DNA of 47,761 nt from Acidobacteriota bacterium (GTDB taxonomy: Bacteria; Acidobacteriota; Terriglobia; Acidiferrales; UBA7541). A program made the position numbers and the translations under genes. This document shows, in pieces, positions 1 through 47,761 of this stretch; the first letter of the stretch is position 1, and every line of letters begins with the position of its first letter. The stretch covers positions 1 through 47,761 of the forward strand of contig QHYZ01000094.1 of the NCBI GenBank assembly GCA_003225295.1. The letters run 5' to 3'. The notes under the pieces are model-generated. The model did no database searches. It worked only from the letters and a program-made list of their open reading frames with translations, and was not told the DNA's origin.

Positions 1-1033
1 GTCCCGAAGCTGTGCGCCAGTAGAAGAGTTGCGGCTGGGTATCGCTCCAGGCCGACTGCTTTTTCAGTTCCATTAAAACAAAGTTTTCCAGTATGCCGCC
101 TATCACTCCCGCATTTACTTCCAACCTCTCCAAAGTGAGCCCCTGCAGATGCGCGAGCAGGCCAGTATCATTCAAATAGATTTTAGGCGTCCGGATGAGC
201 CGCTGCCCCAGGTTGCCAGACCAAGGTTGTAAGAGCTGCGCAAGGAACGTAGTTTCGAGTAGCGCAAAATATCGCTTCAAGGTTGTTTGTGGGAGTGCCA
301 GGCCTCTCGACAAGTCAGCGAAATTTAGGAGACCGCCGACGCGGCTGGCTGCAAGCGCAAGCAGTCGGGGCACAGCGCTTAAATCTGAGATGTTAGCGAG
401 ATCGCGGACATCGCGTTGAAGAATGGTCATCAGATAAGACTGAAACCAAGCTCTGCGGCGTGCCCCTGAGCGTCGGCTAGTTACGGGCGGATAGCTACCG
501 GCCAAGACGGTTTCAAACAGGTCCCGCCGAGAAGCAATCGGTTTCCCTGCGGGCCATTTCACTTGCTTTCTAAACAAAGCGTCCACAAACCCCTCGCGGA
601 CGCCAGCCATCTCGCCTTGTGAAAATGGCCAAAGCGTGAGCACTTCCATCCGGCCAGCCAAGGACTCCGCCAGCTTAGGCAGGAGCATCACATTTGCCGA
701 ACCAGTGAGTAGAAAACTCCCTGGCTCTCGCTTGCGATCTACGGCTACTTTAATTGAGGGAAAGAGTTCGGGCACGCGCTGAATCTCATCGAGCGTGACT
801 GGTGTAGTTAAGCCAGCAAGAAAGCCGTTTGGATCGCGCCTGGCCGCCGCCAACACCCCAGGGTCATCGAACGTCAAGTATTGGCGGCTGCGCTCATCAG
901 CCACCTCCCGAGATTGCACCAGAGTGCTCTTTCCGGTCTGCCTGGCCCCATTGATCAGCACCACGGGAGTGTCGGCCAGGGCTTGGAGAAGATGATCCGT
1001 AATGTTCCGGCGAATCACACAGGTGACCGACAT
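1..1033 (-). CDS. AAA-family ATPase, DUF4143 type (3' end cut by window)
   Basis: The minus-strand frame is open from an ATG at 1033 to the window edge (344 codons, no stop). Near the N-terminus it has a Walker A-like GARQTGKST, followed by a Walker B-like TLDEIQRVPELF and the sensor-like FLLTGSANVMLLPKL. The second half has the helix-turn-helix-like and DUF4143 region, including LPQTTLKRYFALLETTFL, KIYLNDTGLLAHL and the ILENFVLMELKKQ motif that precedes the nuclease-like fold. These match the AAA_14/DUF4143 ATPases, which are common in mobile and accessory regions and whose role is poorly known. The last 50 or so residues, expected to carry the EVDFV-type motif, lie outside the window. The gene sits beside recombinase debris, which fits an accessory region. 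Family call is firm; function is open. Confidence 0.85.
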   Translation of the reverse strand, partial: MSVTCVIRRNITDHLLQALADTPVVLINGARQTGKSTLVQSREVADERSRQYLTFDDPGVLAAARRDPNGFLAGLTTPVTLDEIQRVPELFPSIKVAVDRKREPGSFLLTGSANVMLLPKLAESLAGRMEVLTLWPFSQGEMAGVREGFVDALFRKQVKWPAGKPIASRRDLFETVLAGSYPPVTSRRSGARRRAWFQSYLMTILQRDVRDLANISDLSAVPRLLALAASRVGGLLNFADLSRGLALPQTTLKRYFALLETTFLAQLLQPWSGNLGQRLIRTPKIYLNDTGLLAHLQGLTLERLEVNAGVIGGILENFVLMELKKQSAWSDTQPQLFYWRTASG

Positions 1034-1043
1034 CAGAGCACGG

Positions 1044-1076
1044 ATGATAATCAACCACAAAATGGAAGATTATCAT
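1044..1076. promoter_or_regulatory. Inverted repeat upstream of the DUF4143 ATPase, possible operator
   Basis: Perfect 9-base arms ATGATAATC (1044-1052) and GATTATCAT (1068-1076) are separated by 15 bases, so the arm centres are 24 bases apart. The repeat ends 11 bases before the ATPase ATG at 1033 and is AT-rich in a GC-rich background. The spacing suits a dimeric regulator or autorepression. This is inference; a transcript hairpin is an alternative. Confidence 0.4.
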
Positions 1077-1199
1077 TAGCCTAGTGTTGACCGAACCGAT
1101 CAAATCCCGGATGGGGGCTGCGTTCAAACGGCGTTCTGAGAAGCTAACTAAGTCCCCGTTCGTGGGCGAATAATCGGCATTAGCGGCCAATCTCTGCCC

Positions 1200-1395
1200 A
1201 CTTTTGGCAGCGCCCGGCGAAGAAAACTAACACCGGCGCGAAGCATCTCTGTGGCATAGGTGTGACGAAACTGGTGCGGGACGATGCGGGTGGGAAGGCC
1301 GAGCGCATGACAGACTTGATGCAAGTAATCGCGGAGTTGACGAACGAGTGCCTCTTTAGAACGCGGACGGGCCAGAAGCCGAATCGGACGCCCGA
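1200..1395 (-). pseudogene. Tyrosine recombinase, C-terminal catalytic fragment
   Basis: The minus strand reads LLARPRSKEALVRQL, then DYLHQVCHALGLPTRI, then the catalytic box HQFRHTYATEMLRAGVSF, typical of phage-integrase/XerC-D family recombinases. After AGVSF the frame loses similarity, and the expected second histidine and the catalytic tyrosine are absent. There is no N-terminal part upstream on this strand. The preceding part of the same kind of protein lies immediately beside it but on the opposite strand (1393-1638), so the locus is rearranged and cannot make an active recombinase. Confidence 0.75.
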
Positions 1396-1638
1396 TTCTT
1401 CTACGCTCCGTCGCTGGGCCCACGCATCGGTGAGTGTGCCGATCTGTCCTTCGATTGCCTGCACTCTACCGGCTCGAATCAATGGGCCGTTCACGTGCCA
1501 CTCGGGAAACTCAAAACAGAACGTATGGTCCCCGTGGATTCCTTTGTGTGTGAACTCGTCCGACGCCTCCAATTCTTTCGTTCTCTTGATCCGCGTCCTG
1601 AAGGAAGAGAATACAGCTTCTCGCCTATGACTTTTTAA
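1393..1638 (+). pseudogene. Tyrosine recombinase, central fragment on the opposite strand
   Basis: The plus strand, in the frame that includes 1441-1443, reads GPRIGECADLSFDCL, then QWAVHVPLGKLKTERMVPVD, then SFVCELVRRLQFFRSLDPRP, and stops at TAA 1636-1638. In intact recombinases this block carries the first catalytic arginine (RIGE) and lies directly before the LLARPRSK segment that is found here on the minus strand ending near 1372. The two pieces therefore meet head to head with a breakpoint at roughly 1372-1400. The frame has no convincing start codon or ribosome-binding site. It is read as a remnant produced by inversion, or by recombination between recombinase copies. Confidence 0.7.
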
Positions 1639-1761
1639 GGGTGTGATTCGCAGAATTGGCCGCTAATAAACGGCAACTCGGAGTCGTTGGACAGATTCAG
1701 ATTCGCAAGCGTACTAAAACCTGGTTGCCCAAGCTCATAGCATGAGCGCACGAAATCGGCT

Positions 1762-3036
1762 TCAGTCGGCAATCGCCTGATAAGCTAGCGCGTTGACTCT
1801 GCGGTCCAGACTCAAATCCCCCGTCGGATGCAGCTGCGCCATAAAGATCACGACCATCTGTTCTTTTGGGTCAATGGAAAATGCGGTATAGAAAAATCCA
1901 CCCCAATTAAATTCTCCTGGCGACCCTAGTTCGGGGAGCGGAACTTTCACGCCCTCCACGCCAAAGCCAAGTCCAAAGCCCTGATCGGGACTGATTTTTC
2001 CGAGCTGATCCTGGGTCATAAGTTCGATGGATTTGCGGCTCAGCAGGCGCGTGCTCCCCGCCTTTCCGCCATCCAACATCATCTGGCAGAAGCGCGCATA
2101 GTCTACGGCCGTGGATGTAAGCCCGGCGCCGCCGGCAAAAAGCTTCTTAGGTCCCCGGTACGGATAGTCTGCGGAATAGACGAAAGAACCTTCTGTGATC
2201 GGGGTGTCAGGGAAGCGATTGAGACCTTTCTCCGCATAGAACGTGTACGCCGTAGCGAGCCGTTCCAGTTTGTTTTCCGGAGGATAGAAGTAGGTGTCCT
2301 TCATTCCCAGCGGTTCGAAGATGCGGGTACGGAAGAATTCGTCCAGGGGTTTGCCAGAGACCACTTCGACAAGCCGCCCGAGCACATCTACTCCCAAACT
2401 GTATTCCCAGCGATCCCCGGGATTAAAAAACAACGGCACCGCCGCCAGGCGCTTGACGTTGTCTTCGATGGTGCCGTCGTACGGCAGCAGGCCGTGCGCA
2501 ACATTCGCGGCGGCGTACATCGGTCCAAGTCTGTCATTCCAGTGGTAGGTGAGCCCCGACGTGTGCCTCAAGAGATCGCGAATCGTAATCTCTCTCGCCG
2601 CTGGGATTGTGTAGGCCGCGCCAGACGAAGGCTGAATCAGCACTTTTGGATTCTTGAACTCTGGCAAATATTTCGAGATAGGGTCCTCAAGGAGGAAGTG
2701 GCCCTCTTCGTACAGCATCATCACCGCCACGCTGGTGATGGGTTTGGTCATCGAGCAGATGCGGAACATCGTGTCGGGACGCATCGGCTTACTGGCCTCC
2801 CGGTCCATCATCCCCTGTGGTTTGAACCAGACCACGCGCCCTCGGCGCGCCACCAAAGTAATCGCACCGGCAATCCGCTTTTCATCGATGCTTCGCTGGA
2901 CGGCCGTGCCGATGCGCTCCAGGCGTTCCGAAGACACGCCCACGGATTCGGGCTTGGCCATGGGCAGGTCTTGTGCAAACGCGGCGGCCGCGATAGACAC
3001 GCAGATGAGGGCTAAAGTGTTTATTTTGCGGTGCAT
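1762..3036 (-). CDS. Exported serine hydrolase, class C beta-lactamase-like family
   Basis: This 424-residue protein has the serine beta-lactamase/penicillin-binding-protein fold of the esterase/DD-peptidase type. An N-terminal signal peptide (MHRKINTLALICVSIAAAAF) is followed by the SxxK motif SMTK with nucleophile near S95 and lysine near K98. The second motif is the tyrosine of WEYSLGVDVLG near Y212, and HTSGLTYHW is also present. The C-terminal FNWGGFFYTAFSIDP occupies the usual third-motif region. The frame is open 56 codons further upstream, but the ATG at 3036 has GGAGG nine bases before it and begins the signal peptide, so it is preferred. Substrate cannot be told from sequence; many relatives are esterases rather than antibiotic-hydrolysing enzymes. 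Confidence 0.9.
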   Translation of the reverse strand: MHRKINTLALICVSIAAAAFAQDLPMAKPESVGVSSERLERIGTAVQRSIDEKRIAGAITLVARRGRVVWFKPQGMMDREASKPMRPDTMFRICSMTKPITSVAVMMLYEEGHFLLEDPISKYLPEFKNPKVLIQPSSGAAYTIPAAREITIRDLLRHTSGLTYHWNDRLGPMYAAANVAHGLLPYDGTIEDNVKRLAAVPLFFNPGDRWEYSLGVDVLGRLVEVVSGKPLDEFFRTRIFEPLGMKDTYFYPPENKLERLATAYTFYAEKGLNRFPDTPITEGSFVYSADYPYRGPKKLFAGGAGLTSTAVDYARFCQMMLDGGKAGSTRLLSRKSIELMTQDQLGKISPDQGFGLGFGVEGVKVPLPELGSPGEFNWGGFFYTAFSIDPKEQMVVIFMAQLHPTGDLSLDRRVNALAYQAIAD

Positions 3037-3241
3037 GATGGGGAGCCTCCGTATATCCGGCGGTTTGTGGCGTTTGATTGTACACCGTCGCGGTCTTCGG
3101 TTACCCCTGTCCGCCGCGAAACGCGATATTTCGTGCTCCTCTTCTCCCAAGTTCATGTATCGCCGAAATTCTTTGCCGTATCGCTCACTGTTTTTCCGCT
3201 CCACTTTGCAGCTCCTTCGTCGAAAGTGCTTCTAAGTTTCA

Positions 3242-4596
3242 TCAACGCGTCTCACGCGCCGAAGTCGCTAGGTTGGCCTTCTGCTCGGCTAAGATCTTGG
3301 GAATGATTTCGAGGAGGTGCGGATCCGGTTCCTTGCCACTCTGCGAGTAACGCTGCACGATGTCGCGGCCGGCGCTGCCACCGTCCATCGCAGCGCGGAG
3401 ATGGCATCGCAACGGATCAAAACTGCGGGGTCCTCCAGGCATTTCTCCATGATCGGCAGCGCGCGCTTATGCCAGCGCTTAACCACAATATAACCTGCCA
3501 TACCTCGCGCGCGAAGATCGCGATCTTCGAGCAGCTGGGCCAGCTGCTTGTCGAACCTGGTGTCGGCGTGCTGGGCGATCAATTGCATCGCGTTCCAGCG
3601 ATTCTGCTCATCATCGTCGTGCAACATGTCCACCAACGGCGACAGCCAATCCGCGTCCCATTTCTGTCTGAGCCCCTCCAGTATCAACTCCATCACCGCC
3701 GGACGCAGCTCGTCGAGCAAAAGGTCATCCTTGCCTTCCAGAGGTGGCCCTTTTTCCAGGGCTTCCTGTGACAACTGCCTTGCGAGCTTCGAGATTCGCC
3801 CCTCCGCATACTCGGTGTCATAGAAGTGATCACGGCCGAATCGGGCGCCAGCTTCGCAGCACGCGCAAACTCGAGTTCTGATCCCTGGACGTCATGGGCG
3901 CTATGCAGGAGCGCGGCGCGATCGTAGTGGAGCACAGCGCTATTGGGGTAGCTTTCTAAGGCTTCCGCAACGAGAGCGAGCGCACGCTCGGGCTTGGCCT
4001 TCTCGATTTGCGTGGTATACGCTTCGACGCTGACGGGATGCGCGCTTACCCATAGCCACTTGGTCGACTTCGCTTTCCCGTCACGTCCGGTGCGCCGATA
4101 GATCTCCGTCAGAGCTTCCACTGGCGTGTACTCATTGGGTCGGATGCGACTCGCATGTTCAAGCAGCGGAGTGGCCTTCTCGAATTTCCCACGCGAAATG
4201 TAGACGTCAGCCGACTTGCTAAGCAGATCGTAATCATCCAGAGCCTCAACGAGTCGAGCGCGCAGGGCAGACTCACTGCCGGAACTGTTATCGAAATCTT
4301 CGCCCCGGAAGATTTGCCGGAACGCGCGGTCGAACTCCTCCTGCGGGAAATGTTCGCGCGCGCCGGGCAGTCTCCAGAAGATAGAAAGCTTGCAGCCGCT
4401 GGCCCTTGTCATACAGCGCCTTCGTCAAGCGGACATGCGCCTGTACTGAAAAGAAGTTAAGCGCGTAGTCATGCCGGGCTGCGTCCAGCGAAACGTCGGC
4501 GGCGGAGAAGCCCAAGAGGGATGCAGCGGAAATAACGAACAGCGCGAGCAGCAAAACCGTACAAATCGGCCGTCGACGCTCGCATTTATTCAGCAT
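3242..4596 (-). pseudogene. Exported TPR/HEAT-repeat protein, broken by three frameshifts
   Basis: Four minus-strand frames join into one protein. The first starts at ATG 4596 with a signal peptide (CTVLLLALFVISAASLLGF) and ends in YLLETARR. Reading then shifts near 4355, inside a GCGCGCGCG tract, to REHFPQEEFDRAFRQIF and TPR-like helices (FEKATPLLEHASRIRPNEY). A second shift near 3825 leads into DTEYAEGRISKLARQLSQE and HEAT-like repeats (WNAMQLIAQHADTRFDKQL; LIRCDAISAL). A third near 3385 leads to DIVQRYSQSGKEPDPHLLEI and the stop at 3242. Conservation-like quality is good in every segment, so the gene broke recently or the assembly carries indel errors here. The role is unknown; such repeat proteins usually act as scaffolds. 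Confidence 0.7.
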
Positions 4597-5162
4597 CAGG
4601 CGAGTATATCGTGCACCTGGAGCGCGCCGCTTTGATACCTGGCGACGGGGTGTCTTTGGCTTTACACGTAGAAATGCCCCCGCCCGGCAGATCAGTCCTA
4701 AGGCGTGCGTGTCATTCCGTCCAGAAGGGGTCCGCGTTATCAAGGGACGCGAGCCGCGTAAGGACCCTTGCTGGCCTCATGTTTTTCCCTGAGTCTTCTC
4801 TCTGCGACCAAGCCGCATTCCGTAGTCCACAGGGCGAAACCGTTTTGGTTCCGCCACTCATCTAGGGAAATCTAGTTTCGCTTTGTGATTTGGCCGCAGC
4901 ACTTGCCGTTCCATTCCGGTACCCCGCGGCTACGTCACCTTGGCCTGAAGCACTGCGCCACAGCCAATGGCACTGCGCTCGTCTTACCGCGAAGCGTATC
5001 GCGGAGTTGAAGGGACTCGCGCCCGCAGGTGTGCATTGACAGCGAGCTGGCGGAAGAATAGCATGCGCGGCTACGGGGTGGCTTCATGATGAGGGCGAGT
5101 TGGTCCCAGCTCGTCCAGCCATCACCGTTCCTGCAACTTTAATCCTTCATCGGGAGGTTTAG
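4597..5162. other. Intergenic region before the subtilisin-like gene
   Basis: About 560 bases with no convincing gene on either strand. The frames seen are short, low in similarity to anything recognised, and lack ribosome-binding sites. A promoter-like pair close to the protease gene is listed separately. Confidence 0.5.
5036..5064 (+). promoter_or_regulatory. Sigma-70-like promoter for the S8 protease gene
   Basis: TTGACA at 5036-5041 is a full consensus -35 box. It is followed by a 17-base spacer and TAGCAT at 5059-5064, a 4-of-6 match to the -10 box. Transcription would begin about 90 bases before the ATG at 5163. Confidence 0.45.
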
Positions 5163-6905
5163 ATGAGCCCTTTTCCCAGTCGAAAAACAGGCAAGATGTT
5201 GCTAGCTCTCGCTCTCTTGGGGGGAGCTGGCGTTGTAATGGTGTTAGCAGGAAGCGTCGGAATACCGGCCACGCACGCGCAGCAAAACCGAACCCTGGCG
5301 GAAGCGCCGATCGCACCCGACAGACTCTTGGTCCTCTTCAGAGGGAATTCACTGCCCGCGGATGCGGATGCCCGAATCACCGCAGCCGGCGGACAGATGG
5401 TTCGCGGGATCGGGGCAGTAGGGATTGCAGTAGCCACTCCGACCACGACTGACGCCGCGACACTGATGCAAAACCTTCGCAACGACTCCACAATTCTGGA
5501 CGCCGACTACGACCGAATGGTGGGGCTCATCGCTCCAACCCAAATTGCCCCTGACGATACCGCGGACGTCTCGCCGGACATGCTAACTCACCCGCTGCCG
5601 ACATTTTCCACGGCCCTTCCACCAGATTTCTTCTACACCTCGACGCCTCAGCAGTGGCCGGCCAAGCGCATCGGCGCCGCGGGAGGTGGAATCGCCACCC
5701 CGCCGGGCGCTCCGACCTCAGGCGCGTGGGACGTGACGTTCGGCGCGGGCGCCAAAATCGCTATTCTGGACACCGGCGTGAATCCGGTTCATCCCGATGT
5801 GAAGGATAACCTGGTGTTTAACCTTGCCCTGACGTCCTACTCCGCGGCGTTCGGCACGCCCAATTGCGAAGTGCCCGATCCGTCCAATGCACCGTTTGAT
5901 TTACCGGCGGACCAGAACGGCCACGGCACCTGGACCTCATCGCTGGCTGCAGGAGAGATCGGTGGCGGGTTGCTCATTGGCGTGGCGCCACAGGCAAAAA
6001 TCCTCAACATCAAAGTGCTGCGTGACATTGCGGCGACTCCAGCCCAGCTTGCTGCCAGCGGAATTCCGGACACGCCCTTCAATCGTTGCCTGCTTCGCGG
6101 TGGAAGCGGATTCTTCTCCTGGGTGCTGGAAGGAATGGTGGTTGCGACCCTCGAGGGCGCGGACGTCATCTCCATGTCACTCGGGGGCTTTGTGCCGCGC
6201 AACGTGCGCGGCGACGCTGCTCTTGTGAGCGCGTTCAACCGCGTCAGCAATTTCGCCACGAGCCATGGCGCTATCGTCTTTGCGGCGGCGGGCAACTCGG
6301 CGCTGAACCTAGACCGAATTCGGGCATTTATTGAGCTACCCGGTCAAGCTGCTGGCGTGATTCCGGTGATCGCGACGACCAACCCGGCGCTCTTCCCGCC
6401 GACTCCCCCGGCGCGGCAGCCTTGCGCGAATGGCGCCGACTGTCTGGCGTTTTACAGCGACTTCGGAACGAACCTGGGCGGTCTTTCCGCGCCGGGCGGG
6501 GACTTACCCTCAGGGGGATGCGCCTTCAGCGGCAATCCATGCAACCCAACCGGGTTCGTCCGGGGTGCGTGCAGTTCCGGACTACCTGGGACGGTCCCGC
6601 CGGATCCGGACACCTTCCCAGCGGCTGGGCCGCCACCTGCGGGAACCAGCTTCGGCTGCTTCAGCTTTGCGGGTCTAGCGCAGCACGCTTGGTACGTCCA
6701 GACCATTGGCACAAGCGCCGCGACACCGCTAGCGGCAGGAGTTGCCGCACTGGTGAAATCTACCAATCCGGGACTCAGTCCGGCGCAGATTCGCACCATC
6801 TTGCAGCGTACGGCGCAGGATATCGGCAAGAATGGTTACGACGAGCTCTTCAATTTCGGACTGGTCGACGCCGACGCCGCGGTTCACGCGGCTGCCAATC
6901 GGTAG
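5163..6905 (+). CDS. Exported subtilisin-like serine protease (S8 family)
   Basis: This 580-residue protein has an N-terminal membrane/signal segment (LLALALLGGAGVVMVLAG) followed by an Ala-rich propeptide region, then the S8 catalytic domain. The triad is visible: Asp in AILDTGVNPVHPDV near D203, His in NGHGTWTSSLAAG near H254, and Ser in GTSAATPLAAGVAAL near S518. The oxyanion Asn is probably in FAAAGNSALNL. Between His and Ser there is a Cys-containing insertion rich in Gly and Pro (around residues 415-500), consistent with an extracellular enzyme with disulfides. The start is supported by GGGAGG seven bases upstream. It is probably a secreted protease for nutrient acquisition; no inhibitor or partner gene is adjacent. 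Confidence 0.93.
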   Translation: MSPFPSRKTGKMLLALALLGGAGVVMVLAGSVGIPATHAQQNRTLAEAPIAPDRLLVLFRGNSLPADADARITAAGGQMVRGIGAVGIAVATPTTTDAATLMQNLRNDSTILDADYDRMVGLIAPTQIAPDDTADVSPDMLTHPLPTFSTALPPDFFYTSTPQQWPAKRIGAAGGGIATPPGAPTSGAWDVTFGAGAKIAILDTGVNPVHPDVKDNLVFNLALTSYSAAFGTPNCEVPDPSNAPFDLPADQNGHGTWTSSLAAGEIGGGLLIGVAPQAKILNIKVLRDIAATPAQLAASGIPDTPFNRCLLRGGSGFFSWVLEGMVVATLEGADVISMSLGGFVPRNVRGDAALVSAFNRVSNFATSHGAIVFAAAGNSALNLDRIRAFIELPGQAAGVIPVIATTNPALFPPTPPARQPCANGADCLAFYSDFGTNLGGLSAPGGDLPSGGCAFSGNPCNPTGFVRGACSSGLPGTVPPDPDTFPAAGPPPAGTSFGCFSFAGLAQHAWYVQTIGTSAATPLAAGVAALVKSTNPGLSPAQIRTILQRTAQDIGKNGYDELFNFGLVDADAAVHAAANR

Positions 6906-7167
6906 CGTCTGGCCTCTCGGGCGCTGGAGCCCCGAAGCAACTGCTTCCACATCCACGACCAGTGGCGGACGTGTGGTCCTGGTGCCCGTTTCGTTCTCGC
7001 GCGGAACGTCCTGCCGGATTTTACGTTCGGTGAAAACGCACGTCCGATTAATCACTGGCGTCATCGGCCCACAATCGGCTGGCAAGCGCGATTCTCGAGC
7101 ATGCTTGCCGTCGTGTGCCCGCGATCTGCGACAAGTGCCATCGACTCTTCAGCCTTTCCGAGCCCGA

Positions 7168-7818
7168 TCACAATTGAAACACCAGCGGCAGGTGGGGCCT
7201 GAAATCCACGATTTGCTGGTGGCGGTTGCCGTCGAATCCAATTTCGAGGAGAGATTTTGGCCCTTCTTGAGTTGCTAACACGCTACTCTTGACGATTCTT
7301 TGAGACGCAATCGAGCGAAGCGGCACGGGCGTAGTCAAAGTTAGCCCGGTGATCTCACGAACACCAGTGGGATGCTCATGGAACTGGTGCTCACGATGTG
7401 AGCGCCGCATAAAATCCAGATAGACCCACATCGGCTCCTCGATTCCCGCGTCGCCGATATACATGAGGAGGGGATCTGGCAAGTAGGTCGGCCGATATTG
7501 CCATGCTGGAAATGGTGGTTCTGTGCTACTCGAATCGGCAGGGCGCAGGCAAATCCCGAAAGGAGAGGCTTCGGCTTCCCGACCAGACCATCTCTCCCAG
7601 AGCAAGGTGCGTCGTGCGCGTTCGCTTTGAGCTTCATGGGCGTCACTCACCCATAGCAACTCGATCATGGCATTGGCGAAAGCAAAACGTCGATTCGCTG
7701 TGCCTTGTCCGGGGTGCCGATTTGGAGGTCCCTCATGCAGGCCGAACTCAACAAGTTTTTCTGCCTCGGGAGCGCCTGGAGCGGTGCACACGAACAAATG
7801 GTCTAGCTCGAAACGCAT
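7168..7818 (-). CDS. Glyoxalase-like (VOC-superfamily) protein
   Basis: This 216-residue cytosolic protein begins MRFELDHLFVCTAPGAPEAE, the typical opening of the glyoxalase-like family (Glyoxalase_3), with a metal-ligand-type His at residue 7. It continues with the FANAMIELLWVSD strand segment, where the Glu is a usual second ligand, then a variable middle, and ends in a beta-rich tail (SLLEIGFDGNRHQQIVDFRP). No partner gene indicates a substrate. Family members bind or convert small molecules through a metal centre, but the reaction here is unknown. Confidence 0.8.
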   Translation of the reverse strand: MRFELDHLFVCTAPGAPEAEKLVEFGLHEGPPNRHPGQGTANRRFAFANAMIELLWVSDAHEAQSERARRTLLWERWSGREAEASPFGICLRPADSSSTEPPFPAWQYRPTYLPDPLLMYIGDAGIEEPMWVYLDFMRRSHREHQFHEHPTGVREITGLTLTTPVPLRSIASQRIVKSSVLATQEGPKSLLEIGFDGNRHQQIVDFRPHLPLVFQL

Positions 7819-8045
7819 GGCCAGCTAGTCTAATTCAATCTTATTCAATCTGAATGATATCAGTTAGAACCAAGCCGGTGGCGCCGGTTCCACAGCCGTC
7901 AATTCTCGAGGCGCATGCCCAGGTTCTTCTGACCGCTTTAACCCGGCGAATGCCCGCCGCCAAGTCCACGCTCCAGTAGACACCAGATTTCATTGTGCCA
8001 TGGGCGAGTTGATGGGATTCGAATGCGAGCGATAGCGCTTGGGGT

Positions 8046-8537
8046 TTAGCGGAGAATTTCGATGCGTGTAACGGGATGAACTTCATTCCAACCGTTGTCA
8101 CGGTCGGTGACGTAGGCGCCAGTGACGCGGACACGATCGCCGACATTGGGAATCGTGATCTGCGGATGAAAATCGCCGCATGCTCCTTTGTCGCCGGCAT
8201 CGGCCGGGGCGTGCTCGCAGATGACTTCCACCACGAGTTGGCCATGGGCGTGCATCACGTTGACCAGGTTCAAAACTGATTTGTGCACTGGATCGAGCGC
8301 GATATGCAAGTCGCCATCCGAGGCGCGGTGCAGGGAGACCACGCGACCCTCGACGGCGGTACACTCCTCAACTACATGCAGCCTGTCCTTCTGGTTGACA
8401 TGTTTCCACAGGTTAAGATCACAGTTTTCAGGTCGCAACTTTACCGGCGACCTTCCTGGATAGCGAAGTCTGGCCATCAAAAACAAAGCCATCAGCGCTA
8501 CTCCTACGACCAGCGTGATTCGTGAGATTCGGCTCAC
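8046..8537 (-). CDS. Membrane-anchored OB-fold-like hypothetical protein
   Basis: 163 residues from a GTG start. One N-terminal transmembrane or signal segment (ITLVVGVALMALFLMARL) precedes a soluble domain. That domain contains a conserved-looking pattern of His and Cys residues: LWKHVNQKDRLHVVEECTAV, DGDLHIALDP, then ICEHAPADAG and DRVRVTGAYVTDRDNGW ending in HPVTRIEI. The order of short strands and the RVRVTGAYV and WNEVHPV pieces look like an OB-fold (NigD/YdeI-like) domain. I recognise the type as a recurring hypothetical of soil bacteria, but know no function. Two Cys residues about 53 apart (EEC and ICEH) could form a disulfide in the periplasm. Confidence 0.75.
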   Translation of the reverse strand: MSRISRITLVVGVALMALFLMARLRYPGRSPVKLRPENCDLNLWKHVNQKDRLHVVEECTAVEGRVVSLHRASDGDLHIALDPVHKSVLNLVNVMHAHGQLVVEVICEHAPADAGDKGACGDFHPQITIPNVGDRVRVTGAYVTDRDNGWNEVHPVTRIEILR

Positions 8538-8705
8538 CGCGGGCTTCCTACCGGTTTTCCCAATGTGATTATCGGTCCTTCCCCGGCGAGTACGGAAGGC
8601 GCAGGAAGGCTCGATAGTTGAGAAGCGTCACTTGCGCCGAGTGGCCCGTGATTCGCCCGGGATTGGTGGCACTAAAAGTTACATGAAACGACGAGCCAGA
8701 ATCGT

Positions 8706-9947
8706 TCAGTTCGCCGATCGTCCCACACCGACCGGCCGAATATCTGGCTTCATCCCCAGCGCTTTTAAGTATCCCTCATTCACGCGACACTTTTGCGGGC
8801 GGACACTCTCCAGCAACTCGGCGAAAGCACGGGTGATAGCCTGCTGTTCAGGGCGGGCCTTCAGCCGTTCTTCCACGTGCGCGGTGCCGCGCGGAAGCCT
8901 TGCGAACTCCACGATCTTTCCCCAATCAGCAGGTGGGATAATGCTGACCACCGCCGACGACTTTTCCATCTTCTTATACGGCCAGAAGGCCCATCCGATG
9001 TTGTTTTTTTCGAGCGCTTTCACGAATTGCGCGATCCACTCGTCGGTATTCTCTCCGGATTCGCCCAGCCAGATCGGCACATCATAACGTTCCCGAAAAT
9101 CAATGTATTGCCGTAGCACGCTTTCATCTGGCGCCGTCCAGTATTTGTGGAACGTATATACGACGTTGGCATCGAAAGGTTTGCCGAAGACCGAAAAGTT
9201 CCCGCCCCACTGCGCGCCACCGAGAAAGAGAATATGGTGAGCATCAATCTGTCGTATCTCGCCCGACAACTTCCTGTAGAGGGGCTCAAGCGAAGAATTC
9301 AAAGATGTCAGCTTGGGAAAATGCGGGATGGGCTCATTCAGCAGGTCATAACCGAGCACGGCCGGCTCATCGCGATAGCGCGTCGCCAGCCTCCGCCAGA
9401 TAGCGATCAGGTGTTCTTGCTCTTGTGGACTCTGGTATAGCCAAGGATATCCGGCGCTGTCATCGATGTTCGTGCCCGTCTGTCCGCCCGGCGCGGCATG
9501 CAGATCAAGGACCACATATAGACCTTCGGCACGGCTCCAGACGATCAACCGATCCAGCAGCTGGAAGCCTTCCGCGTCGTCACTTTCAAACAGGCTGTAA
9601 TGCAAAGGAACTCGAATGGCGTTGAACCCGGCCCGACCGAGGAACGCGATGTCCTCACGCGTAACGTAGTTCTCGCGGTACTTCTGCCAGAACACGGCCG
9701 ACCCCTCAGGTCCAAGGAGCTCCAACACCAACGCGCGGATTTCGCTAGGAGATTGCGGACCACCTTGGAACAGCCACATGTAACCCTCTGGCACCAACCA
9801 ATTGCCTAGGCTTGTTGCGCGAAGAAGGAGCGGTTTGCCAGTGGCATCGACGATCTGTTGGTGGTCGGTGTGTGCGAACTGTGTGCTTCCTTGGGAAATC
9901 AATGCCAGAACAAGAAGCGGCAACTGTAGAACTCTGAACTTAAGCAT
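8706..9947 (-). CDS. Secreted glycoside hydrolase family 5 enzyme (cellulase-like)
   Basis: 413 residues with a signal peptide (LQLPLLVLALISQGSTQF). The catalytic (beta/alpha)8 domain shows the GH5 landmarks: GFNAIRVPLHYSLF, VVLDLHAAPGGQTG, the acid/base Glu in DLLNEPIPHF (E205), the Tyr-containing VVYTFHKYW and the nucleophile Glu in IWLGESGENTDEW (E296), then WAFWPYKK. The motif set fits exo-glucanase-like GH5 members acting on beta-glucans or glycosides. No transporter or sugar-regulator gene lies beside it. The C-terminal 60 residues are charged and show no binding module. Confidence 0.92.
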   Translation of the reverse strand: MLKFRVLQLPLLVLALISQGSTQFAHTDHQQIVDATGKPLLLRATSLGNWLVPEGYMWLFQGGPQSPSEIRALVLELLGPEGSAVFWQKYRENYVTREDIAFLGRAGFNAIRVPLHYSLFESDDAEGFQLLDRLIVWSRAEGLYVVLDLHAAPGGQTGTNIDDSAGYPWLYQSPQEQEHLIAIWRRLATRYRDEPAVLGYDLLNEPIPHFPKLTSLNSSLEPLYRKLSGEIRQIDAHHILFLGGAQWGGNFSVFGKPFDANVVYTFHKYWTAPDESVLRQYIDFRERYDVPIWLGESGENTDEWIAQFVKALEKNNIGWAFWPYKKMEKSSAVVSIIPPADWGKIVEFARLPRGTAHVEERLKARPEQQAITRAFAELLESVRPQKCRVNEGYLKALGMKPDIRPVGVGRSAN

Positions 9948-10177
9948 GATTTCTCTCGCGCGAAAAGCCTACACCACAGGTCCACTCCTCGGTTCATCGA
10001 AAGCGAACGCAAGATCGAGGGATAGCGATGCGAAAGACATCGACCGCCGCGGCCGGCGTTCTAGCGTAATCGGGTCCGGCGAGAAGCGTTTCCCGATGGA
10101 GCGCCTGCTGGTAGTGACACGTAATACCCTCCTCGCCGGGTCTGCGCTTCGCCGGGGGTGCGATTCTATAACGGAAT

Positions 10178-10369
10178 CTAAAAGCCGTGTTTGCGTAAGC
10201 TGCGATGCTTTCGCTGGCGAAAGAATTCTTCAACTAGCCGCTGCAATTCGGCGGAATCCGTGTCGCTCGGCACATCACCAGATAAGCCCAGCCATCTCAA
10301 TTTGACTTGTCCAGTGGCCTCGACGACGAACGCCTTGAACTCCTTCATCGAGAAGTATCTGTGTTCCAT
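10178..10369 (-). CDS. Small hypothetical protein, 63 residues
   Basis: Short frame starting at ATG 10369 with GGGAG seven bases upstream. The product is mostly helical and basic at the C-terminus (VEEFFRQRKHRSLRKHGF). No family recognised. The good ribosome-binding site is the main support; it could also be the remnant of a longer gene. Confidence 0.4.
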   Translation of the reverse strand: MEHRYFSMKEFKAFVVEATGQVKLRWLGLSGDVPSDTDSAELQRLVEEFFRQRKHRSLRKHGF

Positions 10370-10434
10370 TCAGGCGCTCCCTCTTGCTCCTGTGCCTCTC
10401 GGAGACGACGCCAACTCGGGCGGCTTGTCTGCAC

Positions 10435-10458
10435 GCCTGTCCGGTAGTGGGTCAGTTT
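10435..10458 (+). repeat. Dispersed 24-base repeat, copy A
   Basis: GCCTGTCCGGTAGTGGGTCAGTTT. It matches 11129-11152 at 22 of 24 positions in the same orientation. The two copies flank the exported hypothetical at 10480-10986. Confidence 0.65.
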
Positions 10459-10479
10459 CCGATAACGACTCCCAAGGAG

Positions 10480-10986
10480 TTATCCGGGTTGGATTGAATC
10501 TGTTGGTGACACTTTCTCGATAAGCGGTCTTGCTACGCGCTCCCAAGCGCTCCATGCGGGAAACCACTTCCCCTCGACTCCGCGCCAAATCGAACGCACA
10601 TTGAGTCCCGCCCATTCATCGGAATCGCCGGGCAAATATACATAACCCTGCACTGCGCCGGGACTGAACGCGTAATAGACCACGTAAACGATTTGTTCAT
10701 TTGGATCCGTGTGGAACGAGACTTGATACCTGCGAAGGGACTCGGGCGGTTTTCTAACCGGACCTTGAAACCAATCGATGATGAGTGACTGCCTGTCGGC
10801 CCCACTTGTTCCTGGACCTGTCCAAACCTGGAAATTCTGTAGAATTCTGGGGTCGGAGATTTCAATTGGTGTTTTGAGGTGGGTTCCTTTGATTGTGATC
10901 TTGACTGTCTTTCCTTTCGCCAGCAGCGGCGTAGGGACGCTCAGAATCAGCAAAGAATTGAGCAAAACTGCAAGCGCCATCCTCAT
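10480..10986 (-). CDS. Exported hypothetical protein
   Basis: 168 residues with a clear signal peptide (MRMALAVLLNSLLILSVPTPLLA). The mature part starts with a beta-strand-rich segment (VKITIKGTHLKTPIEI) and continues with YVVYYAFSPGAVQGYVYLPG and WKF/W-rich pieces near the end. GGAGG precedes the ATG at 10986. No catalytic motif is visible. Proteins of this shape recur in soil bacteria without assigned function. It lies between two copies of a short repeat and reads opposite to the rpmH operon. Confidence 0.7.
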   Translation of the reverse strand: MRMALAVLLNSLLILSVPTPLLAKGKTVKITIKGTHLKTPIEISDPRILQNFQVWTGPGTSGADRQSLIIDWFQGPVRKPPESLRRYQVSFHTDPNEQIVYVVYYAFSPGAVQGYVYLPGDSDEWAGLNVRSIWRGVEGKWFPAWSAWERVARPLIEKVSPTDSIQPG

Positions 10987-11112
10987 GGCAGGACCTCCAC
11001 CAGGTGCCCTTATTAGGAGTCGTCAGTAACGCATTGTACTATGAACTAAGGACGCGCAAAGATTTACAAACGTTAACATCGGCTCAAAGTGGACGTGTGA
11101 CGGCGTAACCGA

Positions 11113-11152
11113 AAACTGACCCACTACCGCCTGTCCGGTGGCGGGTCAGTTT
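11113..11152. repeat. Repeat copy B, forming a long inverted repeat
   Basis: The arms AAACTGACCCACTACCG (11113-11129) and CGGTGGCGGGTCAGTTT (11136-11152) are complementary at 15 of 17 positions around a 6-base loop. The right part repeats copy A at 10435. The left part, with its loop, resembles copy C at 11466-11490. The structure looks like abutted ends of an insertion-sequence-type or MITE-type element. Confidence 0.6.
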
Positions 11153-11165
11153 GTTTCAAGCAGAC

Positions 11166-11417
11166 ATGAGGAGGCGTCGCGCAGCAGCTGCGACGGTAAC
11201 CTTGCCCTTGAAGATGGTCGGACGATTCGCATTCCTAGCGGGGTTGGTAGTTGCAATGGCTGTTTGGTATTCGGTTGGTTCGGGCGTTACAAGCTGGCGT
11301 GAAGCCGTCTCGACCGGCTCAAATCAGCCAGCGCCTGTATTGTTTATCGCCGCTGCGTCCGTGCCTGCATTCTTTGTCATGGCACTGGTCCTTCGCACAC
11401 TTTGGGCAGAGGATTGA
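11166..11417 (+). CDS. Small two-helix membrane protein, hypothetical
   Basis: 83 residues from ATG 11166. A short Arg-rich N-terminus (MRRRRAAAATVTLPLK) is followed by two hydrophobic helices, FAFLAGLVVAMAVWYSVGSG and PVLFIAAASVPAFFVMALVL, and a short tail. The distribution is that of an inner-membrane hairpin protein with both ends inside. The ribosome-binding site is weak, and the start lies just after repeat copy B, so the real 5' end is uncertain. Confidence 0.5.
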   Translation: MRRRRAAAATVTLPLKMVGRFAFLAGLVVAMAVWYSVGSGVTSWREAVSTGSNQPAPVLFIAAASVPAFFVMALVLRTLWAED

Positions 11418-11465
11418 TTCGATCCTTCGCGGCTGCCCGGGGGCCCAGATTGTCGGCGACCCGCA

Positions 11466-11490
11466 AGCTGACACACCACCGCCTGTCCCA
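11466..11490 (+). repeat. Dispersed repeat, copy C (diverged)
   Basis: AGCTGACACACCACCGCCTGT with its following CCCA matches the left part of copy B (from 11114) at most positions, including the shared ACCGCCTGTCC. It lies just upstream of the rpmH promoter. Confidence 0.45.
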
Positions 11491-11495
11491 CTTTC

Positions 11496-11525
11496 TTGAC
11501 CCTGTGCCGAAGGGTCGAATACACT
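11496..11525 (+). promoter_or_regulatory. Promoter of the rpmH operon
   Basis: TTGACC at 11496-11501, an 18-base spacer, then TACACT at 11520-11525. It lies 100 bases before the rpmH start, upstream of rpmH-rnpA-yidD-yidC-khpB, which are closely spaced on the same strand. Confidence 0.5.
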
Positions 11526-11624
11526 AAGGAATTCGAAACCAGCCGCTGAAGAGGCTAGCGGGCTGTTCTGCCGTTGCGGGTGAAAGAGACTGCCCCGCGA
11601 TGGCGTACTACAAAGGGGGAAGGT

Positions 11625-11765
11625 TTGCCAAAGCGCACATTTCAACCGCGCCGACGCCGACGCGCCAAGACGCACGGCTTCCGCGTACGCATGAAAACCA
11701 AGGGTGGCCGCAGAGTGCTGGCGGCGCGCCGCAAGAAGGGACGCCATCGGCTTACCCCCGACTAA
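11625..11765 (+). CDS. rpmH: 50S ribosomal protein L34
   Basis: 46 residues, reading [19 protein letters not shown] and ending GRHRLTPD, the full normal length of bacterial L34. The start is a TTG at 11625 directly after an AAGGGGGAAGG purine tract; the frame is open further upstream but L34 never carries such an extension. It is the first gene of the conserved origin-side operon and is followed by rnpA after 13 bases. Confidence 0.95.
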
Positions 11766-11778
11766 GGCGGGGAACCCG

Positions 11779-12138
11779 TTGCCCACGGCCAGTTCGAGTG
11801 CGCGCGGGAATCTGTTTCCGCGCGAAGCGCGGCTGGTGCGGCGCGGAGAATTTGATGCTGTCTACCGCGCCGGAAAGCGCCGTTCGAGTTCCCATTACAC
11901 AGTTTTCTTCCGCGCCAACGAACTGCCGCAGAGCCGTTTTGGCTTCAGCATCAAGAAGGCCCTGGGCGGCGCAGTAGTGCGCAATCGTATCCGGCGGCGC
12001 CTGCGCGAGGTCGTGCGCTGCCACCGGCTGGAGATACCCGCAGGATGGGACATCGTCATTCACCCGAAGGGCACGGCGGCGCGCGCGCCGTTTTTAGCGC
12101 TGACAACCGATTTGCTGCGTCTGCTGAAAGGCCTGTAG
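11779..12138 (+). CDS. rnpA: Ribonuclease P protein component
   Basis: 119 residues from a TTG at 11779 with GGCGGGGA just before it; this gives the usual family length (about 115-120). It assists the RNase P RNA in cleaving tRNA 5' leaders. Family marks are FPREARLVRRGEFDAVY at the N-terminus, FFRANELPQSRFGFSIKKAL, and the RNA-binding RNR box in VVRNRIRRRLREVVR, then IPAGWDIVIHPKG. A longer frame reaching ATG 11704 would overlap rpmH and add unrelated sequence, so it was not chosen. The order rpmH-rnpA-yidD-yidC is the classic one. Confidence 0.92.
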   Translation: MPTASSSARGNLFPREARLVRRGEFDAVYRAGKRRSSSHYTVFFRANELPQSRFGFSIKKALGGAVVRNRIRRRLREVVRCHRLEIPAGWDIVIHPKGTAARAPFLALTTDLLRLLKGL

Positions 12139-12167
12139 CGGCGCACTTGAGTGTGCCCTTGGTTCCC

Positions 12168-12509
12168 ATGGACGCTAACGAGAAGAGCCGACCTACCCCC
12201 GCACGGCCACAAGGCAAAGATCGATCCATCGCTCGGCGCACGGCTCTCGTCGCTCTGCAGTTCTACAAAGCGTATTTGTCGATCTTGTTCGCGGGCAGTT
12301 GCCGCTTTGAGCCCACGTGTTCGCGTTATGCCTACGTGGCCATTGAACGATTTGGCGTGGCGCGCGGAGTTTGGCTTGGGCTGAAGCGGCTGCTCAGCTG
12401 CCATCCACTCTCGCGCAAATTTGGTTACGACCCGGTTCCGGAGAAATGGGAAGAGATGCCGACCAGTTCAGCCGCCAGTAACGTTCTGAAGCCTGAGGTG
12501 CGCTCATGA
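12168..12509 (+). CDS. yidD: Membrane protein insertion efficiency factor YidD
   Basis: 113 residues. The core LQFYKAYLSILFAGSCRFEP followed by TCSRYAYVAIERFG and LLSCHPLSRKFGYDPVPE is the YidD/DUF37 signature, with its three conserved cysteines. A poorly conserved basic N-terminus (PTPARPQGKDRSIARR) precedes the amphipathic region that lies on the inner membrane. Start ATG 12168 is 30 bases after rnpA; the Shine-Dalgarno is weak, suggesting translational coupling. Its stop overlaps the yidC start by four bases (ATGA). Confidence 0.92.
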   Translation: MDANEKSRPTPARPQGKDRSIARRTALVALQFYKAYLSILFAGSCRFEPTCSRYAYVAIERFGVARGVWLGLKRLLSCHPLSRKFGYDPVPEKWEEMPTSSAASNVLKPEVRS

Positions 12510-14263
12510 CCGCGCCTGGGCAAAAGGACAAGTTCACACCCGAGCTGCGAATTCTCGTAGCTTCGCTGCTGTCTTTTGGGGTGATCATCCTGTGGGCGAA
12601 GTTCTTCGGGCCCAAGCCATCCGTCCAGCCGATGCCCACGAACCGTCCGGCAGTGACCGCTCCGCCCGTGCCGGGCCCGGCGACCTCAGCGACGGCGAAT
12701 CCACTGCCAGTTCCCGCGGCACCCGTAGCGACGGCCCCCGCGGCCGCGGCCGGCGTCGCGGTGAAGAACGATTCCGAGGAACGCACCATCGTCGTTGAAA
12801 ACAGTCTCTACCGTGTGGAGATCTCGAACCGTGGCGCGGTGGTGAAGAGCTGGCAGCTGAAGAACTACAAGGATGATGCCAAGCCGCAGCGCGTGCTGGA
12901 CGTCGTACACCCGGAGATCTCGCAGCAAACCGGCGGCTGGCCCTTTTCTGTGGTGCTCGATGATGAACAGTTGCAGAATGCGGCGAATGGCGGTCTTTAT
13001 CAGCTCTCTTCCCCGACGACGGCGCTGGAGGCTCCCGCCGAAGTGGCCCTCAACTGGAGCGATGGCCACCTAGAAGTTGCCAAGCATTTCAAGTTTGCTC
13101 ATTCCTATGTAGTCGGCGTGGAAACCTCCGTCAAATTTAACGGCCGGCCCATGACCGCCGGGCTCGGGTGGCTCGGCGGGTTCGGTGATTTGACGGTGAC
13201 CAACCCCGCGCCAGTGGAAACCGTGGCGACCTATTACAGCGAAGGCGGCAAGATCACCAGTTTCGTGCATAAGAAGCTGGATGGGCCGGACAAATGGGGC
13301 CCGGGGCTCTGGCAAGGCGGCAAAGACTTCGTGGGCATCGAGGACCGCTATTTTACGGCGGCGTTCCTGGCCGCGAACGGCGCGACACCGGGTACGCTCG
13401 AAACACGCTACTGGAAGAGTTCGCGGACCGCCAAGGTGGCTGGACAAGACACCCTCGAGCCGGTGCCGCAGGTGGCCGCGGCCACACCAACCGAGCCTCT
13501 CTTGCTACGTGTTTACGTGGGACCGAAAGACTACGACGACCTGAAGAAGATGAACCCGCCGCTGCACGGACTGATTAATTTCACTTGGCTGGAATTCATC
13601 GCCGAGCCGCTCTTCCACGGGCTGAAGTGGCTGCATCGCTACGTCCCCAATTGGGGATGGTCGATCGTGGTGCTGACGCTGATCATCAATATGCTGTTGT
13701 TCCCGCTGAGGATTTCGAGCTACAAGACGACGCTGAAAATGCAGCGCGTGGCGCCGGAAATCAAAGCCATTCAGGAGAAATACAAGAAATATTCGATGCG
13801 CGATCCGCGCAAGGCGGAGATGAACAAGGAAGTCATGGCCATCTACAGCCGCGAGGGCATCAACCCGGTCGGCGGCTGCTTCCAGATGTTTCTGCAAATG
13901 CCGGTGTGGTTCGGGTTGAACACCGCGCTGCGTGGCGCGATTGAAATGCGGCATGCTGCCTGGCTGTGGGTCTCGGATCTTTCCGCGAAAGATCCTTATT
14001 ACATTCTTCCGGTGCTGATGGGCCTATCCATGTACCTGGTTTCGAAGATGACGCCGATGACCGCCACGGACCCCCAGCAGCAGGCCATGATGAAGATCAT
14101 GCCCATCACCATGGCGGGCATCTTCATGATTTCCCCCATATCCAGCGGCTTGGCAGTGTATATTCTCACCAGCAGCGTGGTTGGTATCGCGCAACAGTGG
14201 TACTTGAACCGCGCGCATCCTGTGCCCGCACCTGCAAAGCCCGTGCGCGGGAAGAAGTCTTAA
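12506..14263 (+). CDS. yidC: Membrane protein insertase YidC
   Basis: 585 residues, Gram-negative type. A short N-terminal membrane segment (ILVASLLSFGVIILWAKFFG) is followed by a Pro/Ala-rich linker, a periplasmic beta-sandwich domain (about residues 90-350), then the conserved insertase core. The core begins NWGWSIVVLTLIINMLLFPL and includes the cytoplasmic hairpin (KAIQEKYKKYSMRDPRKAEM), the conserved GGCFQMFLQMPVWFGLNTAL helix and two C-terminal helices ending in a basic tail. It inserts and folds inner-membrane proteins alone or with SecYEG. Translationally coupled to yidD. Confidence 0.96.
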   Translation: MTAPGQKDKFTPELRILVASLLSFGVIILWAKFFGPKPSVQPMPTNRPAVTAPPVPGPATSATANPLPVPAAPVATAPAAAAGVAVKNDSEERTIVVENSLYRVEISNRGAVVKSWQLKNYKDDAKPQRVLDVVHPEISQQTGGWPFSVVLDDEQLQNAANGGLYQLSSPTTALEAPAEVALNWSDGHLEVAKHFKFAHSYVVGVETSVKFNGRPMTAGLGWLGGFGDLTVTNPAPVETVATYYSEGGKITSFVHKKLDGPDKWGPGLWQGGKDFVGIEDRYFTAAFLAANGATPGTLETRYWKSSRTAKVAGQDTLEPVPQVAAATPTEPLLLRVYVGPKDYDDLKKMNPPLHGLINFTWLEFIAEPLFHGLKWLHRYVPNWGWSIVVLTLIINMLLFPLRISSYKTTLKMQRVAPEIKAIQEKYKKYSMRDPRKAEMNKEVMAIYSREGINPVGGCFQMFLQMPVWFGLNTALRGAIEMRHAAWLWVSDLSAKDPYYILPVLMGLSMYLVSKMTPMTATDPQQQAMMKIMPITMAGIFMISPISSGLAVYILTSSVVGIAQQWYLNRAHPVPAPAKPVRGKKS

Positions 14264-14315
14264 GTAGACAATTCCCTCCAGAGAGGCGGAGCGCGGTCCT
14301 AAGGCTGAACTCCCA

Positions 14316-14852
14316 ATGGCTAAAGAGCTCATCCGCGATGGGAAGCTCGACCGGCAAGCGGCGGCCGAGGCGCTGCGCCATTTTCTGGAGAATATCGTGC
14401 TGGTCTCCGGGCTGGAGTTGCAGGTGAGCGTGCGAACGGTCTCGGTGGAAGGCCCCGTTTCAGGAAGCGACGCGGAAGTGCTCGCCGATATGGACGGCAA
14501 GGACAAAGAAATGCTCCTGGAGCACGGCGGGGAAGTTCTGAAAGCGTTCGAGCATTTGGCCTTCCGGGCGCTACGGCTGGAACCTGCTTACCATGAAAAG
14601 ATCCATATCGATTGCGGCGGCTACCGCGCGCTGCGTTTTGAGGAATTGCGCATGACCGCGCGGGTGGCCGCCGAACGCGTGCAAACTTCTCACCAGCCCT
14701 TCCGCTTGAATCCCATGTCTTCGCGCGAGCGCCGCATCGTGCATATGGCCTTGAAGGATATGACCGGGGTGCGCACGGAAAGCGCCGGCGTCGGCGAAGA
14801 CCGCCAGGTGGTCATCCATCCCGCGGACAGCAAACCCTCCCGCCAGTCCTGA
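14316..14852 (+). CDS. khpB: RNA-binding protein KhpB/Jag (KH and R3H domains)
   Basis: 178 residues. A central KH-type domain (about 60-120: LADMDGKDKEMLLEHGGEV and KIHIDCGGYRALRFEELRM) is followed by the R3H domain ending MSSRERRIVHMALKDMTGVR and GEDRQVVIHP. The Jag N-terminal domain is missing or very short, so the protein begins at the linker before the KH domain. It follows yidC by 52 bases in the usual place. It binds RNA and influences cell-envelope growth in species studied. Confidence 0.9.
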   Translation: MAKELIRDGKLDRQAAAEALRHFLENIVLVSGLELQVSVRTVSVEGPVSGSDAEVLADMDGKDKEMLLEHGGEVLKAFEHLAFRALRLEPAYHEKIHIDCGGYRALRFEELRMTARVAAERVQTSHQPFRLNPMSSRERRIVHMALKDMTGVRTESAGVGEDRQVVIHPADSKPSRQS

Positions 14853-14883
14853 ATTTGCCGCGCGAAAATAAACGGTCCAGGAG

Positions 14884-16077
14884 TCAGCGCGTGGCCCAGC
14901 CTTGCGACAGAACGTTGCCGTCAGTGCCCAAGCGAACGCGGTAGGTAAAGGATGCGGGACGGCCAGGACGCACCCGGGGAAACCGCAGATCGGAGATTTC
15001 CACCACCGCTACGTCGCCTTCCTGGTGGAAGCGCGTCACCGGAAATCGCGAGAACCACAAAACCTTCTGCACTTCGGGGAGGCGTTTGGCAACCTCGATG
15101 AACGAATTTGGCGGTGCATCGGGGTAGTAGTGGTGCTCCAGCGCGAGCAATTCCTCATTGCTTACCGCTTGCTGGCTCAGGTCCATTCGTAGTTCGTAGA
15201 CGCCGTGCTCCGACCGCACCAGCCCGTCCCAGTGCCACAGCGATGGGGGCAGCGGCAGCGCTCCGATGGAGTCCACCTGCAAGCGACCCAGTTCAGCGAA
15301 CTTTTGAATGCGCGACAGCGCCTTGTGGTGGGTATACCAAGTGCACGCGACATAGATCACTGCCGCGGCCAAACCAGCGCGATTCCAAGTGTCATGCTGG
15401 ATCTTGCCGCCCCCACCGAGGAGCTCGGGCAGGAAGAAGAGCGCGGCAGAGATAACCATGGCCAGCAGCACGACTCGATCGGAGATCGGCGCGCCGACAA
15501 CTTCACCCATTCTGGCAATCAGAAAAGGGGCCGGCAGGAACACCAGCCACATGCCCATGGCGCGGCGCTTCCATTTCTGGGGGTGGGCATACACCCAGGC
15601 AAGCACTTGCGGCACAAGCAGAAGCGCGGTGAGCGTGAAATCGATGATGAAGATGAGATCCCAAGCGGGGCGCGACCATGCGAGCGGCGACCAGATCATG
15701 GTGCCAAAAGACGTCACCAAGTCGAGCACGATGTGGCTCAGGATGCCAACCGCGTAGATGCCCGCCAGCGCGACAAAGGATGGCGCTTCCCACTTCCGCG
15801 AATTGGCAAACACGCGGGTGATCCCCGCGAGAAGCAAAGCCCACAGGGGAAGCATGACCAAGGAATGGGTGATGCTGCGGTGCCAGGTGATCACCAGGAG
15901 TTTATCGTGAGAGAAAATATCCCGCACTACATCGGAATCCGGAAAGATGGCACCGAGCATCAGCGACCAGGTGATGATACGGCCGCGGTTCATGGGCGGC
16001 GAGGCCAACAGGTCCTGGCCGCGGAAAATAGCTTTTCCGATCAATGCGCCGGCGATGCCGTGGGTGATGGTGTCCAT
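14884..16077 (-). CDS. YdjM-like membrane-bound metal-dependent hydrolase
   Basis: 397 residues. It opens with MDTITHGIAGALIGKAIF, and later IFPDSDVVRD and WHRSITHSLVMLPLWA; these His/Asp motifs and the following helices match the LexA-regulated YdjM family of putative membrane-bound hydrolases. About seven hydrophobic helices fill residues 30-270, followed by a C-terminal soluble region. It lies 37 bases after selD on the same strand and is probably cotranscribed with it. Substrate is unknown. Confidence 0.85.
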   Translation of the reverse strand: MDTITHGIAGALIGKAIFRGQDLLASPPMNRGRIITWSLMLGAIFPDSDVVRDIFSHDKLLVITWHRSITHSLVMLPLWALLLAGITRVFANSRKWEAPSFVALAGIYAVGILSHIVLDLVTSFGTMIWSPLAWSRPAWDLIFIIDFTLTALLLVPQVLAWVYAHPQKWKRRAMGMWLVFLPAPFLIARMGEVVGAPISDRVVLLAMVISAALFFLPELLGGGGKIQHDTWNRAGLAAAVIYVACTWYTHHKALSRIQKFAELGRLQVDSIGALPLPPSLWHWDGLVRSEHGVYELRMDLSQQAVSNEELLALEHHYYPDAPPNSFIEVAKRLPEVQKVLWFSRFPVTRFHQEGDVAVVEISDLRFPRVRPGRPASFTYRVRLGTDGNVLSQGWATR

Positions 16078-16114
16078 TGTTCGCGTCTAGCTGATCGACT
16101 CCGAACCCAACATT

Positions 16115-17194
16115 CTAGCGGACCACTAGGAGCGGATCTGTTTTCCTGAGGACTCTGCCGATGCGGCGCGCCGAGACGCCACGACCATCGAGGGCCGCGG
16201 TGGCAGCCTCGGCAGATTCGGGTGAGATAGCGATCAGCAGGCCGCCGGAGGTCTGCGGATCGAACAGCAGGTCGCGGTACTGCGGTCCAACGCTTTCTCT
16301 GAAAGCCACGCAATCGCCAAAAAAATCGCGGTTGTTCTTTAGGCCGCCCGGGAGAAATCCTGCACCCGCGGCTGCCACGGCCCCGGGAAGATAAAGGATA
16401 GCCGCATGATCGATCTCGAAAGACACGGCTTCGACGCTGCGCTGGGAATCCCCCAGCGCCATTTCCCGCGCGTGGCCCAGCAAAGCGAACCCCGTAACGT
16501 CCGTCACCGCGTGAATCGGAGAGGCCGCTCCCGCCTTTTCTTGTATATCTTCGAGCGCTTTGGCGGCCGTGCAATTCAGTTGGGTCATGGAAGCAATGGC
16601 GGCCTCCAAATCGGCTTCGGCCAGGCGCTCTTTCTTCAGCGCCGTTGCCAGCACGCCGGTTCCGATGGCTTTCGTCAGCAGCAAGACGTCACCCGGGCGC
16701 GCGCCCACGTTTCGCCAAACTCGCTGCGGGTTGATGAGGCCCGTCACCGCGTAGCCAAATTGAATATCGTCATTGCGAATCGAGTGGCCGCCAATGACGG
16801 TGCAGTTTGCTTCCACCATCTTAGAAAGTCCGCCGCGAATGATGGCTTCCAGAATCTGTGCATCCCCCTGGTCGGGGAAGCCCACAATCGAGAGCGCGGA
16901 AACCGGGTGGCCGCCCATGGCGTAAACATCGCTCAAGGCATTGGCTGCCGCAATTTGTCCGAAGGTGTGCGGATCATCAACGATGGGGGTAAAGAAATCG
17001 ACCGTCTGGACCAGCGCCATTTGAGGGCTGAGCAGATACACCCCGGCGTCGTCGTTGGTATCGAAACCAACGAGCACGTTCGGATCAGTGGGCCGCGGCA
17101 AACGGCGCAAAACGGAATCCAGCAACCCTGGACTCAGCTTCGCCGCTCAACCGGCAGCCTTGACCATGGCCGTGAGTTTCACGGATGGGGTCAA
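16115..17194 (-). CDS. selD: Selenide, water dikinase, itself a selenoprotein (TGA = Sec16)
   Basis: 359 codons. SelD makes selenophosphate from selenide and ATP, for selenocysteine tRNA and selenouridine synthesis. A naive reading starts at the TTG 17125 and loses the active site. The same frame continues upstream through one TGA (17147-17149) and gives VKLTAMVKAAG-U-AAKLSPG, where Sec16 occupies the place of catalytic Cys17 and Lys19 that of Lys20 in E. coli SelD. Further marks are VGFDTNDDAGVYLL, VDFFTPIVDDPHTFGQIAA, SDVYAMGGHPVSAL and FDPQTSGGLLIA. Start taken as TTG 17194 (GAGG six bases before it); a GTG at 17182 is the alternative. No selA or selB is in the window, but they must exist elsewhere for readthrough. 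Confidence 0.9.
17116..17149 (-). promoter_or_regulatory. Candidate bacterial SECIS element of selD
   Basis: After the UGA (17147-17149) and a 12-base spacer, AGTCCAG (17128-17134) pairs with CTGGATT (17116-17122), seven pairs including one G-U, around a loop GGTTG (17123-17127). Distance from UGA and a G/U-containing apical loop fit the bacterial SECIS, which SelB reads inside the coding region. Structure judged by eye. Confidence 0.6.
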
Positions 17195-17310
17195 GTGGCA
17201 CCTCGCTCCTAAAGCCGTTCGATTATAGCCAGGTGTGGCGGTTCGTGCTTGCGCACAACGGCGCTACCCGATACTTGCGCCGCGGATCGAGAAAGTGTTC
17301 TGATTCGCGG

Positions 17311-18042
17311 ATGCCCTGGGATATCTGGGTGATTTTTCTCGCGCTGGGCTTGATTCTGCCGTGGCGCGGCCAACAGCGCATGAAGAAATTGCTGGCCATG
17401 CCACGGGTCAGCACCGTGGAGCGGGTCACGCTTTACGCTTCGACCATGGCCTTTCAATGGTGTGCCGTTGCTTTGGTGGCCTGGCGCGGCTGGGCCGACG
17501 GGTTCACCGCCTCGCAGCTTGGTTTGACGATCCATGACCGCACCCGGATTCTGGTTGTTTCGATGGCCGGCGCCCTGACCATGGCCGCTTTCCAGTGGCT
17601 GAACCTGCAGCGGGTGGGGAGAATTTCCATGGAGGCGCGAGGCCCGGTGCAGGCCCTTGCAGAACGCCTCCTGCCGCAATCTACGGTGGAGTTGTTACCC
17701 TATTTGGCGCTGGCCATTACCGCGGGACTGTGTGAGGAGTTTCTCTATCGTGGGTTCGTAATGGCGGTGCTCGTACGGGTAGGATTACCATCTGGGGCCG
17801 TGTTGCTGATTTCTTCCGTTCTTTTCGGGCTGGCACATAGTTATCAGGGGCGCGGCGGAGTGGTCATGACCCTCTTCGTTGGGCTCATTCTGGGGACCAG
17901 CCGGATGGCCTACGATAGCCTGGTGCCGGCGATCTTCTGGCATGCCGCGGTAGACGTAGTCGCCGGGACGGCCGGACCTCGCTATCTGCTACCCCGCTCT
18001 GCAGCCCCCGCGCGGAAGCCTGGGGCTCTCGAGAAAAGGTGA
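17311..18042 (+). CDS. CPBP-family intramembrane metalloprotease (CAAX-like)
   Basis: 243 residues with six or more transmembrane helices. The Abi/CAAX motif pattern is complete: CEEFLYRGFV (EExxxR), FGLAHSYQG (second-motif His) and FWHAAVDVVAG (third-motif His). These residues form the metal site of the type II CAAX prenyl-endopeptidase family; in bacteria the members cleave unknown membrane peptides. The frame is open to 17185, but ATG 17311 begins the first membrane helix (MPWDIWVIFLALGLIL). It is divergent from selD and ends 15 bases before rsmG, so probably shares a transcript with it. Confidence 0.88.
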   Translation: MPWDIWVIFLALGLILPWRGQQRMKKLLAMPRVSTVERVTLYASTMAFQWCAVALVAWRGWADGFTASQLGLTIHDRTRILVVSMAGALTMAAFQWLNLQRVGRISMEARGPVQALAERLLPQSTVELLPYLALAITAGLCEEFLYRGFVMAVLVRVGLPSGAVLLISSVLFGLAHSYQGRGGVVMTLFVGLILGTSRMAYDSLVPAIFWHAAVDVVAGTAGPRYLLPRSAAPARKPGALEKR

Positions 18043-18057
18043 TTTACTAATACGCTA

Positions 18058-18717
18058 ATGGACATTCCAGCTACCCCACCGGCGGCGGTGATCCAGCGCG
18101 CACTCGGCGAGTTCGAGCTTCTCGCCACGGACGAGCAAGTGCTGCAAATTCAACGATATATGGAGATCTTGTTGCTGTGGAATGAAAAGGTAAACCTGAC
18201 CGCGATCCGTGATCCGCTGGAGATCCTCTACCGTCATTTTTGTGAGAGCATGTACGCGGCCAAGGCCCTGGCTCTTCGAAGGGGTCGGCTCGCCGACGTG
18301 GGGTCAGGGGGCGGATTCCCTGGCCTGCCCCTGAAGATCCTCCAGCCGGATTTGCACGTGTTTTTGGTCGAAACCAACATCAAGAAAGTCACATTTCTCG
18401 CCGAAGTCATTCGTGAATTGGGACTTAGGGACGCACAAGTTCTAGTGCGGCGATACCAAGAGCTGGGCGAGGAGGTCGCTCCCCTCGATTATGTTTGCTC
18501 GCGGGCGCTCGGTGAATTCCCTGCCTTTCTTGCCTGGGCGGGGTCGGAACAGATAGCAGCGAAACAAGTTATTCTTTGGATTGGCGCTCGCGACCTCCCC
18601 GAGATTCGCGAGATCCGCCATTGGGAGTGGTACGAGCCGGTCGCCGTACCTCATTCGCTGCGACGGCTTCTCCTAGTGGGTACGAAAAAACCCTCGAGAG
18701 AGTTGAAAACTACGTAG
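18058..18717 (+). CDS. rsmG: 16S rRNA (guanine527-N7)-methyltransferase RsmG
   Basis: 219 residues. It methylates G527 of 16S rRNA with SAM. Visible marks: YMEILLLWNEKVNLTAIRDP at the start, the SAM-binding LADVGSGGGFPGLPLKIL, and VCSRALGEF near residue 150. In its usual place immediately before parAB. Its C-terminal part is normal length. Confidence 0.93.
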   Translation: MDIPATPPAAVIQRALGEFELLATDEQVLQIQRYMEILLLWNEKVNLTAIRDPLEILYRHFCESMYAAKALALRRGRLADVGSGGGFPGLPLKILQPDLHVFLVETNIKKVTFLAEVIRELGLRDAQVLVRRYQELGEEVAPLDYVCSRALGEFPAFLAWAGSEQIAAKQVILWIGARDLPEIREIRHWEWYEPVAVPHSLRRLLLVGTKKPSRELKTT

Positions 18718-18766
18718 CTTGGTTGGTTGTCTAAGGAGACCTCGCATAGCGGGCAGGGCGCTGAGC

Positions 18767-18919
18767 TCAGAATTCCTGGTCGAAGATCGATCCGGCTAGC
18801 CAGGCGATGAGTTAAGACATGGCCAAGCCGAGAAGCACGCCGGCGAAAGAGATCACTACGGCTTCGATGATGAATTGAGGGATGATGGCCCGGCGCCTGG
18901 CTTCGAGATTGTTCTGGGC
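18767..18919 (-). pseudogene. ABC-transporter permease (MacB/FtsX type) C-terminal fragment
   Basis: The minus strand reads ARRRAIIPQFIIEAVVISF, then AGVLLGLAMS, stop, LIAWLAGSIFDQEF, stop. This is the third-helix region of FtsX-domain permeases (typical form: RRDILxQFLIEAVVISxxGG). An in-frame TAA interrupts the helix, and there is no start or upstream domain. It is a decayed remnant inside the otherwise core origin region. Confidence 0.65.
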
Positions 18920-19022
18920 AAAGTCAATTGGGAGCGGTCGAGGCGGAGGTCCGTGTTATTCCCTAGGGCCAACAGTGGATGCTGTATTCCCCTGCCGGAG
19001 TCCCCAAGCGTGACTTTCAGGA

Positions 19023-19038
19023 TGTTCCACGTGGAACA
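19023..19038. other. parS site 1
   Basis: TGTTCCACGTGGAACA, a perfect 16-base palindrome and near-consensus parS, bound by ParB. Confidence 0.9.
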
Positions 19039-19121
19039 ATCTTTCCGGAAGGAACGGGGATGTCGTGGGCGTCCCTTTCGAGAGAACAGGTTCTGTTCGT
19101 CAGCCCAGGCGGGACAGAAAA

Positions 19122-19137
19122 TGTTCCACGTGGAACC
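19122..19137. other. parS site 2
   Basis: TGTTCCACGTGGAACC, identical to site 1 except for the last base. Confidence 0.88.
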
Positions 19138-19162
19138 ATCCTGATTTCCACCTCCCCATAAT

Positions 19163-19178
19163 TGTTCCACGTGAAACA
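19163..19178. other. parS site 3
   Basis: TGTTCCACGTGAAACA, the common asymmetric parS form. It ends 50 bases before the parA start, so ParB spreading from here could also repress the operon. Confidence 0.9.
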
Positions 19179-19228
19179 ACTTGCATCCCGAGGTGGTCTT
19201 TGCTAGATTTTCGCTCACGAGGTAATGT

Positions 19229-20035
19229 TTGGCGAGGATCATTGCAGTCGCTAATCAAAAAGGTGGGGTTGGAAAGACCACCACAGCAGTGAATCTAGCT
19301 GCTTGCCTCGCCGCCGCCAAACAACCCACGCTGCTCATAGATTGCGATTCCCAAGCCAATGCTACAGCCGCCATTGGGTTCGCAAAAGATCCCTCTCGAA
19401 AGACCCTTTATCACATATTGATTCTTAATGAGTCGTTCGACAAGGTGATCCAAAAGTCGCAAGTCGACAGGTTGGACGTCGTCCCCGCCGATAAGAATCT
19501 AGCGGGGGCTGCCGTCGAGCTGGTCAATTCTGAAAATCGCGAGTACAGGCTACAGGCGGCGCTCAAATCACTCGACGATAAGTATCGATTCATCTTGCTG
19601 GACTGTCCTCCAGCCTTGGATCTTCTCACCCTGAATGCGCTGGTGGCCGCTGGAGCTGTGCTCGTTCCGATTCAATGCGAGTACCTGGCGCTCGAGGGCG
19701 TGTCCGAGTTGCTGGACACGCTCATGCGGATCCGGCGCACGCTGAACCCGAGCCTCGAAGTCGAAGGGATCTTGCTGACAATGTATGACGAACGAACTAC
19801 CCTTTCGCGACAGGTAGCCACTGATTTGCGCAGCTTTTTCGGAACACAAGTCTTTCAAAGCGTGATTCCGCGGAATGTACGCCTGGCAGAAGCACCAAGT
19901 TTCGGGAAACCGATTATTTATTACGACATCCAGAGCAAGGGAGCTGAAGGCTACACGCAGCTCGCCCAGGAGGTCATTGCCAATGCCGAGAAACGCGTTG
20001 GGACGGGGGCTCGGAGCGCTCATTCGGGAGTCTGA
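19229..20035 (+). CDS. parA: Chromosome-partitioning ATPase ParA (Soj)
   Basis: 268 residues. It is the DNA-binding ATPase that moves ParB-parS complexes. The deviant Walker A KGGVGKTTTAVNLAA (with signature Lys), LLIDCDSQANAT (Walker A') and ILLDCPPALDLLTLNAL (Walker B) are complete. The protein is of the short chromosomal type, lacking an N-terminal helix-turn-helix. Start is a TTG at 19229 preceded by ACGAGG; no alternative start keeps the MARIIAVANQKGG opening. It overlaps parB by 53 bases. Confidence 0.95.
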   Translation: MARIIAVANQKGGVGKTTTAVNLAACLAAAKQPTLLIDCDSQANATAAIGFAKDPSRKTLYHILILNESFDKVIQKSQVDRLDVVPADKNLAGAAVELVNSENREYRLQAALKSLDDKYRFILLDCPPALDLLTLNALVAAGAVLVPIQCEYLALEGVSELLDTLMRIRRTLNPSLEVEGILLTMYDERTTLSRQVATDLRSFFGTQVFQSVIPRNVRLAEAPSFGKPIIYYDIQSKGAEGYTQLAQEVIANAEKRVGTGARSAHSGV

Positions 20036-20900
20036 GCCCAAGACTTCGCCGGATCAGACACAACCTCCTCATGCCACCACCGCCAGTGGTGCCGCAAGCG
20101 CCCCAGCTCGTGAAGCCGCGCATCCGGGCCCTCAACAGGTGGACATCGACCTGATCGATCCCAGTCCTTATCAGCCTCGCACGCGGTTTCGTGAAGAAGC
20201 TCTCGACGAATTGGCACGTTCGATTCAGGCCAGCGGCATCATCCAGCCCTTGGTCGTTCGGCCCATCGGCTCACGGTTTCAGTTGATCGCCGGGGAGCGC
20301 CGGTGGCGCGCGGCGCAGCGCGCCGATTTGAACAAAGTCCCGGTGATCGTGCGGCAAGTGGCTGACGACGCGGCGCTCGAGATGACGCTCGTTGAAAACA
20401 TCCAGCGTGAAGATCTGAATGCCATAGAGGCCGCGCGTGCGTTTCTGCGCTTGATGGACCAGGCGCAGTTAACCCAGGAAGCAGTCGCAGAGCGGACCGG
20501 CAAGGACCGCGCGACAGTAGCAAACGCGATTCGGCTGTTGAAGCTGGAGCCGACGATTCAGGACTGGATTGAGGAAGGCAAGCTGACGGCAGGGCACGGT
20601 CGCGCTTTGCTGGCGGTGGCGGATGCGCAGCTACGGATGCGTTATGCGCAGAGAGCCGCACGCGGCGGATTAACCGTTCGACAGGTCGAACGCCTCGCTG
20701 CACGGCGCTCGAGCGGCGGGCATGTGCCAACAGAAATCCCCTTGGACGCCAACATCCGGTCGGCCCTCGACGAGCTTCAGCGGCACCTAGGCACGAAGGT
20801 GCTTCTCCATCAAAAATCGAAAATGCGTCCAGGGCAGCTGGTGCTCGAGTATTATGACGATGCCCAGCTCATGGGGCTCTACGATCGTTTGATGAGATAG
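19983..20900 (+). CDS. parB: Chromosome-partitioning protein ParB (Spo0J)
   Basis: 305 residues. It binds parS and spreads as a CTP-dependent clamp. Order: MPRNALGRGLGALI (ParA-stimulating N-terminal peptide), a linker, the CTP-binding N domain with SPYQPRTRF, ASGIIQPLVVRP and LIAGERRWRAAQ (GERRxRA box), the helix-turn-helix (LTQEAVAERTGKDRATVAN), and a C-terminal dimerisation region. ATG 19983 with AGGAGG ten bases before it was chosen over the earlier frame opening inside parA. Confidence 0.95.
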   Translation: MPRNALGRGLGALIRESEPKTSPDQTQPPHATTASGAASAPAREAAHPGPQQVDIDLIDPSPYQPRTRFREEALDELARSIQASGIIQPLVVRPIGSRFQLIAGERRWRAAQRADLNKVPVIVRQVADDAALEMTLVENIQREDLNAIEAARAFLRLMDQAQLTQEAVAERTGKDRATVANAIRLLKLEPTIQDWIEEGKLTAGHGRALLAVADAQLRMRYAQRAARGGLTVRQVERLAARRSSGGHVPTEIPLDANIRSALDELQRHLGTKVLLHQKSKMRPGQLVLEYYDDAQLMGLYDRLMR

Positions 20901-21026
20901 CTCGCGGACTCCCACTAGCACTGCCCGTTCGTTCAGGCGCTTCATTCGACAACCCCGTTGTTCGGTCGCGTTGACTTCTCTGCGGACGCCGCTAGAGTAG
21001 AAGAGTCTCTAGACCGGGGGTTTGAC

Positions 21027-21440
21027 ATGGCATGGAAGTGGCCCAGCGCTGCAAAGAGTGGAGCAAGTGAAGAATGGACAGGATTCATAGACCAGGGCGT
21101 AACGCTCGAAGGCACGCTGACCGTCACAGGCACGTTTCGCATTGACGGCCACGTGAAAGGCAACATCATTTCGGAACAGACCGTGATCCTTGGCGACGGA
21201 GCTAAGGTCGAAGGACAAATCGAAGGCAATCGCGTAGTGATCTCCGGCCGCTTCGATGGCGTGATTTTCGCCAAGGGCCGCGTGGAGATTGAGGCCAAAG
21301 GCGTGGTGACGGGAGAGGTTCACTCTCCGTGCATGGTCATCGATCCGGGCGGAATCTTCGACGGCCGCTGCCACATGCTGGGATCTTCGGAGACGGCTTC
21401 GACGGTGACCATTCCCATCCGCGCTGCCGGCAACGGATGA
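21027..21440 (+). CDS. Bactofilin family cytoskeletal protein
   Basis: 137 residues. A short variable N-terminus (MAWKWPSAAKSGASEEW) precedes the bactofilin beta-helix: FIDQGVTLEGTLTVTGTFRI, VKGNIISEQTVILGDGAKVE, VVISGRFDGVIFAKGRVEI and VVTGEVHSPCMVIDPGGIFD. Polymerises without nucleotide. ATG 21027 has GGGGG six bases upstream. It lies 126 bases after parB; in myxobacteria, bactofilins beside a par locus hold ParB complexes near the poles, so a similar role here is a reasonable inference. Confidence 0.88.
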   Translation: MAWKWPSAAKSGASEEWTGFIDQGVTLEGTLTVTGTFRIDGHVKGNIISEQTVILGDGAKVEGQIEGNRVVISGRFDGVIFAKGRVEIEAKGVVTGEVHSPCMVIDPGGIFDGRCHMLGSSETASTVTIPIRAAGNG

Positions 21441-21530
21441 TATTTTTCCGATGTCGGTTAATTATAGGATAACGTATTCAGAGAATAATATAATACTCCT
21501 CTGGCGTTCGGCGTTATGGCTTGTTCCACC
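21441..21530. other. AT-rich convergent intergenic stretch
   Basis: Between the bactofilin gene and the opposite-strand rhomboid gene. Bases 21450-21500 are strongly AT-rich in this GC-rich window, and include the short inverted repeat TATTCAGAGAATA. No hairpin with a T tract was seen. Confidence 0.4.
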
Positions 21531-23033
21531 TTAGGATTTCAGGGGGGGAGCGTAGGATGACCCCAGCGCGCTCTGCGCATCTTGAATTCCCGCCTGGATA
21601 TTCGATTCCCAGTCAAGATGGGGCACTCTAGAGGCTTTCGCCGCTTTGTAATAAAGCAACGCGTCTGAAGGACGCTGGAGCTGCTTTAGCGCCAGGCGCC
21701 CGGCGGAGAGCAGCGCCAGGAGCGATTGCCGTTCGGCCGGGTAGGCCTGGGCCAGGTGCTCGTACTCCGACACGGCACGCTCGTAATTCTGCTGTCCCTC
21801 GGCAAGGCGGCACAGCTCCAGCCACGTCGATGCCGGCATGCGGTCCCCGCCGGCGTTCAAATATTCCTGGTAATCCTGCCAAGCTGCCTCCGCGTCCTGT
21901 GTTTTGAGGTGGAGCTGGCATAGCTTGATGGTGGCTGCCAGGTGCGCCTGGATATCGTTCTTACGCCAATACAGTTGCCGCAACAGGGAATGAGCGTCGA
22001 TGGCGTCTGGTTTCGCGGCTATATGCTTTTGAAGGACCGCAATGCCCTCATCGAACTTTCCCTCGTCCAGCAACGCTGCTCCTTGAACGACGGCGGGATC
22101 CGCAGTCCAACCGATCTTATCTTCAATGACCGCATTGGCCTGGTGCTCCAGACCGGTCCGGGCGATGATCAGTGCGCCTAGAGCTCCGGAAATAAATCCA
22201 CCTACGTGCGCCCAGTGGGCGACTCCTGAAGCTTGGCCGATTAGGCTGCCGTAGAAAATCTCCATGAACAGCCACAACGGGAGCAGCCAGTAGGCCGGGG
22301 CTTTAAAACGAATCCGGAAGATCAACATGTACCACAGCATCTCGACCTTGAGCTTGGGAAAACGTACCAGAAAACCACCCATGAGCGCGGCAATAGCACC
22401 GGAAGCTCCTAGAACGGGAGCGAGGCTTCCCGGGTAGAACAGCACGTGAAAAAGTGAGGCAAAAATTCCGGCAAGAAGATAAAAAATGGGGTAAATGACG
22501 CGGCCCCATCGATCTTCGAGGACGAACCCGGCAAGCCACAGAAACCACAGGTTGCCGATGAGATGGAGCCAACCTGTATGTAGAAACATAGAGGTTAGGT
22601 ACGCAATAGGTCTCGGATGAGCCGGCACAAAGGCGTAATTCTCCAAGATCGAATTCTTCTTTTGCTCGGCAAAGCGCTCGGAGAGAGAATCCATTTCCTG
22701 TTGGAGCTGTTCGGGGTCGCGAACGTCTCGGATCTGTGCATCCCAAGCATCCTCGGTCTTGCGCTTGGTGGAGGCCAGCTGCTTCCAGACGGCCTCGGGG
22801 GTTTTGCCTTGCACTTCGTTGACAAACTTTTCGACGTCGTCTGGCATTTTTAAATCGGGGTGCGTCGCGGCAAGCATGAGGACGTGCATGCGAACTTCGA
22901 GGCGAGCGGGTTCTTGCGCTTCTATGGTCCAGTGGGTGCCCAGGAAAATCGCCACGTTCAGAGCGATCAGCACAAAGGTGACGACCGGCCAGCGGCGGCC
23001 CTCCATGTTCTCGTGGCGCAACGGAATGAGCAT
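21531..23033 (-). CDS. Rhomboid intramembrane protease with C-terminal TPR region
   Basis: 500 residues. Catalytic dyad: Ser in VLGASGAIAALMGGF (S211) and His in VAHWAHVGGFISGAL (H276), with the HLIGNLWFLW motif (H157, N161) on helix 2. Between the first helix and the rest is a charged insert of about 100 residues, rich in Lys, Glu and Gln. The part after residue 300 is helical and TPR-like (LLDEGKFDEGIAVLQKHIAA, YERAVSEYEHLAQAYPAER). ATG 23033 with AAGGGG upstream is preferred over the open frame to 23057. It cleaves unknown membrane proteins; the TPR tail may select substrates. Confidence 0.9.
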   Translation of the reverse strand: MLIPLRHENMEGRRWPVVTFVLIALNVAIFLGTHWTIEAQEPARLEVRMHVLMLAATHPDLKMPDDVEKFVNEVQGKTPEAVWKQLASTKRKTEDAWDAQIRDVRDPEQLQQEMDSLSERFAEQKKNSILENYAFVPAHPRPIAYLTSMFLHTGWLHLIGNLWFLWLAGFVLEDRWGRVIYPIFYLLAGIFASLFHVLFYPGSLAPVLGASGAIAALMGGFLVRFPKLKVEMLWYMLIFRIRFKAPAYWLLPLWLFMEIFYGSLIGQASGVAHWAHVGGFISGALGALIIARTGLEHQANAVIEDKIGWTADPAVVQGAALLDEGKFDEGIAVLQKHIAAKPDAIDAHSLLRQLYWRKNDIQAHLAATIKLCQLHLKTQDAEAAWQDYQEYLNAGGDRMPASTWLELCRLAEGQQNYERAVSEYEHLAQAYPAERQSLLALLSAGRLALKQLQRPSDALLYYKAAKASRVPHLDWESNIQAGIQDAQSALGSSYAPPLKS

Positions 23034-23284
23034 CAGACAACCCCTTCTGGTCAGCAAGATGGCGAGGAATAGCTCTGCCGAGTCTAGAAGGCCTTGCGGC
23101 GACGGCGTAACTGGCCATTGGAGCAGGGCGTGGCCAATGGATAAACACGGTGCGCATTTCCTGGCTGCGGTCGGAACCAGGCCGTCCAGGAAGACCCTAG
23201 AGGAAGCGCGGTGTAACTCGCGCCGGTTGACACCCCCAACGGGGGCGTCTATCGTTCCGAGCAGTCGTTCGTGAGGGATGGCGG

Positions 23285-24574
23285 ATGAAGATTCTCGTGC
23301 TGGGTGGTGGTGGACGAGAACACGCGCTGGTGTGGAAACTAAGACAGAGCCCGCGGGTGGAAAAAATCTGGTGCGCTCCCGGCAATGGCGGCATCGCGGC
23401 GGAAGCGGAGTGCGTGGCCGTCGACGCCGGTGACGTCAGCGCCATCATCGCGCTGGCGCGAAAGATCGAACCCCATCTGACCATCGTGGGACCGGAACTG
23501 CCGCTTGTCAACGGGCTGACGGACGCGTTTCGCCAGCGAAATTGGGCCATCGTAGGGCCTTCTCAGCAGGCGGCCCAGCTCGAAGGCAGCAAGATTTTCT
23601 CGAAAAAGTTTCTGGAGCGGCACGGTCTTCCCACCGCAAAAATGTACGGCGCGTATGAGTCTCCGACAGATGTCTACAGCATGCTGAGTTCCCTGACTTG
23701 GCCGGTGGTGATCAAGGCGGACGGATTGTGTGCCGGCAAAGGTGTTTTTCTGGCGCCGCACTTGGCGGCAGCGAAAGACTTTGTCGAACGCGCGATGGAG
23801 AAAAACGAACTCGGGCCGGGCGGTAGGCGCATCCTTCTGGAGGAGACGCTAGAAGGCGAAGAGCTATCGTTCATCCTGCTCACCGATGGAAAGCAGTATG
23901 CACCACTGGTACCGACACGCGATCACAAGCGCGTCTTCGATGGAAACCAGGGCCCCAACACGGGTGGCATGGGGGCGTACTCCACTGACGAATTGCTGCC
24001 GCATGAGCTAGCCGAGACCATCCGTTCGACGATTGTCGAACCGTGCCTAGACGGGCTCGCCGCCGAGGGCATTCCGTATCAAGGGTTCTTGTATATCGGC
24101 CTGATGCTCACGAACCATGGTCCAAAAGTCCTGGAATTCAATTGTCGGTTGGGCGACCCCGAAGCACAAGCCATCCTGGCGCGCCTGGATTTTGACTTGG
24201 CCGAGATCCTCAGCGATGTTGCCGCCGGGTGCTTCAACCCCTCAAAACTGCGCTGGAAGCCCGGTGCTAGCGCCTGCGTGGTGCTGACGTCGGGTGGTTA
24301 TCCGGGAAAGTTTGAGAGTAGCCAACCGATCGAAGGCCTAACCGCTGCGGAGCAGATTACCGGTGTGAAAGTATTGCACGCTGGAACGAAGCTCGCCGGG
24401 GAATCCGTGGTAACACATGGGGGAAGAGTCCTTGGCGTAACCGCAGCAGCCAGGTCACTGGAGGCCGCTTTGGCCTCCGCCTATGAAGCGGTTTCAAGAA
24501 TCCATTTTCGAGGAATGCACTACCGGAAGGACATCGGAGCTCATCTGACGGAGTGGAAAGCCGCAGGAGACTAG
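23285..24574 (+). CDS. purD: Phosphoribosylamine--glycine ligase (GAR synthetase)
   Basis: 429 residues, the full family length. Converts phosphoribosylamine, glycine and ATP to GAR in purine synthesis. It opens MKILVLGGGGREHALVWKL, then has PGNGGIAAEAE, the ATP-grasp motifs (FSKKFLERHGLPTAKMYGAY, VVIKADGLCAGKGVFLA), RDHKRVFDGNQGPNTGGMGA (family signature) and LEFNCRLGDPEAQ. It is a single gene on its strand between opposite-strand genes, with no other pur gene adjacent. Confidence 0.97.
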   Translation: MKILVLGGGGREHALVWKLRQSPRVEKIWCAPGNGGIAAEAECVAVDAGDVSAIIALARKIEPHLTIVGPELPLVNGLTDAFRQRNWAIVGPSQQAAQLEGSKIFSKKFLERHGLPTAKMYGAYESPTDVYSMLSSLTWPVVIKADGLCAGKGVFLAPHLAAAKDFVERAMEKNELGPGGRRILLEETLEGEELSFILLTDGKQYAPLVPTRDHKRVFDGNQGPNTGGMGAYSTDELLPHELAETIRSTIVEPCLDGLAAEGIPYQGFLYIGLMLTNHGPKVLEFNCRLGDPEAQAILARLDFDLAEILSDVAAGCFNPSKLRWKPGASACVVLTSGGYPGKFESSQPIEGLTAAEQITGVKVLHAGTKLAGESVVTHGGRVLGVTAAARSLEAALASAYEAVSRIHFRGMHYRKDIGAHLTEWKAAGD

Positions 24575-24576
24575 AG

Positions 24577-25620
24577 CTAGGGCTTGGGAGCTCGCCGCAG
24601 CGTCGGCGCTTCGGGCGGGCGGTTCTTGTCTTCCTGCACCTTTTCGACCGGTTCCTCAGGTGGAACCATCCATTCGAAGCCGTGCCGTTCGTCCATGGTG
24701 CCAAGAACAAACGTGCGATTCCCGGCGACCAAGGGCAGCACCGCGCGCATGAAATCAGCTGAATCCATGGGAGCGGCCTTCTGCGCCTGGCCGCGATTGA
24801 TGTTTTCGAGGACTTTGGCAAAGCGCGGCTCAGCGGACCCGAGATGGGTGACGTGCGGGTCGTTGCCCTGGATCTGTTCCGCCAATGTGGGACCTTTCGC
24901 GTCCTGAGGGTAACGGCTCTCCACGATCGTGCGCGGAGCATGTTTTTCCGGGGGGTACAGCTGTGTAAAGCGCGGCCGCTGGACACGCGTCTGCCAGTAG
25001 TCGCCACGCGTGGCCACTTGCTCCTGCTCGATACGATACTCCACGACCCACACCTCCGGGCCGTACTCGTTGGGAGCGTAACCAATGATCACGATCTGAA
25101 GGATTGGATCATCGGGAGAGAATTCCAGTTTGTGATGGAGTTGAGCGACCAGTGGGCGAAGCTTCTCGAGGAAAGCGATGCCGATGGTCTCCAAGTCCGT
25201 CTCACCCTCGCCGGGAGCGGACTGGTAACGAGGGTCGCCCCGGGCGACCCGCTGAAAATTCCGGTCCAGCCGAATGGGCTTTGGATCAGCAGGAATGCGC
25301 CATTCCGAAGCTCCGAAGAGCACGCCGATGTGCGTGGCGTCCAGGTCCATCACGCGCGGTGGAATGGAATTTCGCTCCACCGGTTGATCGATGGCCGCAA
25401 AGACGATGGCGTCCTTCGCCACGTGAACAATGGCGCGCCCGCCAGCGAGATTGGCGACGATTTCGTCCTCGTGCGTTTCCTGGGCAAGAGCGTCAACCGG
25501 CGGCGCGCCGAGGAAGCATAAAACCAACAGAGTGATTCGCCGCAACGGATTGGCGCGGAGGCAGGGATAGACACGCCGACGAGACTCTGAAGGCAGGAAA
25601 AGTTTTCGAAGAAGCTTCAC
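24577..25620 (-). CDS. Exported hypothetical protein, 347 residues
   Basis: GTG start, a basic N-terminus, then a signal helix (RRITLLVLCFLGAPPVDALA). The mature part is a mix of strands and helices with no known motif; it has YAPNEYGPEVWVVEYRIEQE in the middle and RFTQLYPPEKHAPRTIVESR later. The C-terminus is Pro/Glu-rich and probably disordered. The stop lies 2 bases from the convergent purD stop. The translation start could lie later, at the residue preceding the signal helix. Family not recognised. Confidence 0.7.
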   Translation of the reverse strand: MKLLRKLFLPSESRRRVYPCLRANPLRRITLLVLCFLGAPPVDALAQETHEDEIVANLAGGRAIVHVAKDAIVFAAIDQPVERNSIPPRVMDLDATHIGVLFGASEWRIPADPKPIRLDRNFQRVARGDPRYQSAPGEGETDLETIGIAFLEKLRPLVAQLHHKLEFSPDDPILQIVIIGYAPNEYGPEVWVVEYRIEQEQVATRGDYWQTRVQRPRFTQLYPPEKHAPRTIVESRYPQDAKGPTLAEQIQGNDPHVTHLGSAEPRFAKVLENINRGQAQKAAPMDSADFMRAVLPLVAGNRTFVLGTMDERHGFEWMVPPEEPVEKVQEDKNRPPEAPTLRRAPKP

Positions 25621-25800
25621 GCCACACGACCTATCCGGCCAACCGAAGTTATTTGGCCCACATTATCGCACCCGGGAGGGGCGGGCGAAACTGAGAAGTT
25701 GCCAACACGGCGCAAAATCTCGCTTGACTGCTGAATGGCGTTCGCGTAGCTATACAGAATTCTGAACTTGAGCGTTCCGCCACTAATAGAGGGAGCAGAC

Positions 25801-26308
25801 ATGTCACTGAGTCCCGGTGGTACTCCGAACACCTCTCTGCCACCCGCGGCGATGGATCCTCGCGTTCCCGTTATCCTGCGCATGCGGCGCGGTGCGGGGA
25901 TGGTTTTTCACCATCGCACTTCTGTCCGGCGTGAATTCTGTCCTGCAGATTTTTGACGCCAAGATCCGCTTCATCTTTGGCCTGGGCATAACCCAGGTGG
26001 TGGACGGAGTGGCACGCGGAATGGGGCAGGGCGGAACAGTGGTAATCGCCGTTGTCGACGGACTCTTCATCGTCATGCTGATCTTGTGTTCCCGTTGGGC
26101 AAAGGCGGGTTCCCAGGGGGCCTTCCTCGGCGGAATGGTGGCCTACGCGCTCGACGGCGTTTTGCTCTTGCTCTTCAGCATGTGGCTGGATGCGGCGGTA
26201 CATGCCTACGCGCTGTGGATGATCTGGCAGGGCTATACGGCGTCGCGTGAGCTGGCCCAGATGCAACAAGCAGCGCAGCCGGGACTGTCACACCCGAGGC
26301 TCCCCTGA
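25801..26308 (+). pseudogene. Small multi-helix membrane protein with one frameshift
   Basis: The start at ATG 25801 with GGGAG upstream reads MSLSPGGTPNTSLPPA and RVPVILRMRRGAG; then a one-base shift at about 25895-25905 (near GCGGGGATGG) is needed to continue as GWFFTIALLSGVNSVLQIFD. The rest has three or four helices (VVIAVVDGLFIVMLILCSRW, AFLGGMVAYALDGVLLLLFS, HAYALWMIWQGY). Reading quality is good on both sides, so a recent mutation or an assembly indel are equally likely. Conserved hypothetical type; no function known. Confidence 0.65.
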
Positions 26309-26370
26309 GCCAGGCTACCAAGATTCGCGGCATCCCAGGAAGCCTTCGTTTACGAGGGACAAGAAGTCGC

Positions 26371-28365
26371 CTAGACCTTCACAGCCGCTTTGAAATCCAG
26401 TACCTTGCGAACCTCGCGCGTGAGCGCGTCCCGTGTGAAGGGCTTCTGAAGAAAGAAAGTGCCCGCATCCAGGACTCCCTGAGCGGCCATGGCATGGTCG
26501 GCATAGCCGGACATCAAAAGCACCCTTAGGTTGGGACGGAAGAGGACCATCCTTTCGGCCAGCTCGCGGCCGCGCATCCCAGGCAACACTACGTCGGTCA
26601 ACAGTAGATGGATCGTTTCTTCGCGCCGATGGGCAATCTCAAGGGCTTGAGTGCCGCTGTCTGCGTCGAGCACGTTGTAGCCGCTTTGAACAAGCAAAGT
26701 GCGGGTCATGACGCGAAGCGATTCCTCGTCTTCCACCAGCAGGATCGTCTCCGACCCCCGCGAAGGCTTGGCTCTGGTGGCGCGTAGACCGGCCGGTTCG
26801 GGAGATTCCTCCACTAGGGGCAGATAGGTCTTGAATGTTGTGCCTTTTCCGGGCTCGCTATCAACCCAGATGTAGCCGCCACTCTGCTTGACAACACCAT
26901 AAACTGTTGCGAGGCCCAGTCCGGTACCTTTGCCCATTTCCTTAGTAGTGAAAAACGGATCGAATATGTGGGCCTGGGTCTTAGCGTCCATTCCCATTCC
27001 CGTGTCAGTCACCGCGAGGAGAGCATAGGACCCCGGCACCACTGGCGGATGCCGGCGCGCATAGTCCTCGTCTAGGTCGACGCTGGCAGTCTCAATCATC
27101 AGTTTCCCGCCCTCCGGCATGGCATCCCGGCCGTTAATAACGAGATTCATGATGACCTGCTCGATTTGCCCTTGGTCGGCTTTTACATGTCCCAACGCCG
27201 GGTCCAACGCCGTACTGAGTTCAATATCCTCACCGATCAAAGGCCGAAGCATCTTCTCCAGACCGGCGACAATAGCATTCAAGTCCAAGACCTTCGGGTC
27301 CAGCACCTGCTGCCGACTAAACGCCAAAAGCTGGCGAGTCAGGTCGGCTGCGCGATGCCCCGCCTTTTTGATTTCTTCGACATTCTTCCGCAGCGAGGCA
27401 TTCTGAGCAACGCGTTCTCCAAGAAGCTCGCTGTAGCCAATGATCACACCCAATAGGTTATTGAAATCGTGGGCGATTCCACCGGAGAGCCGACCCACTG
27501 CCTCCATCTTTTGCGCTTGGCGAAGTTGCTGCTCCAGGAATTTCCGTTCCGTGATGTCCTTAAAAAACGCGATTATGCATTTCTGTCCGGCAACCTCGAT
27601 GATTTCAGCCGAATCCAGTGCTGTGCGCTGTTCACCGGACTTTGTACAAAAAGTGATTTCCAAGTCCCTAACCGAGCCCTGTTCTTCGAGTATCGCCACA
27701 AGCCTGGCACGATCTTCGCGCCGCTCCCAAAACTTCAGCTCCAGGGAGGTGCGACCAATAACCTCCTCGCGTCGATACCCAGTGGTACGAAGGAAACTCT
27801 CATTCACATCCAGGTAGCGGCCGTCCGAGAGGTTGGCGATGGTAATGGGTTCTGGGCTCGCATTGAACGCTTTATGGAATCTCTCCTCGGCCTTCAGGTC
27901 ATCGGTTAGCTTTCGCTGTTCGATTCCTTGCTGCTTCAATCGGACGAACTCGGTTACATCTTGGACGCAATGGATTATGTAGCGGACCTCTTTGTGCGGC
28001 CCGGAGACGGGCGAGTTGACCGGACTCCAGTACCTTTCTTCGAATTCGCCTCCTTCCGACTCCGGCTTGCGAATGTCGTACTTCTGTACTGCCATGGTGT
28101 CCGCAACCTTGCCTTCGAGCACTCGCTCTAGGGAGGTTCGTAGGTTACGGACGCCTGAGGCCAAAGGGTCATTTGGATTATCCGGGAAGACTTCGAAGAC
28201 CCCCCGGCCCAGAATGTCCTCTCGTTTCGTCAAGGTGGCGCGTAAATAGGCGTCGCTCACTGCGACAATGTTGAAGTCCGGTGTGAGCACGAGATACAAA
28301 CCCGGCGCCGATTGGAATAGAGACTCGAAGTCAGGGGTTGCACGGAATGTGGGTGAGTCTACCAT
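26371..28365 (-). CDS. Hybrid sensor histidine kinase (PAS-PAS-HisKA-HATPase-REC)
   Basis: 664 residues, no transmembrane helix, so a cytosolic sensor. Two PAS domains (about residues 10-145 and 160-280), then the H box GGIAHDFNNLLGVIIGYSEL with phosphorylated H299, the N box VIMNLVINGRDAMPEGGKL, G boxes DTGMGMD and GKGTGLGLATVYG, and a C-terminal receiver ILLVEDEESL ... LLTDVVLPGMRGRE with D591 and K641. No response regulator with an output domain is adjacent, so the signal probably passes to a phosphotransfer protein encoded elsewhere. Confidence 0.95.
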   Translation of the reverse strand: MVDSPTFRATPDFESLFQSAPGLYLVLTPDFNIVAVSDAYLRATLTKREDILGRGVFEVFPDNPNDPLASGVRNLRTSLERVLEGKVADTMAVQKYDIRKPESEGGEFEERYWSPVNSPVSGPHKEVRYIIHCVQDVTEFVRLKQQGIEQRKLTDDLKAEERFHKAFNASPEPITIANLSDGRYLDVNESFLRTTGYRREEVIGRTSLELKFWERREDRARLVAILEEQGSVRDLEITFCTKSGEQRTALDSAEIIEVAGQKCIIAFFKDITERKFLEQQLRQAQKMEAVGRLSGGIAHDFNNLLGVIIGYSELLGERVAQNASLRKNVEEIKKAGHRAADLTRQLLAFSRQQVLDPKVLDLNAIVAGLEKMLRPLIGEDIELSTALDPALGHVKADQGQIEQVIMNLVINGRDAMPEGGKLMIETASVDLDEDYARRHPPVVPGSYALLAVTDTGMGMDAKTQAHIFDPFFTTKEMGKGTGLGLATVYGVVKQSGGYIWVDSEPGKGTTFKTYLPLVEESPEPAGLRATRAKPSRGSETILLVEDEESLRVMTRTLLVQSGYNVLDADSGTQALEIAHRREETIHLLLTDVVLPGMRGRELAERMVLFRPNLRVLLMSGYADHAMAAQGVLDAGTFFLQKPFTRDALTREVRKVLDFKAAVKV

Positions 28366-28813
28366 GCCGGTTGCGTCCGAGAGTTTGCTGAGGGAATCTT
28401 ATTCACCAGCATGGAACGTGGCAACCGGATACAACTGCCTGAGCAGCGTAATAGTCACCAGAGACGCGCCGGCGTCGCTCTCCAATACTAGCGGATACCC
28501 GTTGGTCTGCAGTTTCGTTCTTCGGCGAACCGTTTCTTATAACCTCGCAGTGCTGTCCATGCTGTGCAGGGGAACATTCCGGGAACATAAGGCTGCTTTA
28601 TTTTTTCTTCGGCATGTTCTATCATCCTCCCGTCCCAAAGACCTATGGGCGGATAGCCCAAAAGTGATGCCTCTTCGTTGTCCTCGCCTGGAGTAAGGGC
28701 GCTCCTCGAGAGGAACCCACCGAAGAAACCGGACCAGCATCCGGCTCCGCGGGAATCCTCTCCCTTAGGGAGAGGAGGATGTTCAAATCATCGATCGCGG
28801 ACCAGCAGCAAGC
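28366..28813. other. Divergent intergenic region between kinase and pentapeptide genes
   Basis: About 450 bases carrying the divergent promoters. The perfect hairpin TCCTCTCCC/GGGAGAGGA (28756-28764 and 28768-28776, loop of three) lies 38 bases before the pentapeptide gene. Otherwise nothing recognised. Confidence 0.5.
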
Positions 28814-29377
28814 ATGGGACTCAGAAAGCCAAAAAACATCCAACACCACGGAAAGTCGCTCGCGGATATTCTCGATGCTCACGAGCGCTTTTTCAGCGGT
28901 AAAGACGGCGGGATCCGCGCTGACCTCACCGGCGCGGACTTATCCCACGCGGACCTGAGTGGGGCAAATCTGAGCGGGACAATTCTGCGCAACGCCAACC
29001 TCGAGGGCACGGACCTGCGCAAGGCAAAACTTCCCGGCGCCGATCTGTCTGGTGCGAACCTGCAGAAGGCCGATCTCCGCAACACGGACATGACCGAAGC
29101 CATGCTTCCCGGGGCGGACCTGACCGAGGCGCAAGCCAGCGGCGTGGAATTCTTTCGTTGCGATCTTGCGAATGTGAATTTCCAGCGCGCCCATCTGCGC
29201 AACGTGAATCTGCGTTTGGCAAATGTGCGCGGCGCAAAGTTTTCTGGCGCCGATATGGGCGTGGCCATCCTGCGCGAGACGGATCTCGCCGGCGCGGATC
29301 TTTCCGGCGTGGACCTCTCGACCGCGCTGCTCCCCCGGGGCTTTACCATGGAGCGGGCCGCCAAGAAGAGCGCCTAG
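28814..29377 (+). CDS. Pentapeptide-repeat protein
   Basis: 187 residues. After a 35-residue N-terminus (NIQHHGKSLADILDAHERFF) there is an almost continuous run of A(D/N)LXX repeats, about 24-27 units (for example ADLTGADLSHADLSGANLSG). They should form a right-handed quadrilateral beta-helix. Such proteins include DNA mimics that protect gyrase from quinolones, but most have unknown roles; nothing here identifies it as a Qnr. The ribosome-binding site is weak. Confidence 0.9.
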   Translation: MGLRKPKNIQHHGKSLADILDAHERFFSGKDGGIRADLTGADLSHADLSGANLSGTILRNANLEGTDLRKAKLPGADLSGANLQKADLRNTDMTEAMLPGADLTEAQASGVEFFRCDLANVNFQRAHLRNVNLRLANVRGAKFSGADMGVAILRETDLAGADLSGVDLSTALLPRGFTMERAAKKSA

Positions 29378-29454
29378 AGCCGATTTCGATCGCCGGTGGA
29401 TGGCAATCCGCGTTATGACGTGGTAGCCTCTCGCGGAAGAGAACCAACCCCTTC

Positions 29455-32412
29455 GTGAGTCCTGTGGCCACTTCCGTCACTCAACTCGACCGCTCGGCCG
29501 TGGGCCAACGCGTCCTGGATGTAATCCGTGGTTTGCTCGATGAACTGGGCAGCCAGGGCGCCTTGCCGCTGCTCAATCCCGACTCGCAGCTCGACCGCGA
29601 CTTGGGACTCGGCAGCCTGGAGCGAGTGGAACTGCTGGCGCGACTGGAAACCACATTCCACATCCGTTTGCCGGACCGCGTGGCTGCGGAGGCCAATACT
29701 CCGGAGGATCTGGCGCGCGCCATTCTGACCGCTCCAGGAGCAAACGTCAAAGATGTCGAAGCCAGCTCCGTGTTGCGGGCTTCGGTGACGGCTCAGAAGC
29801 TGTACCGGGCAGCTACGGACAGAGGAGTCTGCTCCGCCGAGACGCTCATCGAGGTGCTGCGGTATCGCGCCGCGCACGACGCCCTGCGCGCGCACCTGTG
29901 GATCACCGAGGACAGTGATGCCGGGGAACGCGGCTGTACGCTGACCTTTGGCGAGCTCTATGCCGCCGGAAACCGCTGCGCCGCGGAGCTGGCGAGGCGT
30001 GGTGTGCCCGCCGGCGGACGCGTCGCGCTGATGCTGCCGACTTCGCGCGCCTTCTTCGTATCCTATGCGGGGATTCTTCTCGCCGGAGCGATTCCCGTCC
30101 CCATCTATCCCCCCTTTCGCGCCGACCGCATCGAGGAATATGCCGCACGGCAATCGGCGATCTTGAACAATGCCGAGGTAGGTCTCTTGCTGACCTTCCG
30201 CCGCGCCGAATCCGTGGCCAAATTGCTGCGGCCTCGCGTGCCTTCGCTTTCCGGAGTCCTGGACGCGGAAAAGCTAATGGAGTCCGCAGATAAAGCTCCG
30301 CCCCCGTCGCCCGGTGCACTGCCATTGCATGTCACCGGGAGCCGCGCGCGTCAAGGCAGCGACATCGCGCTGCTGCAGTACACTTCCGGTTCCACGGGCG
30401 ACCCCAAAGGGGTCATGCTGACGCACGCCAACCTGCTTGCCAACATCCGCGCCATCGGCGAAGCCGTGCAGCTCGGACCCGACGATGTCGGGATTAGCTG
30501 GCTCCCGCTATACCACGACATGGGTTTGATTGGCGCGTGGCTTACGCTGCTGCATTTCGGCATCCCCTTGTCGGTGATGTCGCCGCTGGCTTTTTTGACA
30601 CGCCCCCAGCGCTGGTTGCAGGCCTTTCACAAACATCGCGGAACGATCTCGGCAGCGCCGAATTTTGCTTATGAACTCTGCGTGCGCAAGATCGCGGACA
30701 AAGACATCCAGGGCGTGGATCTCAGCTCCTGGCGCGCGGCGCTGAATGGCGCCGAGCCGGTGAATCCGGAAACGCTCGATCGTTTTGCGGAACGTTTCGC
30801 GGGTTACGGCTTCCGCCGCGAAGCGCAGCTTCCCGTTTACGGTTTGGCGGAAGCTGCGCTGGCGGTCACTGTCCCGCCGCTCGATCGCGGGCCATTGATC
30901 GATCGTGTCGAACGCGAGACGTTTACGGCCCAAGGGCGCGCGGTGCCCACGACGTTCTCCTCGAACGACGCGGCCATCGCCTTTGTTTCCTCAGGAAAGC
31001 CTTTGTCAGGGCATGATGTGTGCATCGTGGATGAAAACGGAACCGCAGTGCCGGACCGCAGGGAAGGGTTTTTGTGGTTCCGGGGACCGTCGGCAACCAG
31101 CGGCTATTACCGCAATCCGAAAGCCACCGCGGCGCTGCTGCCATGCGGCCCGGCCACCCAAGACGGGGAATACTCTTGGGTGAATTCGGGCGATCGCGCG
31201 TATCGCGCCGACGGCGAAATCTACGTTACCGGCCGCGTGAAGGACATCATCATCAAAGGCGGGCGCAATTTGTATCCCCACGAAGTCGAGGAACTTGCGG
31301 CGCGCGCCGATGGAATTCGCAAAGGTTGTATCGTGGCCTTCGGCTTGACGGACCAAGCCGCGGGCACGGAAAAACTGGTCGTCGTTGCGGAGACCCGCGA
31401 ACGTGACGCGGCGCGCCGCGCCGCGCTCGCTTCGGCAGTGACTGATCTTGTTTCCCGAGGCTTGGGGCTCCCACCGGATCGCGTTGAGCTACTTCCCCCG
31501 GGCAGCATTCCGAAAACGTCGAGCGGGAAATTACGCCGCGAAGAAACCAAGCAGCTCTATCTTGCCGGGACTCTTTCCGCCTCGCGCGCGCCCGCCTGGC
31601 TGCAAATCGCACGCCTGGGAACCGGGAGCGCCTTGCGCAATCTCGGCCGCCAGGCCCTTGCCGGCCTAAAACGTGGACTCGAGATTTTGTACGGTGTGTA
31701 TTTCGGCTTGGTGTTTTTGCTTTGGATTGTTCCGGCCTGGGTGATAGTGCAATTTATCAAGGATCACCAGGAAGCGGGACGCTTCACCTCGTCCGCTCTG
31801 AAGGTTTTGTTCGCCCTGATAGGATGCCGTGTGCGTGTCGTCGGTAAGGAGTATATGGAAACGCCCGGCGCAAAAATCTACGCGTCAAATCATACTAGTT
31901 ATTTCGACGTGTTGCCTCTGATGCTGGGGCTTGGCGTGCCGTATCGCTTCGTCGCAAAAATGGAGGTCGGCGGCATGCCTTTTGTCGGCACATTTTTGCG
32001 ACAGATGGGACATCTCAAGTTTGACCGCAGCGATCCGGAGTCACGATTGCGCCAGGCGCAGGAGATGGAAGAATTCTTGCGCGACGGCGAATCTGTTTTT
32101 GTTTTTCCGGAAGGTACTTTCACCGCCGAGGAGGGCGTGCGGCCGTTCCAGCTGGGCGCCTTCAAGGCTGCCGTGGTGACCAGCGCCCCGATCATCCCCG
32201 TGTCTCTTGCCGGGACTCGCCGATTTCTGCCCGACGGCACCTACTTGCCTCGACCGACCAGTGTCGTCATCACGCTTTCGCCACCCATCTATCCAAGCAC
32301 CGCGACGAGCACAACGAACCCCGCCGATTCCTCCGACTGGCACGAACTGATTCGTTTGCGTGACGCCACACGCGCCGCGATTGCGCGCTTCTCCGGCGAA
32401 CCTCCGCTGTAG
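29455..32412 (+). CDS. ACP-adenylation-acyltransferase fusion protein (acyl-AMP ligase with PlsC domain)
   Basis: 985 residues from a GTG. Domain order: carrier protein (about 1-95) with DLGLGSLERVELLARLE, phosphopantetheine Ser54; AMP-binding domain (about 130-690) with YTSGSTGDPKGVMLTHANL near 308-326, SWLPLYHDMGLIGAWL, and GRVKDIIIKGGRNLYPHEVE from residue 593; a membrane helix near 742-766 (YGVYFGLVFLLWIVPAWVIV); and a PlsC acyltransferase domain with NHTSYFD (H813, D818) and FPEGTFT (near 884). It would activate a fatty acid and transfer it to lipid at the inner membrane, possibly through its own carrier. E. coli Aas combines the last two functions in the reverse order. Substrate unknown. 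Confidence 0.88.
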   Translation: MSPVATSVTQLDRSAVGQRVLDVIRGLLDELGSQGALPLLNPDSQLDRDLGLGSLERVELLARLETTFHIRLPDRVAAEANTPEDLARAILTAPGANVKDVEASSVLRASVTAQKLYRAATDRGVCSAETLIEVLRYRAAHDALRAHLWITEDSDAGERGCTLTFGELYAAGNRCAAELARRGVPAGGRVALMLPTSRAFFVSYAGILLAGAIPVPIYPPFRADRIEEYAARQSAILNNAEVGLLLTFRRAESVAKLLRPRVPSLSGVLDAEKLMESADKAPPPSPGALPLHVTGSRARQGSDIALLQYTSGSTGDPKGVMLTHANLLANIRAIGEAVQLGPDDVGISWLPLYHDMGLIGAWLTLLHFGIPLSVMSPLAFLTRPQRWLQAFHKHRGTISAAPNFAYELCVRKIADKDIQGVDLSSWRAALNGAEPVNPETLDRFAERFAGYGFRREAQLPVYGLAEAALAVTVPPLDRGPLIDRVERETFTAQGRAVPTTFSSNDAAIAFVSSGKPLSGHDVCIVDENGTAVPDRREGFLWFRGPSATSGYYRNPKATAALLPCGPATQDGEYSWVNSGDRAYRADGEIYVTGRVKDIIIKGGRNLYPHEVEELAARADGIRKGCIVAFGLTDQAAGTEKLVVVAETRERDAARRAALASAVTDLVSRGLGLPPDRVELLPPGSIPKTSSGKLRREETKQLYLAGTLSASRAPAWLQIARLGTGSALRNLGRQALAGLKRGLEILYGVYFGLVFLLWIVPAWVIVQFIKDHQEAGRFTSSALKVLFALIGCRVRVVGKEYMETPGAKIYASNHTSYFDVLPLMLGLGVPYRFVAKMEVGGMPFVGTFLRQMGHLKFDRSDPESRLRQAQEMEEFLRDGESVFVFPEGTFTAEEGVRPFQLGAFKAAVVTSAPIIPVSLAGTRRFLPDGTYLPRPTSVVITLSPPIYPSTATSTTNPADSSDWHELIRLRDATRAAIARFSGEPPL

Positions 32413-32435
32413 AGAATGCTGGCGGCCCTAGACGA

Positions 32436-32453
32436 CCGGGTTATGCAACCCGG
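32436..32453. terminator. Hairpin after the acyltransferase fusion gene
   Basis: CCGGGTT-ATGC-AACCCGG, seven perfect pairs, 24 bases after the stop. There is no T tract, so it may only stabilise the transcript end. Confidence 0.35.
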
Positions 32454-32593
32454 AGTTCAGGCGCGGCATCTGAATCTGGAAAACGAGTAGAAATGCGGTG
32501 TTCTGCCTACCTGCCTTGGGCGTGCCGCGAACTCGGGGGTTATACAAGCCGTTCCCTGGCCCGCGAGCAAAATCTAATTTCTTCGGAGGTTCC

Positions 32594-33160
32594 ATGAAGC
32601 TCAGATTCATTGTGTCTTTGCTTGCTCTTGTGACCGTTTTTGGACTTGCTACCCAGGCACAAGAGCTCCCCAAGATAGATGCGTCCGTCAGCTACTCCTA
32701 TCTTCGTGCCAACCCTGCCACTTCCGGGGTTGGCGGATTCAATCTCAACGGAGGCAGCGCTTCGGCGTCCTATAATTTCCGGGACTGGCTGGGCGGTGTC
32801 GCCGATTTCGGGGGCTATCACGTGGGTAGCGCCAATGGCGTGAACGTGGACAACCACGTAACGACGTATCTTTTTGGCCCCCGCTTCACCTATCGCAACT
32901 CCCGCCGGATCACGCCGTTTGCGCACGTCTTGTTGGGCACGGCGCGTACCGGAGCGGGAATATTCGCCACTTCGCGTTCCCACACAGAGTTTGCTACCGC
33001 GTTCGGCGCGGGAGTCGATTGGAACGTGCGCGACCGTTTCTCGATCCGCCCTCTCCAGTTCGACTACCTATTGACGCATTTCCCGGAAGTCACTAACGGA
33101 AACAATCAAACACAGAACAATCTGCGCGTCTCCACCGGAATTGTTTTCCACTTCAAATAA
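32594..33160 (+). CDS. Outer-membrane beta-barrel protein, small porin-like
   Basis: 188 residues. Signal peptide LRFIVSLLALVTVFGLATQA, then alternating short strands of OmpA/OmpW-type barrels: DASVSYSYLRANPATSG, SASYNFRDWLGGVADFGGYH, TTYLFGPRFTYRNSRRITPF, FAHVLLGTARTG and a C-terminal strand ending in F-K, close to the terminal Phe recognised by the Bam machinery. The start at ATG 32594 has CGGAGG upstream. Eight strands can be counted. Probably a structural barrel; function not predictable. Confidence 0.85.
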   Translation: MKLRFIVSLLALVTVFGLATQAQELPKIDASVSYSYLRANPATSGVGGFNLNGGSASASYNFRDWLGGVADFGGYHVGSANGVNVDNHVTTYLFGPRFTYRNSRRITPFAHVLLGTARTGAGIFATSRSHTEFATAFGAGVDWNVRDRFSIRPLQFDYLLTHFPEVTNGNNQTQNNLRVSTGIVFHFK

Positions 33161-33205
33161 TCATTCCGGCGGAAACATCAAGAATCGGTTGCCCGGTGCA
33201 GGCAG

Positions 33206-33236
33206 AGGGGCCGCGTTTAAGGCAGACGGGGCCCCT
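33206..33236. terminator. Bidirectional hairpin between convergent genes
   Basis: AGGGGCC (33206-33212) pairs with GGCCCCT (33230-33236) around a 17-base loop, between the barrel gene and tonB-like gene which converge here. There is no T tract, so evidence is modest. Confidence 0.35.
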
Positions 33237-33248
33237 TGCACCCAGATT

Positions 33249-34034
33249 TCAGTGCTGCATGGTGTAAATCACGGTGATGTACGTGTCGATTTCGACGCGC
33301 TGGCCGTTGAGAACCGTCGGCCGATACCGCCATTGCCGAACGGCTTCCACCGCGGACTGGTCAAAGAGCGGATCGCTCACAACAATCTGCAAAGACTGGA
33401 TAGTGCCCTCGGTCCCGATGATGGCTCGCAATTCCACGTGACCATCGCGATGCAATTGCCTTCCGAGCGCGGGATAGACGGGCTCGACTCGGTGGATCAG
33501 CATCGCGGGGTCTAGCCGTGTGATTTGCACGACTCGCGGCTTGCTAGGAACTTCAGGCGGTGGCGGACGAGGCCCGGCGTCGTTCCCGCCAAGGTTCACG
33601 CACCAGGAACAGTCTGGGCCACGGTTGGCCTGATTTCCGGGACCAAATTCTGGCGCCCCCATGGGATTCTGGTCATCGACCGGATGCGCATCGGCGCGGC
33701 TTGTTGGTGGATGGAAGATAAAGCGCCCGCCAGAATTGGTGGGCCGGGAAGTGCCGGGCTTTTCGTTGCTTCGCAGATGATTGCTGACATGTCCGTACGG
33801 CGGAACGGGTAGGTAATCTCTCATCACCATTCGTTCCGTTTTGCCGAATAGTGGAAGCAGAACCAGCAGGGTGAGAGCCGCGCTCTGTAGAAGGACGGAC
33901 AGGGCCAGGGCGCGGCGGCGCACGCGGCGTTCACGCCGGCGTTGGTCCGCATCGCCGTCTACCAGGCAGGCGCTCAACGATCCCAGACTTGGTTGGCTGC
34001 TTGCTTTTGAAACTCTTCGCGGCTCGGGCGCCAT
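33249..34034 (-). CDS. Energy transducer TonB
   Basis: 261 residues. A basic N-terminus is followed by one membrane helix (ALALSVLLQSAALTLLVLLP), a Pro/Gly-rich periplasmic linker (PRPPPPEVPSKPR and nearby), and the C-terminal TonB domain: RVEPVYPALGRQLHRDGHVE, TEGTIQSLQIVVSDPLFDQS, AVEAVRQWRYRPTVLNGQRV. It conveys proton-motive-force energy to outer-membrane receptors. ATG 34034 with GGAGG five bases before was chosen over the GTG at 34037. No ExbB/ExbD is adjacent. Confidence 0.88.
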   Translation of the reverse strand: MAPEPRRVSKASSQPSLGSLSACLVDGDADQRRRERRVRRRALALSVLLQSAALTLLVLLPLFGKTERMVMRDYLPVPPYGHVSNHLRSNEKPGTSRPTNSGGRFIFHPPTSRADAHPVDDQNPMGAPEFGPGNQANRGPDCSWCVNLGGNDAGPRPPPPEVPSKPRVVQITRLDPAMLIHRVEPVYPALGRQLHRDGHVELRAIIGTEGTIQSLQIVVSDPLFDQSAVEAVRQWRYRPTVLNGQRVEIDTYITVIYTMQH

Positions 34035-34037
34035 CAC

Positions 34038-34456
34038 GCACCTCCGTCATTTTTTCTGCGAGTGTCCACCGCTCGGTCGACCCCAAAGCGGGACTACAGA
34101 AAATTTTGCGGCGCCGATTTCCTGGAGGTTGCTCTAGATCCCCCCGGGAGACCGGCGCCGCGCTCGCAGGGATGTGAGGTTGCGCGCGTCCTCACTGCGT
34201 TGGACACCAAAGGTGGAAACAAGTTCCCTCGAGCAGGTAACGGCGTTTTCAGCCGTCCGGGAAAGAAACGCCTGGAGCCCTTGTTTCCGCTAGGAGTAAG
34301 CACCGTCCTTGGCGGGCTCTCGCAAGAGGCGCTGCGGGCCTCCTGGAATTCATCAACAAGCTATTTTTAAATGAATGGGTTAGGAAACACTGTATCCGAA
34401 AGTCGCGCTCCTGCATCTTATGCTCTGTGGACGTGGATCTAAGGAGGTCAACCCCC
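34038..34456. other. Intergenic region with no gene before the zinc-ribbon gene
   Basis: About 420 bases. The only clear structure is the stem-loop element at 34213-34291, described separately. It lies between the divergently oriented tonB-like gene and the zinc-ribbon gene. Confidence 0.5.
34213..34291 (+). ncRNA. Candidate structured RNA with alternative helices
   Basis: Outer helix: GGAAACAAG (34215-34223) with CTTGTTTCC (34280-34288), nine perfect pairs extended by G-U and G-C pairs. Inside, GGCGTTT (34242-34248) pairs with AAACGCC (34266-34272), and overlapping it ACGGC (34240-34244) can pair with GCCGT (34252-34256). The last two exclude each other. Strand is a guess; the plus strand would place it 166 bases before the zinc-ribbon gene. 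Could be a riboswitch-like leader or a small RNA. Confidence 0.35.
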
Positions 34457-34771
34457 ATGGACCGGCGTAATCTGGAAACTGTGGGTGTGCGCCGCACCGG
34501 CTGGGCCGCTCTGGACCGCGATCCGCAGCAGGACACGGTGGAGTTTATCTGTCCGCACTGCGGCACGCGGGACAAGAAAAATGCCCGGCGCGAGCGTGCG
34601 CTCTATCATTTCACGGATGGTTTCTTGCAAGACTTGCAGGGCGAAGTGACGCAGTGCCATGCCTGCAAACAGTACTTGCGCGTGGTTCCGATCGTGATGT
34701 TGCACGATCAGGATGAAACTCGCCGCTTCGAAGCTGTTTTTTCCGATGACCAGCTGGTGACGCCGCACTAA
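34457..34771 (+). CDS. Zinc-ribbon protein, hypothetical
   Basis: 104 residues. Two CxxC pairs, CPHCGTRD near residue 32 and CHACKQY near 71, about 38 apart, should bind one zinc in a rubredoxin-like ribbon. The rest is mixed. ATG 34457 has AAGGAGG eight bases before it. The zinc ribbon suggests nucleic-acid or protein binding; no known family was recognised. It is downstream of the candidate structured RNA. Confidence 0.75.
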   Translation: MDRRNLETVGVRRTGWAALDRDPQQDTVEFICPHCGTRDKKNARRERALYHFTDGFLQDLQGEVTQCHACKQYLRVVPIVMLHDQDETRRFEAVFSDDQLVTPH

Positions 34772-34941
34772 TCTTGTTTCACATCGCAAAATAGAAGCAG
34801 GGCCAACCCGCTTTTTAATTCCTCACCAAATACCTGCCCGCGTTACTCCCGGTTTCTGTCGCCGCCGCCTTAATAGCGATGAGCATCCTAACCCTGTGGT
34901 GTTGGCGCTCCGGAAAGAAGCCAGGGAAGTTTTCCGGCCAA

Positions 34942-34960
34942 CAAAAAAAGGGCGCAGCCC
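34942..34960 (-). terminator. Rho-independent terminator of the His-rich protein gene
   Basis: On the minus strand GGGC-TGC-GCCC is followed by a run of seven T, about 40 bases after the stop of the gene at 34998. Confidence 0.55.
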
Positions 34961-34997
34961 GCCGCGGCCGGCCACGCCCAGGAAATACCTTCACGGA

Positions 34998-35327
34998 TTA
35001 GTGACGATCATGGTCATGGTCATCCCAATCGCGCTCGGCGCGCCAGCGGTGTTCGTGTTCATCCCACCAGCGGTGCCCCTGGTTCCAGCATTGCTCCCGG
35101 GCTTCATGCAACTGATGCCGCGCACGATCCGCTTGTCTGCTGTCCCAGCCGTGATGCTCCACGGCTTCGTGGAGCTTGTGGTCCGCCTTGGCAATGCGGC
35201 GCTGGCAACTATCGTAGTTTTCGGCGGACGCCCGAGGAGCTCCTGGAAATGCTAGCATGCCCAGAAACGCCGCCGATACGAGCAAGGTCCTTGCTAGAAA
35301 CTTCTTCTCTCCCGTGTGAAGCGTCAT
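34998..35327 (-). CDS. Exported His/Asp-rich small protein
   Basis: 109 residues. Signal peptide (TLLVSAAFLGMLAFPGAPRA) with predicted cleavage before ENYDSCQRR. Mature part: a helical, charged region (KADHKLHEAVEHHGW; RARHQLHEAREQCW) with two Cys, then a tail rich in His, Asp and Trp (WWDEHEHRW, DWDDHDHDRH) that probably binds metal ions or is highly charged. GGAGG precedes ATG 35327. Its mature segment resembles hypotheticals of Acidobacteriota. Function not known. Confidence 0.75.
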   Translation of the reverse strand: MTLHTGEKKFLARTLLVSAAFLGMLAFPGAPRASAENYDSCQRRIAKADHKLHEAVEHHGWDSRQADRARHQLHEAREQCWNQGHRWWDEHEHRWRAERDWDDHDHDRH

Positions 35328-35461
35328 CGTTCCTCCAAGTGTCGCCCCGACTGGGATGGGGTGTCGTCCTGCCCTATAGAACACCCTTCTTGGAAGAATG
35401 TAGCAAGCCACTGTCCACACCATAAACAAATGAAAATAAACAATTTGTAGGTGTTGGAGGA

Positions 35462-36337
35462 TCAGTAGGCCTGTAAAAAGGGGTCGGGCTCCATGTGGTA
35501 TTTCTCGAGCCCCGCGCGGATGTGGTCAAAGGCTTCGTCCACGGTGTCGGCGAACTGCAGCATCTTGTACTCATCCTCGTTGATCGTTCCCCAGCGCACC
35601 ATGGCCTTCCAATTCAGGACTTCATCCCAATACTTGCGGCCGTAGATCAGGATGATGTTTTGCTTGGGAAGTTTTCCGGTCTGCAGCAGCGTCAGCATTT
35701 CCCACAGTTCGTCCATGGTCCCAAAGCCGCCCGGAAACACGATCAGGGCCTTGGCAATCTGCGCGAACCAAAGTTTGCGCATGAAAAAGTACTTGAAATT
35801 GAAGCTCAGTTCCGAGCTGATGTATGGATTCGCAAATTGCTCGTGCGGGAGCTCGATCGAAAGGCCGACCGATTTCCCGCCCGCTTCGTACGCTCCGCGA
35901 TTGGCCGCTTCCATAATTCCCGGCCCGCCGCCGGAACAAACTACAAAGCGCCGCGGCCGGGGGCCCAGCGTGAGCGACCAGGTGGTCAGCTTGTGCGAAA
36001 GTTGACGCGCTTCCTCGTAATAACGCGACATCTCCAGCAATCTTTTTGCGTGCCGCAAGGCCGCGCGGTGCTTGGCCAATTTCGCCGCGGGCATCTTCGA
36101 GGTCTTTTCATTTTTCAGCCTCGTGCATCGCGCCTTGGCGGTTTCCTGTGATTCGATGCGCGCCGAACCAAACATCACGATGGTGTCCCCGATCTCCTCT
36201 CGTTTGAGCTGCACCAGAGGGTGGATGTATTCGCCCAGGATGCGGATCGGCCGCGCCGGTGTGCTCTGCAGAAATATTGGATCTTCATGCGGCGCTTTCG
36301 GCGCGTGCTGGGGCTTCGGTTTCCGGCCATCAGACAT
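35462..36337 (-). CDS. LOG-family protein (TIGR00730 Rossmann fold)
   Basis: 291 residues. The TIGR00730/LOG Rossmann fold is marked by VVCSGGGPGIMEAANRGAYE and FPGGFGTMDELWEMLTLLQ, with the PGGxGTxxE motif intact. Members cleave nucleotide monophosphates from cytokinin or related ribosides, and a possible role in nucleotide turnover is accepted; substrate is not known. The protein is long for the family because of a charged N-terminal extension. ATG 36337 with GGGAG was chosen over the open frame to 36397. Divergent from the VWFA gene with 149 bases between. Confidence 0.87.
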   Translation of the reverse strand: MSDGRKPKPQHAPKAPHEDPIFLQSTPARPIRILGEYIHPLVQLKREEIGDTIVMFGSARIESQETAKARCTRLKNEKTSKMPAAKLAKHRAALRHAKRLLEMSRYYEEARQLSHKLTTWSLTLGPRPRRFVVCSGGGPGIMEAANRGAYEAGGKSVGLSIELPHEQFANPYISSELSFNFKYFFMRKLWFAQIAKALIVFPGGFGTMDELWEMLTLLQTGKLPKQNIILIYGRKYWDEVLNWKAMVRWGTINEDEYKMLQFADTVDEAFDHIRAGLEKYHMEPDPFLQAY

Positions 36338-36486
36338 CGGTCTTTTCTCCCGTTGCAGACGAGCCTTGATTGTAGGAATCGCCGCGGCTGGCGGCAACGT
36401 CTTCCGCTGGACATGCGTCGAATCAAGTACACTCCCCCTGGTAGCACAGGCGTTGGTTGGTCGGTGCCGGCGCCAAGGTGTAAGCG

Positions 36487-37719
36487 ATGGACGGGCTGGC
36501 GAACAATTTCATGGTGGTTTCTGGGCCAGCCTGGGCCCCCAGCCGCACACGCCCATCGAGTTTCGTCGGCCAGTGGGGCCGCTTGGTGAGCACGGCTATC
36601 GCTCTTCTGCCTCTGACTGGCATGGCGGCCCACGCGCAGGCCCCCTCTGGCCCCCTCCCTCCGAAACCCGGCGTCGAAGTCCAAGTGCCTCCCCAGGACA
36701 CGCCGGCCAAGGTCAAAGTGCAAGTCCGACTGGTGGACACGCCGGTGACCGTGCGCGATGGACATGGCGACATGGTTCACAATCTGGAGGCCCACGATTT
36801 CCAGATTACCGACAATGGCGTAGCACAGCAGATCTCCCACTTCGATCTGGGCGGCGATCCGCTCTCCATGGTGCTCCTCGTCGAGACCAGCTCGCGCATC
36901 GAACCCCTCCTCCCGCAGGTACGCAAAACCGGTATTCTATTCACGCAAACCGTGATGGGGCCAAGCGGCGAAGCCGCGGTGGTGGGTTTCAACGACGCGA
37001 TCGACAAGCTGCAGGATTTCACTGCGAACGGGGACCTCATCGAGAACACTATCGCGCATGTGGGGCCAGGAACTTCGGGCTCGAGACTTTACGATGCCAT
37101 GGCTGTAGGCGTGGAGATGCTCCAAAGCCGCCCGCAGGCGACCGCCGATAAACCCGGGCGCCGACGCGTGCTGATGATTCTGTCCGAAGCCACCGATGCC
37201 GGCAGCGAAGCAAAGCTGGGCGAAGTCCTGCGGCAGGCGCAGCTGGCTAACGTAACGATTTACAGCATCGGCCTTTCCACCACTCGCGCCGAGCTACAAG
37301 CCAAGCCGAAAGACACGCGGCCAAAAATCACGCCGCCCGGGACGTTCCCGCTTCCTCCGCAGCCCGGCACCCCGCAAACGCCCACCAGTGAGGAAAACCG
37401 CTACGGAAATATCGACCTGATGGCGGCGGCCGTGTGGGTCGTCGAGCACATCCACGATCAAGTGAAAGACCACGCGCTCGAAGTCGCCGCCACCGCTACC
37501 GGAGGTGCGCACCTCGCTACCTTTAAGGACCGTTCCATCGAAAAAGCCATCGACGAAATTGGCGGCGAGCTGCACTCGCAATACACCATTAGTTACACCC
37601 CGACCGGCTCGGACGCAACTGGCTACCATGAAATCAAAGTGAATGTCGTTCGCAATGACGCCAAAAACCTGAAGGTCCGCGCCCGCCCGGGGTACTACCT
37701 GGCCTCCCCGGAAAGCTAG
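36487..37719 (+). CDS. Exported VWFA-related protein (acidobacterial type, TIGR03436)
   Basis: 410 residues. Signal-like helix LVSTAIALLPLTGMAAHAQA after a 30-residue N-terminal extension; then KVQVRLVDTPVTVRDGHGD and the Ig-like opening (VHNLEAHDFQITDNGVAQQI), typical of the acidobacterial VWFA family. The von Willebrand domain follows: LSMVLLVETSSRIEPLLPQV, AAVVGFNDAIDKL, LYDAMAVGVEML, RRRVLMILSEATDAGSEA, and the tail GELHSQYTISYTP with VNVVRNDAKNLKVRARPGYY. The MIDAS is weak: the usual DxSxS reads ETSSR. AAGGTG precedes ATG 36487. Thought to act at the cell surface; role unknown. Confidence 0.9.
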   Translation: MDGLANNFMVVSGPAWAPSRTRPSSFVGQWGRLVSTAIALLPLTGMAAHAQAPSGPLPPKPGVEVQVPPQDTPAKVKVQVRLVDTPVTVRDGHGDMVHNLEAHDFQITDNGVAQQISHFDLGGDPLSMVLLVETSSRIEPLLPQVRKTGILFTQTVMGPSGEAAVVGFNDAIDKLQDFTANGDLIENTIAHVGPGTSGSRLYDAMAVGVEMLQSRPQATADKPGRRRVLMILSEATDAGSEAKLGEVLRQAQLANVTIYSIGLSTTRAELQAKPKDTRPKITPPGTFPLPPQPGTPQTPTSEENRYGNIDLMAAAVWVVEHIHDQVKDHALEVAATATGGAHLATFKDRSIEKAIDEIGGELHSQYTISYTPTGSDATGYHEIKVNVVRNDAKNLKVRARPGYYLASPES

Positions 37720-37730
37720 TCTGCTTTAAT

Positions 37731-38105
37731 TTAAACGATCTGCTTCCAGAAGTTGGCCTCCCGCGAGGCCAGCAGGGCGTCCTTGCGCGCGTTCCAGCGC
37801 AAAAAATGCCGCGTCTGCGTATGCTCGGTGTGGGCCTCGCGGCTGGCCCAAACTTCGTGTAGCAGGTGCGCGACGGGCGTATCGATGGAGCGATGAAGAT
37901 TGTAGGTGAGGCAGCCCGCTTCTCTGCGCGACGGGCTGACCAGCGCGCGCAGTTCCGCTTCGAGCAAGGTCTCTTGCCCTTCGCGCGCGCGCAGGATAAC
38001 GATTAGCGTCACGGCGTTTTTCGGAAGCTTCCTGCCAGCCGCCCCGCGTGTTTTCCGCCCGCTGCGTTTGGGTTTTCTCGCTCTTCTCGGCTTGCGCTTG
38101 GCCAT
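37731..38105 (-). CDS. Antibiotic biosynthesis monooxygenase-like (ABM) protein
   Basis: 124 residues. After a basic, Arg/Lys-rich N-terminus (MAKRKPRRARKPKRSGRKTR) comes an ABM fold: VTLIVILRAREGQETLLEAE, SPSRREAGCLTYNLHRSIDT and LLHEVWASREAHTEHTQTRH with the His typical of these dimeric enzymes. Relatives oxygenate aromatic or haem substrates without cofactor, or act as a putative quinol monooxygenase. Convergent with the VWFA gene (12 bases apart). Confidence 0.85.
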   Translation of the reverse strand: MAKRKPRRARKPKRSGRKTRGAAGRKLPKNAVTLIVILRAREGQETLLEAELRALVSPSRREAGCLTYNLHRSIDTPVAHLLHEVWASREAHTEHTQTRHFLRWNARKDALLASREANFWKQIV

Positions 38106-38544
38106 AATGGCCGGGATTTTAACCTAAAGCGCCGCAGGTGCAAGCCCTTCTCGCGCCGTCTGCCGCCCCCCCGACGTCTTTGTCCCGGCTCCCTAGCCCG
38201 GGCATAAAAATGCCGGGGCTTTACGGTCTTCATGGTAAATCGATCAAGTTTCCGGCGGGGGCCGTCTGCCGCTTTTTCTTTCGCTAAGATGGCCACAGTT
38301 ATGAACGCTGGCCGGACGCCAAAGGGGGCTGCCTTCACTGTGGGCTTGTAGGTGAATCCACCAAACTCCCGCCGATTGTTGGCAAGCCTTAATGTGAGAT
38401 CAATAGAATGCAAACCGAGCCGCCTGAAAGACGCTGACGTCGCTGGTGGTGGCAACCGGTTGTGTCGAACGCAGGAGAAGCGTACCGTGCATAAGAGCGT
38501 TTTGTTTGGCTTCCTCGGGGGAAGTCAGCTGAGAGGAAATCTAA
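38106..38544. other. Intergenic leader before the beta-propeller gene
   Basis: 440 bases with no gene. GCCCGGGCAT (38196-38205) pairs with ATGCCGGGGC (38210-38219) at nine of ten positions with an AAAA loop. Bases 38390-38500 are GC-rich and contain several short complementary stretches; I could not assign a riboswitch family. Confidence 0.35.
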
Positions 38545-39645
38545 ATGGAACTTCGCAGGGTCTGGAAAACAATGACTGGTTGCGTGGGTGCATTTTTGCT
38601 ACTGGGTCTTTGTGCCGCGGCGCAGACACCCTCCAAGGTGCTATTGGTCCTGGAGAAAAATGGAACTCAGCTCGACATTATCGATCCCTTGAGCTTGAAA
38701 ACCGTGGCGAAGGTGCCGGCGGGGCAGGACCCACACGAGGTGATTGCTTCCGATGACGGCAAGCTGGCTTACATTACGAACTATGGTGGGGCGCAAAGCT
38801 CACTGCATATGATCTCTGTGGTCGATCTGGTGGCCCAGAAGGCGCTGGCCCCTATTGACCTGGTGGCGCTCCACGGAGCGCATGGACTGGACTTCGTGGG
38901 TGGCGAACTTTACTTCACCGCGGAGACCAGCAAGGTGATCGGGCGTTACAATCCTTCGACGAAGGAAATCGACTGGGTTATGGGCACCGGCCAGGACAGG
39001 ACGCACATGGTCTGGGTGGCCCCGAGTCTGGACAAGATTGTGACTTCGAACGTCAGCTCCGCGACGATCAGCATTATCGAATTGGTTTTGCAGCCGAACA
39101 GAGGATTTGGGCCGCCGCCGGGCGGAACGCCGCCAGCTGGACCACCGCCGGGGAGCGGCAACCAGAAATCGTGGGAAGTGACGAACGTTCCGGTGGGCCG
39201 GGGCTCCGAGGGATTCGATGTCTCGCCTGACGGCAAGGAGATATGGACGGGCAACGCACAAGACGGCACGGTGAGCGTGATTGACTTCGCCAGTAAGAAA
39301 GCAGTTCAGACCGTGCCGATTTCGGCGAAGGGGGCGAACCGGCTGAAGTTCACGCCGGACGGAAAGCTGGTGCTGGTTTCTGGTTTGGGAATGTTTGGAC
39401 CTGGCGCGGCACCCTCCGCAGCTAATCTTGTCGTGCTGGATGCTGCGAGCCGTAAGGAAGTGAAGCAGTTGAGTCTGGGCGGAGGCGCGGCCGGAATTCT
39501 TATGGACCCGGACGGTTCCCGCGCATTCGTGGCAGTAAGCGGCGGGAACAAGGTGGCCATCGTGGATTTGAAGAACCTCTCCGTAACAGGAGAAATCGCG
39601 CCATTGGGACAGCCCGACGGCATGGCTTGGGCCGTGCGGAAATAG
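38545..39645 (+). CDS. Exported YVTN-type beta-propeller protein
   Basis: 366 residues. Signal (GAFLLLGLCAAAQT) then repeated blades: VLLVLEKNGTQLDIIDPLSL, IASDDGKLAYITNYGGAQ, NIWTGNAQDGTVSVIDFASK-type blade at residues 230-250 and MDPDGSRAFVAVSGGNKVAI at the end. A Pro/Gly-rich linker (GFGPPPGGTPPAGPPPGSGN) in residues 190-210 separates the two halves of the propeller. AGAGGA precedes ATG 38545. Such propellers bind ligands or act as periplasmic scaffolds; a paralogous one follows, 104 bases downstream. Confidence 0.85.
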   Translation: MELRRVWKTMTGCVGAFLLLGLCAAAQTPSKVLLVLEKNGTQLDIIDPLSLKTVAKVPAGQDPHEVIASDDGKLAYITNYGGAQSSLHMISVVDLVAQKALAPIDLVALHGAHGLDFVGGELYFTAETSKVIGRYNPSTKEIDWVMGTGQDRTHMVWVAPSLDKIVTSNVSSATISIIELVLQPNRGFGPPPGGTPPAGPPPGSGNQKSWEVTNVPVGRGSEGFDVSPDGKEIWTGNAQDGTVSVIDFASKKAVQTVPISAKGANRLKFTPDGKLVLVSGLGMFGPGAAPSAANLVVLDAASRKEVKQLSLGGGAAGILMDPDGSRAFVAVSGGNKVAIVDLKNLSVTGEIAPLGQPDGMAWAVRK

Positions 39646-39749
39646 AACGCGCCTGCCGGACATTCACTCGGAACTTGACTCTCGGAGTTGCTCCCGCTAA
39701 CGTCGGGCAACCGTCCAGGAACGCGGGCCCATTAGGGAGCGTGACTGCC

Positions 39750-40739
39750 ATGAAGAGCTACTGCGTCTTGAGCTGTCTGCTCGCGCTGCCGCTCGCAGCG
39801 AACACGGTACGCATCTACCAGACAAACAGCGCCGGCGACGCAGTTGACATCATCGACGCGGCGACGAACACAGTCGTGTTGCAGGTCAAGGACATCGAGG
39901 TACCCCATGGAGTCGCCTTCTCTCCCGATGGATCCCGAGCCTACATAAGCTGTGAGGCCGAAAACACGCTATGGGCGACAGACACAAAGACGGGAAAACT
40001 TCTCGGCAAGACCTCTCTCAGCGGACATCCCAACAACATCGCCATTTCCAAGGATGGACGACGGGTGTTTGTGGGCATCGTGGCCGCTCCGGGAGCGGTT
40101 GAAGTTGTGGACACCGCCTCCCTAAAGAGCATCAAGAGCGTCGCCGTGAGAGGCGGCGTACACAATACGTATGTGACCCCAGACGGCAAATTCGTAGTTG
40201 CAGGTTCAGTCGTCGGAAGGATTCTGACCGTAATTGATGCACAGTCTTTACAGCCTGTCTGGGAGCTGCCATTCGACAGCGGAGTACGCCCCATGGCCTT
40301 CGAAGCTGGTAACGACGGTTCGACAAGTCGAATCTTCGTCCAGCTTTCCGGTCTTCACGGGTTTGCGGTGGTGAACTTTAAGACCCATGAAGTAGTGGCT
40401 CGGATTAAAATGCCCGATGAACCCACAGGCGGAACAGCTCAGGCAGGTGCTCCGTCCCACGGCATCGGCGTCTCTCCAGATGGAAAGACGCTGTGGGTCA
40501 ACAGCTCGATTGCGAATGCTGTCTTTGTATACTCTCTCCCCGATCTAAAGGTGTTGGGATACGTTCGCGCCGGAGAGGTACCAGACTGGCTCACGTTCAC
40601 CCCCGACGGCACGAAACTTTACGTTGCCAACTCTGGGTCGAATTCGGTGTCAGTCATCGACACGGCGACACGAAAACAAGTGGCCGTCATCCCAGTGGGT
40701 GAAGTTCCCAAGCGCAACGGTACAGTGGTGATTCCTTAG
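39750..40739 (+). CDS. Exported YVTN-type beta-propeller protein
   Basis: 329 residues. Signal (MKSYCVLSCLLALPLAA) then blades VRIYQTNSAGDAVDIIDAAT, GVAFSPDGSRAYISCEAENT, NIAISKDGRRVFVGIVAAPG, NTYVTPDGKFVVAGSVVGRI, GIGVSPDGKTLWVNSSIANA and FTPDGTKLYVANSGSNSVSV. Seven blades of about 40-45 residues fit. ATG 39750 with GGGAG eleven bases before was chosen over earlier starts without signal. Probably cotranscribed with the previous propeller, and convergent with the cytochrome-like gene. Confidence 0.87.
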   Translation: MKSYCVLSCLLALPLAANTVRIYQTNSAGDAVDIIDAATNTVVLQVKDIEVPHGVAFSPDGSRAYISCEAENTLWATDTKTGKLLGKTSLSGHPNNIAISKDGRRVFVGIVAAPGAVEVVDTASLKSIKSVAVRGGVHNTYVTPDGKFVVAGSVVGRILTVIDAQSLQPVWELPFDSGVRPMAFEAGNDGSTSRIFVQLSGLHGFAVVNFKTHEVVARIKMPDEPTGGTAQAGAPSHGIGVSPDGKTLWVNSSIANAVFVYSLPDLKVLGYVRAGEVPDWLTFTPDGTKLYVANSGSNSVSVIDTATRKQVAVIPVGEVPKRNGTVVIP

Positions 40740-40745
40740 ATTCTC

Positions 40746-41267
40746 TTAGGGCGTTGTCGAGGCGTGTATTTTGGCGTTGCGGACCCAATCCGCCAAGGCC
40801 CGCCAATCGGGGTCATCTTGAGATGTGAATTGTCTGCCCCCGCTATGGAAAGCGTCGCCACCGGCCTTCGGTGAGAGTGGGTGCAGCAGAAGGCGGCTCG
40901 AGGTCGGATCGCCAGGAGTTACGAGCCGGCAGACAATCTCGAAATTGCGCCGCGATTGCTCCTCGGTCCAAGTGAGGCTCCCGGCCGGCAGAGGTTGCAA
41001 CCGGAAGGCATTATTGCTCCCCGCATGGCACACGACACAGCGAGCGTGGCCAGGACGCTTTTTCAAAAAGATCGGCTCGACGCGCGCTCTGTAATACTCG
41101 AAGTCAAGAGACGGAGTCGGTGACTGTCCTGCCGCGGAGGAAGCCGCCGTTTGCAGAAAAAGGACGATCACGGCTAGTTTTGCGAGTGGTGCCAAGGTTA
41201 CAAGCACAGGCCGCATTCTTTTGCGTTCCAGCAAGCCTTCAAACTCAAAATCGAAGTGACACTTCAT
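40746..41267 (-). CDS. Exported cytochrome c-like protein, one heme
   Basis: 173 residues. An N-terminal signal or membrane segment (LAKLAVIVLFLQTAASSAAG) follows a longer cytosolic start. The heme-binding motif CVVCHAGSN (C77-C80-H81) is in the mature domain, and FEYYRARVEPIFLKKRPGH before it is the opening of planctomycete-type cytochrome c domains, as in oxidoreductase-linked modules. ATG 41267 with AAGGTGG was selected over the ATG at 41216. Only one CxxCH. Convergent with the second propeller (6 bases apart). Confidence 0.8.
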   Translation of the reverse strand: MKCHFDFEFEGLLERKRMRPVLVTLAPLAKLAVIVLFLQTAASSAAGQSPTPSLDFEYYRARVEPIFLKKRPGHARCVVCHAGSNNAFRLQPLPAGSLTWTEEQSRRNFEIVCRLVTPGDPTSSRLLLHPLSPKAGGDAFHSGGRQFTSQDDPDWRALADWVRNAKIHASTTP

Positions 41268-41719
41268 TTTTGCCACCTTATAACACCTAGCGATTCGTGT
41301 ATCGTAGCAAATCTCGCCGCCTGGATAGCGTCCCCGCGGTTCGACCCGCCTGCAAACTCCTTTTTTCTTAGCGTTTCTTTCGTGGCACCGCCGGAGCTCT
41401 GCCAGCATCCTGCTTGGGCGCAACGCCTGATAACCCGCTGACCGGAAAGGTGCCGATCAGGGATTCCAAGTGTCCGGTAATGGAATGTCCGCCGCGACCT
41501 GGAACTAATCCTCCGCTTCCCACGCCCGATGATCTTGCTGTCGGGCCAGACGGCAACGTGTATTTCCTCGAACCCGCCATGAATGTTGTGGTGCAATTGT
41601 TTAAAGACTGGGTAGGCGCTGCTGTATTCTTCTTTATTCCAGGTCTGCTTTCCACTCGCGGGCAACGCAGGATGTGTGGAGCGAGTCTAAGTGCGGCAGA
41701 GAAGCACGGAGGTAGCACG
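41268..41719. other. Intergenic region with remnant of an NHL-type repeat protein
   Basis: 452 bases, divergent promoters. The plus frame from 41519 to 41611 reads TPDDLAVGPDGNVYFLEPAM and NVVVQLFKDW, which resembles one NHL/SMP-30-type blade (DLAVGPDGNVYF), and is preceded by a Pro-rich piece. It is in frame with the following gene but separated by non-conserved sequence. It may be a decayed gene end. Otherwise nothing seen. Confidence 0.4.
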
Positions 41720-43213
41720 ATGAGCCGGTGGGGCCGTCTCCGTTGCGGTATTATCGCCAGATTCCTCGCTCTGTTCTGTGTGGCCGCGTTCACGCCACGG
41801 GCGAAGGTCCAGTCGCAAGAGGTCATGATTCGAGGCACCGGGCAAATGGTGCCAGTGTGCAAGCTAACTGATCTCGATTCGAACGTCAGTTTTTTCAGCG
41901 CCGACACCGACTTCATCGTGGCTTTCAATCTGCACAACATTTCCGAAAGTCCATGTGTCCCGCAGCCTTCCGTTGCTTTTCCTCAGTTTGATCAGGAGCA
42001 AGTTCGGGAGGCAAGGCCGTTCGGCCTTTGCACGGATTGCGAGGACCGCCTGCCGAATGGGCAATACCGCGTGCATGATCCCGTGGTTCTGAATCCCGGT
42101 GAGATCGGGCACCAGACGTATCGATGGAAGACGGTAGCGCCAGCCGAGACGGTCAAATGCTTGCACCTTCGCGCACTGTTCACTCCTGTCTTAGTCGTCG
42201 CGCCAACACTGTTCAAACAGGTGTGTTCGGAAATCGCCGTCAGCCGAACCTATGCCGGCGCATTTGTGCCGCCTGCACCAAAGGACGAACCGCATACCGA
42301 CGAAGCGCAGAGGAGCGAGCTCTTCGTTCTGTCTTCCCGCAAGCCGCGCTACTACCAGGATGAAATGTTCACCCTGCACGTCGGCCTCGTAAATTCTGTT
42401 GCTGGTTCACCCTCCAGCGAGGAATGCCCCACACTCTTCCTGCGCGAAAGGTCGCCGGACGGCGCCACTCGTTTTGATGAAGTGCCGCCGAGCGGGTTTA
42501 AGACCTGCAGGTCCTTTTCGCTCGGCGCGGACCGGAATGCGGATTGGCAATCCGGTTTTGAAGTGGACTCGGGCGTGCGCAGCAGATGGACGGGCATCGG
42601 TGAACACAACTTTGAGCTTTTCCAACCCGTCCACTCTTCCCGTGATGACAGAATTCAGTTCGTTCGCTCGAACAAATTGACGGTACAAATCGACGACCCA
42701 GCGCTTATCCCACGCAAATGGCAGGGAAAGGTCAAGGGCGTCGGCGTGGATGTGACCTTGGACAAGGACGCCTACCAACTTGGCGAAGATGTGCCGCTTC
42801 ACATCGCCATCGAGAATTTCGACGCTCCAGTGCCGATCTACGCTATCGACCCCGTGTGGGATCCTTACCCGGCCATTGGTATCGAAGTTCGCGACGCTGC
42901 AGGGCGCCTTTTGCCGGAAAACGAAAGGTCTTCAAATGAAATGCTTTGGATGGGGCACGGACGCGGCCCTGTGGCCTATCCCGCCGGCAACGTCGTAACC
43001 ATAGAGCGCACCTTGGCGGGCCAAGGCTGGTTGCCGAATCGACCCGCCGTTTACACCGTGGTAGTTACTTGGTGCCCTCTCGATGGGACGCACTTTGAAC
43101 CTGGTCCAGGACTTCCACGGAAGGACGACATCAAAACCTATGCGACGGTTCAGGCCGCGGCAACTTTCCGCATCGTCGGCGAACCATCACCCGCCTCCCA
43201 CTGGGAGCCTTAA
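41720..43213 (+). CDS. Exported hypothetical protein, 497 residues
   Basis: Signal segment (CGIIARFLALFCVAAFT) followed by Ig-like beta-rich regions. Landmarks: MVPVCKLTDLDSNVSFF, ESPCVPQPSVAFPQF, LCTDCEDRLPNGQYRVHDPV, VLNPGEIGHQTYRWKTVAP, then a second half with KGVGVDVTLDKDAYQLGEDV and PLHIAIENFDAPVPIYAIDP, which looks like an MG2-type strand pattern. Eight or so Cys residues in the mature part suggest disulfides and periplasmic or extracellular location. ATG 41720 with GGAGG eight bases before was selected; the frame is open for 102 codons upstream. Function unknown. Confidence 0.7.
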   Translation: MSRWGRLRCGIIARFLALFCVAAFTPRAKVQSQEVMIRGTGQMVPVCKLTDLDSNVSFFSADTDFIVAFNLHNISESPCVPQPSVAFPQFDQEQVREARPFGLCTDCEDRLPNGQYRVHDPVVLNPGEIGHQTYRWKTVAPAETVKCLHLRALFTPVLVVAPTLFKQVCSEIAVSRTYAGAFVPPAPKDEPHTDEAQRSELFVLSSRKPRYYQDEMFTLHVGLVNSVAGSPSSEECPTLFLRERSPDGATRFDEVPPSGFKTCRSFSLGADRNADWQSGFEVDSGVRSRWTGIGEHNFELFQPVHSSRDDRIQFVRSNKLTVQIDDPALIPRKWQGKVKGVGVDVTLDKDAYQLGEDVPLHIAIENFDAPVPIYAIDPVWDPYPAIGIEVRDAAGRLLPENERSSNEMLWMGHGRGPVAYPAGNVVTIERTLAGQGWLPNRPAVYTVVVTWCPLDGTHFEPGPGLPRKDDIKTYATVQAAATFRIVGEPSPASHWEP

Positions 43214-43396
43214 CTGTGCGCGATTAACGCGGTATCGCCGAGGTTCATTTTCTCGGGCGGAACTCTGCCGATTTCACGCTCAGGATTTCTCGTCCCCGGA
43301 TTCGTCGGCAGAAGCACCATCCGCAGGTTTATTCCCCTTATCATTTCCGAAAAGAGTGAGGGCTTTCTTATCAGGACTTGGCGATAGGTGTTGGAA

Positions 43397-43573
43397 CTAT
43401 TTGACGAATCGGCTGGATCGCATAAGTACGTGAAACCGTTCGCGCAGGTATGTGCTGTCGGCCCACCAAATACCCAAAAACAGGATACAAACAAATATCG
43501 TGAGATGGATGACCTCGACTCCAAGATGATTCAAAGTCCAATGCTCTCTCTGCTGATAAAAAAATATTCCCAT
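43397..43573 (-). CDS. Small membrane protein, overlaps preceding gene
   Basis: 58 residues from ATG 43573 to TAG 43397. The product MGIFFYQQREHWTLNHL then VIHLTIFVCILFLGIWW (one membrane helix) and a basic tail (STYLRERFHVLMRSSRFVK) looks like a single-span membrane protein. It overlaps the end of the gene at 43531 by 43 bases in another frame. There is no good Shine-Dalgarno, so coupling is assumed. Short enough to be missed by usual cutoffs. Confidence 0.4.
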   Translation of the reverse strand: MGIFFYQQREHWTLNHLGVEVIHLTIFVCILFLGIWWADSTYLRERFHVLMRSSRFVK

Positions 43574-43881
43574 TCTTTCATTTTAGCAGCGCCTAGGAGG
43601 AGAACGGGCGCGCCAGATAACACGATTATGTAGTTCGCAAGGGAAAGTTTACGAAATGCGTTCCGCCATACAAGCAGTCCGTACGCTGCGAAGAAGGCCC
43701 CTATCACAATTGCGGCACGGGGAATTGGGTTGGTCATACCATGCCTCTCGCTCAACGGATGGAGACTAAAAAGACCTGGCGCTCTGAACCAGATAAGGCC
43801 CCATAGGAACAGAAAAACACCAGTTCCGAATAGTTTTTTCCCGTGATAAGCCTGAGCGTCAGCCTGATAGTTTGTTGTCAT
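43531..43881 (-). CDS. Three-helix membrane protein, hypothetical
   Basis: 116 residues. Helices: LFGTGVFLFLWGLIWFRAPG, AAIVIGAFFAAYGLLVWRNA and LANYIIVLSGAPVLLLGAAK. Short N- and C-termini. No motif was recognised. The ribosome-binding site is weak. Probably forms an operon with the overlapping 58-residue protein. Confidence 0.65.
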   Translation of the reverse strand: MTTNYQADAQAYHGKKLFGTGVFLFLWGLIWFRAPGLFSLHPLSERHGMTNPIPRAAIVIGAFFAAYGLLVWRNAFRKLSLANYIIVLSGAPVLLLGAAKMKEWEYFFISRESIGL

Positions 43882-44295
43882 TTCGCCAAGTCCGCGGTTT
43901 CTTCCAGGCCAAACTGGAAGCCTCCTAGCAGCTAGAGCGATTCAGGGGCGTGCAGACAATTGTGACTCCCGAATCAAAGGATCAGCCATAGCGCGGAAGT
44001 ACCACGATAGCGGAAGACACAACTCGTCCCAACGGGCCTCACCCACCCCAAGACTGCAAGGCTCTGGCGGCCCTTCGCAATTGCGGTCGCATCCGGATGC
44101 CGCCTTCCGCTGGTAGGACGGCGTCGGCATCGCAACGTGTTAGATTTCGGAGCTGAACCTTCACGGCCTGCTTCCTTGCTGTCTACGCTTCGCACCCACC
44201 AGTCACCCGGTGAATGGCAAGACTCGTTGGTTCGCCAGATTCCAGGAAATTCTTCCCTCCACTACCTGGCGGTCTCACACCGTGCTCGGGCAGCT
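43882..44295. other. Intergenic region, nothing recognised
   Basis: About 410 bases without a supported gene. Short open frames exist on the minus strand but lack ribosome-binding sites and similarity. No hairpin terminator was noticed. Confidence 0.4.
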
Positions 44296-45492
44296 TCACT
44301 CTCTCGGCCAGAAGGCCAGGTCAACGGGCGAGGGCACTTCGACAACCTGCCCGGTGGGTGTCAGGCCGCCGGTTGCGCGATCAATCTTGAAAACCACAAC
44401 GTTGTTCGACAACTGGTTTTCCGCCAGCAGGTATTGGCCGCTCGGATCGATGGCAAAGTTTCTCGGCTCCTTCCCGCCGGTCAAAACGTGCGCGACGAAG
44501 GTGAGCGTCCCGTTTTTGGCATCGATCGCAAAGATCGCAATGCTCTCGTGCCCGCGGTTGGACGCGTAAAGGAATTTTCCGTTGGGATGCACGGCGATTT
44601 CCGCCGCATCGTTCCGTCCCGCGAACCCCTTCGGCAGCGTGGAAATCTGCTGCACGGCACGATATGCGCCTTCGGCGTCATTGGCAAAAACCGTCACGGC
44701 GGATTGCAATTCGCCCAGCACGTACATGAATTTGCCGTCCGGGGCGAACGCCGCATGTCGCGGCCCCGCTCCGGGATTCAGCGTTGCGGATAAAGGATTG
44801 AGCGGCGGAGCCTTGGCGGTGAGCGGCGCAGCTGGCGTCAGCGATCCGCTGGTGGCATCGAACTTGAAGATCAGAACGCGATCCAGTCCTAGGTCGGCGA
44901 CATAAACGAACTGATTGTGTGCCGCGGCCTCAATCCAGTGCGCGTGCGGCGCTTCCTGCCGCTCTTTGTTCGGACCCGTGGGGCCTTGATCTTTCGCGAG
45001 CGCGGTGTGTTCTCCCAGCCGGCCATCCGCCAAAATCGGAAAAACGGCAATGGTCCCCGAACTGTAGTTGGCCACCAGAACGTACTTCCCGGTTTTGTCG
45101 AACGACAAATAACAAGGATCCTCGCCCAGCGACGGAATCTGACCGAGCAGGGTGAGCTTCCCGCTCTTCCCATCCACCGCAAAAGCGCTCACCGTGCTGG
45201 CCTTGCCTGCTTCGTTCGCGGCATACAAAAATTTGCCGCTGGGGTGCACCGCCACCCACGACGGGTCCGGGGTGGCCGCCGCAACTTCGATGGCGCTCGG
45301 CTGTCCCGTCGCGGTGTCGAAGCCGAACACGTAGATGCCCTTGCTGCTGGTCTTGGTGGTGTAGGTCCCCACGTAAGCAAGGTATTGGCCCTTCTTGGCC
45401 GCGGCCCGCTTGGGGGCCGGCGCAGAAGACAGCAGCGCCAGTGGCGCCAAAACCAAAACCAGAAATGCCAGTAATCGTGTGGTGATTTTCAT
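44296..45492 (-). CDS. Lactonase-family beta-propeller (6-phosphogluconolactonase-like)
   Basis: 398 residues. Signal helix (LLAFLVLVLAPLALLSS), then the PF10282-type seven-blade propeller: YLAYVGTYTTKTSSKGIYVF, WVAVHPSGKFLYAANEAGKA, FDKTGKYVLVANYSSGTIAV, HAHWIEAAAHNQFVYVADLG, RHAAFAPDGKFMYVLGELQS, EIAVHPNGKFLYASNRGHES and NFAIDPSGQYLLAENQLSNN. The export signal suggests a periplasmic lactonase-like enzyme rather than the cytosolic pentose-phosphate one. It follows gyrA by 47 bases on the same strand. ATG 45492 chosen over an earlier codon because it begins the signal peptide. Confidence 0.88.
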   Translation of the reverse strand: MKITTRLLAFLVLVLAPLALLSSAPAPKRAAAKKGQYLAYVGTYTTKTSSKGIYVFGFDTATGQPSAIEVAAATPDPSWVAVHPSGKFLYAANEAGKASTVSAFAVDGKSGKLTLLGQIPSLGEDPCYLSFDKTGKYVLVANYSSGTIAVFPILADGRLGEHTALAKDQGPTGPNKERQEAPHAHWIEAAAHNQFVYVADLGLDRVLIFKFDATSGSLTPAAPLTAKAPPLNPLSATLNPGAGPRHAAFAPDGKFMYVLGELQSAVTVFANDAEGAYRAVQQISTLPKGFAGRNDAAEIAVHPNGKFLYASNRGHESIAIFAIDAKNGTLTFVAHVLTGGKEPRNFAIDPSGQYLLAENQLSNNVVVFKIDRATGGLTPTGQVVEVPSPVDLAFWPRE

Positions 45493-45539
45493 AAGGACCA
45501 AGATTCTCTAGGTGCGCCCCGGCCAAGTCGCGGACGACC

Positions 45540-47759
45540 CTACTTCTTCTCCTCTTCGTTCTCTTCCTGCAGGACGGCGGCGGCGGCGACGGAATCGTCG
45601 TCATCGAGCCTCAGCAACCGCACGCCCTGCGTCGAGCGGCCGGCCTCGCGGATTTCGCTAGCGTGAACGCGAATGACTTTACCGTTGTGCGTGATGATCA
45701 TCACGTCCGATTCTTCCGTCACCTGTAGCGTGGCCACCACGTACCCGTTGCGGTCCGTGGTTTTCATGTTGACCACGCCCTTGCCGCCGCGCGAGGTGAT
45801 GCGGTACTCCGCGAGCGGCGTGCGCTTGCCAAAGCCTTTCTCGGCCACCGTCAGCATTAGCGTCACCAGCGAGTCCTTGATCTGCTCGTTCTCGAGTTCC
45901 TCAAGATTCTGTGTGCTGGTCTTGTGCTCCTTAGCGATGATGTCAAAATCCGGCTGGACCGCGTCCATACTCACGACGTAGTCGTCCTTGTCGAGATCCA
46001 TCCCGTTCACGCCGCCGGCGTTGCGGCCCATCGGTCGCACTTCCGTCTCCCGGAAGAGGATCGCCTGGCCCTCGTGGCTGGCCAGAAAAATCATTTTCTT
46101 GCCGTCGGTGAGCTTCGCGCCGATGAGCTCGTCCTTGCCGTCCAGAGTGATGGCGATGATGCCCGTCGAGCGGGGGTTGGAGAATTCCGTCAGCGTCGAC
46201 TTCTTCACCGTGCCGCTCTTGGTGGCCATAAAGACGAACTTGTCGGCTTCTTCCAGGTTGCGGGCCGCGACCAGCGCGGTAAGTTTTTCGTCTTCCTGGA
46301 ATTTTACCAGGCTGGAAATCGCCTTGCCGCGCGTCGCTGCCGCGGCCTCCGGAAGTTCGTACACCTTTAGCCAGTACACTCGGCCCTTCGACGTAAACAG
46401 CAAAATGTAGCTGTGCGCCGAAGCGATAAAGAGGTACTCGACGAAATCTTCTTCTTTCGTCTTCGCGCCGATGCGCCCCTTGCCGCCGCGCGACTGGTGC
46501 CGGTAGGTATCCGCGGCGGTGCGCTTGATGTAGCCGGCATGGCTCACGGTGATCAACATTTCCGTGTCGGCGATCAGGTCCTCGAGTTTGATTTCATCCA
46601 CTTTGTCGACGATCTGCGTGCGGCGATCATCACCATACGCTTTGTGCACTTCGCGCAGCTCGGCGGTGATGACCTGCCTAAGTTTCTTGTCGCTCGCCAG
46701 GATCTCGCGCAATTCGGCGATCAATTCGCGAATGGACTTCAATTCCTTGAGAATTTCGTCGATGGAGAGCTGCGTCAGCCGATGCAGTTGTAATTCGAGA
46801 ATGGCGTCGATCTGCGCATAACTGAGGCCCAGGGCGTTCCCGCGACCGGCCGCTTCAATTTCCGGCGCTCCCTGCGCGCGGTACTTTCGGCCGTCCAGCT
46901 TCACGCCCTCGATTTTCCTGGACTTTCCGTTTTCCGTGATGGTGACGTCCTGTTCTCCGAAATACTTGAACAGGTTTTCCTTGGCGTCCACGCGGCTGGA
47001 AGAACCGCGGATGATGCGGATCACGTTGTCCAAGTGATCCAGGGCAATCTGATAGCCCAGCAAAATGTGCTCGCGCTGTTCGGCCCTTTTCAGCTCGAAG
47101 ATGGTACGGCGGCGGATCACATCGATGCGGTGCTCGATGAACAGCTTGATCATGGGGATCAAGCCCAGCTCGCGCGGTTGCCCGCCAACGATGGAGAGCA
47201 GGATCATGCCGAAGGATTCCTGCATCTGCGTGTATTTGAAAAGATTATTCAGGATGAGCTGCGATTCTTCGCCGCGCTTCAGCTCGATGACGATGCGCAT
47301 GCCCTCGCGCGAGGATTCATCGCGCACATCGGAAATGCCTTCCAGTTTCTTCGACTGCACCAGTTCGGCAATGCGCTCGATCAGCCGCGCTTTGTTCACC
47401 TGATACGGAATTTCCGTAATAACGATGCTTTCGCGGTCCTTGCCGGAGTCTTCCATCGCGGCCTTGGCGCGCATCGTGAAGCTACCGCGGCCCGTTTTGT
47501 AAGCGGCTTCGATGCCTTCGCGGCCGGCGATGTACGCCCCGGTTGGAAAGTCCGGGCCGGGCACAATCTTCATGATTTCCTTGAGCGTCGCGTCGGGCCT
47601 CTCGATGAGCAGAATGGCGGCGTCCACGATCTCGCGCAAGTTGTGCGGCGGGATGTTGGTGGCCTTGCCCACTGCGATGCCTCTGGCGCCATTGACGAGC
47701 AAATTCGGAATGCGCGACGGCAGAACGACCGGTTCTTCGCGCGTCTGATCGAAGTTGGG
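45540..47759 (-). CDS. gyrA: DNA gyrase subunit A (5' end outside window)
   Basis: 740 codons of the C-terminal part; roughly 140-150 residues including the active-site Tyr lie outside. The frame starts at the window edge with [20 protein letters not shown] and [20 protein letters not shown], which are the usual GyrA/ParC core. The C-terminal pinwheel holds [13 protein letters not shown], a GyrA-box-like sequence, supporting gyrase rather than topoisomerase IV, and repeated blades ([60 protein letters not shown]). It ends in an acidic tail (EEENEEEKK). It relaxes or introduces supercoils with GyrB, which is not in the window. Confidence 0.95.
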
Positions 47760-47761
47760 GA

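Follow-up and report, generated by a model that had tools for sequence, protein, structure and literature searches.

The selD gene of the window, the whole stretch of 47,761 nucleotides of acidobacterial DNA analyzed here, very probably encodes a selenocysteine (Sec)-containing selenophosphate synthetase (selenide, water dikinase) of 359 residues in which UGA is decoded as Sec, a reading to which we assign a probability of roughly 97% from sequence comparison. The gene occupies 16115..17194 on the minus strand, from a TTG start at 17194 to a stop codon at 16117-16115, and a single in-frame TGA (17149-17147) interrupts its otherwise open frame. With the TGA read through, the N-terminal reading from TTG 17194 in the minus-strand frame is LTPSVKLTAMVKAAG-U-AAKLSPGLLDSV, the predicted Sec being residue 16 from that TTG. 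A preceding sequence-only reading had carried the frame upstream through one TGA into VKLTAMVKAAG-U-AAKLSPG, and this extension is confirmed.

The selD product matches TIGR00476, a curated SelD equivalog model, at 351.2 bits (cut-off 125) and NF002098 at 319.8 bits (cut-off 299), scores 179.8 bits against NF010705 without reaching its cut-off of 291, and contains the Pfam domains AIRS and AIRS_C. Its alignment with PDB 3u0o, which we take to be E. coli SelD, is gapless around the site and places the TGA on residue 17 and a Lys on residue 20 of that protein; the Sec/Cys site and the Lys at +3 are presumably the catalytic residues of SelD. By sequence, this Cys-type SelD and the window SelD belong to the same family and share the Lys at +3, and they differ in the motif, GCGCK in 3u0o and GUAAK in the window SelD: 3u0o has Cys at the Sec site and again two residues later, where the window SelD has Ala.

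The default ORF list gives a truncated ORF of 336 aa (16115..17125, minus strand), so that standard calling does shorten the gene as had been suggested; its TTG start at 17125 sits in the loop of the hairpin described below, and the default call consequently loses the catalytic residue. Were this listed start the true one and the upstream part untranslated, the product would lack both the Sec/Cys residue and the Lys, and we regard this as extremely improbable. Of 31 acidobacterial TGA rows, only 14 have a start codon at the place of 17125; the codons upstream of the TGA are conserved in frame; the frame of Cys-type relatives runs uninterrupted across this part, the exceptions being L083 and L085/L109, with a stop upstream of the Cys codon; and most congeners have their own TTG with a preceding GAGGT. 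Specifically, 31 of the 32 same-genus rows covering the site (all but L109) share a TTG at the offset of 17194, GAGGT lies within 18 nt 5′ of the TTG in 29/32, and TATAAT within 65 nt upstream of it in 28/32. A sigma-70 scan of window 16000-17400 returned zero sites at its threshold. The stop that breaks the L085/L109 frame (genome G005) perhaps reflects an assembly-error frame change or a decayed N-terminus. On the plus strand, a divergent ORF for an Rce1-like CAAX protease (window 17185-18042) shares, from its listed start, 10 bases with the start of selD, and farther along the window, at 44036-44253 on the minus strand, lies a group II intron D1-D4-6 RNA (RF02005, 67.9 bits).

The site was read in 105 loci, of which 101 cover it and four do not (L034, L049, L064, and L076), and removal of duplicates, many genomes having been fetched twice, left 74 distinct homologues. 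Fifty of these carry TGA, 24 carry TGC or TGT, and none carries any other codon; all 74 have Gly at −1 and Lys at +3. In having either TGA or Cys at exactly this position, the homologues join the 3u0o alignment in upholding the earlier proposal of a TGA at the catalytic Cys position with Lys three residues on. Among 36 genomes of the genus, including the window's own, 20 have a TGA-selD and 12 a Cys codon; the remaining four (G002, G015, G020, and G025) either lack the site or yielded no SelD. A second, divergent SelD with TGA (L130, 42%; contig C56 62489-63520 of G007, near a contig end) accompanies the orthologue L039 in the same genome, and was either acquired or is contamination.

The 11 codons 5′ of the TGA evolve as coding sequence. 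Across 18 congeneric TGA rows, pair sums of single-base codon differences are 224 synonymous to 0 non-synonymous, compared with 42/224 and 0/266 when the same stretch is read in its other two frames; pair sums count one shared change repeatedly, and the contrast between frames is plain all the same. Twelve wider rows give 220 synonymous and 24 non-synonymous differences. The upstream residues are therefore conserved in frame, as the sequence-only reading required. A nonsense mutation or a sequencing error in a Cys-type selD, leaving the gene broken or the base wrong, is suggested by the TGA being one base from TGC or TGT in a frame that is otherwise open, yet we give it next to no credence, given that the identical TGA recurs in 50/74 distinct homologues, drawn from numerous assemblies across several phyla, that coding constraint extends to both sides of the TGA, and that a hairpin goes with the TGA.

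In the window gene this predicted bSECIS hairpin spans 17115..17135 on the minus strand (stem GAGTCCAG/CTGGATTC). The stem AGTCCAG/CTGGATT begins 12 nt past the TGA and encloses the apical loop GGTTG (17127-17123), exactly where it had first been noticed, and one additional basal G-C pair extends it to eight pairs. The 56-nt strand at 17100-17155 folds at -26.6 kcal/mol (z = -3.07), a value equaled by 1/200 dinucleotide shuffles, and the 51 nt after the TGA stand out from 1000 synonymous-codon redraws that kept the protein and followed the gene's own codon usage (z = -3.0, p = 0.006). As worded in a passage of PMC13188914, the bSECIS rule describes a small apical loop with G in its first two positions and a UGA-loop distance of 16-37 nt; the loop GGUUG, 19 nt from the UGA, agrees with that description.

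Since the codons of the protein themselves hold part of the stem, the contrast between TGA and Cys rows constitutes the fairest test of the hairpin. In the synonymous-redraw folding test, p ≤ 0.05 was obtained in 38 of the 50 distinct TGA rows and in three of the 24 Cys rows (L044, L055, and L098). The 12 TGA rows above this value comprise L092, L097, L100, L102, and L103 from other phyla, L113, L115, L119, L126, and L128 from the same class, and the congeners L042 and L050; some failing rows, and some passing ones, adopt an alternative fold register. This test used 1000 redraws for five rows and 200 for the rest, counted any fold, and applied the window gene's codon usage throughout, a poor fit for distant rows.

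Pairing was also counted along the helix itself, for which 10 of the 50 TGA rows were left out (L092, L097, L100, L101, L102, L103, and L106 from other phyla, and the divergent L127, L128, and L130) and the 40 kept reduce to 31 distinct 54-nt stretches; L092, L100, L127, and L128 fold otherwise in the hairpin stretch. Pairing in these acidobacterial TGA stretches amounts to 87.9% of cells, compared with 83.2% in shuffles (0/500 as high), and slid registers give at most 48.4%. Cells with a double change number 16 versus 6.8 in shuffles (0/500), while neither the pairs with a double change (3 vs. 2.2; 177/500) nor the pair types (8 vs. 7.3; 203/500) rise above shuffles in the same 31 rows. At four of the eight helix pairs a standard pair is missing, in 6, 6, 11, and 7 of the 31 rows. 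By comparison, 13 acidobacterial Cys rows (counted without L125, L129, and other phyla) have 52.9% of cells paired, no better than shuffles. Synonymous-codon identity follows the same division: within the hairpin it reaches 0.774 in the 18 TGA congeners (mean of windows in the rest of the gene, 0.524) and 0.619 in 22 class-wide TGA rows (0.469), and drops to 0.392 in 12 Cys rows (0.441). Eight-codon windows as conserved as the hairpin are found elsewhere in 10/316 cases among the congeners and in 12/348 among the 22 class-wide TGA rows.

The source genome (8,134,361 bases in 385 contigs, completeness 96.12, contamination 1.2) contains the machinery for Sec. It has selA (TIGR00474, 574 bits, cut-off 267.9), selB (TIGR00475, 359 bits, cut-off 242), and one clear gene for tRNA-Sec with anticodon TCA (RF01852, 68.7 bits), which together support the earlier suggestion that the organism makes Sec. 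A second tRNA-Sec candidate, at 47.6 bits just above the Rfam cut-off, is a tRNA-Trp according to ARAGORN, and six further RF01852 matches that were scanned are other tRNAs, the scan having covered all but the five weakest. On its contig (C56, L132), the tRNA-Sec gene (2457-2551) and a gene of the phage-integrase family (PF00589, 1693-2436) are separated by 20 bases, as if selC were an integration site. One SelD was found in the genome at E 1e-20; a separate, intact Cys-type selD was sought in this 96%-complete genome and not found, its other AIRS-domain proteins being ThiL, PurM, and PurL. That UGA is read as an amino acid other than Sec, by a changed code or by near-cognate read-through, is scarcely credible in a genome with both a Sec tRNA and SelB and with Cys as the invariable alternative at the site, and the long genes purL, selB, and selA, open under table 11 with zero internal TGA, argue against a general change of code.

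SelD is not the sole selenoprotein of this genome. Five molybdopterin oxidoreductase matches were obtained. Two of these resemble FdhA and carry a TGA in the Sec motif, which reads NRT-U-HAPSV in one and ARV-U-HGPTV in the other. For SelU/YbbB, the tRNA 2-selenouridine synthase, the 96%-complete genome gave no TIGR03167 match at E 0.001, a search in which one of 14 control genomes scored above the cut-off. With SelU not found and FdhA genes with TGA present, the most likely role of SelD in this organism is to supply the synthesis of Sec.

The distribution of Sec and Cys within the genus was placed on a quick protein tree of 70 rows with SH-aLRT support only, calculated with residue 22 masked and the short rows L052, L106, L107, and L131 left out. 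The Sec/Cys label needs six changes on this tree, four of them forced by starred branches. Twelve Cys rows, including L083, whose genus is unknown, form a starred clade, and L054, also Cys, stands apart from it, joined on a starred branch to L050, which is Sec. This arrangement is most simply read as two changes from Sec to Cys within the genus, the direction being suggested by the outside acidobacterial rows, which are Sec except for L125 and L129. In L054 the codon is TGT, and the A-U pair of the stem at columns 16 and 34 is lost. The apparent presence of two selD genes in G024 was ruled out, a single gene being split across two contig ends.

The genomes with Cys-type SelD have retained Sec decoding. 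All 12 in the genus (G001, G003, G004, G005, G006, G016, G021, G022, G023, G031, G033, and G034) have a selB match, that of G006 being partial and below the cut-off, and tRNA-Sec was detected in 10 of them (not in G016 and G021 at that threshold); among the TGA-SelD genomes of the genus, the corresponding figures are 20/20 for selB and 19/20 for tRNA-Sec (not G029). FdhA was searched for in 12 Cys-SelD genomes, namely eleven of the genus without G001, plus G052, and in four TGA-SelD genomes. A match with TGA was obtained in nine of the former (not in G005, G021, and G023 at E 1e-20) and in three of the latter (not in G035), and the TGA lies in the Sec motif in all 14 FdhA TGA stretches of relatives and in both of the window's own genome. 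The retained selB, in most cases tRNA-Sec, and FdhA with TGA rule out a loss of the Sec machinery in the Cys-SelD genomes. As these genomes keep Sec decoding, mostly with FdhA as its user, Sec in SelD appears to be dispensable for decoding.

The arrangement of the Sec genes varies among relatives. In G060, tRNA-Sec, a divergent Cys-type selD (L129, 44% identical), and selB lie within 5 kb (contig C258 13544-18182), unlike in the window's genome, where tRNA-Sec, selD, and selB are on different contigs. G047 has two selB genes, one of which adjoins the tRNA-Sec gene on the same contig, and in G044, rated 100% complete, selB and tRNA-Sec were found and SelD was not at E 1e-20.

Sec-type SelD is an established bacterial selenoprotein family (Mariotti et al., 2015, PMC4561486; Zhang et al., 2006, PMC1794560). 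According to the relevant passage of PMC4561486, SelD was detected in 26% of a reference set of 223 prokaryotic genomes, and 19% of the SelD genes carry Sec, always at the same position. A passage of PMC1794560 describes 15 changes from Sec to Cys, of which 20% affect SelD and 11 took place in selenoprotein-containing organisms, some with a remnant SECIS, and another credits Acidobacteria with four selenoproteins from three families, unnamed in that passage, and with no selenouridine trait. Likewise, three known selenoproteins are reported for the acidobacterium Occallatibacter riparius in a passage of PMC12013277 that leaves the families unnamed. Sec-type SelD, acidobacterial selenoproteins, and the Sec-to-Cys change in SelD are thus already in print. 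The window selD resembles Sec-type bacterial SelD in its single predicted Sec at the N-terminal catalytic position, in the bSECIS that follows the UGA, in the occurrence of homologues with Cys there, and in the company of selA/selB/selC, with no difference in mechanism. The subdivision 2 lineage goes unnamed in the passages of PMC1794560 and PMC4561486 that deal with Sec-type SelD, the string "Acidobacteri" was not found in the accessible text of PMC5029168, and among the open-licence papers searched none bore a title devoted to SelD from this lineage.

Established knowledge of the pathway suggests how the gene would be expressed. Ribosomes would start at TTG 17194 and, at the UGA (17149-17147), SelB with Sec-tRNA-Sec, held by the hairpin just downstream, would insert Sec at the catalytic position, after which translation would continue to 16115. 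The resulting SelD would convert selenide and ATP to selenophosphate, from which SelA would make Sec-tRNA-Sec. Because SelA needs selenophosphate from SelD for this step, the output of SelD would be required for its own full-length synthesis as well as for that of the two FdhA proteins.

One could imagine that such feedback makes the Sec in SelD a selenium gauge: at low selenium, translation would stop at the UGA and the pathway would shut down, and the Sec-to-Cys changes in the genus would represent repeated losses of that control in Sec-decoding cells. A variant of this idea holds that the start codon in the loop might yield a short, inactive SelD in some lineages, the window's included. We consider the gauge unlikely, and the presence of the loop start codon in only 14 of the 31 rows makes it less likely than it would otherwise be. 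Irrespective of such control, the reading of selD as encoding a Sec-containing enzyme matters for annotation: the default ORF drops the N-terminus and the catalytic residue of the very enzyme that this genome would need in order to make Sec. Beyond annotation, part of the interest, albeit mild, lies in the Sec/Cys pairs within the genus; closely related Sec- and Cys-type SelD partners, such as L050 and L054, occur there in genomes with selB retained and form a natural set for asking what benefit Sec confers.
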